Virus record (IMG/VR): IMGVR_UViG_3300042890_001557 | Span: 1 to 46,943 of that record | Direction: 5' to 3' (one strand) | Origin: a virus | DNA length: 46,943 bases | Shown here: positions 1-46,943 of the stretch, one piece after another | Layout of the letters: every line of letters begins with the position of its first letter | Position numbering within the stretch: position 1 is the stretch's first letter | Position numbers and translations under genes: made by a program | Notes under the pieces: generated by a model | Databases searched by the model: none | The model's input: the letters and a program-made list of their open reading frames with translations, nothing else | What the model was told of the DNA's origin: nothing

Positions 1-2
1 CT

Positions 3-1208
3 CTTGGTCCTTTGGAAGGAATGTCGAAGCCTTTATCACTCATATTCTTCTCGCCTCGCAACTGGGCATCTGTCATTAAGACCACTACTCCATTTGCGTT
101 CTACCACTTTGGTAAAATGGGGAACGATGGGACACTGGAACCTTCCGTTGCTCAGAAGATGGCCATGGCTGATTTTATGAAATATGTAGCCATTACTACT
201 GGTTTTGTAGCCATGGCAGCAGCTCGTTTCAATGAAGATGACGACGAGGAAACAGAAGTGGTTATGGACCCAACAAGTTCAGACTTTGGTAAGATTCGAC
301 TTGGCAATACCCGTATAGACCCTTGGGGTGGACGTATTCAAATGATTATATACCAATCAAGGTTTATATTAAACGCCTTTACCAAAGACGGAGTTACTCA
401 ACCATTAGGGTCAGGTCCTTTTGTGCCCACCAGATTCGAATTAACCGGCAAATTGTTTGAAAACAAACTAGCTCCTGCCGCAGCTTTAGCAACAAAATGG
501 CTCAAAACACAAATAGGTAAGGATGGGGAACAAAAGCTATACGGAAAAGAATTTTTATTATCTGAAGAGCTTCAGGGAACCCTTTATCCTATGTACTGGG
601 GAACAATTAATGATCTTTGGAAGGATCAGCCAGAAACGGTTGCTGGGTTCTTGACTGCATATGCATTTCTTGGGGGCGGCGTATCCACATACGAAAGCGG
701 TAAGGGGTCTATTAAATACGAAGATCCCGCCATTAAGCAAATGATGAGGCAGTTTAAACCAGATGGCGTTTCAAAGATTAAGGAGGATACGTTTAATGTT
801 ACACTTACTGAGGAAGAGTTAGAAAAACTAAACTCTGAATACACTAAAAAAGCCAACACACTGCTTGACTTGTATTCAAAAACAAATCCTTCGTTTGAAA
901 ACAAAGATATGTTCCCACCAAGCTTTGACAAGGTCACAGACAACCAGTTAGAGGAGGCACGTGCTGAGGCCATCAAGATAGGTGTTCCAGAGTACGACCT
1001 TGACAAGGAGTCTAAACGTATTGCCATTGACAAGAAAAAGACACAAAAAATATCGGATGACATATCCGAGTTGATGAAACTAGCGAAGGAGGCAGCAGCA
1101 TACGAGTACTTCAAGGCGCTCGGAAAGCGTATACCTCCCACCATCGAAGAGGCGGTGAAGGAATACGAAAAAAAGTTCAATGATTTACAGAAACAAGCCG
1201 GCAAGTAA
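3..1208 (+). CDS. C-terminal part of a large internal virion / polyvalent-type protein (5' end cut)
   Basis: The frame is open to the left edge of the window, so the first in-frame start-like codons (12, 21) are probably internal and the gene begins upstream. The visible 400 residues contain the motif FFSPRNWAS near the start, which resembles the 'PRfwAS' signature found toward the C-terminus of very large phage polyvalent or inner-core proteins that are ejected with the DNA. A short Ala-rich segment that could insert in a membrane follows (about residues 55-70), and the last 130 residues are charged and helical. In short-tailed phages such proteins lie downstream of neck genes, which fits a genome whose neck genes run off the right edge. 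The family assignment is an inference; the reading frame itself is secure. Confidence 0.6.
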   Translation, partial: LGPLEGMSKPLSLIFFSPRNWASVIKTTTPFAFYHFGKMGNDGTLEPSVAQKMAMADFMKYVAITTGFVAMAAARFNEDDDEETEVVMDPTSSDFGKIRLGNTRIDPWGGRIQMIIYQSRFILNAFTKDGVTQPLGSGPFVPTRFELTGKLFENKLAPAAALATKWLKTQIGKDGEQKLYGKEFLLSEELQGTLYPMYWGTINDLWKDQPETVAGFLTAYAFLGGGVSTYESGKGSIKYEDPAIKQMMRQFKPDGVSKIKEDTFNVTLTEEELEKLNSEYTKKANTLLDLYSKTNPSFENKDMFPPSFDKVTDNQLEEARAEAIKIGVPEYDLDKESKRIAIDKKKTQKISDDISELMKLAKEAAAYEYFKALGKRIPPTIEEAVKEYEKKFNDLQKQAGK

Positions 1209-1217
1209 ACTATATTT

Positions 1218-1442
1218 GTGAGCGCAATGCAGCATGATATCAATCATACAGATATGACAGGAGATGGATACGTAGACGGAGCAGCGTCAGTTTTATTAAC
1301 TACATTTGCTACCGTGCTTTCATGGCAGGAACAGGCCGAATGGGCCTTCCGAATCGCGTCTCTACTACTAGCCTGCACTGTGTCCATCGTCGTTCTTTAC
1401 GGGCATCACAAGAAGTCCAAGGCGAAGCGTTCTACCAAGTAA
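1218..1442 (+). CDS. Small single-pass membrane protein
   Basis: A 74-residue protein if it starts at GTG 1218, or 71 if it starts at ATG 1227. It has a polar N-terminus with an acidic TGDGYVDG stretch, one clear hydrophobic helix (roughly residues 44-63) and a very basic tail ending KKSKAKRSTK, which would stay in the cytoplasm. It follows the internal-protein gene after 9 bases, so it is probably co-transcribed. Size and topology are compatible with a small holin or a virion membrane protein, but there is no motif that decides this. I do not recognise the family. Confidence 0.6.
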   Translation: MSAMQHDINHTDMTGDGYVDGAASVLLTTFATVLSWQEQAEWAFRIASLLLACTVSIVVLYGHHKKSKAKRSTK

Positions 1443-1471
1443 TTTCTCCCTTCTGTATTTGTATACCTTCT

Positions 1472-1548
1472 GAAAACACAGAGGGCGGTGATCAGCCCGC
1501 CCTCAAAGTTCTCGTCTCCCGACTGCACTGATGTGCGCGAACTTGCAT
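1472..1548 (-). ncRNA. Candidate leftward small RNA ending in a GC-rich hairpin
   Basis: A strong promoter-like sequence at 1551-1581 points left into a region with no gene on that strand. About 45 bases into the predicted transcript is a perfect 8-bp hairpin (1481-1504) followed by TGTGTTTTC, a poor but possible intrinsic terminator. The predicted RNA is only about 70 bases. It opens with an ATG (1548) whose 18-codon frame stops with a TGA inside the hairpin loop, so it could also encode a leaderless micropeptide. It is antisense to no coding sequence. Existence is an inference from promoter plus hairpin. Confidence 0.35.
1481..1504 (-). terminator. Perfect 8-bp GC-rich hairpin
   Basis: GAGGGCGG and CCGCCCTC pair perfectly around an 8-base loop containing the palindrome TGATCA. 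On the - strand it is followed by TGTGTTTTC; on the + strand by AAAGTTCT, which is not a U-tract. It could end the leftward small RNA or protect the 3' end of the rightward transcript of the gene ending at 1442. Confidence 0.5.
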
Positions 1549-1550
1549 GG

Positions 1551-1581
1551 CAAATATATGACATTTCTTAATTAATACAAA
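1551..1581 (-). promoter_or_regulatory. Bacteroidota-type promoter, leftward
   Basis: Read on the - strand this is TTTG (1578-1581), 19 bases, TATATTTG (1551-1558), an exact match to the Bacteroidota TTTG-N19-TAnnTTTG pattern. It is back-to-back with the rightward promoter at 1586-1617. Confidence 0.65.
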
Positions 1582-1585
1582 ATAA

Positions 1586-1617
1586 TTTGCATAACTAAAC
1601 ATGAGGGTATATATTCG
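1586..1617 (+). promoter_or_regulatory. Bacteroidota-type promoter, rightward
   Basis: TTTG (1586-1589), 20 bases, TATATTCG (1610-1617), one mismatch from the -7 consensus. Its transcript would meet the intrinsic terminator at 1663-1690 after about 60 bases. Confidence 0.5.
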
Positions 1618-1662
1618 CCCCGGTTTTGGTAATTAATAGTGTTAGTGATTACTTATGGTTGA

Positions 1663-1690
1663 CCCAGGCAACGGCTTGGGTTTTCTTTTT
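1663..1690 (+). terminator. Intrinsic terminator upstream of the fibre-gene operon
   Basis: A 7-bp stem (CCCAGGC with GCTTGGG, one G-U pair) closes an AACG tetraloop and is followed by TTTTCTTTTT. It lies between the promoter at 1586-1617 and the gene at 1714. The last T of the tract is also the first base of the next -7 box, so termination and re-initiation signals are fused. Confidence 0.7.
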
Positions 1691-1697
1691 ATATTTG
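1690..1697 (+). promoter_or_regulatory. TATATTTG -7 box before the fibre-gene operon
   Basis: A perfect TAnnTTTG box 16 bases before the ATG at 1714. The T-rich terminator tail occupies the position just upstream. It is the likely promoter for the genes from 1714 to 8401. Confidence 0.65.
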
Positions 1698-1713
1698 CAT
1701 CCAATACAACGAT

Positions 1714-2364
1714 ATGATAGAGCTGAAAATAGCGGACCCGACCCCGCATGAATTAAGTGAATATAGGATATTAATTAGTGAACTGAAGGAAAAGTTCCCC
1801 GACGCAAGTGTGCTTGTTGATAGGGGATATGCAGATTACGCGATTAGTATTACGTCAATATGGATAGACGATGACAAACGCACAGACTCGCATTCCGCAA
1901 TTTACCCCTCGGTTCCCAACAGGGGGACGGCGCAAATCAAGGCGGACATTCTCTCCCTTACCTTCGCTATGCGTGAACTTGGGTTTGATATTAAGTTTTT
2001 GGACAGCGATCCGGTCATTCGCGAAAAGGTTTCGATAACCCGTGGGCGTTTGGATTCGTGTGTTTCCCTTCGTCAGATGGTGGAACTTCTTGAAGAAGCG
2101 AATCACGAAAAGCTCGACGAGGTAAAGATTCTGATTGAAAACAAACGAAAGGAGGGCGGTCGTCCTAGCAAGAAGTCTGTGATCGACTTCATCTTTTCGG
2201 GGGCTAAGGAAGAGAAGCGGGCACAGCCTGTACGCACCGGTCCAGAGTGGGCGCGGGTCAAGATGGAGTGGAGGGATAAGTTTAGTGAATCTAAGTATGT
2301 GAAAATGTACAAAAGTCTCGACGAGTTTTGTACCTTTGCTTCTGAAGCAGAGTGTAAATCATGA
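1714..2364 (+). CDS. Unknown 216-residue protein, first gene of the tail-fibre operon
   Basis: Start ATG follows a TATATTTG box by 16 bases, and the stop overlaps the next start as ATGA, indicating translational coupling to the fibre gene. The N-terminal half is mixed alpha/beta. The C-terminal third is strongly basic and helical, including a GGRPSKKS linker near residue 147 that resembles an AT-hook-like GRP core. No enzyme motif is visible. Its place at the head of the adsorption genes suggests a structural, assembly or regulatory role, but I do not recognise it. Confidence 0.65.
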   Translation: MIELKIADPTPHELSEYRILISELKEKFPDASVLVDRGYADYAISITSIWIDDDKRTDSHSAIYPSVPNRGTAQIKADILSLTFAMRELGFDIKFLDSDPVIREKVSITRGRLDSCVSLRQMVELLEEANHEKLDEVKILIENKRKEGGRPSKKSVIDFIFSGAKEEKRAQPVRTGPEWARVKMEWRDKFSESKYVKMYKSLDEFCTFASEAECKS

Positions 2365-3767
2365 ACTTAACCATTAGCAAAATACAGGTAGAGGGAAACA
2401 ACGTCGTTTCTTTCTTGAACGGGTCTGACTATATAATAAGCATGAGCCAGATCATGCCGTCGGTTCCCACCTATATTTCCTACGGATACGACACGGTCAC
2501 GATAACGCAGGACGGATCTAAGTCCTTCCAGTTTAGCGTATACACTGTAACAGAGGTGGGCGGCAACGTCTTTACCGCGCTCAACTTCAACAACACGGCG
2601 GCGGAAATCCAGGCAAGGACTGTTGAAATCTACAGACTGCTTGTAACATCAGTGTTCAAGGGATGCTGCGAGTGTGGCAACACAGAGCCAGAGTGTTCGA
2701 TTCAGTACGTGTTTGGCGACGCTATCAATCCCGGCGAACTTTATTGCGAGCCTGGTTCCTTTTATGCCAACTACTTCACGGCCAACAACCAAGACTTTAC
2801 AGGATTTTGGCCCATTGTGCAGGACGGGTCTTGGGTGTTTATATTCAGCAAGACCGACCCTACCGTGTACGCCGTTTATCAGCTATCAGGCTACACCGAC
2901 GGAGGGCCTGGTTTATACGCGCAGTTCACAGCGACCTTACTAGCAGGGCCGTCATCCTTCCCTGCGGGGACACAGCTTTGCGTGGACGTTACTTCTGTTG
3001 GAGGCAACTTGCCACAGACATGGCAGGAGACTTTAGTCACAGGCTCTATCCTTGACCAAAACAACACGATTGATGGGGGAGGGTTTGACCTCACGTTTGA
3101 CAACAACACGAGCTTCGCGGCAAATTCAGCTGCTGGTTCATTGGAAACAGACGCTACCGGATCTAGGATAGTATCAGGCACTCAGTCCGTAGACGTTACG
3201 CCGACCTACGTAGATATTATAACTCCTAACCACGGAACGGCTACAACCGGAATGGTTCTAGCTTTGGATGCATCGGGCCACGTAGAATATACGTCGGCAG
3301 GCGGTGGATCAGGGACGGTCACCTCGATAACAGCGGGGACAGGACTCGATGGCGGGACGATAACAACAAGCGGAACCATTGACCTTGCCGACACGGCTGT
3401 TACTCCTGGGGCTTATACAAATGCAAACATAACCGTTGACCAGCAGGGGCGTATTACCCTAGCGTCTAACGGAACTGGCGGAGGAGGTTCACTTGTGGCC
3501 TTACCTTTCACAACCGATCACTTAACCGCAACAAACAATGCGTATCTAATAGGAGATGTGGTCTATTATGTTGGTAATGTGTATATATGTATTGCTAATA
3601 ACGATTCAATACTACCAACTAACGCAACTTATTGGACAAACCTTGGTGCTGGTAATCCACTTGTTCAACAGCCATCAGACTGGAACTCAACAACTGGCAA
3701 TAATCAGATTTTAAACAAACCAACAATAGGGGACAGTATTTCACCTTTATTATTAATGGGAGGATAA
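2361..3767 (+). CDS. Tail fibre / receptor-binding-type protein
   Basis: A 468-residue protein. The N-terminal 220 residues are beta-rich with a cluster of cysteines (CCECGNTEPEC near residue 99). The centre carries the classic fibre repeat: GTVTSITAGTGL followed by GGTITTSGTIDLADTAVTPGAYTNANITVDQQGRIT, a module known from trimeric phage fibres. The C-terminal 100 residues contain a PSDWNSTTGNNQILNKPTI segment, also frequent at fibre ends. It is coupled to the gene before (ATGA) and abuts the next start at 3768. Role in host binding is inferred from family knowledge. Confidence 0.8.
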   Translation: MNLTISKIQVEGNNVVSFLNGSDYIISMSQIMPSVPTYISYGYDTVTITQDGSKSFQFSVYTVTEVGGNVFTALNFNNTAAEIQARTVEIYRLLVTSVFKGCCECGNTEPECSIQYVFGDAINPGELYCEPGSFYANYFTANNQDFTGFWPIVQDGSWVFIFSKTDPTVYAVYQLSGYTDGGPGLYAQFTATLLAGPSSFPAGTQLCVDVTSVGGNLPQTWQETLVTGSILDQNNTIDGGGFDLTFDNNTSFAANSAAGSLETDATGSRIVSGTQSVDVTPTYVDIITPNHGTATTGMVLALDASGHVEYTSAGGGSGTVTSITAGTGLDGGTITTSGTIDLADTAVTPGAYTNANITVDQQGRITLASNGTGGGGSLVALPFTTDHLTATNNAYLIGDVVYYVGNVYICIANNDSILPTNATYWTNLGAGNPLVQQPSDWNSTTGNNQILNKPTIGDSISPLLLMGG

Positions 3768-4097
3768 ATGGCAACAGTATATAAAACATTAGGACAATCG
3801 AGTCCATCAGCAACAACAGAGACGGCTCTGTACACGGTCCCGGCAGCCACATCGGCAATTGCTAGTTCTATTGTCGTGTGCAACAGGTCATCTGTTTTGT
3901 CAACCTTTAGAGTATCGGTAGCCGTCGGTGGCGGGGCAACTGCCAACAAGGACTACATTTACTATGATTTACCTATCGGGGCAAACGATACGTTTATTGC
4001 CACGGTTGGCTTAACTTTGGCGGCTACAGATGTAGTGAGGGTTTACGCCTCGAATACCAACTTATCGTTCTCACTTTACGGATCTGAAATAAGCTAA
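3768..4097 (+). CDS. Small beta-rich structural protein
   Basis: A 109-residue Ala/Ser/Thr/Val-rich protein with alternating hydrophobic residues typical of a beta sandwich and a Gly-rich turn (VGGGATANKDY). Similar short proteins that begin MATVYKTLGQSSP are common beside fibre genes in environmental phages. It begins on the base after the preceding stop codon. Probably a virion appendage or fibre-associated subunit; exact role unknown. Confidence 0.65.
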   Translation: MATVYKTLGQSSPSATTETALYTVPAATSAIASSIVVCNRSSVLSTFRVSVAVGGGATANKDYIYYDLPIGANDTFIATVGLTLAATDVVRVYASNTNLSFSLYGSEIS

Positions 4098-4098
4098 C

Positions 4099-5340
4099 AT
4101 GGCACAAGGATACTCATCATACAACATAATTAGTAGCGAGATTTCGTTTGCAAATACTCCTAACATAGATGCGTTCGGTAGACTAAGGGTAAGCGAGCCA
4201 TTCACCTTGTTTGACTCAAGTCATAGATTTGCTGATAATGGTCTATGGTCAACAGGAACCGCAACAGGAGGTACAGCTACATTTAATGCTGCTCAAGGAT
4301 TAGTTGATCTAGATGTAACTGCTGCATCAGGTTCTGAGGTTATTAGAGAAACTACAAAAGTATTCTCATATCAACCTGGTAAAAGTCTTTTTGTTCTAAG
4401 CACATTTGTAATGAATGCTGCTAAAACAGGTCTTAGACAAAGGGTTGGATATTATGGAGCAGCTAATGGCTATTACTTAGAACTGAATGATAGCACAGTA
4501 AGTTTTGTAGAAAGAACTTCTGTTTCAGGTTCATTAGTAAACACACCAGTTGCTCAGGCAAGTTGGAATGTTGACCCGATGGATGGTTCAGGGCCTAGTG
4601 GTATTACCCTTGATCTAACAAAAGCTCAGATCCTGTTTATGGATCTAGAATGGTTAGGGGTAGGAACAGTTAGGATAGGCTTTGTTATAAATGGTAACTT
4701 TTATGTTTGCCATAAGTTTCACCATGCTAATATTATTGCTTCTACATACATAACTACAGCATCATTACCATTAAGGTATGAGATAACAAATACAGGTGCT
4801 ACAAGTGGTGCTAGTACCTTAAAACAGATATGCTCTACCGTACTATCTGAAGGAGGATATCAACTTAATGGGCTACAGCAAGCAATTGGTATTCCAATTC
4901 AATCTCCAAGAACATTAGGAACAGCAGGAACATTTTACCCTGTAATAAGCTTACGTTTAAAATCAACAAGATTGGATGGTATTATTATTCTTACTGCTCT
5001 TTCTATAATGCCAATGAGTACAGCTAAGTTTAATTGGCAGGTAGTAGCATCTGGAACAACAACAGGTGGCACTTGGACGAGTGCAGGAGTAAACTCTTCT
5101 GTAGAATATAATATAACAGGAGCATCTTTTGCAGGAGGAAGAATACTTGCAAGTGGATTTTTTAGTGAAAGTAATCAAGCGGCAAGCCAAGTTGATATAT
5201 TGAAGGAAGCATTGTTTAAATTTCAGTTAGAAAGAAATGGATTAACATCAACACCATTTGAACTTACACTGGTAATTGCTTCTAATAGCGGTAGTGATAC
5301 TGTTGTTGCATCAATGGACTGGGAAGAAATAAGCAGATAA
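4099..5340 (+). CDS. Appendage / fibre-type structural protein, AT-rich
   Basis: A 413-residue protein opening MAQGYSSYNIISSE and DAFGRLRVSEPFTLFDS, a start seen in many phage structural proteins. The body is beta-rich with Gly/Ser/Thr turns (GTATGGTATF) and repeated short strands. Codon use is clearly more AT-rich than both neighbours (many TTA, AGA and ATA codons), so the gene looks recently acquired or under separate evolution. Spacing to neighbours is one base on each side. Likely part of the adsorption apparatus; specific function unknown. Confidence 0.7.
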   Translation: MAQGYSSYNIISSEISFANTPNIDAFGRLRVSEPFTLFDSSHRFADNGLWSTGTATGGTATFNAAQGLVDLDVTAASGSEVIRETTKVFSYQPGKSLFVLSTFVMNAAKTGLRQRVGYYGAANGYYLELNDSTVSFVERTSVSGSLVNTPVAQASWNVDPMDGSGPSGITLDLTKAQILFMDLEWLGVGTVRIGFVINGNFYVCHKFHHANIIASTYITTASLPLRYEITNTGATSGASTLKQICSTVLSEGGYQLNGLQQAIGIPIQSPRTLGTAGTFYPVISLRLKSTRLDGIIILTALSIMPMSTAKFNWQVVASGTTTGGTWTSAGVNSSVEYNITGASFAGGRILASGFFSESNQAASQVDILKEALFKFQLERNGLTSTPFELTLVIASNSGSDTVVASMDWEEISR

Positions 5341-5341
5341 T

Positions 5342-6193
5342 ATGTCACAAGGATTTACAAAAGGAACCCCGATTGATACCGACCCAACCCTGTCGCTAGA
5401 TAGTGACATCGTGGTTCCGTCGCAGTCTGCGGTAAAGGCGTATGTAGCATCTCAGGTGGGTACTCCGGTTACGGATGTTACAGCAACAGCTCCACTGGTA
5501 TCCTCTAGTGGGACAACTCCAAACCTGAGTATTCCACTTGCAACAAACTCTGTAGATGGGTACTTGAGTGCATCGGATCGTACCGCGTTTAATGCAAAGG
5601 CTGACCTTGCATCCCCTGCATTTACAGGAACGCCAACGGCTCCAACGGCATCATCGGGAGACAATAGCACTACAATAGCCACCACGGCATTTGTTCAAAG
5701 CACCATATCTGGAGGCGCGGCTGTACCTGCCTACACGATGAAGGCTAACAACACGGGGGCTTCAGCGGTTGCAACGGATCAAACATTTAGGTATCCTGGC
5801 AATCAATCCCTAGGTTCAAACCCGGTCCAAACAAGTGCTGGACTGTGGGGTGCTGGAAGTTATTACTACAATTGGAATCGCATAGGAAACATGGTCCACT
5901 ACACGTTTCAGTTTATTGTGACTACCCCTTTAGCCATTACGTATGTGAACTGGGACTTGCCGGCGGATATGCCCTCTCCATTAGTGCCTTCTGGATTTGG
6001 AACAGCTAATTATTGGCTTATAAGAAACTTTGTGACTATGGTAACAACCGCAACAGCCACAACTCAGACCACTTTTTCTGGCGGTCTAAGAGTCAAGGCG
6101 ACTTCACCTTCAACAACATTTGACTTCTACTTCTCAGGAGCCTCTGGTTCATATAAAACGGTTACGTACAGCGGAACATATTTTACTTCTTAA
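5342..6193 (+). CDS. Tail fibre protein with phage-fibre repeat module
   Basis: A 283-residue protein. The N-terminus carries SDIVVPSQSAVKAYV, then a segment related to AFNAKADLASPAFTGTPTAPTA and TTIATTAFVQ, all well-known motifs of tail-fibre shafts in lambda- and T4-type phages. The last 130 residues are a distinct aromatic beta-rich domain that would be the distal tip. It follows the AT-rich gene by one base and precedes a small protein at 6196. Good candidate for a host-range determinant. Confidence 0.8.
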   Translation: MSQGFTKGTPIDTDPTLSLDSDIVVPSQSAVKAYVASQVGTPVTDVTATAPLVSSSGTTPNLSIPLATNSVDGYLSASDRTAFNAKADLASPAFTGTPTAPTASSGDNSTTIATTAFVQSTISGGAAVPAYTMKANNTGASAVATDQTFRYPGNQSLGSNPVQTSAGLWGAGSYYYNWNRIGNMVHYTFQFIVTTPLAITYVNWDLPADMPSPLVPSGFGTANYWLIRNFVTMVTTATATTQTTFSGGLRVKATSPSTTFDFYFSGASGSYKTVTYSGTYFTS

Positions 6194-6195
6194 TC

Positions 6196-6435
6196 ATGAT
6201 AACAGCAACCCTTCCAAGTCCATTGACTTATTTCAATACCACACTCACAAAGCTGAGGTGGACGATGACATACCCCGACAACGTAGCCTACTACCAACTA
6301 ACCACATCAGACGACCTCGTGTTGAAGGATGGTCAGTGCTTTATTGACGACGCGGTGGTCCAGGCTTGGGGTACGGATGACTCAGTTATTACAGACGCAA
6401 TCATAAGTGCAGCACCTTGGAATATACAGGTTTAA
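6196..6435 (+). CDS. Small unknown protein between fibre genes
   Basis: A 79-residue acidic protein with no transmembrane segment and no cysteine pairs beyond one Cys. It starts two bases after the fibre stop codon. Small proteins directly behind a fibre gene are often fibre chaperones or tip subunits; that is only suggested by position. Family not recognised. Confidence 0.55.
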   Translation: MITATLPSPLTYFNTTLTKLRWTMTYPDNVAYYQLTTSDDLVLKDGQCFIDDAVVQAWGTDDSVITDAIISAAPWNIQV

Positions 6436-6444
6436 AATAGAAAA

Positions 6445-7545
6445 ATGCAAAACTTAGATAAGTCACTACGGTTATTGAGCCTTCCATCGGAAATGGGGGC
6501 AATCAACGGGCAGATCAACAAGAGGACAACCAAGTCCCTTGTGGAGATCTGTTTGATGGATTACACTAAGATGGTCAAGGGGGCTAACGGAAAGTTTGGA
6601 CCGACCATTACCTACAACTACGTCATAGACTCAACGGTCTCGTTGTTCGGGGCATATCCCCTGAACCTTGCCGCGATCCACTTGCATTCAAGCGACATGG
6701 ACCTTGTGAGCATGGAGGACGGAACCTTTGTATTATATCGTCCATACGAGGAGTTTACTATCGACACGGTGCTTGACTCAAGCGGAAACCTTGTCAACCT
6801 CCCAGAGGGAACAGGACAGAAGAGCTGGATCGGATGGAACGAGGTTCGCATCGTCCCTACAGCTAACGGGTATGACTATAATTTCTACTACGAGCAGGGG
6901 TTTAATAACTACTTCGGGGTCTATTACCCACACGACGAGAACGTGATGTGGAGATCAATCCTTCGAAAGACCTTCATAAAGACCACATCGACCCCAAATC
7001 CGACACGTTTTACCAAGTCCTACCCTAAGTATACTATTGCTGAATTGAAGGCAAAGGCGGGGCTGAATGACTTCCAACTAGCCGACGCATTCGGGACTAC
7101 ATGGCACGTTGAGTTTAAGAGCCACGACACACACTGCTTGAACATTGCATCGGACATTGTTATGGTTGACGACACCACGTTAAATGGTGAGGTTTATATC
7201 AACGGCATATTGGCTAAGGACATTCCGTACACCAGCCTTATCAGCTCGTATGGCAAACTTCTTCCGGACTTCGTGTGTAGGTGGAAGCTGTACAATGACA
7301 AGTTCACAAAGACCGGAACCAACGTGTTCGGGACTGCGTGGGATATTACTCTGTACTCCAACCAAGACACGACCATAAGACTTGTCAAGGGTGACGAGGT
7401 TAAGTACGACCAAGCAACCAAGATGCTGACTTACCCTGAAGGAAGCAGACTCGTGTTTGACTTTGAGTTTCTCCCTGCCCAGGGCAAGAACGAAACTAGC
7501 GGCTCGGCAATCGATTTAGATGCAATGAACAAATACCTTTTATGA
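6445..7545 (+). CDS. Unknown structural protein (366 residues)
   Basis: A soluble protein rich in Tyr, Asp, Asn and beta-branched residues, with no signal peptide or membrane segment. Regions such as VYYPHDENVMWRSILRKTF and the C-terminal SRLVFDFEFLP suggest a folded beta-rich domain. The stop codon overlaps the start of the candidate holin (ATGA). Its position at the end of the fibre block and before lysis genes argues for a virion component. I do not recognise the family. Confidence 0.6.
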   Translation: MQNLDKSLRLLSLPSEMGAINGQINKRTTKSLVEICLMDYTKMVKGANGKFGPTITYNYVIDSTVSLFGAYPLNLAAIHLHSSDMDLVSMEDGTFVLYRPYEEFTIDTVLDSSGNLVNLPEGTGQKSWIGWNEVRIVPTANGYDYNFYYEQGFNNYFGVYYPHDENVMWRSILRKTFIKTTSTPNPTRFTKSYPKYTIAELKAKAGLNDFQLADAFGTTWHVEFKSHDTHCLNIASDIVMVDDTTLNGEVYINGILAKDIPYTSLISSYGKLLPDFVCRWKLYNDKFTKTGTNVFGTAWDITLYSNQDTTIRLVKGDEVKYDQATKMLTYPEGSRLVFDFEFLPAQGKNETSGSAIDLDAMNKYLL

Positions 7546-7934
7546 AAAAGATACTACGCAAACTACAACTCTTCGACGGGATATGGACTATCCCGCTCGC
7601 ATTCTTTATTTTTTTACTCGCAGGATCCTACAGCGCCGAGTATTTCGGTGACGGACTGATCTCCACGGAGTACATTCAGCAGGTTTTACTTGCCGCACTT
7701 GTCATGGTTTTTGCTAACTTTGTGGTATTCCTTGGTGCGTTCTTCAACTTCCGTGGTTTACAGAACTACTTTTATTCGAAACACGCCAAGGAGGAAATCG
7801 AATACGCATCTACACCATGGCAAAGAATCGTTTTATACCTTGTTGTTTACTTTGGATTACTCTTATCCTTCCTTCTAATCTTGTGGCTGATAATGACGGT
7901 TACTGCGTCCGTGCCACTGCCGCTTCCTTTGTAG
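7542..7934 (+). CDS. Three-helix membrane protein, candidate holin
   Basis: A 130-residue protein with a basic N-terminus (MKKILRKLQ) and three hydrophobic segments, about residues 14-30, 45-70 and 95-122. The last one is followed by only a short tail. It lies directly before a secreted peptidoglycan hydrolase, the usual place of a holin. Its last 39 codons, including the third membrane segment, overlap in another frame the start of the hydrolase gene, so the overlap encodes a membrane helix in one frame and a signal peptide in the other. Holin function is inferred from topology and context. Confidence 0.6.
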   Translation: MKKILRKLQLFDGIWTIPLAFFIFLLAGSYSAEYFGDGLISTEYIQQVLLAALVMVFANFVVFLGAFFNFRGLQNYFYSKHAKEEIEYASTPWQRIVLYLVVYFGLLLSFLLILWLIMTVTASVPLPLPL

Positions 7935-8401
7935 GCGTAAAGGAGAAAGGAGGTAACAACAAGGGTTTCAATGACAGAGACCTCCAGAAGATGATGGCGG
8001 CTGTCGGGTGGAAGCCCGGCTACGCGTGGTGTGCATTCTTTGTCCGGGCTATCCTGGACGAGTGCGGCATCCCAAACAACATTACTGGGTGGTCTCCGTC
8101 TGCTTATAACACAAAGGATGTAATCTTTACAGATGGGAGATTTTATCAAAGCTTTCGTGATGGCGATGTCCTTGTTGCCACATACACATACTCAAACTTC
8201 AAAAGGTCAAGATACAAGGGAATCGGACACACCGGGATCGTAGACCGCATTGGAGAGTATTCGGTAAGGGTTATCGAGGGGAATACTAACGAACAAGGAA
8301 TGCGTGACAGTCGGTCACGGGATGGGGTCTACGTCAAGATCCGTCCATTGTCTAAGAACACCCACATAACAAGGTGGAAGAAGTCCTCAAGGTTTCGATA
8401 A
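7817..8401 (+). CDS. Secreted peptidoglycan hydrolase (endolysin), CHAP/NlpC-P60-like
   Basis: A 194-residue protein. Residues 1-24 form a signal peptide (basic start, hydrophobic core, LVA before the predicted cleavage). The catalytic domain shows the Cys nucleophile in YAWCAFFV (Cys72), the His in GIGHTGIV (His138) and a polar residue in EGNTN (Asn156), the order found in CHAP/NlpC-P60 cysteine amidases and peptidases. The C-terminus is basic. Export by a signal peptide would place it in the periplasm, with the upstream membrane protein controlling timing. The 118-base out-of-frame overlap with that gene is unusual. Its stop codon runs into the terminator at 8401. Confidence 0.75.
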   Translation: MAKNRFIPCCLLWITLILPSNLVADNDGYCVRATAASFVGVKEKGGNNKGFNDRDLQKMMAAVGWKPGYAWCAFFVRAILDECGIPNNITGWSPSAYNTKDVIFTDGRFYQSFRDGDVLVATYTYSNFKRSRYKGIGHTGIVDRIGEYSVRVIEGNTNEQGMRDSRSRDGVYVKIRPLSKNTHITRWKKSSRFR

Positions 8402-8427
8402 AAAAAAGGCCACCCCGTTGGATGGCC
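8401..8427 (-). terminator. Terminator between convergent lysis genes
   Basis: GGCCA and TGGCC form a stem around a 10-base loop; on the - strand it is followed by seven T. It ends the leftward transcript that carries the spanin-like genes. In the rightward direction the tail is only CTCTTT, so termination there would be weak. Confidence 0.7.
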
Positions 8428-8463
8428 CTCTTTCAACAATAAACAACTATAACAACTATAACA

Positions 8464-8880
8464 CTAGAACACAAAAAAATATAACGTCGTGGCGGAAGTA
8501 ACAATCGTTGCACACTTCCAGAATATCTTTCTCCTTCTCTCCTTCTTCATCTCCTGCTTCATGTCAAGGTATTGAGTCTTTAGGAACCTAATCTCTGCGA
8601 TCTGATTCTGACGAACCTCGTTGCAAAGGTCGTTATTTTCTATAGCCAAGTCAAGGGCTATTTGGGCAGCCTCTAGCTGGTCCTTCATCTGCTGTATACG
8701 CATCGAACGTGACTCTATGGTCATCTTGTTCTGCCGGATGGTCTCAGCGGCTGCTGATACGATCTCTTGTGCCTCTCTTGGGAGCTGTGGAATCTCACTC
8801 GGCTGGCTGTAGACGGCCTGAGCGATACTCATTAAGAAGATAATTCCAAGAGAGCGTGTAAAGTTTTTGTAGCGTGTCAT
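8464..8880 (-). CDS. Signal-bearing coiled-coil protein with C-terminal membrane helix, spanin-like partner
   Basis: A 138-residue protein. Residues 1-25 form a signal sequence (SLGIIFLMSIAQAVYSQ). Residues 35-115 are a long charged coiled coil, then a basic patch (KKERRRKIFWK) and a short hydrophobic C-terminal helix ending YFFVF. The start lies 86 bases inside the end of the upstream gene in another frame, as in Rz/Rz1-type spanin pairs. Together with the neighbouring endolysin this suggests a protein that bridges the periplasm during lysis. There is no lipobox, so it is not a classical outer-membrane lipoprotein spanin. Confidence 0.6.
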   Translation of the reverse strand: MTRYKNFTRSLGIIFLMSIAQAVYSQPSEIPQLPREAQEIVSAAAETIRQNKMTIESRSMRIQQMKDQLEAAQIALDLAIENNDLCNEVRQNQIAEIRFLKTQYLDMKQEMKKERRRKIFWKCATIVTSATTLYFFVF

Positions 8881-9193
8881 TTGGCATTTTGGGTATTCGT
8901 GAAATCAATATCTTAGACTTGGCTATCTGCTCCTGCTCTATGACGAACTGCTTCTCGTCCTGTACAAGCAGGGAGTCGATGGCGGCCTTGGTTTCCTGTA
9001 CGATGATGATGTTCTGGTCCATCTTGGCCTCGTACTTTTCGGTTATCTCATGCAGCCTGTCTATGGCCACGGCCTCGTTCTCGGAGCTTTCCTTCAGACC
9101 TCCCATGTGGAAGACTAGAAAGAACACCCCGCAGAGGATGACCACGCTTAGCGCGAGGATGATGAGGGTATAAATGTTTTTGGTCTTGTTCAT
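8795..9193 (-). CDS. Inner-membrane anchored coiled-coil protein, candidate i-spanin
   Basis: Start chosen at ATG 9193 (MNKTKNIYTL); the frame extends upstream only through a TTG. The 132-residue protein has one N-terminal membrane helix (about residues 6-28) and a periplasmic coiled coil rich in Glu, Gln and Lys, with a C-terminal aromatic segment. This is the topology of an inner-membrane spanin. Its end overlaps the next gene by 86 bases. The gene pair faces the endolysin across a shared terminator. Function is inferred from architecture only. Confidence 0.6.
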   Translation of the reverse strand: MNKTKNIYTLIILALSVVILCGVFFLVFHMGGLKESSENEAVAIDRLHEITEKYEAKMDQNIIIVQETKAAIDSLLVQDEKQFVIEQEQIAKSKILISRIPKMPNDTLQKLYTLSWNYLLNEYRSGRLQPAE

Positions 9194-9241
9194 GCTATTC
9201 AAAGTTAGCGTATCCCAGGTCTTCCCAGGTGGGTGGGTCAA

Positions 9242-9856
9242 TCATTTTATTCTCTTATTTAGTTTTCTAGCAGGTGTGTGTATCGCTTTATACGGATCCC
9301 ATCCCCTTTTTATTCTGTGGTATATCGTAGCAAATTCCACTTCAATCTTCAACCTATCAACTAACATCCTTAGCGACTCCTTCTTTCCTTCATACTGCAC
9401 ATACATGGTGTTTCTCCTGTTATTGCAGTTGGTTTTGCTGTCTACAAATCTACAATTTTCTGGGGAATATCCCAAGTAATTATCTATTCGGTCTATCTGC
9501 AAGCCATGTTTGTATCCGTTTGCAATAGCCCATGACTTAAATGCTTGAAAGGAATCAAGCCACTCCTTACAAACAGCTATACCCCGGTCATAGTATATGT
9601 GTTTCTCGTGGTGATTGGGTTTGCACCTTGTTCTAATTGAGTTCCATACAGTATATAGTTTTGTGTTGCTTTCACCATGCACGTCCTTCCCTAAACATCC
9701 ACAAGACTTTATCCTTCCCCTGAACAGGTGAACTTTTCGAATCACCTTTTCTTTCCCGCAATCGCACCGACATAAAAAGGCTTTATTCTTTTGGCCGCAC
9801 GGCAGCACAATGTCCGAAACCTTTTCAATGATCGTCAACATTCCATATTTGTCCAT
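9242..9856 (-). CDS. Free-standing HNH homing-type endonuclease with zinc ribbon
   Basis: A 204-residue protein. The N-terminus has two Cys groups, CRCDC (29-33) and SCGC (51-54), that bind zinc in this family. Then comes the typical stretch LYTVWNSIRTRC, YDRGIAVCKEW, LQIDRIDN (119-126) and SPENCRFVDS, the HNH-type catalytic region known from phage-encoded homing nucleases, and a C-terminal DNA-binding-like part. The gene has its own promoter (9874-9904), is more AT-rich than its neighbours, and interrupts an otherwise coherent block, all signs of a mobile gene. It would cut a related phage genome lacking it. Confidence 0.8.
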   Translation of the reverse strand: MDKYGMLTIIEKVSDIVLPCGQKNKAFLCRCDCGKEKVIRKVHLFRGRIKSCGCLGKDVHGESNTKLYTVWNSIRTRCKPNHHEKHIYYDRGIAVCKEWLDSFQAFKSWAIANGYKHGLQIDRIDNYLGYSPENCRFVDSKTNCNNRRNTMYVQYEGKKESLRMLVDRLKIEVEFATIYHRIKRGWDPYKAIHTPARKLNKRIK

Positions 9857-9873
9857 ATTGCAATTTGTTTTTG

Positions 9874-9904
9874 CAAATATAACAAACTTCAGTTACCGAA
9901 GCAA
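9874..9904 (-). promoter_or_regulatory. Promoter of the HNH gene
   Basis: On the - strand: TTG (9902-9904), about 20 bases, TATATTTG (9874-9881), then 17 bases to the ATG at 9856. Confidence 0.6.
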
Positions 9905-9908
9905 TATA

Positions 9909-9932
9909 AAGTCGTTTTTTTATCAACGACTT
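9909..9932. repeat. Perfect 8-bp inverted repeat between divergent nuclease genes
   Basis: AAGTCGTT and AACGACTT are perfect complements around TTTTTATC. The element sits immediately upstream of the HNH promoter and 30 bases before the rightward nuclease gene, so it could be an operator serving both directions or a small hairpin in the rightward mRNA leader. Confidence 0.5.
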
Positions 9933-9961
9933 GGTTTACCTTTGATGCAAGATATATCAAT

Positions 9962-10477
9962 ATGCCAAGACGAAACGCAAGAACCCGATTTGACACTGTA
10001 AGAAAGGCTGGCCCGAAGAAGGGGAGCCGCGGAAAGATAAAAGCCACGCAAAAGATGGTTGATGGGATACAGTTCAAGTCGATGCTAGAGGTTTTCACGT
10101 ACCGCAAACTGCTTGAGTTTGAGCTTCGTTTCGAATATGAAAAGAAGAAGTTTGTTATCATGCAAGGGTTTGAATATCCAGAGTGTTCTTGGCAGGACAC
10201 CCCTAGTGCAGGTTATCAAGACAAAGGGTATAGTAAGGTCAGAGACATTACATACACCCCAGACTTCATTGGTTACGATTCAAAGGGGAATATTAAGTGG
10301 GTTATTGAGTGCAAGGGCTTTGCTAACGAGCGCTTCCCCAATACATGGAAGCTATTTAAGAAAACTCTTGTAGATCAAGGCGCCGCTGTTCCGCTGTACC
10401 TCCCTAAGAACCAAAAACAAGTGCTAGAATCTATCGAAAAAATACTTCTGTTAGGCGAGCCACCCCTTCTCTCTTGA
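9962..10477 (+). CDS. PD-(D/E)XK endonuclease of the DUF1064 / junction-resolvase-like type
   Basis: Start placed at ATG 9962 (MPRRNARTRF), because the sequence upstream holds the HNH promoter region on the other strand. The 171-residue protein has a basic N-terminus, then VDGIQFKSMLE (Glu43), TYTPDFIGYD (Asp101) and WVIECKG (Glu116, Lys118). This is the E...D...ExK metal-binding arrangement of PD-(D/E)XK nucleases and matches the DUF1064 pattern 'DG..F.S..E...DF...E.KG'. It is the only rightward gene in this part of the leftward block and converges with the NinG-like gene, overlapping it by 27 bases. Likely processes branched DNA during replication or packaging. Confidence 0.75.
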   Translation: MPRRNARTRFDTVRKAGPKKGSRGKIKATQKMVDGIQFKSMLEVFTYRKLLEFELRFEYEKKKFVIMQGFEYPECSWQDTPSAGYQDKGYSKVRDITYTPDFIGYDSKGNIKWVIECKGFANERFPNTWKLFKKTLVDQGAAVPLYLPKNQKQVLESIEKILLLGEPPLLS

Positions 10478-10825
10478 TTCTTTGGGGTGTGTTTCGACGT
10501 ACTGATGACAATTCCTGCACAGAGCCATCCAAGTTTTGACGTTTAGATAGTTTTCTCCGCGCCGGTGGACGTGGTGTACATCTGTTGCTCGTAAGAAGCA
10601 GCCTGGAAGATTTAGTTTGCAGTGAGGATGGTTGGTCAGGAATACATCTCGAAGGGCGTAGTAAGCCTTGTCGTCTTTCTTTTTCTTCTCGCTTACTTTA
10701 TTAATCTTGTTCTTTACCCCGTATTCAATCTTACACTCGATGTTCTCACACGTTGCCTGCATCGTGCTGTACTTAGGGATAAACTCCTGCCTACAGATCC
10801 TGCACTTCTTATTCCTCGCCTTCAT
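10451..10825 (-). CDS. NinG-like HNH recombination protein
   Basis: A 124-residue protein. The N-terminus has a zinc site C8-x2-C11 ... C26-x4-C31, a lysine-rich linker follows, and the C-terminal half has C69, C76, ATDVHHVHRRG (80-90) and CRNCH (103-107). The order zinc ribbon, linker, ATDVHH, CRxCH is that of lambda NinG and related HNH proteins implicated in recombination. The 3' end overlaps the convergent nuclease gene by 27 bases. A NinB-like gene occurs about 2 kb upstream in the same block, which supports a recombination module. Confidence 0.7.
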   Translation of the reverse strand: MKARNKKCRICRQEFIPKYSTMQATCENIECKIEYGVKNKINKVSEKKKKDDKAYYALRDVFLTNHPHCKLNLPGCFLRATDVHHVHRRGENYLNVKTWMALCRNCHQYVETHPKESREKGWLA

Positions 10826-10833
10826 ATACTATC

Positions 10834-11109
10834 TTATTTTTCGGCAGGTTTCCACTCTGCCTGTTCTTTAGCCAGGTTTGCCTTGACGGTTTCTTCGAGT
10901 ATCGTTGTGTAGAACTCGCCATACTTCTCGTCGTCGATGTGTTGTTTGAATTGCTCATAGTCTGCCTGTACGGCAAAGGTAGTCGATCCGTTCGTTGTAC
11001 GCAACACCGTGAAGTTCCAAAGTTTATTTTCTACACCGGGGAACGACATGGTTATGGTTCCGCTAAAGTGTTCCACCTTCTTAGATGGCTTGTCAGAGAT
11101 TTTAATCAT
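10834..11109 (-). CDS. Small unknown acidic protein
   Basis: A 91-residue protein with a beta-rich first half (SGTITMSFPGVENKLWNFTVLRTT) and a helical, Lys/Glu-rich tail ending EWKPAEK. It overlaps the previous gene by 8 bases and precedes the NinG-like gene closely, so it belongs to the same operon. No recognised motif. Confidence 0.6.
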   Translation of the reverse strand: MIKISDKPSKKVEHFSGTITMSFPGVENKLWNFTVLRTTNGSTTFAVQADYEQFKQHIDDEKYGEFYTTILEETVKANLAKEQAEWKPAEK

Positions 11110-11560
11110 AGTTTTTAAAGTGTTTGTTGAAAAAGTATTTCGGTATATCAGAATGACTTAGTTGTACCCTCTCGGCGTTGCCTCCGGTTGCCTTTATTCT
11201 TTCGGCCATAGGGACAAGGGACTTGTTTATGTTTCCCCATACCGATGGGTTGTATACGATGGCCGTGTTGCTGTATGTACCATTTAGGAAGGATGGCCTT
11301 GTCGATGGGTCTATCAGCCCCACAAACGCGTATCTGCTGTCGTAGTTCTTTAGCACGTCTATACCACCCGCGCTGAATCCCACAAGGGCTGTTGTTTGGT
11401 AGTCAACATCCGGATCAACCACGGCTAGTGGCGTTCCGTATGGCACAATAAATATCTCATACCTTGACCACATCCAATCGGGAACCTGCTTCTTCATCCA
11501 AGTAGGCGTGGCGTAGTGCATGCCGCACCATATGACTATGGTACACAGCAGGGGGTTCAC
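11102..11560 (-). CDS. Alpha/beta-hydrolase-like protein (compact)
   Basis: A 152-residue protein starting with GTG, in a GTGA overlap with the preceding stop. After a hydrophobic start it has a strand (YEIFIVPYGT), the nucleophile elbow LVGFSAGG (GxSxG at 61-65, Ser63), a possible acid in LIDPSTRP (Asp84) and a late His in LSHSDIP (His136). Ser-Asp-His in this order is the catalytic triad of alpha/beta hydrolases. The protein is much shorter than the usual 200 or more residues, so it would be a minimal or decayed fold. Substrate unknown; a surface esterase or superinfection role is possible but speculative. Confidence 0.55.
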   Translation of the reverse strand: MNPLLCTIVIWCGMHYATPTWMKKQVPDWMWSRYEIFIVPYGTPLAVVDPDVDYQTTALVGFSAGGIDVLKNYDSRYAFVGLIDPSTRPSFLNGTYSNTAIVYNPSVWGNINKSLVPMAERIKATGGNAERVQLSHSDIPKYFFNKHFKNYD

Positions 11561-11775
11561 AGCTTGATGTTGTAGTTATTGATGATTTCGTAGAATTGTT
11601 CGTATACCTCGTTATACGCCTCCCACTGTTTCTCGTCATGGGTGTCGTACTTGACCTTGCCCCTGAGGTATTGTCGGATTCCGTCTAATGCAATCCTCAT
11701 GTCGAGGGCTTTAACTGCGAGGTCGAAGTCAGACTGATCTTCCGGCAAATTGAATTCAAGTATTGCTTTACTCAT
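11557..11775 (-). CDS. Small conserved-looking phage protein
   Basis: A 72-residue acidic helical protein (MSKAILEFNLPEDQSDFDLAVKALD...). The pattern 'EFNLPED...DF..A.KA..M..AL......LR...KY' recurs in small proteins of many tailed phages, function unknown. It overlaps the gene before by 4 bases and the gene after by GTGA, so it is translationally coupled. Confidence 0.65.
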   Translation of the reverse strand: MSKAILEFNLPEDQSDFDLAVKALDMRIALDGIRQYLRGKVKYDTHDEKQWEAYNEVYEQFYEIINNYNIKL

Positions 11776-12047
11776 TTGTTTTTCTTGTATTTGCTAAAGC
11801 TAAAGAAATCCTTTAGGTCAGCTATCATGGTTTTACGCTTCTCGTACATTGTTTCGTAATAGGTGCTACCAGCAGGGCAGTTCGGCATATATGCATCGAA
11901 GTTAGTACCCGAATTGAACGCGCCCTCAATCTGTTCGCGTTCCATTGCCTTGGCCTTTCTGATCAGCTCTGGTCTGATAAACGTGGAGTTTAGGCAGTCG
12001 CTGTTGACTTGTTCAACTAGCCATTCTACTGCTGTCTGTTCATTCAT
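11772..12047 (-). CDS. Small unknown helical protein
   Basis: A 91-residue protein opening MNEQTAVEWLVEQV, followed by KAKAMEREQIEGAFNSG, a pattern often seen in short proteins of phages of Bacteroidota. Tyr- and Lys-rich C-terminus. It couples to the next gene by a 4-base overlap. Function unknown. Confidence 0.65.
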   Translation of the reverse strand: MNEQTAVEWLVEQVNSDCLNSTFIRPELIRKAKAMEREQIEGAFNSGTNFDAYMPNCPAGSTYYETMYEKRKTMIADLKDFFSFSKYKKNK

Positions 12048-12060
12048 TTGTCAAATCAGT

Positions 12061-12294
12061 TTAGTTGATGATTGATATCAAGAACCCGATTATCCCCCCG
12101 GCCTGGGTCGCCATGATGTCTCCATAGCTGAACCTCTTGCCGTTGTAGTTGTCATACAGCTCCTTTGCTACCGCTGCGGTAAACACGGCGATAAGGGAGA
12201 ATACAGGCGTGATCAGTATGGAAGATAGTCCATAGATTACTACGCCGTAGATGGCGTGGTTCGCCTTGTCTTTTTCAAACATTGGTAAATTCAT
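12061..12294 (-). CDS. Small two-helix membrane protein, YfiM/DUF2279-like
   Basis: Start chosen at ATG 12294 (MNLPMFEKDKANH), because a TATCTTTG -7 box ends only 4 bases upstream and the longer reading would begin inside regulatory sequence. The 77-residue protein has DKANHAIYG, two hydrophobic segments, KELYDNYNG and a final D-x-x-A-T-Q-x-G-G motif, matching the 'DKxNHxxxG ... KExxD ... DxxAxxxG' pattern of DUF2279/YfiM-type phage proteins. Membrane located. Possible lysis or exclusion accessory; function unknown. Confidence 0.65.
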   Translation of the reverse strand: MNLPMFEKDKANHAIYGVVIYGLSSILITPVFSLIAVFTAAVAKELYDNYNGKRFSYGDIMATQAGGIIGFLISIIN

Positions 12295-12298
12295 TTTA

Positions 12299-12329
12299 CA
12301 AAGATAACTTATGTGTTGTTTTAATGCAA
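12299..12329 (-). promoter_or_regulatory. Promoter giving a nearly leaderless mRNA
   Basis: On the - strand: TTG (12327-12329), 20 bases, TATCTTTG (12299-12306), then TAAA and the ATG at 12294. Transcription should begin at or next to the start codon. Confidence 0.6.
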
Positions 12330-12337
12330 TTATTTTT

Positions 12338-12370
12338 TTTGACTTTGGTGTTGTGGCCACCATATTTTTG
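12338..12370 (+). promoter_or_regulatory. Rightward promoter candidate for structured RNA
   Basis: TTTG (12338-12341), 21 bases, TATTTTTG (12363-12370). It is divergent from the promoter at 12299-12329 and points into a gene-free region that holds two structured segments. Confidence 0.45.
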
Positions 12371-12376
12371 CTTCAT

Positions 12377-12477
12377 AATCCTTGTCTTTCGGTGTGTAGA
12401 GAGCAGCGAAAGGCTAAGGAAGAAGGAATAAACCCCTTTGCCCAAGCCCTGGTCTCTCTACACGGGGCTTTTTTTTT
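12377..12477 (+). ncRNA. Candidate ~100-nt structured RNA with pseudoknot potential and terminator
   Basis: A perfect 10-bp stem joins GTGTAGAGAG (12394-12403) to CTCTCTACAC (12454-12463). A second 6-bp stem joins AAGCCC (12444-12449) to GGGCTT (12465-12470), directly followed by a run of T. The two stems interleave, giving an H-type pseudoknot with 40-, 4- and 1-base connectors, or a switch between terminator and alternative fold. A promoter-like box lies just upstream and no convincing gene overlaps on either strand. Confidence 0.5.
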
Positions 12478-12605
12478 ACCCGTTCCCCACCCATCCGAAT
12501 CAGCCCTGTCGGTGCAAGAGGCAAACTTCATACGCGAGTATGTTGGATCGGGTAGCTGCCCCTTTGTGGGGCGGGGTAGTTTGTTTTTCACGGGGGGAGG
12601 CTTTT
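12478..12605 (+). other. Second gene-free structured segment
   Basis: It can fold as a domain closed by ACCCATCC (12489-12496) with GGATCGGGT (12545-12553, one bulged C), containing a perfect CATAC/GTATG hairpin with a GCGA (GNRA) tetraloop at 12529-12542, followed by a GCCCC/GGGGC hairpin at 12558-12571 and a T-rich stretch. The short frames here look non-coding. Together with the previous entry it fills the gap 12300-12618. Confidence 0.35.
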
Positions 12606-12618
12606 TCTTTTCTTCTCT

Positions 12619-13020
12619 TTAGGTTTCTTCTTGACTTGTTTCTTTTCTCTGTCTTTTCTTTTGAATGAGTCTCATAAGCCAGACATGGAAGATAACCGGT
12701 AAGATTACACAGAAGATTACAGAAGACGCAACGTAGCCTACCCCCAGCGGCTTGAACAGGTACAGGAAATATACACACGCCATGAACAGCGTGTCACACA
12801 GCTCGCTGACGTTGCCGCTGATCAACACCGTGGCAACCACGACCGTTGCGTATGACGCCTTGAGCACGTGTGTCCGGTATGCCCTGTCTACCATCCATGC
12901 CCATACCATTGGGACTATCACGAAGTACACTAGGATGTTTGCCTCGTTGTAGCTTATCCCTAAAAAGTTGGCCATCTTTACGAGGCCGTATGCTGTCGCA
13001 CTAAATGTTTCCTGTATCAT
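12619..13020 (-). CDS. Four-helix membrane protein
   Basis: A 133-residue protein with about four hydrophobic segments (near residues 25-45, 55-70, 75-95 and 98-118) and a strongly basic C-terminus ending QKKRQRKETSQEET. The N-terminus includes FLGISYNEANILVYFVIVP, a sequence type I associate with small membrane proteins in phages of Bacteroidota. It overlaps the previous gene by 4 bases. A holin or exclusion role is possible; nothing in the sequence decides. Confidence 0.65.
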   Translation of the reverse strand: MIQETFSATAYGLVKMANFLGISYNEANILVYFVIVPMVWAWMVDRAYRTHVLKASYATVVVATVLISGNVSELCDTLFMACVYFLYLFKPLGVGYVASSVIFCVILPVIFHVWLMRLIQKKRQRKETSQEET

Positions 13021-13451
13021 GTTATTTCAAGTTGTTCGTTTGGGTCGGGGATGTATATGTCTAGCGTCTCGGCAGCGAACTGCTTGACGTGTTCGACGTA
13101 TTCCATAAACTCTTCCGTGGCAAGCTCCGACGTCTTGCGTGGAATCTTCATCACCTCTCCGGAGGTGGGGTCAGTAAACTCCGTGTATAGAAACCTTCCC
13201 TTGAGGAACTCATGCGTGAGGTCTCGGTCGACGTCGTGTCCAAGCTCGCGTAGTCTCTGCGATATCATGGCCACGACCACGCCCCAATAGTACGCGTTCT
13301 GCACGTCTGACCGGAAACGCTTCTTCAGTTTAACTTCGACGGTCACAGCCAAGTCCGTATCACGGGACATAGCCCTGACGTCCTCTTCGAAGAGGGGGCG
13401 GTTGTAGATCCGCAACGCCCCCTGTGGTGTGATCACTGCGCTGTGCTTCAT
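13017..13451 (-). CDS. NinB-like recombination protein
   Basis: Start set at ATG 13451 (MKHSAVITPQG), which overlaps the previous stop as ATGA and has GGAGG a few bases upstream, a rare Shine-Dalgarno-like site here. The 144-residue protein shows the family pattern: RFRSDVQNAYYWGVVV, then HEFLKGRFL, KTSELATEEFMEYVEHV and a C-terminal IYIPDP. This matches NinB/Orf-type recombination mediators of lambda-like phages ('R.S..QNAYYWG...H..LK...T..L...EF..Y...IP.P'). It would help recombinase loading or replace RecFOR. Confidence 0.75.
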   Translation of the reverse strand: MKHSAVITPQGALRIYNRPLFEEDVRAMSRDTDLAVTVEVKLKKRFRSDVQNAYYWGVVVAMISQRLRELGHDVDRDLTHEFLKGRFLYTEFTDPTSGEVMKIPRKTSELATEEFMEYVEHVKQFAAETLDIYIPDPNEQLEIT

Positions 13452-13681
13452 TGTATCCTCCACACTCTGACTCCGGTATCGAATACTTGAGTCTTGAATT
13501 TGTATTTGTCATTCTTTTTGCAGAACATACAAGCAGCTGCTGATATTTTCTTGCGTACAGGTTCGGGGTCTGCATCAGTAATGAAGAACGAGTCGCCTAC
13601 TACCATGTCTCTGAATGGGTACTTGCCTGACCTTGTGGTTTGCTTGGGTGCTGGCACATTCTTTTCGATTTGAATTTTCAT
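13448..13681 (-). CDS. Small phage protein with RxWR ending
   Basis: A 77-residue basic protein with SGKYPFRDMVVGDSFF in the first half and a C-terminal VRVWRI. The pattern 'YPF..M.VGDSF ... KF.T......VRVWR' is common in small phage proteins of unknown function. It contains one CMFCKK pair. Start overlaps the preceding stop (4 bases) and stop overlaps the NinB-like start (ATGA). Confidence 0.7.
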   Translation of the reverse strand: MKIQIEKNVPAPKQTTRSGKYPFRDMVVGDSFFITDADPEPVRKKISAAACMFCKKNDKYKFKTQVFDTGVRVWRIQ

Positions 13682-13998
13682 TTGGTTGGTGTATTAAAAT
13701 AATTATTGGTTACTAAATAATCGTACAGGCTGTCGAGGTCTTGGCATATCTCGTTCTTATGTTCGTCATGCGCCTTCATGTCCTCCCTGAGCTCGTACAG
13801 GTATGCCTTCTCGTACATGAACCATGCGAACCAATCGTATCCTTCTTTGGTCAGAACCGACTCCCACAGGTGCGTGGTGACGTAGTATTCGGAATCCATG
13901 AACTCGTTGAGGTCGATGCCCATCTTATATGCATTGCTGACATTGTTCGACGTCTCCTTCATGCGCTCACACGCTTTCTTGAATGCTATCTTTTTCAT
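13678..13998 (-). CDS. Unknown acidic helical protein
   Basis: A 106-residue protein, basic at the start (MKKIAFKKACERMKE) and acidic and aromatic afterwards (GYDWFAWFMYEKAYLYELRED). No metal-binding or enzyme motif. It is coupled on both sides by 4-base overlaps, between the exonuclease-like gene and the small RxWR protein, so it probably acts in the same DNA-handling module. Confidence 0.6.
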   Translation of the reverse strand: MKKIAFKKACERMKETSNNVSNAYKMGIDLNEFMDSEYYVTTHLWESVLTKEGYDWFAWFMYEKAYLYELREDMKAHDEHKNEICQDLDSLYDYLVTNNYFNTPTK

Positions 13999-14990
13999 GC
14001 CTCGTCCTCCTCTTCCGTTACGCCAAACCTCTTGGCTTGTTCTACTATTTGATTGAAGTCGTATCCGGCCGATTCGATCTCGGCGCGTACCTCCTCGTTC
14101 TTTGGTGTTATCTTATCACCCTTAGCGTATCGAGCAACCACACGAGTCCAACGTGCAACCTGAGACTTAACTGAGTCAGCGTAGTCGCGTGGCTCCTCGA
14201 AGTCGTATAGAAACTTCAGGTAGTTTGAATACTCGATGCCGAAGTTCTTCTTGAACTTGCCATCCTCCACCACAATCATCTTCTCAAGCGGAGGGCGTGT
14301 GCTCGACGTGTAGTAATGCGTGATGCCAGCGAGGTCTGCGAGGTACTCCTGTTCAAGCTCTGCGTTAGGCTCGTATTGGAAGCACATCATTCGCAAGTCA
14401 TCCTTGCAGATGTACACGAGCTCACCATTCAAACCCAATCCCTTCATGTAGTGGAATAGTTGGAGGCGGTGGTGTTTGATAGGTTTCTCGGTCTTCTCCA
14501 TCATGTCCATCACGAAGGATGAGCATGACTTAATCTCTAGCACTTTCTTTTCTAGCTCCTTGTCACCAAACTTCTCGTATAGCTTCTCTGCGATGTACAG
14601 GGACGATGCTTGGATAGACTCCGGCAGATGCGAGGAGGTAATATCTTGCTTGGCGCGTTCGATGTCAATCTTGCCGCCCGCAAGGAAGTCTAATCGCCCC
14701 GATACCTTGAGCATGTTCGGGTACTCCACCATAACACGTTCCTGTGTATTGTTGATAAGGCCAGCACGTTCTAATACATAGCGTACTACCCACTCGACAA
14801 GGTTACCCGCTTCGAACTTGCGGAGGCTTCTCATGTTTGGTGGGTTGGTAGGTGTAACCGCTTTCATCTTGAGGTAACGGTCAACGAGGGGTTGTCCGAT
14901 TTCCGATGCATAGCAGTAGTCTCGTGGCTCTAGCGCACGTTGTTGGGAATAAACGCATTCATTCCATAGTTGTTGTAGATTCCAATTCAT
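13995..14990 (-). CDS. PD-(D/E)XK exonuclease, RecB/Cas4-like
   Basis: A 331-residue protein. Key motifs in order: FEAGNLVEW (Glu60 or Glu66), KVSGRLDFL (Asp101), KVLEIKS (Glu152, Lys154) and HRLQLFHYM (Gln177 and Tyr181). This E...D...ExK...QxxxY set is typical of RecB-family and Cas4-like nucleases used in phage recombination. The lack of the Cys cluster means no iron-sulphur site of the Cas4 kind. It sits next to NinB-like and NinG-like genes, forming a recombination cassette. It overlaps the following gene by ATGA. Confidence 0.75.
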   Translation of the reverse strand: MNWNLQQLWNECVYSQQRALEPRDYCYASEIGQPLVDRYLKMKAVTPTNPPNMRSLRKFEAGNLVEWVVRYVLERAGLINNTQERVMVEYPNMLKVSGRLDFLAGGKIDIERAKQDITSSHLPESIQASSLYIAEKLYEKFGDKELEKKVLEIKSCSSFVMDMMEKTEKPIKHHRLQLFHYMKGLGLNGELVYICKDDLRMMCFQYEPNAELEQEYLADLAGITHYYTSSTRPPLEKMIVVEDGKFKKNFGIEYSNYLKFLYDFEEPRDYADSVKSQVARWTRVVARYAKGDKITPKNEEVRAEIESAGYDFNQIVEQAKRFGVTEEEDEA

Positions 14991-15174
14991 TTCGTTGAAT
15001 GTTAAAAAAGATTGTTTTGATTTCGTTTGGTATATTCTTGAGCAGCCTTCCGCTCGATTGGTAGCTGGGTGACGCCTTGCCTATGTACTTCACGTTCTTG
15101 CCTACGATTGCATAAACGTCACGCGAATGTTTGACAACTTCATACCCGTCTTTAGTTTTAAATAGCCTTGTCAT
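14959..15174 (-). CDS. Small basic protein of unknown function
   Basis: A 71-residue protein, first gene of the recombination transcript: a TATATTTG box lies 8 bases before its ATG. It is beta-rich in the first half (FKTKDGYEVVKHSRDVYAIVGKNVKYIG) and overlaps the exonuclease-like gene by 32 bases. It could be a small regulator or DNA-binding accessory, but no fold is recognised. Confidence 0.6.
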   Translation of the reverse strand: MTRLFKTKDGYEVVKHSRDVYAIVGKNVKYIGKASPSYQSSGRLLKNIPNEIKTIFFNIQRNELESTTTME

Positions 15175-15182
15175 TTAGATTG

Positions 15183-15190
15183 CAAATATA
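15183..15190 (-). promoter_or_regulatory. TATATTTG -7 box for the recombination genes
   Basis: Perfect TAnnTTTG read on the - strand, 8 bases upstream of the ATG at 15174. A clear -33 element is not seen. Confidence 0.55.
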
Positions 15191-15222
15191 GTGTAACTTC
15201 AATGGTATCAGTTAATCTTAAT

Positions 15223-15543
15223 CTAATTAAGACTATTTAGCTCTTCAGCGAACACCTCAGCGAGCACATCTGCGAGGTCTGCTTCCTCTGATTTAGTCAG
15301 TAGTTTGCGAAACGCGCGAGCATCAACCCACCATATATTGTCGGTCTTCTCGTCGTTCATGTCGCATACAGGACACTTTGTAAATGGCCTGTCAGATTTC
15401 AATCCGATGTCCACAACGAGGATGCATCCACAGCTGTTCCTTTGCAGGCCCATAGCCGTGAACACGTCCCCCTTGAGGAATACACCTTGTGAGTGGTCTT
15501 TGATGGCAACGATGTCGTCGCCGGTGCGGTAGTCGATTATCAT
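15223..15543 (-). CDS. Small protein with four-Cys zinc-binding pattern
   Basis: A 106-residue acidic protein. The sequence around GLQRNSCGCILVVDIGL and then FTKCPVCDM gives CxC ... CPxC, a likely zinc site. The N-terminal DYRTGDDIVAIKDHSQGVFLKGDVF looks like a small beta-barrel. The C-terminus is an acidic helix. It follows a possible 22-residue frame with an ATGA overlap. Many phages carry such zinc-ribbon proteins of unknown role. Confidence 0.65.
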   Translation of the reverse strand: MIIDYRTGDDIVAIKDHSQGVFLKGDVFTAMGLQRNSCGCILVVDIGLKSDRPFTKCPVCDMNDEKTDNIWWVDARAFRKLLTKSEEADLADVLAEVFAEELNSLN

Positions 15544-15608
15544 TTGTCAATGTCTTTTAAGAGCCACATCATGAGGTTGAAGATAAGATGGTCAATTGCG
15601 CGTTTCAT
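15540..15608 (-). CDS. Possible 22-residue micropeptide
   Basis: Starts at ATG 15608, inside the last codons of the preceding gene, and ends with a TGA that overlaps the next start as ATGA. The peptide is amphipathic and hydrophobic (MKRAIDHLIFNLMMWLLKD). The two-sided overlap is how real genes are packed in this block, but so short a frame could arise by chance. Confidence 0.35.
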   Translation of the reverse strand: MKRAIDHLIFNLMMWLLKDIDK

Positions 15609-15960
15609 TTGCGATAATGGTTGCTAAGTGTCCATGTGCTAAATGATACTGTCCCATAAACTCGGAGCGCTCGATAAACGTAAACTCCTTGTAGTTCATT
15701 CGCAGTCTTTGTATCTCATCATTCTGCTCAGTTTGTGTCGGCTCAATCTCGTCAGTCTCTATTGCCGGAATGCTGAGGAAGTCGGTAATTGTTATGCAGT
15801 AACCTTGCTTGGTTATCATGCCGTAGGCGAATCTACCCTTGTACCCTTGCAGATACTTAAAGAAGATAGTCTCCTCAATGTAGTCGGTTGTTTCTTCAGT
15901 GTAGTGCCCGTCGTCGTCGGGGTTGGATAGTTTCCAGGCGTCGTAATTAAAGTATCTCAT
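15592..15960 (-). CDS. Unknown 122-residue protein
   Basis: An acidic, Tyr- and Thr-rich protein with no membrane segment. It overlaps the previous stop by ATGA. Internal segments (GRFAYGMITKQGYCITITDFLSIP) suggest a beta sheet core. No known motif. Confidence 0.55.
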   Translation of the reverse strand: MRYFNYDAWKLSNPDDDGHYTEETTDYIEETIFFKYLQGYKGRFAYGMITKQGYCITITDFLSIPAIETDEIEPTQTEQNDEIQRLRMNYKEFTFIERSEFMGQYHLAHGHLATIIANETRN

Positions 15961-16148
15961 TGTTCAAACTTGTTAAGGATTATTGTATAGATTTCGATTC
16001 GTTCTTTAGCATTGTCGATGCAGTCTCTGATGATTTGGTCGCCCTCCCATGCTGGCTTTTTCAGTTGCTCTTCATATTTCATAACCGCTCTCCATTCGTC
16101 CATGATTTGTTGTTGGATGTGGTTGATTACTTTCTCTTCAGTACTCAT
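15957..16148 (-). CDS. Small helical protein
   Basis: A 63-residue protein, nearly all helix with heptad-like spacing (VINHIQQQIMDEWRAVMKYEEQL), which overlaps the gene before by 11 bases and the gene after by 4. Probably a small oligomeric accessory protein; unknown. Confidence 0.6.
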   Translation of the reverse strand: MSTEEKVINHIQQQIMDEWRAVMKYEEQLKKPAWEGDQIIRDCIDNAKERIEIYTIILNKFEQ

Positions 16149-16404
16149 TTTTTTTGGTGTTAATTGTTACGTTGAATTCTTTTTCTGCCCATTCTATGTC
16201 CTGTTCTATTTCACCCATGTCCATGTAGCTGAATGACTCAAGTACATTCGAGCTGTCTTTGTCATGGGTGTCGTGAACGTCCATGTAAACGATTCCTGTT
16301 TCTTTATCCTCATAGATTTTGATGTCGAACTCTGCATTGTATTCGTAGGATGCATCGCGCATCCATTGTAAGAAACTCACGTTGTGAAAGTTGGATTGTT
16401 GCAT
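16138..16404 (-). CDS. Unknown acidic protein
   Basis: An 88-residue protein with strands such as EFDIKIYEDKETGIVYMDVHDTHD and an acidic helix EIEQDIEWAEKEF. The ATG is preceded by a CAA-rich leader (TTAAAACAACACT), the local style of this block. A strong hairpin (16420-16453) lies just upstream. Function unknown. Confidence 0.6.
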   Translation of the reverse strand: MQQSNFHNVSFLQWMRDASYEYNAEFDIKIYEDKETGIVYMDVHDTHDKDSSNVLESFSYMDMGEIEQDIEWAEKEFNVTINTKKNEY

Positions 16405-16419
16405 AGTGTTGTTTTAAAT

Positions 16420-16453
16420 GTGGGTGCAATATAGTTCTAAGTATTGCACCCAC
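16420..16453 (-). repeat. Perfect 12-bp inverted repeat in an intergenic gap
   Basis: GTGGGTGCAATA and TATTGCACCCAC pair perfectly around a 10-base loop. There is no U-tract on either side, so it is not a canonical terminator; an RNA-processing or stability element between the lipoprotein gene and the next gene is more likely. Confidence 0.6.
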
Positions 16454-16466
16454 TTGTTAATGATTG

Positions 16467-16655
16467 TTAATTTGCCCATCCGCACCCGCCGTTGTCGCGG
16501 TTTACCCAATTGTTCGTGTGTGTTGTTCTTAGATGGTCTTGATAACCTGTGCCTCGTTGGGTTGTGCATGACGAGAGCAGCGCTGCGATTACCGCAACGA
16601 TTCCGATTATTGCTAGGATGCTGTCGTAGATTCTGAATTTTTGTTGTCTGTCCAT
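16467..16655 (-). CDS. Small predicted lipoprotein
   Basis: A 62-residue protein. The N-terminus (MDRQQKFRIYDS) is followed by one hydrophobic helix ending in a lipobox-like LLSSC, so Cys29 would become the lipidated residue. The remaining 33 residues are polar and would face the periplasm. Phage-encoded small lipoproteins often block superinfection or serve as outer-membrane spanins; either is possible here. The leader before the ATG is the CAA-rich AACAACAAC type. Confidence 0.6.
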   Translation of the reverse strand: MDRQQKFRIYDSILAIIGIVAVIAALLSSCTTQRGTGYQDHLRTTHTNNWVNRDNGGCGWAN

Positions 16656-16662
16656 GTTGTTG

Positions 16663-16893
16663 TTATTTTAAGAAGTCGTTGTATTTAAATGTTCCTGTTT
16701 TGATGTAATGCATAGCCTCCGCTTCATACGCATACTCGATTGTGGTGTCCGGAAGGAAGATGGTGTACATGGCGCGACCCGTGTCGTCGTCCTGTCCTTC
16801 GTACACGATGAATCCATCGTCTTGCATTTCCTTGAAGCGCGTTTCTACGCAATGTTCGGCGACTAATGCAGCCGCGAAGAATAAGATTTTCAT
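16663..16893 (-). CDS. Small protein with hydrophobic N-terminus
   Basis: A 76-residue protein starting MKILFFAAALVAEHC, a possible short signal or membrane anchor, followed by a soluble acidic region (YEGQDDDTGRAMYTIFLPDTTIEY). Leader is CAA-rich. It is adjacent to two other genes with exported-looking N-termini (16467 and 16915), suggesting a small cell-envelope cluster. Function unknown. Confidence 0.55.
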   Translation of the reverse strand: MKILFFAAALVAEHCVETRFKEMQDDGFIVYEGQDDDTGRAMYTIFLPDTTIEYAYEAEAMHYIKTGTFKYNDFLK

Positions 16894-16914
16894 GTTGCTA
16901 TTGTTGTTGTGTGT

Positions 16915-17082
16915 TTAGTGTGTTGGGTATGCCCCGTAGATTACGTAGTAGCAGCTGTCGCATGCCATGTCGCTGCCGTCGGTTCGTTGCACGCAGTCTT
17001 GAAGCAGCATGTGCTTGTCGATGTCAGAGGCGAGCCATAGGGCCGCGATAAATACCGCGATGAGGGTTAACTTGGTCTTCAT
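16915..17082 (-). CDS. 55-residue protein with signal-like N-terminus
   Basis: ATG at 17082, TAA at 16915-16917. The first 20 residues (MKTKLTLIAVFIAALWLASD) form a good signal sequence or membrane anchor. The remainder has four cysteines, including CDSC, which could form disulphides outside the cytoplasm. It lies 12 bases downstream of the previous gene. It is a likely envelope-modifying accessory protein; identity unknown. Confidence 0.55.
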   Translation of the reverse strand: MKTKLTLIAVFIAALWLASDIDKHMLLQDCVQRTDGSDMACDSCYYVIYGAYPTH

Positions 17083-17094
17083 GTCTTGGGTGTA

Positions 17095-17331
17095 TTAAAA
17101 GGGTTCGTATTGGGTTTCCTCGTCGTCGGGGTCGACGTGCGACAGCTCGATGAAGTAGTCGTGGTTGTGGCCGCCTCCGAAGTATGTGCCCTCCATGGGG
17201 TCCTCTTGGATGCTGTAGCCGTGCTCCTCGCATAGCTCAACGAATGTTGTGTAGGCGCGGTCGTAACCGCTGATTTCTTTGCACATGACCACCTCTCCCG
17301 ATGTCGTGCGCGTTGTTGTGATTCTATACAT
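17095..17331 (-). CDS. Unknown acidic 78-residue protein
   Basis: A soluble protein with an initial strand (MYRITTTRTTSGEVVMCKE), a helix and an acidic tail (HVDPDDEETQYEPF). The phrase ELCEEHGYSIQ is reminiscent of small phage DUF proteins, but no family is certain. It belongs to the leftward block with short gaps. Confidence 0.6.
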   Translation of the reverse strand: MYRITTTRTTSGEVVMCKEISGYDRAYTTFVELCEEHGYSIQEDPMEGTYFGGGHNHDYFIELSHVDPDDEETQYEPF

Positions 17332-17343
17332 ATTAACAAAGGT

Positions 17344-17622
17344 TTATTTTGTTTCTAATGGGTTATTGATTTCAGTAAAGTACAGGTCAACATAGTCCAT
17401 ATTGTAACCCGTGCCGATAAAACTATTGCGTATTGCCCGAAGTATTGTTGGTCGGTGGTCGCTGAATTCCTCTGATATTTCATCGGAAAGCTTTGGGTTC
17501 AAGAGGTATAATACCGCATCGCGAAGGAAATCTAAATCGTTAATTTCCTTGGTCAATTCCTCGTGCGTGTAATCGCGTGAAATGCAATTGGTGAATCGGA
17601 TGTTTATTTTTTCGCTTGTCAT
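17344..17622 (-). CDS. Unknown 92-residue protein
   Basis: A soluble, mostly helical, acidic protein (EELTKEINDLDFLRDAVLYLLN). Its ATG is preceded by a CAA-rich leader ending ACAACAACATG. No motif recognised. Confidence 0.6.
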   Translation of the reverse strand: MTSEKINIRFTNCISRDYTHEELTKEINDLDFLRDAVLYLLNPKLSDEISEEFSDHRPTILRAIRNSFIGTGYNMDYVDLYFTEINNPLETK

Positions 17623-17636
17623 GTTGTTGTGTTTAA

Positions 17637-17795
17637 TTAGAATGAATTAAGGTGTTCTATTTCGTCATCGGTTAGGTATATGATAAGCCCGTTGTTTAGC
17701 TTTATCCAATTTTCGCCTGTGCTTTCGATTGTAAGTCCTACCAACATATCGTTGGCTTGCTCGTTGAATTTCTGAGTTGTCATATTGCTGTTCAT
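17637..17795 (-). CDS. Unknown 52-residue protein
   Basis: ATG at 17795 (or 17783), TAA at 17637-17639. The peptide (MNSNMTTQKFNEQAND...) ends in an acidic helix LTDDEIEHLNSF. It exactly fills the gap between two accepted genes, on the same strand and with the same style of leader, which is the main argument that it is real. Confidence 0.55.
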   Translation of the reverse strand: MNSNMTTQKFNEQANDMLVGLTIESTGENWIKLNNGLIIYLTDDEIEHLNSF

Positions 17796-17806
17796 TAAGT
17801 GTTTGT

Positions 17807-18100
17807 TTAATACATTGAAGATTGCAGTTCTTCCGCTTCGCTGTAACTTTCTAAAAACGTCTCTTCTCCGTCTTCGAAGTTGGTCACTAAATACTCAACG
17901 CCGCGCCCTAACATTGAACATATCGAAATGCCGTTTTCGAGAGCGATGTATACATAACCGCTGTTTGAATTGAAGCCGACGTCCATAATTGATTCGCCCG
18001 CGCACTCGTCCGCGTATGCTTGAAAACAAACTGCCAGCCCTTGCGCTTCGCAAAATGCGATTGAATCGTTGATTCCGTGAATTTCTAAAGTGTTGTTCAT
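17807..18100 (-). CDS. Unknown acidic 97-residue protein
   Basis: A soluble protein with five cysteines and a very acidic C-terminus (DGEETFLESYSEAEELQ). Alternating hydrophobic strands (GYVYIALENGISICSML) suggest a small beta domain. It lies directly downstream of the first tRNA-like element (18154-18196), with about 50 bases of leader in between. Acidic small early proteins in phages can mimic DNA or inhibit host enzymes; this is only a possibility. Confidence 0.6.
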   Translation of the reverse strand: MNNTLEIHGINDSIAFCEAQGLAVCFQAYADECAGESIMDVGFNSNSGYVYIALENGISICSMLGRGVEYLVTNFEDGEETFLESYSEAEELQSSMY

Positions 18101-18153
18101 GTGTTGAAATTTTAAGAGGTTGTTATTTGTTGTTGTTGATGTGTTATGTTTAG

Positions 18154-18196
18154 AAGCACGGAGGGGAGTCGAACCCCTCCTACTACCATAGTGCTT
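18154..18196 (-). ncRNA. tRNA-like minihelix 1 (acceptor + T-arm, no anticodon arm)
   Basis: Read on the - strand: AAGCAC, ten bases (TATGGTAGTA), GGAGGGG, the loop TTCGACT, CCCCTCC, GTGCTT. The 6-bp outer stem and 7-bp inner stem would stack as a 13-bp acceptor/T-arm helix, and the loop matches the T-loop consensus UUCRANY. The D-loop-like TGGTAGT occupies the connector. There is no room for an anticodon arm and no encoded CCA. It lies in the gap between two genes. Confidence 0.55.
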
Positions 18197-18419
18197 AGTC
18201 CGTGAAGGCCACGCGGAGTCTGACCCCGTCCACCTCCTTAGTGAAGGTGATGTACCCGTATGAGTCTACTGAGGACTCGAAGCCCTCTAGCTTGCATACG
18301 ACCGAGGGGTTGAACCTGCCCTGCGCGGTGATGTCGTGGCGGGTGAAGGTTACGGAGTAGAAGTTTTCAACGCCTAGCTCTTCACACATGATTTGCATTG
18401 CTCCTTGGCTCTTTGTCAT
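18195..18419 (-). CDS. Unknown small protein flanked by tRNA-like elements
   Basis: Start set at ATG 18419 (MTKSQGAMQIMCEE); a GTG at 18434 is in frame but belongs to the CAA-rich leader. The 74-residue protein is beta-rich (NFYSVTFTRHDITAQGRF) with no known motif. It is the first gene of the leftward accessory block, about 270 bases behind its probable promoter. Both flanks carry tRNA-like minihelices, so its mRNA may be cut out as a separate unit. Confidence 0.55.
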   Translation of the reverse strand: MTKSQGAMQIMCEELGVENFYSVTFTRHDITAQGRFNPSVVCKLEGFESSVDSYGYITFTKEVDGVRLRVAFTD

Positions 18420-18457
18420 TGTTGTTGTTTTCACGTTGTTGGGGTTTAAAATGTTAG

Positions 18458-18507
18458 AACAACGCTAGGATTCGAACCTAGAAGACCACCCCGTCGGCGT
18501 CGTTGTT
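18458..18507 (-). ncRNA. tRNA-like minihelix 2 (7-bp acceptor + 5-bp T-arm)
   Basis: On the - strand: AACAACG, 19 bases including GAC-GGGGTG-GTC, CTAGG, the loop TTCGAAT, CCTAG, CGTTGTT. The acceptor (7 bp) and T-stem (5 bp) are perfect and of exactly normal tRNA length, and the loop fits UUCRANY. The 19-base connector could form a stunted D-arm but no anticodon arm. No CCA is encoded. This is the minimal helix recognised by RNase P and CCA enzymes. Confidence 0.6.
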
Positions 18508-18697
18508 ACAATTGCTGTTGTTGGATTGCGACCTTGTGTATTGTACGTCCTTTCGGCTATCAGTACAGCGGGTGGTAGGTGTCATCGGCTACCCCTATCG
18601 CTCCCCACCTGTTCGGTGGCATGCTTTGAACACACAGGGTCAATACGTCAAAGAACTTTTGTCATTTGTAGAGAACCATTGTTCCCTTTTGACGTTG
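18508..18697 (-). other. Long structured leader of the accessory block
   Basis: A gene-free leader between promoter and first gene. It begins with a hairpin (ACGTCAAA at 18645-18652 with TTTGACGT at 18688-18695, extended by GAAC/GTTC), then contains CCACC/GGTGG, GGTAG/CTACC and TGTAC/GTACA pairs, and ends in tRNA-like minihelix 2. Such a folded leader is unusual in a genome whose other leaders are short. Confidence 0.5.
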
Positions 18698-18731
18698 CAA
18701 ATATAAATGAAAGTCTAAGTTTAATTCCAAA
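18698..18731 (-). promoter_or_regulatory. Promoter of the leftward accessory block
   Basis: Perfect TATATTTG read on the - strand (18698-18705), with TTTG/TTGG 21-22 bases upstream (18727-18731), slightly longer than ideal spacing. Transcription would start just at the 5' hairpin of the leader. Confidence 0.55.
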
Positions 18732-18790
18732 TTTAATTTAAGTTCTACAGCATTAGTGTTTACAGGGCTTTCAAAAAAGCAACCTTCTGA

Positions 18791-18869
18791 AACCCGCGTC
18801 AAACAAGGCCAAAAGTAGATTGCAAATTTTTTTTCAATTATTTTCAGTTTTCGAGGAATGACGCGGGTT
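18791..18869. repeat. 11-bp inverted repeat flanking an AT-rich tract
   Basis: AACCCGCGTCA (18791-18801) and TGACGCGGGTT (18859-18869) are perfect inverted copies. Between them is a strongly AT-rich stretch with runs of T, which could be a DNA-unwinding element or an operator pair. Confidence 0.5.
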
Positions 18870-18907
18870 GTAGAGCGAAAATTTTTTTCATTTTTCTTTT
18901 GATTTTG

Positions 18908-18938
18908 TTGGAAGCCGCATAAACATTGACTATCTTTG
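18908..18938 (+). promoter_or_regulatory. Rightward promoter inside the gene-free region
   Basis: TTGG (18908-18911), 19 bases, TATCTTTG (18931-18938). It points into about 1 kb without genes, so its RNA may be regulatory or a replication primer. Confidence 0.5.
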
Positions 18939-19774
18939 TAGGGAGTGATGCTGAAAGCCGCGTAAATACTGATGAAATCGATCGATACGACCGGCGGGAA
19001 ATAGTCAAAATGTGGTAGTTCTCACATAGTCTACAGAAGAGAGAAAGAGACCAAAAGCAAGTAAACAGGAAAGGGAAGGAAACAAGCAAGCCAACAAGCA
19101 CAGGACAGGCCGTGCGCGGGCAATTACACCACCGATTCCACCAGGTAACACAATAACAGCATAAGAGAAGGTAAAGAGCAAATAAGGCACTCGCACACGC
19201 TCGCATATTAGAAAACTCAAATTGGGGTTACCTCAAGTAAAATTCCCCGCAATCGAGCACAATCCAGCAGCGGCGCGGGTTTGCGGTGGTTTCTGTGGGC
19301 TTGCATGGTCATGGCGAGCAGGTTATTGGGGCTGTCGAGCAGGCACAATCATGCACGGCTTAACGTGCTGATAGTTAACACGTTGGTACTTTAATGCAAA
19401 CGCATTGATTATCAAGGGTTTAGTCTACTTTCTCCACGGGCTGGAGACAAGTTTACCGCGCAGTAGGGGAGCTGCACGATATGGGTGAGGGGGTGTGCGG
19501 GGCTGGCCTGTTGTGTGTGGTTACTACGGGCCTAAGGTTGCACGATAGGACAACACGACCAGCGGTTACATGACGGGCCGCGGTTTATATTATTACACAA
19601 CGCTGCACCCCGCATTGTTCCACGAATGTTCCACGCTCTACTGTATGCCGTAGTAGGTTGATACACAGATAGATAGGTAAGTCATTGGCGTACAGTCAGT
19701 TATGACCCCACCCCTGTTGCCAAGTCGACTTCGGGTCGGGTAGGTGGCGGTGGCCGTGTGGGGGGTGACCCCAA

Positions 19775-19897
19775 CCATAGTGAGTTTACAACCATGATGA
19801 GTTTACGGATTGTGTACCCCCACCAGGATGAGTTTGTAAAACGCGCACTACAACCATGGTGAGTTTATAATTTATTGACCCCCACCAGCATGAGTTT
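19775..19897. repeat. Five iteron-like direct repeats, mostly 31 bp apart
   Basis: Copies of CCAnnnTGAGTTT begin at 19775, 19792, 19823, 19854 and 19885. The spacings are 17, 31, 31 and 31 bp, about three helical turns, so bound proteins would line up on one face. The last four copies also form two imperfect 62-bp units with alternating flanks (ACAACCATG and CCCCCACCAG). The array ends about 30 bp before the promoter at 19904-19937. Confidence 0.7.
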
Positions 19898-19903
19898 TCA
19901 GAA

Positions 19904-19937
19904 TTTGTTGGATATTTCATGACTCCGTGTATATTTG
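19904..19937 (+). promoter_or_regulatory. Promoter of the basic-protein cassette
   Basis: TTTG (19904-19907), 22 bases, TATATTTG (19930-19937), then 13 bases to the ATG at 19951. Confidence 0.6.
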
Positions 19938-19950
19938 TAAAAAAAAGGCT

Positions 19951-20109
19951 ATGTTATACGCTTCAGAGGACTTTATGAACAACATGTTTGGGAGGTACTC
20001 GCCTGCCAAGCAGATGGTAAAGAACAGGCGCAGAGCTGAGATGGAGCGTATGGAGGCCGAGGCCAAGGAGGCCATGGAGAACGATCACGAATGCGGATGT
20101 AAAAAGTAA
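19951..20109 (+). CDS. Small charged protein (52 residues)
   Basis: Start fixed at ATG 19951, because the longer reading would begin inside the promoter. The peptide has a helical centre rich in Arg, Met and Glu (KNRRRAEMERMEAEAKEAME) and a C-terminal HECGCKK, a possible metal ligand. It is the first gene of a rightward cassette of five to seven small proteins. Role unknown; DNA- or capsid-associated function is suggested only by the company it keeps. Confidence 0.6.
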   Translation: MLYASEDFMNNMFGRYSPAKQMVKNRRRAEMERMEAEAKEAMENDHECGCKK

Positions 20110-20113
20110 GGAC

Positions 20114-20467
20114 ATGGACACAGCATCAAGGGACTACAGTTACAACATGGGCGGGGCTAGTTACGTTAGCCAGTTCCTGAACAGGAGGCGTAAAAAAAAG
20201 GGCTCTGCTGAAAACCCTGACAACGTGCCTGTGTGTAAGAAGGGTAAGAAGTGTGAGGCCACTAAGGGTGCGGGCGGCGCAACCCGTCAGTCCAACGAGG
20301 GCAGCGGCACTACCGGATCTGTCAGCGGTGCCAAGGGTAAGCCGAACGAGGTGATGACGCCACGTGAGGCAATAAAATGGGGCGAGCATTTAGAGAAGCA
20401 GCGTAAGAAGGAGGCGGAAAGGATGAAGCAAAGTTCTGAGTTTGAACGAGACAGAAGTAAGGCATAA
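20114..20467 (+). CDS. Basic low-complexity protein
   Basis: A 117-residue protein rich in Lys, Gly, Ser and Arg, with RRRKKKG near residue 24, a CKKGKKC pair and a GSGTTGSVSGAKGKPNE linker, ending in a charged helix. It appears largely disordered, as expected for a nucleic-acid-binding or virion-internal protein. It follows the first gene by 4 bases. Confidence 0.6.
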   Translation: MDTASRDYSYNMGGASYVSQFLNRRRKKKGSAENPDNVPVCKKGKKCEATKGAGGATRQSNEGSGTTGSVSGAKGKPNEVMTPREAIKWGEHLEKQRKKEAERMKQSSEFERDRSKA

Positions 20468-20470
20468 GGC

Positions 20471-20590
20471 ATGGCAAAGGCAACAGGAAACGGTCAGAAG
20501 ACCACATTTGGCAAGCGCAAGGACGGGAAGCCGTTCAAGCGCAAGTCACCAATGGACAAGAATATAAAACCATCAAGGGGACAGGGATGA
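20471..20590 (+). CDS. Very basic 39-residue protein
   Basis: ATG 20471 to TGA 20588-20590; the stop overlaps the next start as GATGA. The peptide is mostly Lys, Gly, Arg and Pro (MAKATGNGQKTTFGKRKDGK...). The tight overlap and matching composition with the next gene support it as real. Likely nucleic-acid binding. Confidence 0.55.
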   Translation: MAKATGNGQKTTFGKRKDGKPFKRKSPMDKNIKPSRGQG

Positions 20591-20742
20591 AAGCAAAGGC
20601 AGGACTATATGCGAACATCAACGCCAAACGTAAACGAATAGCTGATGGGTCAGGCGAGAAGATGAGGAAGCGCGGAAGTAAGGGTGCTCCTAAGCTGAAG
20701 GACTTCATCAAGTCCAAGCTAACTGCTAAAAAGAAAAAATAA
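20587..20742 (+). CDS. Basic 51-residue phage protein of the 'GLYANI.AKRKR' type
   Basis: The sequence AGLYANINAKRKRIADGSG followed by EKMRKRGSKGAP and a Lys-rich tail is a pattern I recognise from many tailed phages, especially aquatic ones, where it recurs as a small conserved protein of unknown function, often near structural genes. The strong positive charge suggests DNA condensation or a virion-internal role. Start overlaps the previous stop by 4 bases. Confidence 0.7.
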   Translation: MKAKAGLYANINAKRKRIADGSGEKMRKRGSKGAPKLKDFIKSKLTAKKKK

Positions 20743-20755
20743 AAAAAAATAAAAA

Positions 20756-21175
20756 ATGGTTAAGGCATATACACTGCGAGACAAGATTGTACAACAGGGG
20801 TTCAACGACTTCGAGTCGTTTGTTGGCCTGGTGTTTAAAAAAGATGACGGGGACTCGACTAAGCGGTCGTCTCTTAACGAGCTACAGGCGTCCGGTGCCA
20901 CACAGATAAGTGTCGGCCAGGTTGCTGCCGCTATATGTGACGACAATAGTTTATATGACACGTATGGGGTCACGGAGTTGATGTTGTCTGACCCAGACTC
21001 TTCACCTGTCTTAAACAGGGTGATGAACGCATGGGCTGCTGTTGGTAAGACGCAGTACGTCGTTATCAGGAGGCTTGACTCCTTCCCTGTAATCGACCCT
21101 TCGAGCCCGTTGGCTCCGGTGGCTGTCTGTTACAAGGTCGTTGTTGACGCGTACCTGGCACCTGTTGCACCATAA
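20756..21175 (+). CDS. Unknown soluble protein (139 residues)
   Basis: Unlike its neighbours this protein is not basic. It begins MVKAYTLRDKIVQQGFNDFESFVGLVF and ends in a beta-rich part (YVVIRRLDSFPVIDP ... VVVDAYLAPVAP). It lies in a cassette of basic proteins and could be a capsid accessory or decoration subunit. A poly-A stretch precedes the start. No family recognised. Confidence 0.6.
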   Translation: MVKAYTLRDKIVQQGFNDFESFVGLVFKKDDGDSTKRSSLNELQASGATQISVGQVAAAICDDNSLYDTYGVTELMLSDPDSSPVLNRVMNAWAAVGKTQYVVIRRLDSFPVIDPSSPLAPVAVCYKVVVDAYLAPVAP

Positions 21176-21203
21176 AAAAGTAAAATTTTAAAAATCAAAT
21201 ACA

Positions 21204-21440
21204 ATGGCAATGCGTAAAGTAAAGCAAACAGACCCGAAAAACACAGGTGCTGGCAACACATCTAATAAAAAGACAGGTGTTTTTAAAGAGTCTCAAGATA
21301 GAAAAACTCAATTACAAGAAGAAGCTAGACAAAGGCAATTTCAAAATACACGTGAAGCGCTTGATAAACTAAAAAATCCAGCGACTATTAAAAACAGCAA
21401 GGGAATGACGGTTAAAAACCCTTCTTATAAAAGAAAATAA
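21204..21440 (+). CDS. Basic, AT-rich small protein
   Basis: A 78-residue protein with a Gln/Arg-rich helix (QLQEEARQRQFQNTREALDKL) and a Lys-rich tail. Its codons are more AT-rich than the genes on either side, so it may have been inserted into the cassette. Probably nucleic-acid binding by charge; unknown. Confidence 0.55.
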   Translation: MAMRKVKQTDPKNTGAGNTSNKKTGVFKESQDRKTQLQEEARQRQFQNTREALDKLKNPATIKNSKGMTVKNPSYKRK

Positions 21441-21442
21441 TA

Positions 21443-21706
21443 ATGGCAAAGACAGCAGCATGGCAACGTAAGGAGGGCAAGAACCCGGAAGGCGGACTAA
21501 ACGCCAAGGGTCGTGCCTCGTACAAGCGTGAAACCGGAGGTACATTGAAGCCACCGGTGTCGGCCAAGCAGGCAAAGAAGTCTCCCAAGAGCGCTGCTCG
21601 GAGGAAGTCATTTTGTGCTAGAATGAGCGGCGTTCCAGGCCCTATGAAGAAACCTAACGGCACCCCAACAAGGAAGGCTTTGGCCTTAAGGAAGTGGGAC
21701 TGCTAA
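21443..21706 (+). CDS. DUF6321-type basic phage protein
   Basis: An 87-residue protein with AWQRKEGKNPEGGLNAKGR, then PKSAARRKSFCARMSGV and PTRKALALRKWDC. These blocks match a widespread small phage protein family (DUF6321) of unknown function, frequently annotated near capsid genes in aquatic phages. It is the last gene of the cassette and is followed by a terminator. Confidence 0.75.
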   Translation: MAKTAAWQRKEGKNPEGGLNAKGRASYKRETGGTLKPPVSAKQAKKSPKSAARRKSFCARMSGVPGPMKKPNGTPTRKALALRKWDC

Positions 21707-21711
21707 GAAAC

Positions 21712-21733
21712 ACGGTCTCGTGTGGGGGACCGT
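21712..21733 (+). repeat. ACGGTC/GACCGT hairpin after the basic cassette
   Basis: A 6-bp stem around a 10-base loop just after the last gene of the cassette, 17 bases before the intrinsic terminator. It may assist termination or protect the mRNA 3' end. Confidence 0.45.
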
Positions 21734-21750
21734 TGTAGTTACGACTAAAG

Positions 21751-21774
21751 CCGGGGTAACTCCCGGTTTTTTTT
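21751..21774 (+). terminator. Strong intrinsic terminator
   Basis: CCGGG, loop GTAACT, CCCGG, then eight T. It closes the rightward cassette at the point where the leftward gene ending at 21773 meets it. Confidence 0.85.
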
Positions 21775-22051
21775 ATAGCTCGTAACTATCCTCGCACCAG
21801 ATAGGAGTCTTCTCTCCCACGTAAGCGCCAGCCACGTTGTACTGAAAATGTTCGATCGCATCCTCTGGGTCCATCTCCTCGACCTCGACCAAGATTTCTA
21901 GACACTTCTTGCATGAGTAGATCAGGCGTGAAGACCCGTAGTCAACACCAATCACGGCGTCGTCAAACCCGTCGGCGATGAGAAATTCATCCTCTGGATA
22001 AAGGTCAAGCAGTAGTTCTAGGTAGTTCTTGTATTCCTTTGGTTCTCTCAT
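21773..22051 (-). CDS. Conserved small phage protein (GAYVGE type)
   Basis: A 92-residue acidic protein: DGFDDAVIGVDYGSSRLIYS, KCLEILVE, DPEDAIEHFQYNVAGAYVGEKTPI. I recognise this as a small protein present in a great many phages of diverse hosts ('DGFD.A..G ... AIEYF..N..GAYVG..TP.'), function unknown. The start overlaps the stop of the micro-membrane protein upstream (ATGA). Confidence 0.75.
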   Translation of the reverse strand: MREPKEYKNYLELLLDLYPEDEFLIADGFDDAVIGVDYGSSRLIYSCKKCLEILVEVEEMDPEDAIEHFQYNVAGAYVGEKTPIWCEDSYEL

Positions 22052-22152
22052 AGTGAAAATAGTATTAGGATTATTACCGCGTAGATTGCAAGTAGGATCA
22101 GGTAAGGGATAATGTGTTCAATGTCCCTACGGAAGTTGTATTTATTTCCCAT
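22048..22152 (-). CDS. 34-residue single-span membrane micropeptide
   Basis: ATG at 22152 lies within the last codons of the preceding gene, and the TGA overlaps the next start as ATGA. The peptide has a basic start (MGNKYNFRRD) and one long hydrophobic helix (PYLILLAIYAVIILILFSL). Exact filling of the gap with overlaps at both ends makes a real gene likely. Confidence 0.6.
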   Translation of the reverse strand: MGNKYNFRRDIEHIIPYLILLAIYAVIILILFSL

Positions 22153-22423
22153 TTACCCAAAGTTCTTTAGCGTACTGAGACAATTCTTCAAAAGATTCTG
22201 AAACGTACTCCCCCTTGATGCTGTCTCCCCACCACTTGCCGTCTGGGCTTTCAAGGTAATAGAGAACGTCTTTCTCTTCCGCGTCATAGCTCCACGACGC
22301 CACCTTGGCCTTGTAGATTGCTAGATGATCGGTTGGCTTACCGCCATCATGCCACATCGAGATGGCATAAACCTCAGTGCCTGGCTCGTAGGCAAAGATT
22401 GTGTACTGTGTCTTCTTTTTCAT
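22142..22423 (-). CDS. Unknown 93-residue protein
   Basis: A beta-rich protein with several Trp and Tyr residues (YEPGTEVYAISMWHDGG ... WSYDAEEKDVLYYLES). This resembles a small SH3- or tudor-like barrel, but no family is certain. It overlaps the membrane micropeptide by 11 bases. Confidence 0.6.
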   Translation of the reverse strand: MKKKTQYTIFAYEPGTEVYAISMWHDGGKPTDHLAIYKAKVASWSYDAEEKDVLYYLESPDGKWWGDSIKGEYVSESFEELSQYAKELWVNGK

Positions 22424-22432
22424 TTCGTTTGT

Positions 22433-22660
22433 TTATGAGTTCATAATCTTCTTGAGATACAGCGCAAGATCAAGCGCCTCCTCGTATGCGTGTTGGATCC
22501 ACTCCTTGTGACTTAAGTCATTCCGGTCCATGGTCTGCTTGTATTCGGAATAGCCCTTCTTCTCACGCATGATCATGTCCATGACTACCTCATTGAGCAG
22601 GTCTGAGGCGTGTTTTATCGGCTTATTGTCGCTTGTATGTCCCATCGGTAGCTTAACCAT
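22433..22660 (-). CDS. Small helical protein, weakly MazG/NTP-PPase-like
   Basis: A 75-residue protein starting at ATG 22660, or at 22645. The C-terminal half, HKEWIQHAYEEALDLALYLKKI, resembles the 'H..EE.LDLA.YL.K' helix of all-alpha nucleotide pyrophosphohydrolases and of small phage proteins related to them. The other metal-binding helices of that fold are not evident, so an enzyme role is doubtful. It overlaps the gene before by at least 31 bases. Confidence 0.55.
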   Translation of the reverse strand: MVKLPMGHTSDNKPIKHASDLLNEVVMDMIMREKKGYSEYKQTMDRNDLSHKEWIQHAYEEALDLALYLKKIMNS

Positions 22661-22803
22661 TTACGTTCGGTTCCCATTAGTTTATCCATCTTCAGGCAGT
22701 CCGCCAAAGCCTTTGTCTTGGCTGATTCGGGACTTTTAGCCTTAGCCCTTGCGTTGTGGACGATCTTCTCGCCGTCCCATATCGTTATCACGTAGTTATT
22801 CAT
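22615..22803 (-). CDS. Small double-stranded-RNA-domain-like or alpha/beta protein
   Basis: Start set at ATG 22803 (MNNYVITIWDGEK), in an 8-base overlap with the previous stop. The 62-residue protein has two strands (YVITIWDG) and a helix (SPESAKTKALADCLK), an arrangement common in short phage proteins. No reliable family. Confidence 0.55.
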   Translation of the reverse strand: MNNYVITIWDGEKIVHNARAKAKSPESAKTKALADCLKMDKLMGTERKWLSYRWDIQATISR

Positions 22804-22987
22804 GTATCCCGTAGGTTGAGTTTTTCCACACACGCACCTGATCGCTAGAGAAGTGCCTTATTTCGCCGCCGTTTGACAGCACGACCGTTATCTCGTCATT
22901 CTCCAGGAAGCCGTTCGGTGTTATGTAGAGGATGTATCCGTCTCCAAGGGGAGTCGTGACCGGTATAGGACCATTGGGAAAGATCAT
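22796..22987 (-). CDS. Small beta-rich protein
   Basis: ATG 22987 (MIFPNGPIPVTTPLGDG) is preferred; an in-frame TTG at 23014 overlaps the stop of the 152-residue gene as TTGA and is an alternative. The product (63 residues) looks like a small barrel (GYILYITPNGFLENDEITVVLSNGGEIRHF). Its first 92 bases overlap the end of another gene (22896-23153). Confidence 0.55.
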   Translation of the reverse strand: MIFPNGPIPVTTPLGDGYILYITPNGFLENDEITVVLSNGGEIRHFSSDQVRVWKNSTYGIHE

Positions 22988-23153
22988 CTTTGCAGGCTTG
23001 GAGTACTGTGTCAATGTCCGCCTGCTTCATGCTCTTCAGCTGCGGTATGTTCCGGCTCATCGTCCACGCTAGTGCTTGGCTGTCCACCGTCGGATTCCAC
23101 TCCATGAGCCTCTCCGTCAGGTACTCCGTTATTCCCTTCTTGGTTCTTTTCAT
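22896..23153 (-). CDS. Overprinted 85-residue protein
   Basis: This frame lies wholly within its two neighbours: its first 143 bases overlap the end of the 152-residue gene and its last 92-119 bases overlap the next. Residues 1-60 look like a genuine helical protein (YLTERLMEWNPTVDSQALAWTM; KQADIDTVLQACKDDL). The last 25 residues look unconstrained. It starts with ATG in an A-rich context. Real coding is likely, making this a nested-gene locus. Confidence 0.5.
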   Translation of the reverse strand: MKRTKKGITEYLTERLMEWNPTVDSQALAWTMSRNIPQLKSMKQADIDTVLQACKDDLSQWSYTGHDSPWRRIHPLHNTERLPGE

Positions 23154-23469
23154 CGATTTGTCGTTTTATGTCGTCAACTCCGGTGTTTATTAGCGTCCAG
23201 TACTCCACGGGCAGGGTTGCAAGGTTCTGGAGGGTGATTTCCATCATCTCCACAGCATTTAGGTACGCCTCGCCGCCCTGTACGTTGCCCAAAACGCCGT
23301 ATATTGGCATCAGCTCGCGTTCTAGCTTGGCTACAAGGTTTTTTGAGTGCATCTTGAGGTCCTGTCTGAAGAACTTCAGCTCAACACATTCGTCATGGCA
23401 CTGCGCGTAGATTTGTTGTGCTGCTAATGCGGTTACTACTAACCGTCTTTTTCTTTCTTGTTCGTTCAT
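23011..23469 (-). CDS. Unknown 152-residue protein with disordered tail
   Basis: Residues 1-105 are helical and well composed (KRRLVVTALAAQQIYAQCHDECVELKFF ...). The last 45 residues are Gly/Glu/His-rich and probably disordered, and exactly this part is overprinted by the gene at 22896-23153. The start follows a TATATTCG variant of the -7 box (23484-23491) by 14 bases. Function unknown. Confidence 0.6.
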   Translation of the reverse strand: MNEQERKRRLVVTALAAQQIYAQCHDECVELKFFRQDLKMHSKNLVAKLERELMPIYGVLGNVQGGEAYLNAVEMMEITLQNLATLPVEYWTLINTGVDDIKRQIDEKNQEGNNGVPDGEAHGVESDGGQPSTSVDDEPEHTAAEEHEAGGH

Positions 23470-23483
23470 TTCGTTTATTTGTG

Positions 23484-23491
23484 CGAATATA
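23484..23491 (-). promoter_or_regulatory. TATATTCG -7 box variant
   Basis: One mismatch from TAnnTTTG, 14 bases before the ATG at 23469. The same variant occurs in the promoter at 1610-1617. Confidence 0.4.
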
Positions 23492-23524
23492 CAACACGCA
23501 AGGCAAATTGCAAGAAAATTAACA

Positions 23525-23779
23525 TTAATTTGCGCTAAATGTGAAGCTCATGTCGTTCATAATCATTTCGTCCACGTCCTCCATTGACAGTCCGACGATA
23601 AAGTCGTCACCACCGGAGCTTATCATGCATAGGTTCTTGTAGTTTAGATAGGGACGGACGTTGTCTATGCTGTAAAAAACGGCTGCCTCGCACTCAAACT
23701 TGTCGGGTTTTACACCAACAAGGTCGGCAAGCCTCTTCTCGTCGTTGTCAATAACTATTGGAAGTATGACTCTCAGCAT
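23525..23779 (-). CDS. Unknown acidic 84-residue protein
   Basis: A soluble protein with two strands at the start (MLRVILPIVIDND), a Cys-rich centre and an acidic, Met-rich end (MEDVDEMIMNDM). It follows the metallopeptidase-like gene by one base, so the two are probably expressed together. No motif recognised. Confidence 0.6.
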   Translation of the reverse strand: MLRVILPIVIDNDEKRLADLVGVKPDKFECEAAVFYSIDNVRPYLNYKNLCMISSGGDDFIVGLSMEDVDEMIMNDMSFTFSAN

Positions 23780-23780
23780 A

Positions 23781-24023
23781 TTAGTCCAAATTTACTCGTC
23801 TATAACCAAGGATCCACAAGAACTCAGATATTTTTCTCCCGTATTCTTCAACATGGCTCTCCTCCCAGTGCTTGAACTCATGATGAAGATACTCGTGGAT
23901 GGCAACCTCCAGGTGCTCCTTGGCAGGAAGCCGTGGATCGATCTCGATAAGGCCGTCCTCATGGTAGAGGCCACGCGCCCTCTCCCTGCCTAACTTCCTG
24001 TATTTGATCCTTGGGTTCTCCAT
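23781..24023 (-). CDS. Mini zinc metallopeptidase-like protein (HExxH)
   Basis: An 80-residue protein with the sequence VAIHEYLHHEFKHWEE: HEYLH is a perfect HExxH zinc-protease core, followed by further His and Glu residues that could be the third ligand (Glu55 region). The size and position of the motif resemble IrrE/ImmA-type and phage SprT-like mini-peptidases. It might cleave a repressor or host protein, or be a zinc-binding non-enzyme. The HExxH is seen; the activity is inference. Confidence 0.6.
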   Translation of the reverse strand: MENPRIKYRKLGRERARGLYHEDGLIEIDPRLPAKEHLEVAIHEYLHHEFKHWEESHVEEYGRKISEFLWILGYRRVNLD

Positions 24024-24099
24024 TGCACATCTGATTATGCAAAATACAGAAAAAAATTCACACGTCCTGTAACAAAAACGTGCATAAAAATGTTACGAA

Positions 24100-24135
24100 A
24101 AATGTCAAGTTAACCGCGTTAAAAACTTGACATTT
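24100..24135 (-). terminator. 12-bp inverted-repeat terminator after the phosphoesterase gene
   Basis: AAATGTCAAGTT and AACTTGACATTT pair perfectly around 12 bases; on the - strand TTTTT follows. The repeat overlaps the stop codon of the metallophosphoesterase gene. The fold is symmetrical, so it could act in both directions. Confidence 0.75.
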
Positions 24136-25153
24136 ACTTGATCCTGCCGTTTACGATTCGGTAGTTTGTAACCTCAAACTCCTCATTATCAAACACTTTC
24201 ACGTGCGCGAAGCCGTGAGTAAACTTGTTGATCGGCATGTAGTCAGGGTGAAGCTCACACAGGCATGCTACCGACCAGCAGGTTGTCACCTTTCCGTTGA
24301 TGTTTGGCTCTGTATGCTCCGACGTCTGGTGGTGGTGTCCGCAGATTGCGTTGTCCTTGGCCCGGAGGTATAAACCACGGGCGATATTCACCGGGCTGAA
24401 CATGCTTGACCCAAACTCGTGGCCGTGAAGTGCTATTAGCTTGCCCATTCTTACAAGCTGCTTGTCTGGGATGAAGGTAATGTTGAGCTGCTTGAGATGC
24501 AAGATGGATTCCAAGGAAAATTCTTCAATTCCAACTAGATCGGACGCGTTGTTGATCAGGTAGTGGTCCCAACGAATGTCGTGGTTTCCTGCCTTGAAGT
24601 ATATTGCTTGAGTAGGAAACAATTTCCGCAGCGTGTAGAGGAAGTCCCTTGCCATATAGATTTCAGAGGCGAGGTCTCTCTTGCGCGGGTCTTTTTGGAA
24701 CCGGCTGATTGCGTAGAAGTCGATGAGGTCCCCGTTGATGTAGATCGTGTTGACCTCGTTTTCAAGTCCGTACTTGAGCGCCGCTGTGAGGGCAGGGATG
24801 TTGTGATATGGTACGTGAATGTCGGTGAGAAATAGGATATCATTGTGGTTAACTGGGAATTTATATGGGCTGTATTTTTTTTCCTTTGAGTCAGGCAACC
24901 CCAGTGGGTTACTGTCGGGAATCAGCTCATTAATGATATCCTCGAATGCGTTTGCGATGACCTGCGGGTTCACCCGCGCCTTCTTTGCTGGTTCTGCTTT
25001 GTTGTTCTTCTTCCAGGCAAGAAACTGTCGTTTAAAAGACTCAAGCGTGATCCCGGACGTTACGTTATCATACTCTAATTCAATCTTTTTGCTTTGACTA
25101 AGGTCTCGCGTGTCGTTTAAGATGTTGCGATAGTTCTGTACGTTGTTTTTCAT
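24134..25153 (-). CDS. Calcineurin-like metallophosphoesterase
   Basis: Start set at ATG 25153 (MKNNVQNYRN); the upstream TTG lies inside the promoter. The 339-residue protein has a helical N-terminal third and a complete metallophosphoesterase core: TDIHVPYH (Asp111, His113), NGDLIDF (Gly141-Asp142), GNHD (189-192), HGHEF (243-245) and GHHH (272-275). These residues bind two metal ions in phosphatases and DNA-repair nucleases. It has its own promoter and terminator, so it is a single-gene unit. Substrate unknown: nucleic-acid ends, nucleotides or phosphoproteins are possible. Confidence 0.85.
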   Translation of the reverse strand: MKNNVQNYRNILNDTRDLSQSKKIELEYDNVTSGITLESFKRQFLAWKKNNKAEPAKKARVNPQVIANAFEDIINELIPDSNPLGLPDSKEKKYSPYKFPVNHNDILFLTDIHVPYHNIPALTAALKYGLENEVNTIYINGDLIDFYAISRFQKDPRKRDLASEIYMARDFLYTLRKLFPTQAIYFKAGNHDIRWDHYLINNASDLVGIEEFSLESILHLKQLNITFIPDKQLVRMGKLIALHGHEFGSSMFSPVNIARGLYLRAKDNAICGHHHQTSEHTEPNINGKVTTCWSVACLCELHPDYMPINKFTHGFAHVKVFDNEEFEVTNYRIVNGRIK

Positions 25154-25168
25154 TAAGGTAGATATTTG

Positions 25169-25176
25169 CAAATATA
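25169..25176 (-). promoter_or_regulatory. Promoter box of the metallophosphoesterase gene
   Basis: Perfect TATATTTG on the - strand, 15 bases before the ATG at 25153. Confidence 0.65.
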
Positions 25177-25196
25177 ATGAGTATCACCTAGAAAGC

Positions 25197-25225
25197 AAAA
25201 ACCGCCTCGCTTAGGAGACGGTTTT
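25197..25225 (-). terminator. Bidirectional-looking terminator
   Basis: AAAACCG and CGGTTTT, extended inward by CTC/GAG past one mismatch, with a six-base loop. On the - strand five T follow. It separates the leftward replication transcript from the metallophosphoesterase gene. Confidence 0.7.
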
Positions 25226-25308
25226 CACAAACGAAATGAATAAAACAAACTGAACTTGCGCTATAAAAGCACAACTCAGCAAATGTATCGACAAACAATT
25301 TAGTTTGC

Positions 25309-25527
25309 TCACTTTCTTTTGATTACGATGACTTTGTGCTTCTTTTCGTTGTCATCGCTTTGCACCTTTATCTTCCTCCACATGTAGTACTTAATTGGAA
25401 GGATGGATGCCACGATCAGAAACGAAGCAATCGCGCTTGGGTAGTTCTTCTCCCAAAGTGAAACTACAAACGCGATGACGAACGCAAACAGGAATGCTGT
25501 AAGTGTGATGTTGGGAAGTTCCAACAT
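25309..25527 (-). CDS. Two-helix membrane protein
   Basis: Start set at ATG 25527 (MLELPNITLT), since the longer reading begins inside a TATATTTG box and overlaps another gene. The 72-residue protein has two hydrophobic helices (about residues 7-25 and 30-50) and a very basic C-terminal tail (KKHKVIVIKRK). It is the last gene before the terminator at 25197. Function unknown. Confidence 0.6.
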   Translation of the reverse strand: MLELPNITLTAFLFAFVIAFVVSLWEKNYPSAIASFLIVASILPIKYYMWRKIKVQSDDNEKKHKVIVIKRK

Positions 25528-25547
25528 GTAGGCTGGGAATGATTTTT

Positions 25548-25694
25548 TTAGTTCCAAAATATAAATTGTGATTTTTCGACTTTTTGATTCCTCATGATTA
25601 CCAGTGTGGCAGGTACGCAAATATACATTATTTTCTCTTCGCCGTCCTCACACACATTGTATGGCACGTACATGATAGACTCAATGGTGTCCAT
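25548..25694 (-). CDS. 48-residue small protein, coupled by TAATG
   Basis: ATG 25694 overlaps the preceding stop codon (TAATG) and TAA ends at 25548, 20 bases before the next start. The peptide (MDTIESIMYVPYNVCEDGEE...) has a short hydrophobic stretch ICVPATLVIM. The start-stop overlap is the local norm and supports a real gene. A TATATTTG sequence (25618-25625) inside it could drive the downstream membrane protein. Confidence 0.6.
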   Translation of the reverse strand: MDTIESIMYVPYNVCEDGEEKIMYICVPATLVIMRNQKVEKSQFIFWN

Positions 25695-25972
25695 TAGGAA
25701 ATTGTTTCAAGCTTTAGCTTGTCGTATTCTTCAAGGTCGATGATTTTACCATCAAACTTTCCGCGATACGTGCAGTCTATCACCTCAGCGTACCCCTCGC
25801 TGTTCCAAGCAAGGGCCATCGCCTTGATGTGTTTCTTCACGCTGTCGATCGTGTTCAACACCTCAGACGTCTGAAGTATTTCATTGTTTTCTCCAACAGT
25901 ACGGACCCGGTACGCGTTGACCTTCTGTCCGTCTACTGTGCGCTTTGCGTCTTTTATTTCAATTCTGCCCAT
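25694..25972 (-). CDS. Unknown 92-residue protein
   Basis: An alpha/beta protein: strand (KVNAYRVRTVGENNEIL), TSEVLNTIDSVKKHIKAM and an acidic end (KIIDLEEYDKLKL). The stretch 'NNEIL.TSE.......VKKHI' faintly resembles DUF1508/UPF0339 repeats, too weak to assign. It overlaps the preceding gene by 14 bases and the next by one. Confidence 0.6.
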   Translation of the reverse strand: MGRIEIKDAKRTVDGQKVNAYRVRTVGENNEILQTSEVLNTIDSVKKHIKAMALAWNSEGYAEVIDCTYRGKFDGKIIDLEEYDKLKLETIS

Positions 25973-26225
25973 CTTCTATTTTTTTAAGTTCGTTAAAGTG
26001 TCCGCTGATCCAAAGGTACATATCTTTTCCCGTAAGCTCGTACAATCTTATGTTGATTAGCTTCATTAGGGACTTATCACGGTCATATTTTCTCTTCGGC
26101 TTATGAACACCCGCCTTGGGGTATTCCATGTCGTCTATGAGGAGCTTATGCCTCAGATTCCGAAGGTGCTGTAACTCGCTCTGGTCTGACGGTGTAGGCG
26201 GTAAGTATATCGGGATTCCGTTCAT
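25959..26225 (-). CDS. Unknown basic 88-residue protein
   Basis: Starts at ATG 26225, overlapping the DnaA-domain gene by 80 bases; ATG 26129 would avoid the overlap and shorten it to 56 residues. The first 32 residues (IYLPPTPSDQSELQHLRNLRHKLL) look like real protein, so I keep the longer form. The rest is Lys- and Arg-rich. Its place beside replication genes suggests a DNA-related role. No family recognised. Confidence 0.55.
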   Translation of the reverse strand: MNGIPIYLPPTPSDQSELQHLRNLRHKLLIDDMEYPKAGVHKPKRKYDRDKSLMKLINIRLYELTGKDMYLWISGHFNELKKIEDGQN

Positions 26226-26631
26226 TGAAAAAGTCTAATAAAAGTTCTTGTCTTGTTTGGTCTAGGTCGGCAATGAAGTGACGTATCTGTTTTCTTCTTG
26301 CCGCGTTGTAGTCGTAGTCAACCTTTAGTGTTTTCAAGGCGTGAGAAACCGTTGCGTGGTCCCTCTCAACAAGCCTGGCAACGTCCATAAGGCTTTTTGT
26401 GGTACACACCCTTACGGTTGTCATGAACATCTGCCGGGCAAACACCACGTCTCTAAACTTTCTCTTGCCCTTGATGTCTGCCACAGGCACATGGAAGTGT
26501 CTTCCAACCTTCTCTAACAACTCGTTTTCTTGTGCGTCTTCTACCTTGTGTAGGTACTCGTAAATCTTTGTGAACTCGGCCCGGTTTTGACTTGGGACCA
26601 CGTTTATTAAGTCTTTGAATGTATATCTCAT
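26146..26631 (-). CDS. DnaA-domain-IV-only DNA-binding protein
   Basis: A 161-residue protein. Residues 55-110 closely follow the C-terminal DNA-binding domain of DnaA: KFRDVVFARQMFMTTVRVCTTKSLMDVARLVERDHATVSHALKTL contains the helix-turn-helix and the 'RDHxTVxHAxK' signature (89-102) that contacts the DnaA box. The AAA+ ATPase domain is absent. The N-terminal 50 residues are a separate helical domain. It lies between SSB and accessory genes in the replication operon, so it could bind host DnaA boxes or mark the phage origin, either recruiting or blocking host DnaA. Confidence 0.75.
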   Translation of the reverse strand: MRYTFKDLINVVPSQNRAEFTKIYEYLHKVEDAQENELLEKVGRHFHVPVADIKGKRKFRDVVFARQMFMTTVRVCTTKSLMDVARLVERDHATVSHALKTLKVDYDYNAARRKQIRHFIADLDQTRQELLLDFFNERNPDILTAYTVRPERVTAPSESEA

Positions 26632-26648
26632 GTTCGTTTGTTTAAAGC

Positions 26649-26683
26649 CGTGGCGGGTTTACCTGCGTTTATCCCCCGCCACG
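26649..26683 (-). repeat. 9-bp GC-rich hairpin between ssb and the DnaA-domain gene
   Basis: CGTGGCGGG and CCCGCCACG pair perfectly around 17 bases. Only GCTTTAAAC follows on the - strand, so it is a weak terminator at best; partial attenuation or mRNA end protection after ssb is plausible. Confidence 0.55.
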
Positions 26684-26697
26684 ACTCTTGGTTAAGA

Positions 26698-27330
26698 TTA
26701 GAATGGTAGGTCGTCTCCGGGGTCCTCAGAAGGAGCCGGCGCTGCGTATGAGTCTAATTTTTTCACAGAACTCACAGCCTTGACCTGTGGAAGGAAGATG
26801 TCGTTGAGGTGCTTCTCAAAGAACTCTTGGCGCTCTGAGTCGTCCCATACAACCTGTCCCTTTACCTTGATCTGTTTCATCTCAGGCATGTTATCGGGGT
26901 TGTCTTTAGTCCATCCCCACTTGATGTCTTCCTGACCATGGCGGAGGTAAAGCATTGTGCGAGTCTTTCCATCAATCTCCTTAGACCATGGGGTAAGAGT
27001 AATTTCTTTCCCGGCGTCGATGTTAGGCATTGACAAAAAGAATCCCGATGAGTAGCGTGAAGACCACGGCATCTGGATTTGGTACTCCTCTCCATTGTCA
27101 TTCAAAACAACGCAGAGCTGGTCACCATATCCTTGTTCTGATACGCGCTTGAAGACGTCAGTGATGTGACCAGACAGCGAAGCAAATCGCTGCTCATACC
27201 ACACCTTAGTGCCGTCCTTGCTGTTACACTTAATTGAGCCAGCCGTTCCTTCAGGAACTCGCTTGGCAATCTTACCGCCAGATATGCTGAGGTAAGTACG
27301 GTTTGATGAACCACCTTGATTTAATCCCAT
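26698..27330 (-). CDS. ssb: Single-stranded DNA-binding protein
   Basis: A 210-residue protein. The body is beta-rich with aromatic residues suited to an OB fold (KVWYEQRFASLSGHITDVF; YQIQMPWSSRYSSGFFLSMP), and the C-terminus ends in an acidic tail with DPGDDLPF, the 'DDxPF' tip that SSB proteins use to recruit partners. The strong promoter (TACATTTG at 27365-27372) and the neighbouring primase-helicase gene fit a high-abundance replication protein. The exact N-terminal fold is inferred. Confidence 0.75.
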   Translation of the reverse strand: MGLNQGGSSNRTYLSISGGKIAKRVPEGTAGSIKCNSKDGTKVWYEQRFASLSGHITDVFKRVSEQGYGDQLCVVLNDNGEEYQIQMPWSSRYSSGFFLSMPNIDAGKEITLTPWSKEIDGKTRTMLYLRHGQEDIKWGWTKDNPDNMPEMKQIKVKGQVVWDDSERQEFFEKHLNDIFLPQVKAVSSVKKLDSYAAPAPSEDPGDDLPF

Positions 27331-27364
27331 AACTTTTTGATTAATATTTATTGGTTATATTTCG

Positions 27365-27395
27365 CAAATGTAGCATATATGTTTCTTTTGTGCAA
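27365..27395 (-). promoter_or_regulatory. Promoter of ssb
   Basis: On the - strand: TTG (27393-27395), 20 bases, TACATTTG (27365-27372), 34 bases before the ATG at 27330. It lets ssb and downstream genes be expressed independently of the primase-helicase. Confidence 0.6.
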
Positions 27396-27411
27396 GAAAA
27401 AAACTGTTAAA

Positions 27412-29364
27412 TTATTCCCAATCCTCCTTATATCCGTTCGGGTGTCCTGGCTCCTCGTTCCATTCCTTTGCCTCCTTTGAATCCGTCCAGTTTCTGTTTG
27501 GCTTGATTACAGAAGGTTTCGGTTCTTCGATGTTAGACTGAACGAATTTACCCTCGATCGCCCGTTGAAGGTAATCGACGCCCTCGAACGTAAACCTGCG
27601 AGTAGACCTTACAAGCTCAAAGTCAAAGAATCCCTTTATCCCTACGATCTTCTGTCTGCGGATCTTCTTGGAGTGAAACTCACACAGTGGACTCTCAGGC
27701 GCGGTCTGAGCAAGTGGTCGGTGGTAGATAATGATGTTGTCCGCCTTGTTGTTCCACATCGCACCATCTGCAAGGTCGAATACTTCTGGGCATGGGTAGT
27801 TTCCGTCGTCTCCCTTTCTCATCTTGTGCGGGTGGACCACGATGTCGAAGTACACATTGTTCTTCCTTGCAAACCTTGTGCAGTCAGAAAGGAACGTTTC
27901 AAGGTACTTGTCGCTACGACCACCACCCTTGCTGTAGTCGTTTGCCATTTGGTTGAATGGGTCGATTACCACGCGGTCGATTCCGTGTTTAATAATCATG
28001 CTTAAGAAAACTTCTTTCACGTAGTCGGGAGTCGGGCTTACATTCTTTGGATACACCATGAAGACGTGTTGGCCAATCATGTCGTATACCTTCTTGTACG
28101 CATCGTAACTAGGCCTGTGGTAGTTGTTGGGTGTGCAGTCCTTCCCAAAGTAAATCTCAACCAGGTCATGATAGAACTGTTCAGCGGGTAACTCTTCAGG
28201 AGTAAAAATTGCAACCTTCTCTCCAAACTTGACCATGCGGAATATCATTTCCCACTTCATGAACGATGACTTACCATAGTTTCCTATTCCGGAAACAATT
28301 GTTAGTTCTCCCTTGACCCTTTTGAAATGTTTGTCTAGGAGTGGAACACCAAGCGGCATGGCTGCCTGATATCCCTTGTGATAAATCTCAGACGCCTGTT
28401 CGAATACCTCTTCAGCGTAAATGACATCCTCTGCGGCGATATTCTCCGCATCTTCTGCGGTGATTACGATATTAATCTCCGCATTTGTAGACTTGGATAC
28501 AAGCTGATCCTTAGTAAACTCGGCGGTATTCCACTGATTCATGTTGGCCCGGTACGCGCTGCGGATGGCTTGCCTGCATTCCTTTTGACTAAAGCTAGAG
28601 TTTGGAGTAACGTAGGTCATTATTAGGTTGTAGCAGGTCTCCTCAATCATCCCAAACCGGCAACAACTAGCAGCCAACTTGAACACGAAGTGATTCCTCT
28701 CCCCTTCACGGAATGCGTCACCCTTGGATGTCATCCACGTTAATAGATTTTGGAATATCTTGTCGTCGTCGTTTATGGTTTCAGTAGTTGTCTGTTGTGG
28801 CAACCTTCTGTCTTCCTTTTTTACAGGCAGCTTTGTGTATGTCTCGGCGTTTTCGTTATACCAAACTTGAGGATCATACGACTCAAAGCATAGGCGAGAA
28901 ACATTTCGACCAGTCTTGTCGATGTCGGGCATCTCTTCCATTAGTGCATCAAAGTGTTCCTTGTGCTTGGTTTTCCACTGAATTTGGACGAGCGCTTTTA
29001 AGCCCTTTCCTGAGGGTGATTCCCAGACAGCGGTAATATACCTCACCGAACACAATTCGCTTCGTTTTTGGGCCATATCTGACACGTTATCGAAGTCCAA
29101 CACGATGTATCCGGAGTGTTCGAGCAGCTCAGAGTCTTTTCTTTTGGAAAAAGTGCCACTGAAACAAACTGCGGGGAGTTTCTTTTTTAACTCGTCCGCC
29201 TCTTTCTTGGTCTTGGCTTCCCTCGCCTTCTCAACAAGTGCCTTTGACTTTCCAGTCCTAATTCGTTCAAGTGCGCCCAGTACACTAATTGTGTGTCCTT
29301 GCAGGTCATTGAAGTCTTTGTAGATGGATACCTTACCATTTATTCCTTGGGTCATTTGGGTCAT
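27412..29364 (-). CDS. Primase-helicase fusion (VirE-N/PrimPol-like + DnaB-type helicase)
   Basis: Start set at ATG 29364 (or 29355), giving about 650 residues and a short overlap with the initiator gene; the longer frame would overlap by 167 bases. N-terminal third: the VirE-N/primase-like segment, with SGYIVLDFDNV (Asp90, Asp92), ESPSGKGLKALV and RNVSRLCFESYDP. A linking PriCT-like helical domain follows (about 205-280). The C-terminal half is a RecA-fold helicase: Walker A GIGNYGKS (359-366), FTPEE, Walker B RVVIDPFN (Asp468) and a VHPHK motif. The combination synthesises primers and unwinds DNA at the phage fork, loaded by the initiator encoded directly upstream. Confidence 0.85.
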   Translation of the reverse strand: MTQMTQGINGKVSIYKDFNDLQGHTISVLGALERIRTGKSKALVEKAREAKTKKEADELKKKLPAVCFSGTFSKRKDSELLEHSGYIVLDFDNVSDMAQKRSELCSVRYITAVWESPSGKGLKALVQIQWKTKHKEHFDALMEEMPDIDKTGRNVSRLCFESYDPQVWYNENAETYTKLPVKKEDRRLPQQTTTETINDDDKIFQNLLTWMTSKGDAFREGERNHFVFKLAASCCRFGMIEETCYNLIMTYVTPNSSFSQKECRQAIRSAYRANMNQWNTAEFTKDQLVSKSTNAEINIVITAEDAENIAAEDVIYAEEVFEQASEIYHKGYQAAMPLGVPLLDKHFKRVKGELTIVSGIGNYGKSSFMKWEMIFRMVKFGEKVAIFTPEELPAEQFYHDLVEIYFGKDCTPNNYHRPSYDAYKKVYDMIGQHVFMVYPKNVSPTPDYVKEVFLSMIIKHGIDRVVIDPFNQMANDYSKGGGRSDKYLETFLSDCTRFARKNNVYFDIVVHPHKMRKGDDGNYPCPEVFDLADGAMWNNKADNIIIYHRPLAQTAPESPLCEFHSKKIRRQKIVGIKGFFDFELVRSTRRFTFEGVDYLQRAIEGKFVQSNIEEPKPSVIKPNRNWTDSKEAKEWNEEPGHPNGYKEDWE

Positions 29365-30055
29365 AATTGTAGTTAGTTTGTTTTGTATTTGTATTCGTAT
29401 TCGTTGTTTCGTCTTCCCACCTTCTGTCGCGAAGATATCGTATCGGGTCCTTCCAGTATTTGCGCTCGCGACCACTCTTATGGTTTCCCATGCCTTCAAC
29501 TGCTAGGGTTCGGTCCTCATCAGATAGTTTATTCCAAACAGCAAGAGTTTGTTTCTTGTCCACCTTCTTGTCATACATCAACCAAAACTGCTCGAAAGAA
29601 TACTTACTTTCTTCTTTTACTTTATTCTTTTTATTATGTGAGCATTCCTGAGCAGGGGTATGCTCATTTTTGAGCAGGGGGTATGCAGGTTTTTGAGCAG
29701 GGGTATGATCAAAAAACTCATCTTCTTCATTTTCAGACATTGGTATTTCGGGAGTAACCGTTCTGCTCAAAATATCAGCATCTGGATTTATCGTTAAACA
29801 TCTTACCTCAACCTCATTTCGATTATTGAGTTTAACTATTCTCCCCAAAACACCCTTCTGTTCGAGGTCGGCAATTACGCGACGAACACTATGCTTGGAC
29901 AATCCAAGACATTCCCCTAAGTAATGATTCGAAGCGAAACAATAACCTTTGATGTTTGATAGATTTGATATGACACCTATCAGTAACTTCTCTGTAGATG
30001 ACAACTCCTTGCTAAGCAACACGCTTGCAGGGATGATTGAATATTGATTGTGCAT
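29333..30055 (-). CDS. Replication initiator / helicase loader, lambda O-DnaT-like
   Basis: A 240-residue protein. Residues 1-80 form a winged-helix domain of the HTH_36 type (IIPASVLLSKELSSTEKLLIG ... HYLGECLGLSKHSVRRVIADLEQKG). Residues 95-150 are a Pro/Gln-rich linker with repeated HTPAQ. Residues 155-225 (YSFEQFWLMYDKKVDKKQTLAVW ... KDPIRYLRDRRW) match the C-terminal domain of DnaT/lambda O-type loaders. The linker DNA carries origin-like iterons. The gene starts 4 bases behind an intrinsic terminator, so expression is probably regulated. Its end overlaps the primase-helicase start by about 30 bases. Confidence 0.8.
   Translation of the reverse strand: MHNQYSIIPASVLLSKELSSTEKLLIGVISNLSNIKGYCFASNHYLGECLGLSKHSVRRVIADLEQKGVLGRIVKLNNRNEVEVRCLTINPDADILSRTVTPEIPMSENEEDEFFDHTPAQKPAYPLLKNEHTPAQECSHNKKNKVKEESKYSFEQFWLMYDKKVDKKQTLAVWNKLSDEDRTLAVEGMGNHKSGRERKYWKDPIRYLRDRRWEDETTNTNTNTKQTNYNYDPNDPRNKW
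29601..29707. repeat. Iterons plus AT-rich strand inside the initiator gene: candidate replication origin
   Basis: Three direct repeats of GAGCAGGGGTATG begin at 29650, 29672 (one extra G) and 29695, spaced 22-23 bp (two helical turns), with a partial fourth near 29639. Immediately to the left (29601-29637) lies an AT-rich tract almost without G on this strand. Iterons followed by an AT-rich asymmetric tract within the initiator gene is the layout of the lambda origin inside gene O. Confidence 0.65.
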
Positions 30056-30058
30056 AAG

Positions 30059-30155
30059 AAAAAAAAGCCCGTAAGAGCAACTTTACGGGCCTAATTAGGT
30101 AAAAGATAATTTACCTATCCTAACCCCCGTTTGCTGTTGCTCTTTAACAAACGGG
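30059..30155 (-). promoter_or_regulatory. Regulatory leader: terminator plus complementary hairpin loops
   Basis: In transcript order: hairpin CCCGTTTG/CAAACGGG (30126-30155) with a 14-base loop; hairpin TAGGTAAA/TTTACCTA (30096-30117); hairpin GCCCGTAA/TTACGGGC (30067-30090) followed by eight T, a textbook intrinsic terminator. AAGAGCAAC in the first loop is perfectly complementary (9 of 9) to GTTGCTCTT in and beside the last loop, allowing a kissing pair or an antiterminator. The T-tract ends 4 bases before the start codon at 30055. Confidence 0.7.
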
Positions 30156-30172
30156 AGGCAGGATATATTTTG

Positions 30173-30203
30173 CAAACATAAAACAACCACGCGAGGTTGT
30201 CAA
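30173..30203 (-). promoter_or_regulatory. Promoter of the initiator leader, with operator-like palindrome
   Basis: On the - strand: TTG (30201-30203), 20 bases, TATGTTTG (30173-30180). The spacer is almost filled by ACAACC-ACGCGA-GGTTGT (30183-30200), a perfect 6-bp inverted repeat that could be a repressor site. As RNA from the upstream gene, the same palindrome followed by TTT may be a weak terminator. Confidence 0.55.
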
Positions 30204-30391
30204 GTATTTTCTTCATTATTTTTTATGTGCCACATTTCGCAGTCCCAGCACATAAACACCTGTTGGTCGTAGTCACAATGCTCCTGAGCCTCCTTACGAG
30301 TCTTGTAACATCTTTTGCCACAGCCATAAATAGAGTTCTTAATCATCAAATAGATAGATACAACAGTTAAGATAATTGAGAGGATAAACAT
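30200..30391 (-). CDS. Small membrane protein with cysteine-rich domain
   Basis: A 63-residue protein: one N-terminal membrane helix (MFILSIILTVVSIYLMI), then GCGKRCYKTRKEAQEHC and VFMCWDCEMWH, a CxxxC ... CxxC arrangement suggesting a zinc ribbon on the cytoplasmic side. It is the first leftward gene from the divergent promoter pair and should be nearly leaderless. Possibly an early host-takeover protein; unknown. Confidence 0.65.
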   Translation of the reverse strand: MFILSIILTVVSIYLMIKNSIYGCGKRCYKTRKEAQEHCDYDQQVFMCWDCEMWHIKNNEENT

Positions 30392-30395
30392 ATTG

Positions 30396-30425
30396 CAAAT
30401 CTACGTTGTTTAGTACTATTTCCAA
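30396..30425 (-). promoter_or_regulatory. Leftward promoter of the divergent pair
   Basis: On the - strand: TTGG (30422-30425), 18 bases, TAGATTTG (30396-30403), ATG 4 bases downstream at 30391. Confidence 0.55.
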
Positions 30426-30432
30426 GCAATAA

Positions 30433-30463
30433 TTTGACACCGTGTTGTTTTTGAGTATATTTG
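30433..30463 (+). promoter_or_regulatory. Rightward promoter of the morphogenesis operon
   Basis: TTTG (30433-30436), exactly 19 bases, TATATTTG (30456-30463), ATG 4 bases later at 30468. This is the best promoter match in the window and should yield a nearly leaderless mRNA. Confidence 0.75.
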
Positions 30464-30467
30464 CAGC

Positions 30468-30683
30468 ATGACGAAATTGAGACCACCAGACGGGCGTGTT
30501 TTTGTGACGATTGATAAAAAACAGCCAAAGCAAATAGATGTAACCATAACGGCGGTAGGAAACGGGGTTGACCTAGAGGTCGGCCAGAAGGCCTGCGTTA
30601 TAGGTAAGATTGAAAAGGTTGAGCTACAGGACACGGAGATGTACTCGGTACATGAAAGACATATAGCATTTTTGTATGAATAA
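30468..30683 (+). CDS. GroES-like mini co-chaperonin (no mobile loop)
   Basis: A 71-residue protein that follows the GroES strand pattern: KLRPPDGRVFVTI, then VTITAVGNGVDLEVGQKACVIG and a C-terminal EMYSVHERHIAFLYE. AVGNG, 'VxVGxxV' and the final 'xxxILAxxE'-like strand are the hallmarks of Cpn10. The roughly 20-residue mobile loop that contacts GroEL is missing. It opens the head-morphogenesis operon, the place where a capsid-folding helper (like T4 gp31) would be expected. The similarity is read by eye and should be treated as a good candidate. Confidence 0.55.
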   Translation: MTKLRPPDGRVFVTIDKKQPKQIDVTITAVGNGVDLEVGQKACVIGKIEKVELQDTEMYSVHERHIAFLYE

Positions 30684-30978
30684 GATAGAAAACTGGAAAC
30701 GAGCCATATCAATCGTTAATCAAATGATTGATGACAAGATTGAGATTTATGAGGTGATGAAGATCTTCACACCTATGGCCACATCTGCGCGGAGAAAACT
30801 GCTTTACTGTGACCCTAGCATCACAACGGATGACTTAGATCAGGTAGAGAAGGCCATCGTAAGATACAACAACACGTTAGAAGAAATAGGGAAGACACAG
30901 GTCGAGACCCGAATAAAGCGGTCAATGTATTTCCAAAAACTGAAGGAGCATTATGATAAGGACAAAGACAAAAAGTAA
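30676..30978 (+). CDS. Unknown helical protein
   Basis: A 100-residue, almost entirely helical protein with mixed charge, no Cys pairs except one, and a Lys-rich end. It overlaps the gene before by 8 bases and the gene after by 26. Possibly a small terminase or scaffold accessory; unknown. Confidence 0.6.
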   Translation: MNKIENWKRAISIVNQMIDDKIEIYEVMKIFTPMATSARRKLLYCDPSITTDDLDQVEKAIVRYNNTLEEIGKTQVETRIKRSMYFQKLKEHYDKDKDKK

Positions 30979-31201
30979 TTACCACAGGATCATAGAGGTG
31001 TACAACTACTACATCGAGCGGGAAAATACAGACATGAAGGATGTAGAAAAACTGATGAGCAACTGGGACGCCATAAACCTGTTTGGAACGTACTCATCCC
31101 TTCGACGCGGCGTGAATAAGATAAAGAGACGTATGCCGGTTGGTAAGAAAAACTTTGAGACCCAAAAGCAACTGTTTGAAATTTACAAGAAGATACTCTA
31201 A
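30953..31201 (+). CDS. Unknown basic helical protein
   Basis: An 82-residue basic protein (MIRTKTKSNYHRIIEVYNYYIEREN ... RRGVNKIKRRMPVGKKNF). The composition suggests nucleic-acid binding, and it lies just upstream of packaging genes. The stop overlaps the next start as TAATG. Candidates include a DNA-recognition helper for packaging, without further support. Confidence 0.6.
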   Translation: MIRTKTKSNYHRIIEVYNYYIERENTDMKDVEKLMSNWDAINLFGTYSSLRRGVNKIKRRMPVGKKNFETQKQLFEIYKKIL

Positions 31202-32004
31202 TGAACTTTGAAGACGTTGACATAGATCAGTTAAGGCTTATAGACGGAGACTGCTTGGTCGAGATACACTCCTGGACCGAAGACGAGATATCTTTTAATG
31301 GCGGAACCTTGAAGTTAGTGAACAGCCTAAAGGGGATGACGGATTCCGGAAGTGTAAGCGACATGAACTCCCTTGTAAAGTCCATGAAGAAAAGTAACTA
31401 CAAAGACAAGAGGGCCATGTCTGAATACATGAGGATGGCTGGAGAACAGAAGAAGGAGGTTGATCCAAACAAGGAAGACGTTAGGGCTACTCAGGCCGTT
31501 AGACGCGGGGTGCTTGTAAAGAAGCCAGAAAAAGGTTCTACCACAAAGAACTGGGACTTTTCTTGCGAGTTTGACGGAGAGCCAGGCGACGAGGTTTGGT
31601 TTGACTCTACTTACACAAGGAACTTTATTACAGAAGGCGACGGGGGGTTTGAGAAGGACGGAAAAAGATATGTGCTTGTTCCTTCTGAATGTATTTATGC
31701 CGCGAAGAGGAACGGAGAGATTAAGAGCATGAATGGATACATCATTGGAAAGGTCTTGCCTAATGATAGAAAGGCAGGAAGTATTTTTCTATTGGACTCA
31801 GAAACAGAAAGGGTGCAAGTAGAAGTCCCGCCGGCAAAGATGCCAAAATACGTTGCCGATGACGTATGGACAAACACAGAGGTAAAGAAAGGAGATGTGG
31901 TCTGTATTAAGAAACATTTCTCAGTGAAGTTAGACTCAACAATGGCCAAGTCAAGCGACTACGTTAGGTTTCAGCCTAGGGTCATATTAGCAATCGAAGA
32001 ATGA
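31201..32004 (+). CDS. Larger protein with possible tandem GroES-like domains
   Basis: A 267-residue protein. After a helical N-terminal part (1-95) comes VRRGVLVKKPEKG, PGDEVWFDSTYTRNFI, RYVLVPSECIYAAKRNGEIKSMNGYIIGKVLP, then a second block with DVWTNTEVKKGDVVCIKKHF and RPRVILAIEE-like ending (FQPRVILAIEE). The repeated 'GDxVxF ... VP...I.A' and 'KKGDVV ... ILAI' blocks resemble two Cpn10 barrels. With the mini GroES-like gene upstream this may be a co-chaperonin system for capsid folding. The match is suggestive only. Couples to the next gene by ATGA. Confidence 0.45.
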   Translation: MNFEDVDIDQLRLIDGDCLVEIHSWTEDEISFNGGTLKLVNSLKGMTDSGSVSDMNSLVKSMKKSNYKDKRAMSEYMRMAGEQKKEVDPNKEDVRATQAVRRGVLVKKPEKGSTTKNWDFSCEFDGEPGDEVWFDSTYTRNFITEGDGGFEKDGKRYVLVPSECIYAAKRNGEIKSMNGYIIGKVLPNDRKAGSIFLLDSETERVQVEVPPAKMPKYVADDVWTNTEVKKGDVVCIKKHFSVKLDSTMAKSSDYVRFQPRVILAIEE

Positions 32005-32654
32005 TAAAACTAGACTTTAGTAAAATATCCTACAACATTGAAGGCATCCCGGATGACGAGTCGGTCGTATACCGCTTCTCGGACCTGGCCAGTCAAGCCC
32101 ATATTCTCGACAGGTCTGACGACCTTCCTGAGGGGGTTAGCGCCGACAAGGTTGTTCGATATCTCATATATATGTTCGCTCCAGGTACACCTGTAAAAGA
32201 TGCGTATCCGGACATCAACCAGCGCAAACGATATACTTTGAACAAGCTGAATATCATGGTTGATGACACGGATTCGGAGGACGGGTACGCCCAGCTCTGC
32301 ATGATGAATGTAGACTGGGCGGTGGAGCGGTACATCACGTTCACCCGCCTACAGTGCTCGGAAGACTATTCGATCATGAGTACAGCCGACATCCGAATCT
32401 CGGCGCTTCAGAGAGCCCTGTTGACACAGCCTGTTGACAGGTCCAATGACGACAAGAACTTCCAGGCAGGTCTTGAGAGTTGGCGTCAAACACTTGTGGA
32501 TGCCCGTAGTCGAATAATGAACGACGAGGTTAGCATTACGTTACAGAAGGCAATCACGTTCTCAGTTCGGGCGGAGAACTTAGGAATACAACCCGAACAC
32601 TACGCTAGAATTTGGCGTGAAAAGAAAGAGATATTCCCGGAGGTAATACCATGA
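32001..32654 (+). CDS. Candidate small terminase subunit
   Basis: A 217-residue, mostly helical acidic protein located directly before the large terminase and coupled to it by ATGA. Small terminases commonly occupy this place and are helical, but no helix-turn-helix can be named with confidence. Segments such as SADKVVRYLIYMFAPGTPVKDAYPD look like part of a conserved domain of this position in related phages. The assignment rests mostly on context. Confidence 0.5.
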   Translation: MIKLDFSKISYNIEGIPDDESVVYRFSDLASQAHILDRSDDLPEGVSADKVVRYLIYMFAPGTPVKDAYPDINQRKRYTLNKLNIMVDDTDSEDGYAQLCMMNVDWAVERYITFTRLQCSEDYSIMSTADIRISALQRALLTQPVDRSNDDKNFQAGLESWRQTLVDARSRIMNDEVSITLQKAITFSVRAENLGIQPEHYARIWREKKEIFPEVIP

Positions 32655-35113
32655 AGTACGAATACGAAGAGGAGGATAAATTTGTTTCGTTCCACGAGGA
32701 TGACGACGAGTTGGATACAATCCGAATCCCGCTCCCGCGCCTTGAGGAGTGGTACTCATATCACCTCAAGCGTGAGGTTACAAGAGAGGAGGCGTTTACA
32801 TATGTTGACGGATATGGTTTGGACCCAAGGGAACAGAGGTTCACTTATCAGGAAATGCCTGAGAAAATAAAACTTATCTACGAGGTCGTGTTCAATAAGA
32901 AACACGCAACCAACAAGTCCAAGTATAAGGAGGTCGGCGACGTAAGGCTTGAGGACATCTACGAAGAGATTGAATCAAACCAGAAGTACTACGCCATGGA
33001 GATTGAGTGGATCAAGCTCCAAATCAAGCGTAGATACGTGGGGTACTGGTGTTTCATTAAAGGGAAACCAACCTACATCAACGGGGCAAACTATTTCTTC
33101 CTAAACTTTTGGACAGTAAAGAACTTCGGTAAGAATAACAACAGGCCCGATTATAGGGACTATCAGCGTAAGATGTTTCACCTGTTCATGTACGCCTACT
33201 CCACAGAGGATGCGTTTTACAAGCACAAGGTAATATATCGCGAAGAAGGAACGGTGAAGACAAAGTACTCAAACCAAGACGTGAAGAACGTGGTTGACGA
33301 GATGAACGAGATGGGGGTGGAGTATTTCATGGAGCCGAACGTCAACATCACTGTCAAGAAAGGAAAGAGAACGGTACACGGTATCAACTTCGTTTCTGGG
33401 CGTCGTATTGCTAAAACAGCTATTGCTTGTTGCTTCTGCACGTGGGGGACACTCAACATGCCAGACCAAACCTTCATCATCCAAGCGATGAACGAGGACC
33501 AGGCGGTCAACAAGATATTCATAAAACAAATTCAAACACCTGTAAGCAAGCTCCCATTCTTCTTTCGCCCGTACTATCGCGGAAGAATAGAAGCAAAGGA
33601 GGGTTTGCGTTTTCAGTATGAAGGAGCAATCGCATCAGCAGCAAGGGCAGGAATTGTCCCAGAACAAATGGAGTGTTTCATCACGCCGCTCCCTTCGACG
33701 GAGAAAGCGGCGGATGGAGAAGCGGAGATCGCTTTTGTATACCGTGACGAGCCAGCGAAGAAAACGGATGCGAAGGCGGCGGACCAAAACATCCCGACGT
33801 GGTGGTACAACACGATGAAGCCAGCCATCGAGCGCGGGGAAAACATTCGTGGGTTCTGCATCATGCCGTCAACGGTGGGTGACATGGACACAGGGGGTGG
33901 AGCGCAGTTCTTTGACATTGCCAACGACTCTCACTTCTCTGACCGTAACGAGAATGGAACTACTCCGTCAGGACTTATCAACTTCTTCTTGCCGGGTTAC
34001 TACGCGGTAGAGGGATACATCGACGAATACGGGGCAAGTATTATCGACGACCCGAAGGAACCCGTAATGTCCAACGAGGGCAAGTGGATTACCAAGGGAG
34101 CTAAGTCGTATCTTCTAAACCAGGCAGACTACTTTGAGCGTAAGCGCGAGTGGCAGAAGCTGATTAAGTTACAGCAGAACTTCCCGATGAGTTGGAAGCA
34201 GGCATTTGCTGTAATCCCCAAGGACATGGGTATGCCCATCGAGAAGATGCGTGATCGCATATCTGAACTCAAGTTCTCTCGTACCCCGATTACAACGAAG
34301 ATTAACTTCAAGTGGATGGGCGACAAGTTTGGTGGTGATGTTTATGTGGAGAATGACCCTAAAGGAAGCTGGACCATGAGTTACCTTCCCCCAAACGAGA
34401 TGCGTAACAGGAAGACCGTTGTTACAGCAGAGGAGGGTTACATTCAGCCAAAGAACAGGGGTCCCATTTATGCTCCTGATCCCTCGGTAATGAACAGGTT
34501 CTTCCTTTGCTGTGACCCCGTAAAGTTCCACAAGCGAAACACTGTAGGTAAAAAGAAGTCAAACGCTGCTGCCGCTGTGTTTTACAAAAGAGATAGCCAG
34601 GCGGACCCTGACACCAAGCCTAGAAGCGAGTGGGTTAGTAACGACTGGATTTTGATTTACAACAGACAGACTGAAGACAAGGCTGAGTACCACGAAGAGT
34701 GGCTAAAGGCGGCTGTATTCCTTGGGGCCTACGTCTACCCAGAATGGCCCGATGGAGAGGCCCTTGTTGAGTACTTTAGAGACAACGGTTTTGACGGATA
34801 CCTTCTAAAAGACCTTGGCTCTGACGGAAAGCAGGACGCAAGGCCAGGCGTTTGGGCGGGTGAAGCCGAAAAGAACGAGATGGCCGGAGACATCATGACC
34901 TTCTTCAATAATAACGTTAAGTACGTGAAGATGTGGGAGATAGTCGAGGAGTGGAGCCAGATGCGTGGTATTGATGACTTGACAAACCATGACTTGTGTG
35001 CCGCCACGGGGTGGTGTATGAGGGCTATAAAGAGCCGGATGCCTGACCTTTACAAGGAGGCTTACCAGCCCATAGAGGTGCAGGGAGGGTTCTCGATTTT
35101 TGAAATAGATTGA
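32651..35113 (+). CDS. terL: Terminase large subunit
   Basis: An 820-residue protein, longer than the usual 500-600 for this family. The ATPase domain has a Walker A-like FVSGRRIAKT (249-256), an adenine/coupling region and Walker B AEIAFVYRDEP (360-368). The nuclease domain begins with RFFLCCDPVKF (Asp622) and continues through VYPEWPDGEALVEYF and a late acidic cluster. The order ATPase then RNase H-like nuclease is that of TerL proteins that translocate DNA into the prohead and cut it. The 200-residue N-terminal extension is unusual and may bind the small subunit or portal. Confidence 0.85.
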   Translation: MKYEYEEEDKFVSFHEDDDELDTIRIPLPRLEEWYSYHLKREVTREEAFTYVDGYGLDPREQRFTYQEMPEKIKLIYEVVFNKKHATNKSKYKEVGDVRLEDIYEEIESNQKYYAMEIEWIKLQIKRRYVGYWCFIKGKPTYINGANYFFLNFWTVKNFGKNNNRPDYRDYQRKMFHLFMYAYSTEDAFYKHKVIYREEGTVKTKYSNQDVKNVVDEMNEMGVEYFMEPNVNITVKKGKRTVHGINFVSGRRIAKTAIACCFCTWGTLNMPDQTFIIQAMNEDQAVNKIFIKQIQTPVSKLPFFFRPYYRGRIEAKEGLRFQYEGAIASAARAGIVPEQMECFITPLPSTEKAADGEAEIAFVYRDEPAKKTDAKAADQNIPTWWYNTMKPAIERGENIRGFCIMPSTVGDMDTGGGAQFFDIANDSHFSDRNENGTTPSGLINFFLPGYYAVEGYIDEYGASIIDDPKEPVMSNEGKWITKGAKSYLLNQADYFERKREWQKLIKLQQNFPMSWKQAFAVIPKDMGMPIEKMRDRISELKFSRTPITTKINFKWMGDKFGGDVYVENDPKGSWTMSYLPPNEMRNRKTVVTAEEGYIQPKNRGPIYAPDPSVMNRFFLCCDPVKFHKRNTVGKKKSNAAAAVFYKRDSQADPDTKPRSEWVSNDWILIYNRQTEDKAEYHEEWLKAAVFLGAYVYPEWPDGEALVEYFRDNGFDGYLLKDLGSDGKQDARPGVWAGEAEKNEMAGDIMTFFNNNVKYVKMWEIVEEWSQMRGIDDLTNHDLCAATGWCMRAIKSRMPDLYKEAYQPIEVQGGFSIFEID

Positions 35114-35143
35114 TTGTTTTCAAGCATTTATGAGAAATTTTTA

Positions 35144-35171
35144 TACATTTGTAGTTGTTTTATTAAATTTG
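35144..35171 (+). promoter_or_regulatory. Two tandem -7 boxes before the portal gene
   Basis: TACATTTG (35144-35151) and TAAATTTG (35164-35171), the second ending 6 bases before the ATG at 35178. No clear -33 element accompanies either. They may boost late expression of portal and capsid genes. Confidence 0.45.
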
Positions 35172-35177
35172 TAAGAT

Positions 35178-37574
35178 ATGATACTGCCTCAAATGGCTGG
35201 AAACTATTTGTTTCCAAGCGATAACGTGCCAGAGATAGAAAAAATGAAGCCTGAGTTCGGTTTACGATGCGGAAGGGCGTTGTATTCTCGTTTCTGCACA
35301 GGAGGTACATATTTTTCATACACGCAGCTCCCAGAGATGCAAGAGACCCGAAACTACGGATCTGGCATTCAGTCGGCGGAGAAGTATAAGAACTGGTTTA
35401 CTAACGGATCCCCTGTTGGAACTAAGACAAGGTCAAACAACGAGGCTTCTCAGTCAACAAGGGGTATGAATACGGCGCAGAGAAAGGCAATGGCTAACAT
35501 TAGCTATGACATCTTCTCTCCCATGAAAAAATTAAGTAATGTTCTTTTATCGGTTCTTTCTGACAATGATTATAAACTTGATTGTGTTTCTCTTGATAAA
35601 ACTATCATCAATAAAAAGAAGCGCGAAAAAAATGATATCTACGCTAAAGCGAATTTTACGAATCCGTTGATGCGTGAGCTTGGGCTTCCAGAGTTCAAGT
35701 TGCCATTTGTTCCAAAGGATGAGATAATGTTAGACATGGCCGATCGCCTTGGTTTTTTCAAGACCAAGTACGAGGTGGCTTTAGAGAAACTTGCCGAGTC
35801 CGGCTTTCGTGCGTCTAACTGGAGTTCAATGCGAACCGACATAAACCGAGACGCTATTGACTACCACTTCCGCTCAGCTAAGATTTACAACGACCCGATT
35901 ACGGGACAAGTGAAGGTCAAGTATATTGACCCCGCCCGTCTTATCATGCTCTGGAACGAGGACAACGAGAACGAGCCCGTGGCTATTGGGCACATTGAGA
36001 TTGAGACCATTCAGTCTATATTCCCAAAGCTGGTTGAGGCTGGCTTTGACGAGAAGCAGATTCAGTCCATGGCAAAGTCTTACGTTCCTTATCAGACAAA
36101 CGCCTCCATGATTCCCGTGTGGGCTTTTGAAAGAAAGGACGAGACGGCAAACCGCTGGGTTTGGATGGACTTCAAGGTTTACGTTCTGAAGTTTGAGTAT
36201 CTTTCCACTGACTACAAGCAATACGTAGAGAGAAAGAATAAGCAGGGGTACGCATCATTCCTCCGCAACAACAAGCCTGTAGAGGACAAGAAAAAGAACC
36301 CGAACGACACATACGAAGAGGTTGCATGCAACTACTGGTATGAGGGTTCATACATCATCTCAGGAACAGGTCTTGACCGAATATACGAGTGGAAGAAGAA
36401 GCCTAACCAGATGCAGAAGGGACTCACGCCGATGAGCTCTTATGTTATCGACCGTATTCCCGGACAGTCTCCAACACGCAGCGTGAGAGGCTTGCTTGAC
36501 GACCTTATGTTCGCCATGCTGAAGCTACGTGCAGCTGTATGGGCGGCAGCTCCTAAGGGATATCGAATAGACGTGGGAGAGGCTGCAAACATCAAGATCG
36601 GCGGGGTAGAGTACGACCTGTTTGACCTTGTACACGTACACCGCCAGAACGGTATTCAGATTGTTGCCACCAAGTTCAACGCGGCAACAGGTAAGTACGT
36701 TTCTCAACCACTTACCGAGATGGACAACGGTTTAGGTCCACAGGGCGCCGAATGGATTCAGCAAATCGCTAACTTGCAGATGATGATCAAGGACACCATG
36801 GGTATCCCTGACGCCATGGCTGCAAGCCCAGACCAAAGTGCGGAAAGACTTGTTGGTGTAATGGAACAGGACTACCAGGCCGGTAACCATGCCAACTGGA
36901 CCCTTCGTGACTCAGAGCGAGACTTCAAACGCAAGGTGGGTGAACGCATCATACACCAGGCCCGTATAGACATAGAGTACGACTCCAAGATTCGTGAGTT
37001 CTATGAGGCCATAATTGGCAAGGCAATGGTTGACTCCTTAGACGAAATCGAGGGCTTGTCATTAGACCAGCTTGCAATTAGTGTCAAGTCTATTCCAAAC
37101 GACAAGGAAAAGAGTGCGATACTTCAGAGAGCGATGCAGATGTCTCAGATCCCAACCAAGGACGGCTCGGTTTTACTCACCCCATCAAGCGTAGAGCGCG
37201 TTGCTCAGCTTTTGAAAAACGGTGACGTAGACGAGGCCCTTTGGTTTATGGCGACCGAGGAGACCGAGGCTCGTGAGCGTGAACAGAAGAACGCCCAGAT
37301 GATGATGCAGCAAAACATCCAGGGTCAGCAGCAGTCGGCAATGATGGCCGAAGAGGCCAAGCGTCAAACGGCTATGCAGCTTGCCCAGATCGAAATCATG
37401 AAGCAGCGCGAGATGGCTAACATGGAGCTGATGAAGGAGCAACAGCTTGCTAAGATTAAGGCTGACGCCAACTATCAAGTTCAGTTGTTGAAAGGCCAGC
37501 AGGCGCTAGAGGAGATACAGCTTGAGGCAACCCTTGAGGCTGAGTTAGGAAACGAAATCACAGGAAGAGTATAA
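35178..37574 (+). CDS. Portal protein
   Basis: A 798-residue protein right after TerL. It has the mixed alpha/beta core and long helices typical of portals (DEIMLDMADRLGFFKTKYEVALEKLAESGFRASNW; HFRSAKIYNDPITGQVKVKYIDP; ERLVGVMEQDYQAGNHANWTLRDSERDFK), and a C-terminal Gln/Met/Ala-rich coiled coil (about 690-790) that could extend into the capsid as a barrel. Large portals of this type occur in podoviruses and crAss-like phages. It forms the DNA entry vertex. A 64-base gap with promoter-like boxes precedes it. Confidence 0.75.
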   Translation: MILPQMAGNYLFPSDNVPEIEKMKPEFGLRCGRALYSRFCTGGTYFSYTQLPEMQETRNYGSGIQSAEKYKNWFTNGSPVGTKTRSNNEASQSTRGMNTAQRKAMANISYDIFSPMKKLSNVLLSVLSDNDYKLDCVSLDKTIINKKKREKNDIYAKANFTNPLMRELGLPEFKLPFVPKDEIMLDMADRLGFFKTKYEVALEKLAESGFRASNWSSMRTDINRDAIDYHFRSAKIYNDPITGQVKVKYIDPARLIMLWNEDNENEPVAIGHIEIETIQSIFPKLVEAGFDEKQIQSMAKSYVPYQTNASMIPVWAFERKDETANRWVWMDFKVYVLKFEYLSTDYKQYVERKNKQGYASFLRNNKPVEDKKKNPNDTYEEVACNYWYEGSYIISGTGLDRIYEWKKKPNQMQKGLTPMSSYVIDRIPGQSPTRSVRGLLDDLMFAMLKLRAAVWAAAPKGYRIDVGEAANIKIGGVEYDLFDLVHVHRQNGIQIVATKFNAATGKYVSQPLTEMDNGLGPQGAEWIQQIANLQMMIKDTMGIPDAMAASPDQSAERLVGVMEQDYQAGNHANWTLRDSERDFKRKVGERIIHQARIDIEYDSKIREFYEAIIGKAMVDSLDEIEGLSLDQLAISVKSIPNDKEKSAILQRAMQMSQIPTKDGSVLLTPSSVERVAQLLKNGDVDEALWFMATEETEAREREQKNAQMMMQQNIQGQQQSAMMAEEAKRQTAMQLAQIEIMKQREMANMELMKEQQLAKIKADANYQVQLLKGQQALEEIQLEATLEAELGNEITGRV

Positions 37575-37579
37575 AACAT

Positions 37580-38647
37580 ATGGAAAACAACGAATTAGAA
37601 AATCAAAACGAACAAGTTAACGAGCAAGTTAACGAACAGATCAATGAACAAGTAAACGAGCAAGTAAACCAGGGTGACATCCCATGGTTTGCTGCCTACG
37701 GTTACGAAAATGAGGACACCTTTAAAAGTGAGTTTGAAGAGCTGAGGAGTTACAAAGAACGAGCGTCTTATATTGCAAGCAAGGAGGCCGAGATTAACGA
37801 GGGTCTTTCTCTATTGCAAGAGGCTGATGACCCATTTGGCGGAAACGAAGAGGCACGTACACTTGTGTCCTTTGGTAAGAAGGGTATCAATCCTTCGATC
37901 GCCAATCAAATCGTTTCTTCAAACCCGGACTCCTTAATGGAGGACCCACTCAAGGCGCTTGTCATCGCCGAGGCGGTAAAGAACCCAGACAAATTCAAGC
38001 GTTTAGGCCAAGCCACTATCGAGGAGGCTATTCGCGAAAAGTATAACTTAGGTGACGGGGATTATTATGCGACAGCTCTTTTGAAGTCTGATGCTATAGA
38101 TGCTATAGAAATAATTGAAAAGACTAAGAAAGATGTTGAAACTGTTAAAAATCCATTTACCTTTGCAAAAGAGCTAAAGAGCCAAACTCAAAAGCAGATT
38201 GCGGAAAGACAGACAATAGCACTTGCCGAGGCAGAGTCCTACGCCAAGCAGCTAAAGGATGTCCCCTACAAATTCGGCGAATCAGAAGTTTCGTTAAAAG
38301 TTTCAAACGAAGAGATCGATTCGATTTTGAAGTCGCAGTATGCAGGCTATTTAGGTCAAGCATTTGATACGACCACCAAAGAAGGAAAGCAGGCGGTTAG
38401 AAGCTGGTTAGAGAACCAAATCCTCATTCATAAGGTTCAGTCTGGGGATCTCGGAGTTCAAATAGCCAAGTCACTTTCGGCAAGCGTAGAAAAGAAGGTG
38501 GTCAAAGAGGTCTACAACGGTCAACCAAAAACGATTAACCGCGTAGACAAGACAACTGTAGACGCGAAGAACCTAACCCCTGCACAACAGGATTTGTTGG
38601 CTAGAGGTATTTCTCTTCCGTCTCAGAAATTAAAGAGTGTTGAATAA
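37580..38647 (+). CDS. Capsid scaffolding protein candidate
   Basis: A 355-residue acidic protein between portal and major capsid, the usual scaffold position. The N-terminus carries a tandem NEQV repeat, followed by GDIPWFAAYGYENEDTFKSEF. The centre is strongly helical with coiled-coil character (KTKKDVETVKNPFTFAKELKSQTQKQIAERQ). The C-terminus has TPAQQDLLARGISLP, which may bind capsid subunits. High charge and helicity fit an internal scaffold that is removed during maturation. Confidence 0.65.
   Translation: MENNELENQNEQVNEQVNEQINEQVNEQVNQGDIPWFAAYGYENEDTFKSEFEELRSYKERASYIASKEAEINEGLSLLQEADDPFGGNEEARTLVSFGKKGINPSIANQIVSSNPDSLMEDPLKALVIAEAVKNPDKFKRLGQATIEEAIREKYNLGDGDYYATALLKSDAIDAIEIIEKTKKDVETVKNPFTFAKELKSQTQKQIAERQTIALAEAESYAKQLKDVPYKFGESEVSLKVSNEEIDSILKSQYAGYLGQAFDTTTKEGKQAVRSWLENQILIHKVQSGDLGVQIAKSLSASVEKKVVKEVYNGQPKTINRVDKTTVDAKNLTPAQQDLLARGISLPSQKLKSVE
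37607..37666 (+). repeat. Five tandem 12-bp repeats encoding NEQV/I
   Basis: Units beginning at 37607, 37619, 37631, 37643 and 37655 follow AAYGARCARRTN and encode NEQ(V/I). The codons vary between units, so the peptide is under selection rather than newly duplicated. Confidence 0.75.
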
Positions 38648-38667
38648 TTAAAAAAATTTAAAAGAAA

Positions 38668-40065
38668 ATGGCAAATCTTATAGCCCAAGCGATACCCGGC
38701 GGTATGACCAATGGGATCCTGAATAACTGGGACGCGTTGAAGGAGGACTTCGACGCAGTAGCATACCTCCCGTTCGGTGACGAATACTGGGATGCTATGA
38801 ACCAAATCATGAACGGTATCGGTAACCGCGAAATTGCAAAGCAGCAGATCGTAAACTGGTTCGAAATGAACCGTATGGAGGTTCCTTTCACAGTTGCTAC
38901 TGAAACAGGTGGTGCAACAGCCGGTTCTACAATTACCGTTACTATTCCATCTAGTGAAGTTGATGCTGTTACAGGCTACTCTTTCCCAATCGCTAATGAA
39001 ATTTGGCGTCATGCTAAGACTGGTGAGTTGTATCAAATTCTTACCAAGCCTGCTGCAAACCAGTTGACTCTTCGTCCTTTGACTGCTTCTGTAGTTCCTG
39101 CTACTGACATTGCAGCTAATGACACATTCTTCTACGTTGGTGTATCTGTTGCTGAAAACTCAGGCGCACAAGATCCTAAGTTTGTGTTTGACACAAAGTA
39201 CAGTGCAAAGTTGCAGACATTCCGTAACGATGCACTTTCTAGCTCTGAAGCTCTTTACAACCAACTTTGGTACACTCAGCTTGAGAACGGTACTGCTACT
39301 CCATACTCTAACTCACGCGACATCATCTACTTGCAGCGTGAGCATCAGGTTGCAATCGTGAACACGTTCTTGGCAGGCGCTCCAGCTGACAACACTGGTT
39401 TGAATGGATATCAATTTGCAAACGGTTTGTTGCCTACTATCCAAAGTTCAGGTCAAGTTGTAGACTGTTCTAGTCCTACTACAGGAATTGATGTTGGCGA
39501 CTTCTACGCTTTGGAAGCTAAGTTGGCTAAAATCGATGGTTCTGTAAAGAACTACATGGTTTGGACTAGTGGTCAAAGCTCTTCTGCAATCGAGCAGACT
39601 CTTTTAGAATACAACAAGAACGCAAACATCAGCATCAACAAAGTTCAGATGGAGAAAACCTTCTGGGGCGAGGGTGCTTATGCAGACTTGATGTCTTCTA
39701 CCTACTCTTTCAATAACTTGGTTTTCAACAACAAGAACTTCGGACTTGTTCGTATGGGTATCTTCGATAACCCACAGACGTTCAACGTAGATCCAGGAAA
39801 CGGCACTAACCCATGGCCTGGTTACGCAGTGTTCTTGCCAATGACTTCTCAGGGTGTTGACGATGGTTTGGGTAACATGGGTAAATACATCCGTCTTGCT
39901 CACAAGCCAGGTGCATTCATGAACATGTGGCAGACCGGTGGTCGTGCGGCGGCTAACAAGACCGACAAGTGGCAGCTCGGTGTTCACATCGTATCTGAAA
40001 TTGCGTTCAAATTCATCAACGCTCAGAAGTACGGTTTGATGACCAACGTAGTTCCTGCTCCATAA
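38668..40065 (+). CDS. Major capsid protein
   Basis: A 465-residue protein immediately after the scaffold and followed by a strong terminator. It is Ala/Gly/Asn-rich without membrane segments. Features typical of HK97-type capsids are the helical N-terminal arm, a long mixed alpha/beta core (TLRPLTASVVPATDIAANDTFFYVG; RDIIYLQREHQVAIVNTFLA; MVWTSGQSSSAIEQTLLEYN) and a C-terminal axial-domain-like end (KWQLGVHIVSEIAFKFINAQKYGL). Codon use favours GCT, GGT and ACT, typical for the most abundant virion protein. The HK97 fold itself is inferred, not seen. Confidence 0.75.
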   Translation: MANLIAQAIPGGMTNGILNNWDALKEDFDAVAYLPFGDEYWDAMNQIMNGIGNREIAKQQIVNWFEMNRMEVPFTVATETGGATAGSTITVTIPSSEVDAVTGYSFPIANEIWRHAKTGELYQILTKPAANQLTLRPLTASVVPATDIAANDTFFYVGVSVAENSGAQDPKFVFDTKYSAKLQTFRNDALSSSEALYNQLWYTQLENGTATPYSNSRDIIYLQREHQVAIVNTFLAGAPADNTGLNGYQFANGLLPTIQSSGQVVDCSSPTTGIDVGDFYALEAKLAKIDGSVKNYMVWTSGQSSSAIEQTLLEYNKNANISINKVQMEKTFWGEGAYADLMSSTYSFNNLVFNNKNFGLVRMGIFDNPQTFNVDPGNGTNPWPGYAVFLPMTSQGVDDGLGNMGKYIRLAHKPGAFMNMWQTGGRAAANKTDKWQLGVHIVSEIAFKFINAQKYGLMTNVVPAP

Positions 40066-40086
40066 TCTTTGTAAACTCAAAAACAT

Positions 40087-40115
40087 AGGGGGTCTAAAAG
40101 CCCCCTTGTTTTTAT
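40087..40115 (+). terminator. Intrinsic terminator after the major capsid gene
   Basis: AGGGGG, loop TCTAAAAG, CCCCCT, then TGTTTTTAT. It would raise capsid mRNA relative to downstream genes if it leaks. Confidence 0.8.
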
Positions 40116-40131
40116 AAACCCAACATACGTT

Positions 40132-41055
40132 ATGCTTTTCGATATAAGTACAGGTGAGTCCATACCTGTTCCAATATGGGCAGATGAAATAATGCAAAAA
40201 GAATTTCCTGAGTTTTACAAAGGAACTGCATTGAAAATTAAGGTTACACCATCAAGAATGCTTCGTCTTCAGAAGGTTTCTTCTAATGACAAGGGTGGTG
40301 AAGTAAGAAACGTGATGCAAGCCCCAAGCCCAACTACAAGAAAGGCTCGCGGTCTTGTTATGGATCCAGAGGATAGGTATACATATCCGGTTCAATATGC
40401 TTTGTCTTATCCAAAGATGAGTCAAGGTGTTGCTACTTGGGGATATCCGGCTGCATATGTAACAGTCCAAGATAATATGGTTGTTCAACCAAATCAAAAG
40501 GATTTGTTGTTTTACCTTTATTTCTTGTGTCCTAACATAAAAGGAAATCGTTGCTTGACACCGTCTGGCGACCCATTCTATGAGTTTGATAGGCCAGAAG
40601 TTGACGCTAAGACCAAGATTGAATCAGCCAAAAGCGCTCGTGAGCTGGAGAATATGATTTATTTTGATACTCCATACGACATGGTGCTGAAGACAATCGA
40701 CGGATTAGCCCTTCCAAAGAAGAACTCCGAGGAGGAAAACCGCGTGATGCTTCACGACTCCATTAAGAATGGTAGCGAGACGTTCCGCAAGAACGCGTTC
40801 GAAATACTTGACTCTCGTCCCAAGAAACAGGAGGTAAAAACCGAGGAAACTATCCATGAGATGGTAAATCGACTTTCTTCTGAAGGTTTTATTAAAAATG
40901 AGGACGGAATTTGGTATCTTCGCGACCGTAGAGGTGACGGAACCAAGTGGTTAAAGAATCCGTTCTTCGAATCAACAGGAGAGAAGGACGCATTTGCCTT
41001 GATTGATCACCTCAAAGTAAATGATGAATTGTTAAGTAAATTAAGAAAACTATAA
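40132..41055 (+). CDS. Unknown head-associated protein
   Basis: A 307-residue soluble protein. The first half (ESIPVPIWADEIMQKEFPEFYKGTALKIKVTPSRML; YPVQYALSYPKMSQGVATWGYPAAYVTVQ) is beta-rich, and the second half is helical and charged (ESAKSARELENMIYF; TIHEMVNRLSSEGFIKN). Position after the capsid terminator suggests a head or neck protein, such as an adaptor or decoration factor. A promoter is not evident. Family not recognised. Confidence 0.6.
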   Translation: MLFDISTGESIPVPIWADEIMQKEFPEFYKGTALKIKVTPSRMLRLQKVSSNDKGGEVRNVMQAPSPTTRKARGLVMDPEDRYTYPVQYALSYPKMSQGVATWGYPAAYVTVQDNMVVQPNQKDLLFYLYFLCPNIKGNRCLTPSGDPFYEFDRPEVDAKTKIESAKSARELENMIYFDTPYDMVLKTIDGLALPKKNSEEENRVMLHDSIKNGSETFRKNAFEILDSRPKKQEVKTEETIHEMVNRLSSEGFIKNEDGIWYLRDRRGDGTKWLKNPFFESTGEKDAFALIDHLKVNDELLSKLRKL

Positions 41056-41059
41056 AAAG

Positions 41060-43960
41060 ATGATTAGCACCGTATCCCTTTCGTTTGATTTAACGTATGT
41101 TGATCCCATTACGGGGACAGTTATACCGCGATGCGTTGTCACCGATTCAACCGACTATGGAGCATTGTTTTCCGTGTCAACCCAACAAGCTAAGGGATAC
41201 GGTGTTCTCACTTTTAATGGAGATATAGTTCAAGCAAAAGATAGTCCTTTAGATCCTCTTATAGACCTTGAAACTGGAGATACAACTGGTTTTATTGACC
41301 TTCCACTTGACAATAACGGTAACGTGGCAAATGGCATATACGGGTTTGAGTACGTATTAAGATTAGACAGTTCAGGGTCTCCTTTGGCGTCTGGAACAAT
41401 TACAGGAACTACAACTTTAACATCTCCTTCTGAATGGCTTTTTGATGTTCTACCGGTTGGCAGTTCTATAGATGCTGGTTCTAGCACGAATAATAACGTG
41501 TCAGCAATATCGGTAGTAGGCTCAGACGCTGTAATTACTTTGGGTACAGCAACCACCAATGGTTTTACCCTTATTTACGCAAACAATGTAGAGTCTCCTC
41601 AGTTTAGCGCGACTTACCCTTACTCAGGATGTACGCAAACAACAGCTGATGTAGGCTTCATATACGACTGCGAGTACGGAAACAGCGGAACCTGGTCTGT
41701 ATCTAACGCAACGGTTCTTGGAGCAACCGAGATTGTAACGAGTCTTAACTGCGTAATAAACTACCCGTCTTGGACATCTTCAAATCCATTGTTTAACCCA
41801 CAGGTAATTACTACAGTTTTACCTTACCCAACATTGCCTGGAGATAACACTCCTTTGGCAACGGGTACTTATAGCGTGTCTTTATCACAGCAGATTCAGC
41901 AAACTCAAGCCTCAGGTCTTGTTGTTCTTTACAACAATTCTGTGATTAAGGAGTTTGCAGTAAGCTGCGCTGGAAGTTTGTGCGGGCTTACCCCCTGCAT
42001 GGAAAACCTTCGTGCGGCACACGCGACAGAACTTGTTCGAAACAGAATTTCTAAGTATCAAGTGTTTGTAGACAACGTAGCCCTTTATTACATAGAGGCC
42101 ATGAACTACAGATCTTGCGGCGAGCTTGATAGATACCGAGACACAATCAACCTCATACAAGCTCAATTAGACGCCTCAGGATGCGACTGTGCTTGCTGTG
42201 ATGACAACTCTTACTATTGGGTATCAAACAATTCAGCCAACTCAATAATCGACGAGATTTTAGCCAACTTCCAATTCCGCTTGTACACAGGCCCAGGCGC
42301 TCCAAGCGCTTCAGAGGTCGGAGTTGAGTTAGGCGCTCTTTGGCAAGACACTACAACTGGTATTCTTTATCGCTGCACATTGGCCACGCCAGGTAGCTTG
42401 ACTTGGGCTTTGTATTACGATCCTTCAGTTGTGTATCCTACGGGAGCGGCTAATGGTTTGTCTATTTCGGGAAGCGACGTGGTTCTTGGGGGTTCTTTGA
42501 CTGGAAATACTACCATTGATTTAAACACAAGAAAATTAACTTTTTTAGGGACAACTGGAGATGTTGAGATTTTATCGACTATTGGAACTGCTTTAAGCGT
42601 AGAAGGTACTTCAAACGCTCTTGATATTCTTGCGACCACAAACACAGCAGCTACACTTCAAGTGGAAAGAGTTACAGATAACGACGTGGCCACAAACTTA
42701 GTTTTAAGAACAAGTGTCAGCGGAGGTGTTGGGGCGAATGGACTCGGTTCTTCAATAGAGTTTAAATCAGAAGGTGCTGCCACCACGATTACAACATCAT
42801 CTATTGAAAGTGTAGTCACTAACGCATCAACCCAAAGAGGTGAACTGAAGTTTAACGTAAAGGCTGGAGGACCTAATGTTGCCAATTCATTTACCCTCAA
42901 CGATGACTTGTCAGCTACCCTTCCTTTTTATGGAGACGGAAACTACACAGGTTCGCCTACTTATTATTTAGGTGTTGACGTAGACGGAAATGTTATTGAG
43001 AGTAATCCTGTAACGAGCGCATCAAACGGCTTATCCGTTTCAGGAAATGATGTAGTTATTGGTGGCTCTTTAGATGCCGCCACCACGATTGATTTAAGTA
43101 CTCAAGACCTAACCTTTTCCGATGGAAACGTTTTGTTTTCTGGAACAGGAACTCAAAAAGTTACGCTATCTTCTACATCAAACACCTTACAGGTAACTGG
43201 AGGCGTTGGCGCCGTTTCTATTGACGGAACGACAAACGCTCTTGACGCTACATCAACCACGAACACAGCTGCGCGACTTACTGTAAACACAACCACAAAC
43301 AACGCGGCTGCTACTAACTTAAGCTTAAGAACGACTGTTGACGGAGGCAGTGGAGATGACGGCGTTGGTTCTTCTATTCAGTTTGCAACAGAGTCAAGCG
43401 CTGGTACTCCTGTTACAACGGCTTCTATAGAAAGCGTTTTGGTTAGCGCCACGTCTCCTGTACAAGCGAATTTAAACTTTAAGACAAGATCAAGTTCAAG
43501 TTCATCGCTTCTTGATAGATTGACTCTTAATTCAGACGGCTCTGCTACATTGCCTTCCTATGGCGGTGGAACCATTACAGGAACTCCAGCTCACTCTTTG
43601 AGTGTTGACTCTTCAGGCAATGTTATTGAAACTACTCTTGTTCCAAAAGTTTACGCTGCCAAGATTACAAAGACAAATCCTGTTACTTATGTCTTGACGC
43701 CAGCCATCAATACTACTGGAGGTACCTTGACATTAACCTATTCAGGTGCTAGTACTTCATATGTATTAACCTCATCAAACGGCGCATTTACAACAGGTAA
43801 GACATTTGCTTTCTGTACGTTAACCGTAACCGAAAATGGCGCATTTGGAGTGTTTGAGGGTAGCCCCACACAGCTGATACTTCAAACCGTATCAACCGCC
43901 TTCCCTACGGGATATGACGGGCTGGAGAATGCATATATAAAGATTGAAATCTACCCATAA
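41060..43960 (+). CDS. Large repetitive fibre or head-appendage protein
   Basis: A 966-residue protein. Residues 1-310 are beta-rich with several small domains. Residues 315-390 form a helical, Cys-rich segment (AHATELVRNRISKYQVFVDNVALYY; CDCACCDD). Residues 466-656 and 657-858 are two copies of one long fibre module that share GLSISGSDVVLGGSL, TTIDL, SNALD, NTAA, LRT, TASIES and GNVIE. A short C-terminal domain follows. Its place just behind the capsid gene suggests a capsid fibre or a tail fibre anchored near the neck. Confidence 0.75.
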   Translation: MISTVSLSFDLTYVDPITGTVIPRCVVTDSTDYGALFSVSTQQAKGYGVLTFNGDIVQAKDSPLDPLIDLETGDTTGFIDLPLDNNGNVANGIYGFEYVLRLDSSGSPLASGTITGTTTLTSPSEWLFDVLPVGSSIDAGSSTNNNVSAISVVGSDAVITLGTATTNGFTLIYANNVESPQFSATYPYSGCTQTTADVGFIYDCEYGNSGTWSVSNATVLGATEIVTSLNCVINYPSWTSSNPLFNPQVITTVLPYPTLPGDNTPLATGTYSVSLSQQIQQTQASGLVVLYNNSVIKEFAVSCAGSLCGLTPCMENLRAAHATELVRNRISKYQVFVDNVALYYIEAMNYRSCGELDRYRDTINLIQAQLDASGCDCACCDDNSYYWVSNNSANSIIDEILANFQFRLYTGPGAPSASEVGVELGALWQDTTTGILYRCTLATPGSLTWALYYDPSVVYPTGAANGLSISGSDVVLGGSLTGNTTIDLNTRKLTFLGTTGDVEILSTIGTALSVEGTSNALDILATTNTAATLQVERVTDNDVATNLVLRTSVSGGVGANGLGSSIEFKSEGAATTITTSSIESVVTNASTQRGELKFNVKAGGPNVANSFTLNDDLSATLPFYGDGNYTGSPTYYLGVDVDGNVIESNPVTSASNGLSVSGNDVVIGGSLDAATTIDLSTQDLTFSDGNVLFSGTGTQKVTLSSTSNTLQVTGGVGAVSIDGTTNALDATSTTNTAARLTVNTTTNNAAATNLSLRTTVDGGSGDDGVGSSIQFATESSAGTPVTTASIESVLVSATSPVQANLNFKTRSSSSSSLLDRLTLNSDGSATLPSYGGGTITGTPAHSLSVDSSGNVIETTLVPKVYAAKITKTNPVTYVLTPAINTTGGTLTLTYSGASTSYVLTSSNGAFTTGKTFAFCTLTVTENGAFGVFEGSPTQLILQTVSTAFPTGYDGLENAYIKIEIYP
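42455..43633 (+). repeat. Internal duplication within the fibre gene
   Basis: The two modules start at 42455 and 43028, 573 bp (191 codons) apart. They are similar in protein but well diverged in DNA, so the duplication is old and maintained. Confidence 0.7.
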
Positions 43961-44715
43961 TGATCACTAACCTAGGTCAGATATATGAAGAGTTGCTCTT
44001 CCGCGCGGGTAAAGACTTGCGCGGAGGATATGTAACTCCCGAAACCTTCAACAAGGGAATCAAGACGGTTAACCAGCGATATTTGAACCGTCTAGTTGAC
44101 CTTTTTGAAAAGAACCGGGAGATTACGAGCGACCTTCAGCCGTTTATCAAGACCTTGGGAAGCCCTCAATACCCTGCCATGAGTTTCACTCCTGTGTTTG
44201 CGGGAGATCCAAAGAAGGGAGGTTACGCGGACATCCCGGTGGATATTTGGTACGAGGCGTCTTCTAGTTATCTTGAGTTATTAAACGTAAACTGCGGGTC
44301 GGAGGCCAACTACAGAAGCGTAGAGTTTGTGAGTCAGCACCAATACGATGCTAAGATGAGGAACTCTATCATTAGCCCTGTAGACAATCCAGAGGAGAAT
44401 GACCCAATCCTTGTCACACGAAACGACAAGTATTTCATTTATCCATACCTCCAACGCATCACGTTTACCTACATAAGAACTCCAAATATTCCTTACTTCG
44501 ACTACGACATTGTTAACGGAGTTGCCGTATATTTACCTCCGGGAAGCGTACACACCAATAGTAGCGTCGCGCCTGCTGGTACGGAGAGTTTGAGCGTTGA
44601 GTTTGAATATCCTGAGAGCTGCGTAGACCACTTGATTGACATGATTAAGACATACGTTGGTATTGGTAACGAGAACCAGTGGAACATTCAGACCCAAATG
44701 CCAAGTAAGGTATGA
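43960..44715 (+). CDS. Neck / tail structural protein (ring type)
   Basis: A 251-residue protein, coupled to the fibre gene by TAATG. Regions such as KYFIYPYLQRITFTYIRTPNIPYFDYDI and SVEFEYPESCVDHLIDMIKTYVGIG match a recurring pattern in phage neck proteins ('YP....ITF.YIR.P..P.......EYPE......I'). With the next two genes it forms the usual series that closes the head and builds the tail tube. Exact ring position unknown. Confidence 0.6.
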   Translation: MITNLGQIYEELLFRAGKDLRGGYVTPETFNKGIKTVNQRYLNRLVDLFEKNREITSDLQPFIKTLGSPQYPAMSFTPVFAGDPKKGGYADIPVDIWYEASSSYLELLNVNCGSEANYRSVEFVSQHQYDAKMRNSIISPVDNPEENDPILVTRNDKYFIYPYLQRITFTYIRTPNIPYFDYDIVNGVAVYLPPGSVHTNSSVAPAGTESLSVEFEYPESCVDHLIDMIKTYVGIGNENQWNIQTQMPSKV

Positions 44716-45317
44716 TAACAAAACGCCAAGCAATAGAGCTCATACAGCACAGGTTGACTGGAGGGGACACCCCAGAGGACTTGCGCCGTCTGTATCCACG
44801 CTCGGTCATTTCTCGCGTGATAAACCTAGCCCTTGCGGACATCGTAAGCGCCAACCCATACGACGCAAGTGACATGGCGGTTCCATACGTTTTTACTCCG
44901 GCAACGGACGCTAACGGACACTACGTGACTCTAAACCCACAGCCTGTGGCGGGGTCACTTGCCATATTCACGGTGACAGACGAGGGTACAGGAAGCAACG
45001 AGTATATTGTACAGACCAAGGCTGAAGCAAATGCCATGAAGGTGTTGCGCGGGGCAAACAGCTCTGCGGCTATTCTCTACAATAACAAGCTCCGCTTCAA
45101 CAAGAGACCCGAAGGAGACGTAACAGTTGTTATGGTCCCCAACGTGTACCAGATGGCTGACGATGACGTGTTGATTATACCATACAGCGAGACAGGTCGT
45201 GGAGAGGTTATGCTCTTGCAGGCCTGCATGCAGATACTCACAACACAGCAGTTCCAAGACGACTTGAATAACGACTCGGTTGACGGACAAAACATGCAAA
45301 ATCAAGTTAGTCAATGA
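44712..45317 (+). CDS. Neck / tail structural protein
   Basis: A 201-residue protein coupled by ATGA on both sides. It has a helical start (RQAIELIQHRLTGGDTPEDLRRLYPRSVISRVINLALADIV), then a beta-rich middle and a Gln-rich C-terminus (LLQACMQILTTQQFQDDLNND). The architecture parallels the preceding and following genes, which suggests a related ring or connector subunit. Specific family not recognised. Confidence 0.55.
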   Translation: MITKRQAIELIQHRLTGGDTPEDLRRLYPRSVISRVINLALADIVSANPYDASDMAVPYVFTPATDANGHYVTLNPQPVAGSLAIFTVTDEGTGSNEYIVQTKAEANAMKVLRGANSSAAILYNNKLRFNKRPEGDVTVVMVPNVYQMADDDVLIIPYSETGRGEVMLLQACMQILTTQQFQDDLNNDSVDGQNMQNQVSQ

Positions 45318-46045
45318 CGATCAAGAACATAAAATATATCGCCACTTCAGCCCTATACCGTTTGGGAAAGAACCCGACGGGTCGTGAGCTGAACTGGATG
45401 GTGCAGGTGGCCATTGACTACCTGAGCGAGAAGTCTCCATTAGACGGCAACGTGTCGCTGAGAACAATTTATGGAAAGATTGACACCGGGGCGCGGGTGT
45501 TCACCATGCCTGGGGACTGCATGAGGATTACCAAGGTTGGACTCAAGTCCGGCCGTCGCATTTGGACCCTGACTCCGGACACATCCTTGACTTATCCTGA
45601 GGAGTTCTTTCAGTGCGAAAGCGACAAGACCGATCCCGTAATTGCGGACGGTCTTTTTCCTTATGGATACTTCGGCTTCTTTTACAACCAGACCCAGTTC
45701 GGTTTGGGAGGCGGACGAAATCAGAACTACTACCGAATAGACGGCAACAACATCATTTTCGACCACAACATCCCAGACGGGCAGTTAGTGATCGAATACT
45801 TCTCAAACGGATCGGACGTTAACGAGAACAGTCTCATTGACACGGCATACGCCGAGCCATTTCGTTTGTATTTGATGACAGAATATTGCTTGCATAAGGG
45901 CAACGCATTAGACCGCTCGAAGTTTAAAGAGTTACAGATGCAGTACGAGGCAGCCCAGTGGAGTGCCAACATTTTAGTTAAGGCCCCACGACTGAGTGAG
46001 ATGATTGACGCGCTTGCACAAAGCTCATCGCTTAACCTAGGATAA
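45314..46045 (+). CDS. Tail-tube / head-completion protein, P22 gp4-like candidate
   Basis: A 243-residue protein starting MTIKNIKYIATSALYRLG. It has IDYLSEKSPLDGNVSLRTIYGKIDTGARVFTMPGDCMRITKVGLKSG, and later VIEYFSNGSDVNENSLIDTAYAEPFRLYLMTEYCLHKG and a helical C-terminus. Such helix-sheet-helix proteins next to a stabilisation gene are the podovirus head-completion or ring proteins. It is linked to both neighbours by 4- and 1-base overlaps. Assignment is by architecture and context. Confidence 0.6.
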   Translation: MTIKNIKYIATSALYRLGKNPTGRELNWMVQVAIDYLSEKSPLDGNVSLRTIYGKIDTGARVFTMPGDCMRITKVGLKSGRRIWTLTPDTSLTYPEEFFQCESDKTDPVIADGLFPYGYFGFFYNQTQFGLGGGRNQNYYRIDGNNIIFDHNIPDGQLVIEYFSNGSDVNENSLIDTAYAEPFRLYLMTEYCLHKGNALDRSKFKELQMQYEAAQWSANILVKAPRLSEMIDALAQSSSLNLG

Positions 46046-46943
46046 TGGATTTCAACGAGATAATAACATTTGAGGGTGGTATAAACACCGACGACACACC
46101 ACAGGGTGTGCCTAAGGGCGACTATCGTGACTTTTCATATTGTCGCCTTGGTTACAATTCTGGTAACGCCTTTGCTGTGGAGACCTCTTCGGGAACCGTT
46201 GAGATTACCAATGATGATATTGAGCCTGAAGACAAGGTTCTTGGTGCTACGCAGTGGTTGAAGGAGAACGCAATTGTTTACTTTATTTATAAGGACACAG
46301 GTATCCATGAGATCTGGGTCTACTACATCTCAACTCAGACCCATTTATTGGTTGTCCAAGATGCGGTGTTGAACTTCAGTCCTGACTGGCCAATCTTCCA
46401 CGCCAACGTGGTAGACGACATCTTAAAGTGGACTGACGGACGCTGGAACCCGGACATGTACGACGCGACCGGAACCCGTCTTTTCAACCCGCCGTATCAG
46501 ATCAATTTACGTAAGGCCATAGAAGGCTTTTACACAATTATAGACCTTCAGACCATAGACGCGATTAAGTGGCCAATGGAGCCACCTATTGTGAGCTACT
46601 TCACAGACACAACCCGCAACGACAACAAGCTGCGCGGGAAACTGTTTAAGTTTATCGTTCAACCGATATATGAAAACGGCGAGATTGGTGTCTGGTCGAT
46701 GTATTCTAACTTGGCACTTCCCGACCAGTCTGAGCTTGTTAGCGGAACTAACTGGGTGTTTCTTAACAACGACAACGTGATTAGGATCCAGTTCGATACG
46801 GGTCCAAAGGTTGTCAGAGGGTTTAACATAGCCGTTCAACAGTACGACAAGGAATCGTTCGGCACAGTGCCTCCGTTTGGGGTGTTTTTGCAGTTAGACA
46901 AGATCCAAGACAGCATTGGAGACAACGCGTTTCACACGATCAA
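46045..46943 (+). CDS. Tail stabilisation / tubular protein (3' end cut)
   Basis: The gene begins at ATG 46045, one base before the previous stop ends (TAATG), and stays open to the window edge (299 codons seen). The sequence GGINTDDTPQGVPKGDYRDF and the block DILKWTDGRWNP ... LFNPPYQINLRKA resemble the 'xxWTDGxNPPxxI' motif of tail tubular and stabilisation proteins in podoviruses and crAss-like phages. Beta-propeller-like repeats follow. It would attach the tail to the portal. Confidence 0.65.
   Translation, partial: MDFNEIITFEGGINTDDTPQGVPKGDYRDFSYCRLGYNSGNAFAVETSSGTVEITNDDIEPEDKVLGATQWLKENAIVYFIYKDTGIHEIWVYYISTQTHLLVVQDAVLNFSPDWPIFHANVVDDILKWTDGRWNPDMYDATGTRLFNPPYQINLRKAIEGFYTIIDLQTIDAIKWPMEPPIVSYFTDTTRNDNKLRGKLFKFIVQPIYENGEIGVWSMYSNLALPDQSELVSGTNWVFLNNDNVIRIQFDTGPKVVRGFNIAVQQYDKESFGTVPPFGVFLQLDKIQDSIGDNAFHTI

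Follow-up and report, generated by a model that had tools for sequence, protein, structure and literature searches.

Many unrelated phages place folds resembling the top half of a tRNA, without an anticodon arm, at the gene boundaries of their operons, which suggests that they make use of the host's tRNA-trimming machinery. Two such elements, A and B, lie beside a small gene in the window, the whole stretch of 46,943 nucleotides that was analysed, and are members of a large unannotated RNA family. The fold is supported by covariation, the elements sit at gene junctions throughout the family and predominantly on one strand, and they are specific to phages. We consider it likely that they punctuate operon transcripts between cistrons, as tRNA mimics made for this purpose and cut by host tRNA-maturation enzymes.

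Two tRNA-like elements in a minus-strand operon

The window, a virus contig from IMG/VR, has genes for proteins of the head and of packaging, for a primase-helicase and for a Cas4-like exonuclease. Element B (18458..18507) and element A (18154..18196) are both on the minus strand, and each folds alone into an acceptor stem plus T-arm (z = -1.2 for B and -3.0 for A), as the original prediction of two such elements on one strand had it. The z-score of B makes folding energy by itself unconvincing for this element. The T-loops read from the letters, TTCGACT in A and TTCGAAT in B, and the 7 + 5 bp of the second element are also correct. Element A is a minihelix of the short class, with a 6-bp acceptor (AAGCAC/GTGCTT) stacked on a 7-bp T-arm (GGAGGGG-TTCGACT-CCCCTCC) and a 10-nt linker, TATGGTAGTA, that includes GG. 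Element B is a tRNA mimic of the long class, with a 7-bp acceptor (AACAACG/CGTTGTT), a 5-bp T-arm (CTAGG-TTCGAAT-CCTAG) and a 19-nt linker. Both have the tail CTAA. The description of the pair as minihelices lacking an anticodon arm was right about the arm but too narrow for B: its linker is able to fold a D-arm-like hairpin of four pairs (CGCC-GACGG-GGUG), so that B is better described as a tRNA from which the anticodon arm is missing than as a bare minihelix.

The elements were expected before and after a small gene, and the order is indeed element, gene, element, gene. Element B ends 38 nt ahead of the ATG of a 74-residue gene (18195..18419, minus strand), whose TAA stop codon contributes its AA as the first two acceptor bases of element A. 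The ATG (18100) of the next gene, of 97 residues (17807..18100, minus strand), lies 53 nt past the acceptor end of A. No relatives of the 74-residue gene were found among viral contigs. Upstream of B is a structured leader RNA (18530..18645, minus strand) that is kept in relatives and has no Rfam match. It is about 110 nt long, lies between a putative promoter and element B, and has 12 pairs with compensatory changes among five sequences; the relatives L063, L027, L012 and L031 share it, and other relatives have different leaders at this place. The promoter motif (18685..18735, minus strand; TTTG ... TATATTTG), read from the sequence, is one that we take to be Bacteroidota-like and that would start the minus-strand operon. 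Between the divergent operons, positions 19760-19900 of the window contain repeated ATGAGTTT motifs (ccatgatgagtttac, cagcatgagtttt). A distant blastn search of the window locus against isolated phages gave no match, an exact 22-nt piece of B used as a query gave none either, and tblastn with the primase found only distant phages of Flavobacterium, Cellulophaga and similar hosts.

The stems covary in relatives and in unrelated phages

Relatives were gathered through the exonuclease and the primase, yielding 145 loci (2.07 Mb) that were scanned on both strands. The two-stem search gave 81 matches, a few of which are true tRNAs, compared with 1 in Markov-shuffled copies of the loci. One match in 2.07 Mb of shuffled sequence corresponds to about 0.02 matches expected by chance in the window. 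A covariance model, R1, was built from 30 distinct short elements. Element A, itself one of the training sequences, scores 47.3 bits (E 8e-10). Element B scores only 12.8 bits with this short-class model because it belongs to the longer class. In the related loci R1 has 66 matches, all on the operon strand.

Among the 30 short elements of the family, 8 of the 13 pairs show compensatory changes on both sides, and the covariation is 0.495, compared with 0.134 after shuffling and no more than 0.149 when the partners are slid. Across unrelated phages (set A3), 11 of 13 pairs are compensatory and the covariation is 0.928 versus 0.180 after shuffling; the scanner used to choose this set accepts paired candidates only, so its percentage of paired positions is inflated. 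A DNA pattern silent on the acceptor is free of this bias: about 52 of its 64 viral matches have a paired acceptor, versus about 2-5 of 70 in bacterial genome contigs. Another pattern, GGTYGCNNGNNNNGGTTCGANTCC, had 18 viral matches, with only L308 a clear fit. Among 201 genomes of one host family, the helix was found only in the genome already known to carry it; the 200 further genomes gave none. The original prediction had named loss of the stems in relatives as an outcome that would count against it; instead, the stems are kept as pairs through covariation.

These data bear on whether the elements are eroded tRNA genes or chance hairpins. Phages carry and lose tRNAs, and the fold of B, taken by itself, is only a little better than those of its shuffles. 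However, a single match in 2 Mb of shuffled sequence and the extensive compensatory change contradict this explanation, and the same trimmed architecture is present in unrelated phages. We find it hardly credible.

A constant stack, T-loop and elbow

The build of the elements is constant. In most of them the acceptor and T stems form a stack of 12-13 bp, and none has an anticodon arm. The T-loop TTCGANY and a GG in the linker are invariant or nearly so, whereas almost every stem pair varies in sequence, and stems also differ within one genome. Short-form linkers with GG include ATGGTGC, TTGGAGC, TTGGAAC and ATGGTCGC. By analogy with tRNA, the GG appears to be placed as the D-loop GG would be to form the elbow. 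Linkers are 10-13 nt long in the short class and 19-43 nt in the long class, neither of which has a standard anticodon arm. Long-class elements in relatives (AACAACG, AGCAACG or AACGACG...CGTTGTT) stand first, behind a leader RNA, and long forms have unrelated hairpins in place of the anticodon arm, one of them capped by GCAA. The acceptor is followed on its 3' side by CCA in L177, a 69-kb freshwater contig, and elsewhere by C-TAA, A-CG or N-CAA.

Two further features were observed. In contig G019, which has 10 helices, several T-loops (L314; G019 4500-13500) are ATCGTTT or ATCGTCT (ATCGTNT) and not TTCGANT, an apparent swap of letters 54 and 58 that may keep the pair across the loop. A second conserved stretch of about 100 nt, CTCTGCTCAC-GCAGGCTCGTAATGCAACGAGGGGAGG...GCGGCAACGGC..., probably structured, lies after one helix class and before the next gene; it was seen in L011, L018, L021, L029, L039, L054 and L063, downstream of helices of the AACAGGA/AACATGG type.

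The elements mark gene junctions in metagenomic phages

Relatives of the window carry several helices each, at gene junctions and without exception on the operon strand. Their 5' end lies on or beside the upstream stop codon, and their 3' end about 15-50 nt ahead of the next start codon. When the unrelated contigs are included, the upstream stop is mostly within -12..+7 nt and the downstream start about 13-60 nt away. In the freshwater family the order of stop codon, helix, 13-53 nt and start codon is repeated, and placement at gene junctions recurs in unrelated viral contigs found by the DNA pattern scan. In L177, helices and single genes alternate, with 11 helices within 4.5 kb. Most of its open reading frames begin about 36-43 nt past one helix and have their stop -9 to +2 nt from the following one, and a small second hairpin is found ahead of most start codons. 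Genes in metagenomic contigs are simple open reading frame calls, and this crude caller mis-called genes in L177; the count of 64 of 95 helices outside open reading frames consequently understates the intergenic placement. The placement in L177 was therefore taken from gene-by-gene checks. Regions of L177, L178 and the L198 contig gave no blastn match to phage isolates.

One contig is different. In G004 (IMGVR_UViG_3300021431_000087) five minihelices stand in tandem at 92886-93445, about 105-140 nt apart, a spacing too tight for ordinary genes between them and unlike the punctuation pattern. This array is what one might expect of decoys or sponges for tRNA-targeting host defences or tRNA enzymes, and the mimicry of the tRNA top half, with high copy numbers in single phages (11 in L177, 15-17 in VanLee), points the same way. 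Against such a role, the elements have no anticodon to offer, their stems differ within one genome, and the copies are not pooled: each gap has one, fixed in place relative to stop and start codons, an arrangement for which a sponge has no need. The decoy function, one of the uses first suggested for A and B, is weakened by these observations and now seems quite improbable.

Helices fill the leftward gaps of an isolated phage

The elements are also present in cultivated phages. Searches with single elements by blastn mostly returned T-arms of true tRNAs, yet they led to VanLee, which, like its relatives Morgana and Cafasso, is a soil-actinobacterial phage isolated on Gordonia rubripertincta. 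Its genome announcement reports one tRNA and does not mention the repeats (PMC8320454). Within the leftward runs of small genes in VanLee (L288), a T-arm is found by a strict test in 16 of 17 gaps of at least 50 nt, a count that excludes the 362-nt promoter gap; the 17th gap (L288 32285-32461) has a degenerate copy of the helix. Only 1 of 14 rightward gaps has a T-arm, apparently that of the annotated tRNA-Arg (Fisher p 1e-5, leftward versus rightward). No helix was found in the VanLee gaps of less than 50 nt between coupled genes, and no T-arm hairpin in its 42-kb structural half. Helices bound segments of 1-5 genes each, and Morgana and Cafasso keep them at the gene junctions of the same operon. 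Apart from a doubtful tRNA-Val that overlaps one VanLee helix, ARAGORN calls none of the helices.

Matches in Roseobacter phage DSS3P8, SlimJimmy, Vincenzo and SSBI34 look like odd or ordinary tRNAs. In DSS3P8 (L280) a possible anticodon-less tRNA with a D-arm and an encoded ACCA lies at 1481-1538, just upstream of the annotated tRNA-Ala. Ray17 and Acinetobacter phage ZZ1 have T-arm-like elements with shorter linkers.

The restriction of helices to gaps where genes are not translationally coupled raises the question whether the fold simply stays in the mRNA uncut, as an insulator or end protector that is no substrate for tRNA enzymes. It could act as a barrier to ribosome read-through, prevent translational coupling or block exonucleases. 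The stacks are very stable, and many helices are accompanied by a second small hairpin before the ribosome-binding site, consistent with this idea. But any strong hairpin would serve these purposes, and there would be no reason to keep TTCGANY, GG and a length of 12-13 bp while the stems drift. We regard insulation without cleavage as unlikely.

The segments also argue on a further alternative, in which the elements are junctions at the DNA level, attC-like sites or homology joints that shuffle accessory genes, with an incidental RNA fold. In the freshwater family, similar helices precede different small genes in different phages, and L177 is built of single-gene units, as cassettes would be. 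The VanLee segments, however, hold up to five genes, the dissimilar stems within a genome provide little homology, and what is conserved in sequence is the tRNA elbow. Cassette exchange is accordingly a very improbable origin of the pattern.

Relation to known RNAs and phage repeats

The elements differ from canonical tRNA genes in having the acceptor and T arm without the anticodon arm, and ARAGORN calls no tRNA in the window. No Rfam 15 family matches the window at its gathering score. With relaxed thresholds, mascRNA-menRNA (RF01684) is the best sub-threshold Rfam match of B (18.5 bits; 17.4 bits for A), far from its gathering score of 42.5. The RNAs of this family, which function in 3' processing of MALAT1 and MEN-beta, share the anticodon-less tRNA-like fold, and there RNase P and RNase Z process a long transcript; they differ in that they belong to vertebrate nuclear lncRNAs and are present as a single copy at the 3' end. 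Ro proteins bind tRNA-like Y RNAs, and bacterial Y RNA (YrlA) likewise has a tRNA-like module. To our knowledge, Y RNAs are not intercistronic. VanLee, with about 17 tRNA mimics, encodes a Ro-like RNA-binding protein, gp126 (L288 23552-25168), next to its tRNA-Arg gene.

Reiterated intergenic repeats have been described in other phages. The SAS/ESAS elements of Cluster K mycobacteriophages are also found in gaps upstream of genes in non-structural operons; ESAS are 17-bp inverted repeats beside the GGGATAGGAGCCC SAS (PMC3203893). Those of TM4 are plain hairpins without a T-loop or acceptor/T architecture, and the right half of the TM4 genome has no minihelix. The intergenic motifs of Microbacterium phages (Cluster EC) are similarly reiterated and similarly placed (PMC7302621), and the Quhwah motif has no T-arm. 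Neither is an earlier description of the elements; segments of TM4, Quhwah and MementoMori contain 0-1 T-arm hairpins. RNase P is known to have several substrates that are not tRNAs, among them phage RNAs and polycistronic mRNAs (PMC11143913). These substrates of the E. coli enzyme (Li and Altman; C4 antisense RNA; M3 RNA; PMC11143913) are isolated and irregular, in contrast to the reiterated, dedicated family of phage helices. The original prediction knew of no described phage system of this kind, and we found none in the literature searched, the open subset of PubMed Central.

A close parallel is in mitochondria, where RNase P and RNase Z excise tRNAs that lie between mRNAs. The phage elements resemble this punctuation system in being tRNA-shaped units at gene junctions on one strand, in overlapping the stop codon in some cases (U|AA) and in the very short leaders that the mRNAs would have. 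The difference is that in mitochondria the marks are genuine tRNAs, which have anticodons and work in translation, whereas in the DNA phages they are mimics that lack the anticodon and for which no other use is evident.

A model for operon punctuation

RNase Z and the CCA-adding enzyme read stack length, T-loop and elbow GG and ignore the stem sequence. RNase P likewise reads the elbow and uses the acceptor/T stack as a ruler (PMC4919913). Most elements, at 12-13 bp, fit its rule of a coaxial acceptor/T stack of about 12 bp plus an elbow. The constant stack, T-loop and elbow GG, together with the position at gene junctions, make operon punctuation the simplest explanation. We infer that the helices are transcribed within a polycistronic phage mRNA and that host tRNA-maturation enzymes would recognise them by shape. 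The cut by RNase P would fall at the 5' end of the acceptor, beside the stop codon of the preceding gene; a second cut, past the discriminator base, would be made by RNase Z or by a different enzyme of 3' processing. The transcript would thus be split into short mRNAs with brief 5' leaders, capped in several phages by a small hairpin, and the minihelix would be released or left as a protective end. That A and B may be processing signals was part of the original prediction, which gains strong support of a circumstantial kind from the junctions, the single strand, the multiplicity, the 12-13 bp ruler and the elbow, combined with stems that are free to vary.

Three observations stand against punctuation. 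E. coli RNase P prefers CCA, and it is a puzzle that most elements have no encoded CCA. It is also puzzling that in the window family the RNase P cut predicted from sequence falls inside the stop codon (U|AA); a cut there would yield a non-stop mRNA, unless it is shielded by translation or its end is lengthened afterwards. Finally, some elements have no gene between them, as in the tandem array of G004.

The novelty lies in the class of element, purpose-made tRNA mimics without an anticodon that stand at the gene junctions of phages. Should cleavage be proven, they would work on the principle of tRNA punctuation in mitochondria. We put at about even the broader proposition that phages of several bacterial groups share, or have converged on, one dedicated mark. 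On this view, an anticodon-less mimic would direct host RNase P and RNase Z to divide operon mRNAs into shorter messages, often of one gene each, and in some phages the cut would lie within the stop codon, as it does in mitochondria. If true, this would add to phage gene expression a general layer that has not been seen before, in which an RNA signal divides operons into processing units and purpose-built tRNA mimics punctuate the operon RNA of DNA phages, a role so far known for real mitochondrial tRNAs. It would also account for intergenic elements of an unannotated kind, which escape current tRNA finders and Rfam, and would expose a dependence of these phages on host RNase P.
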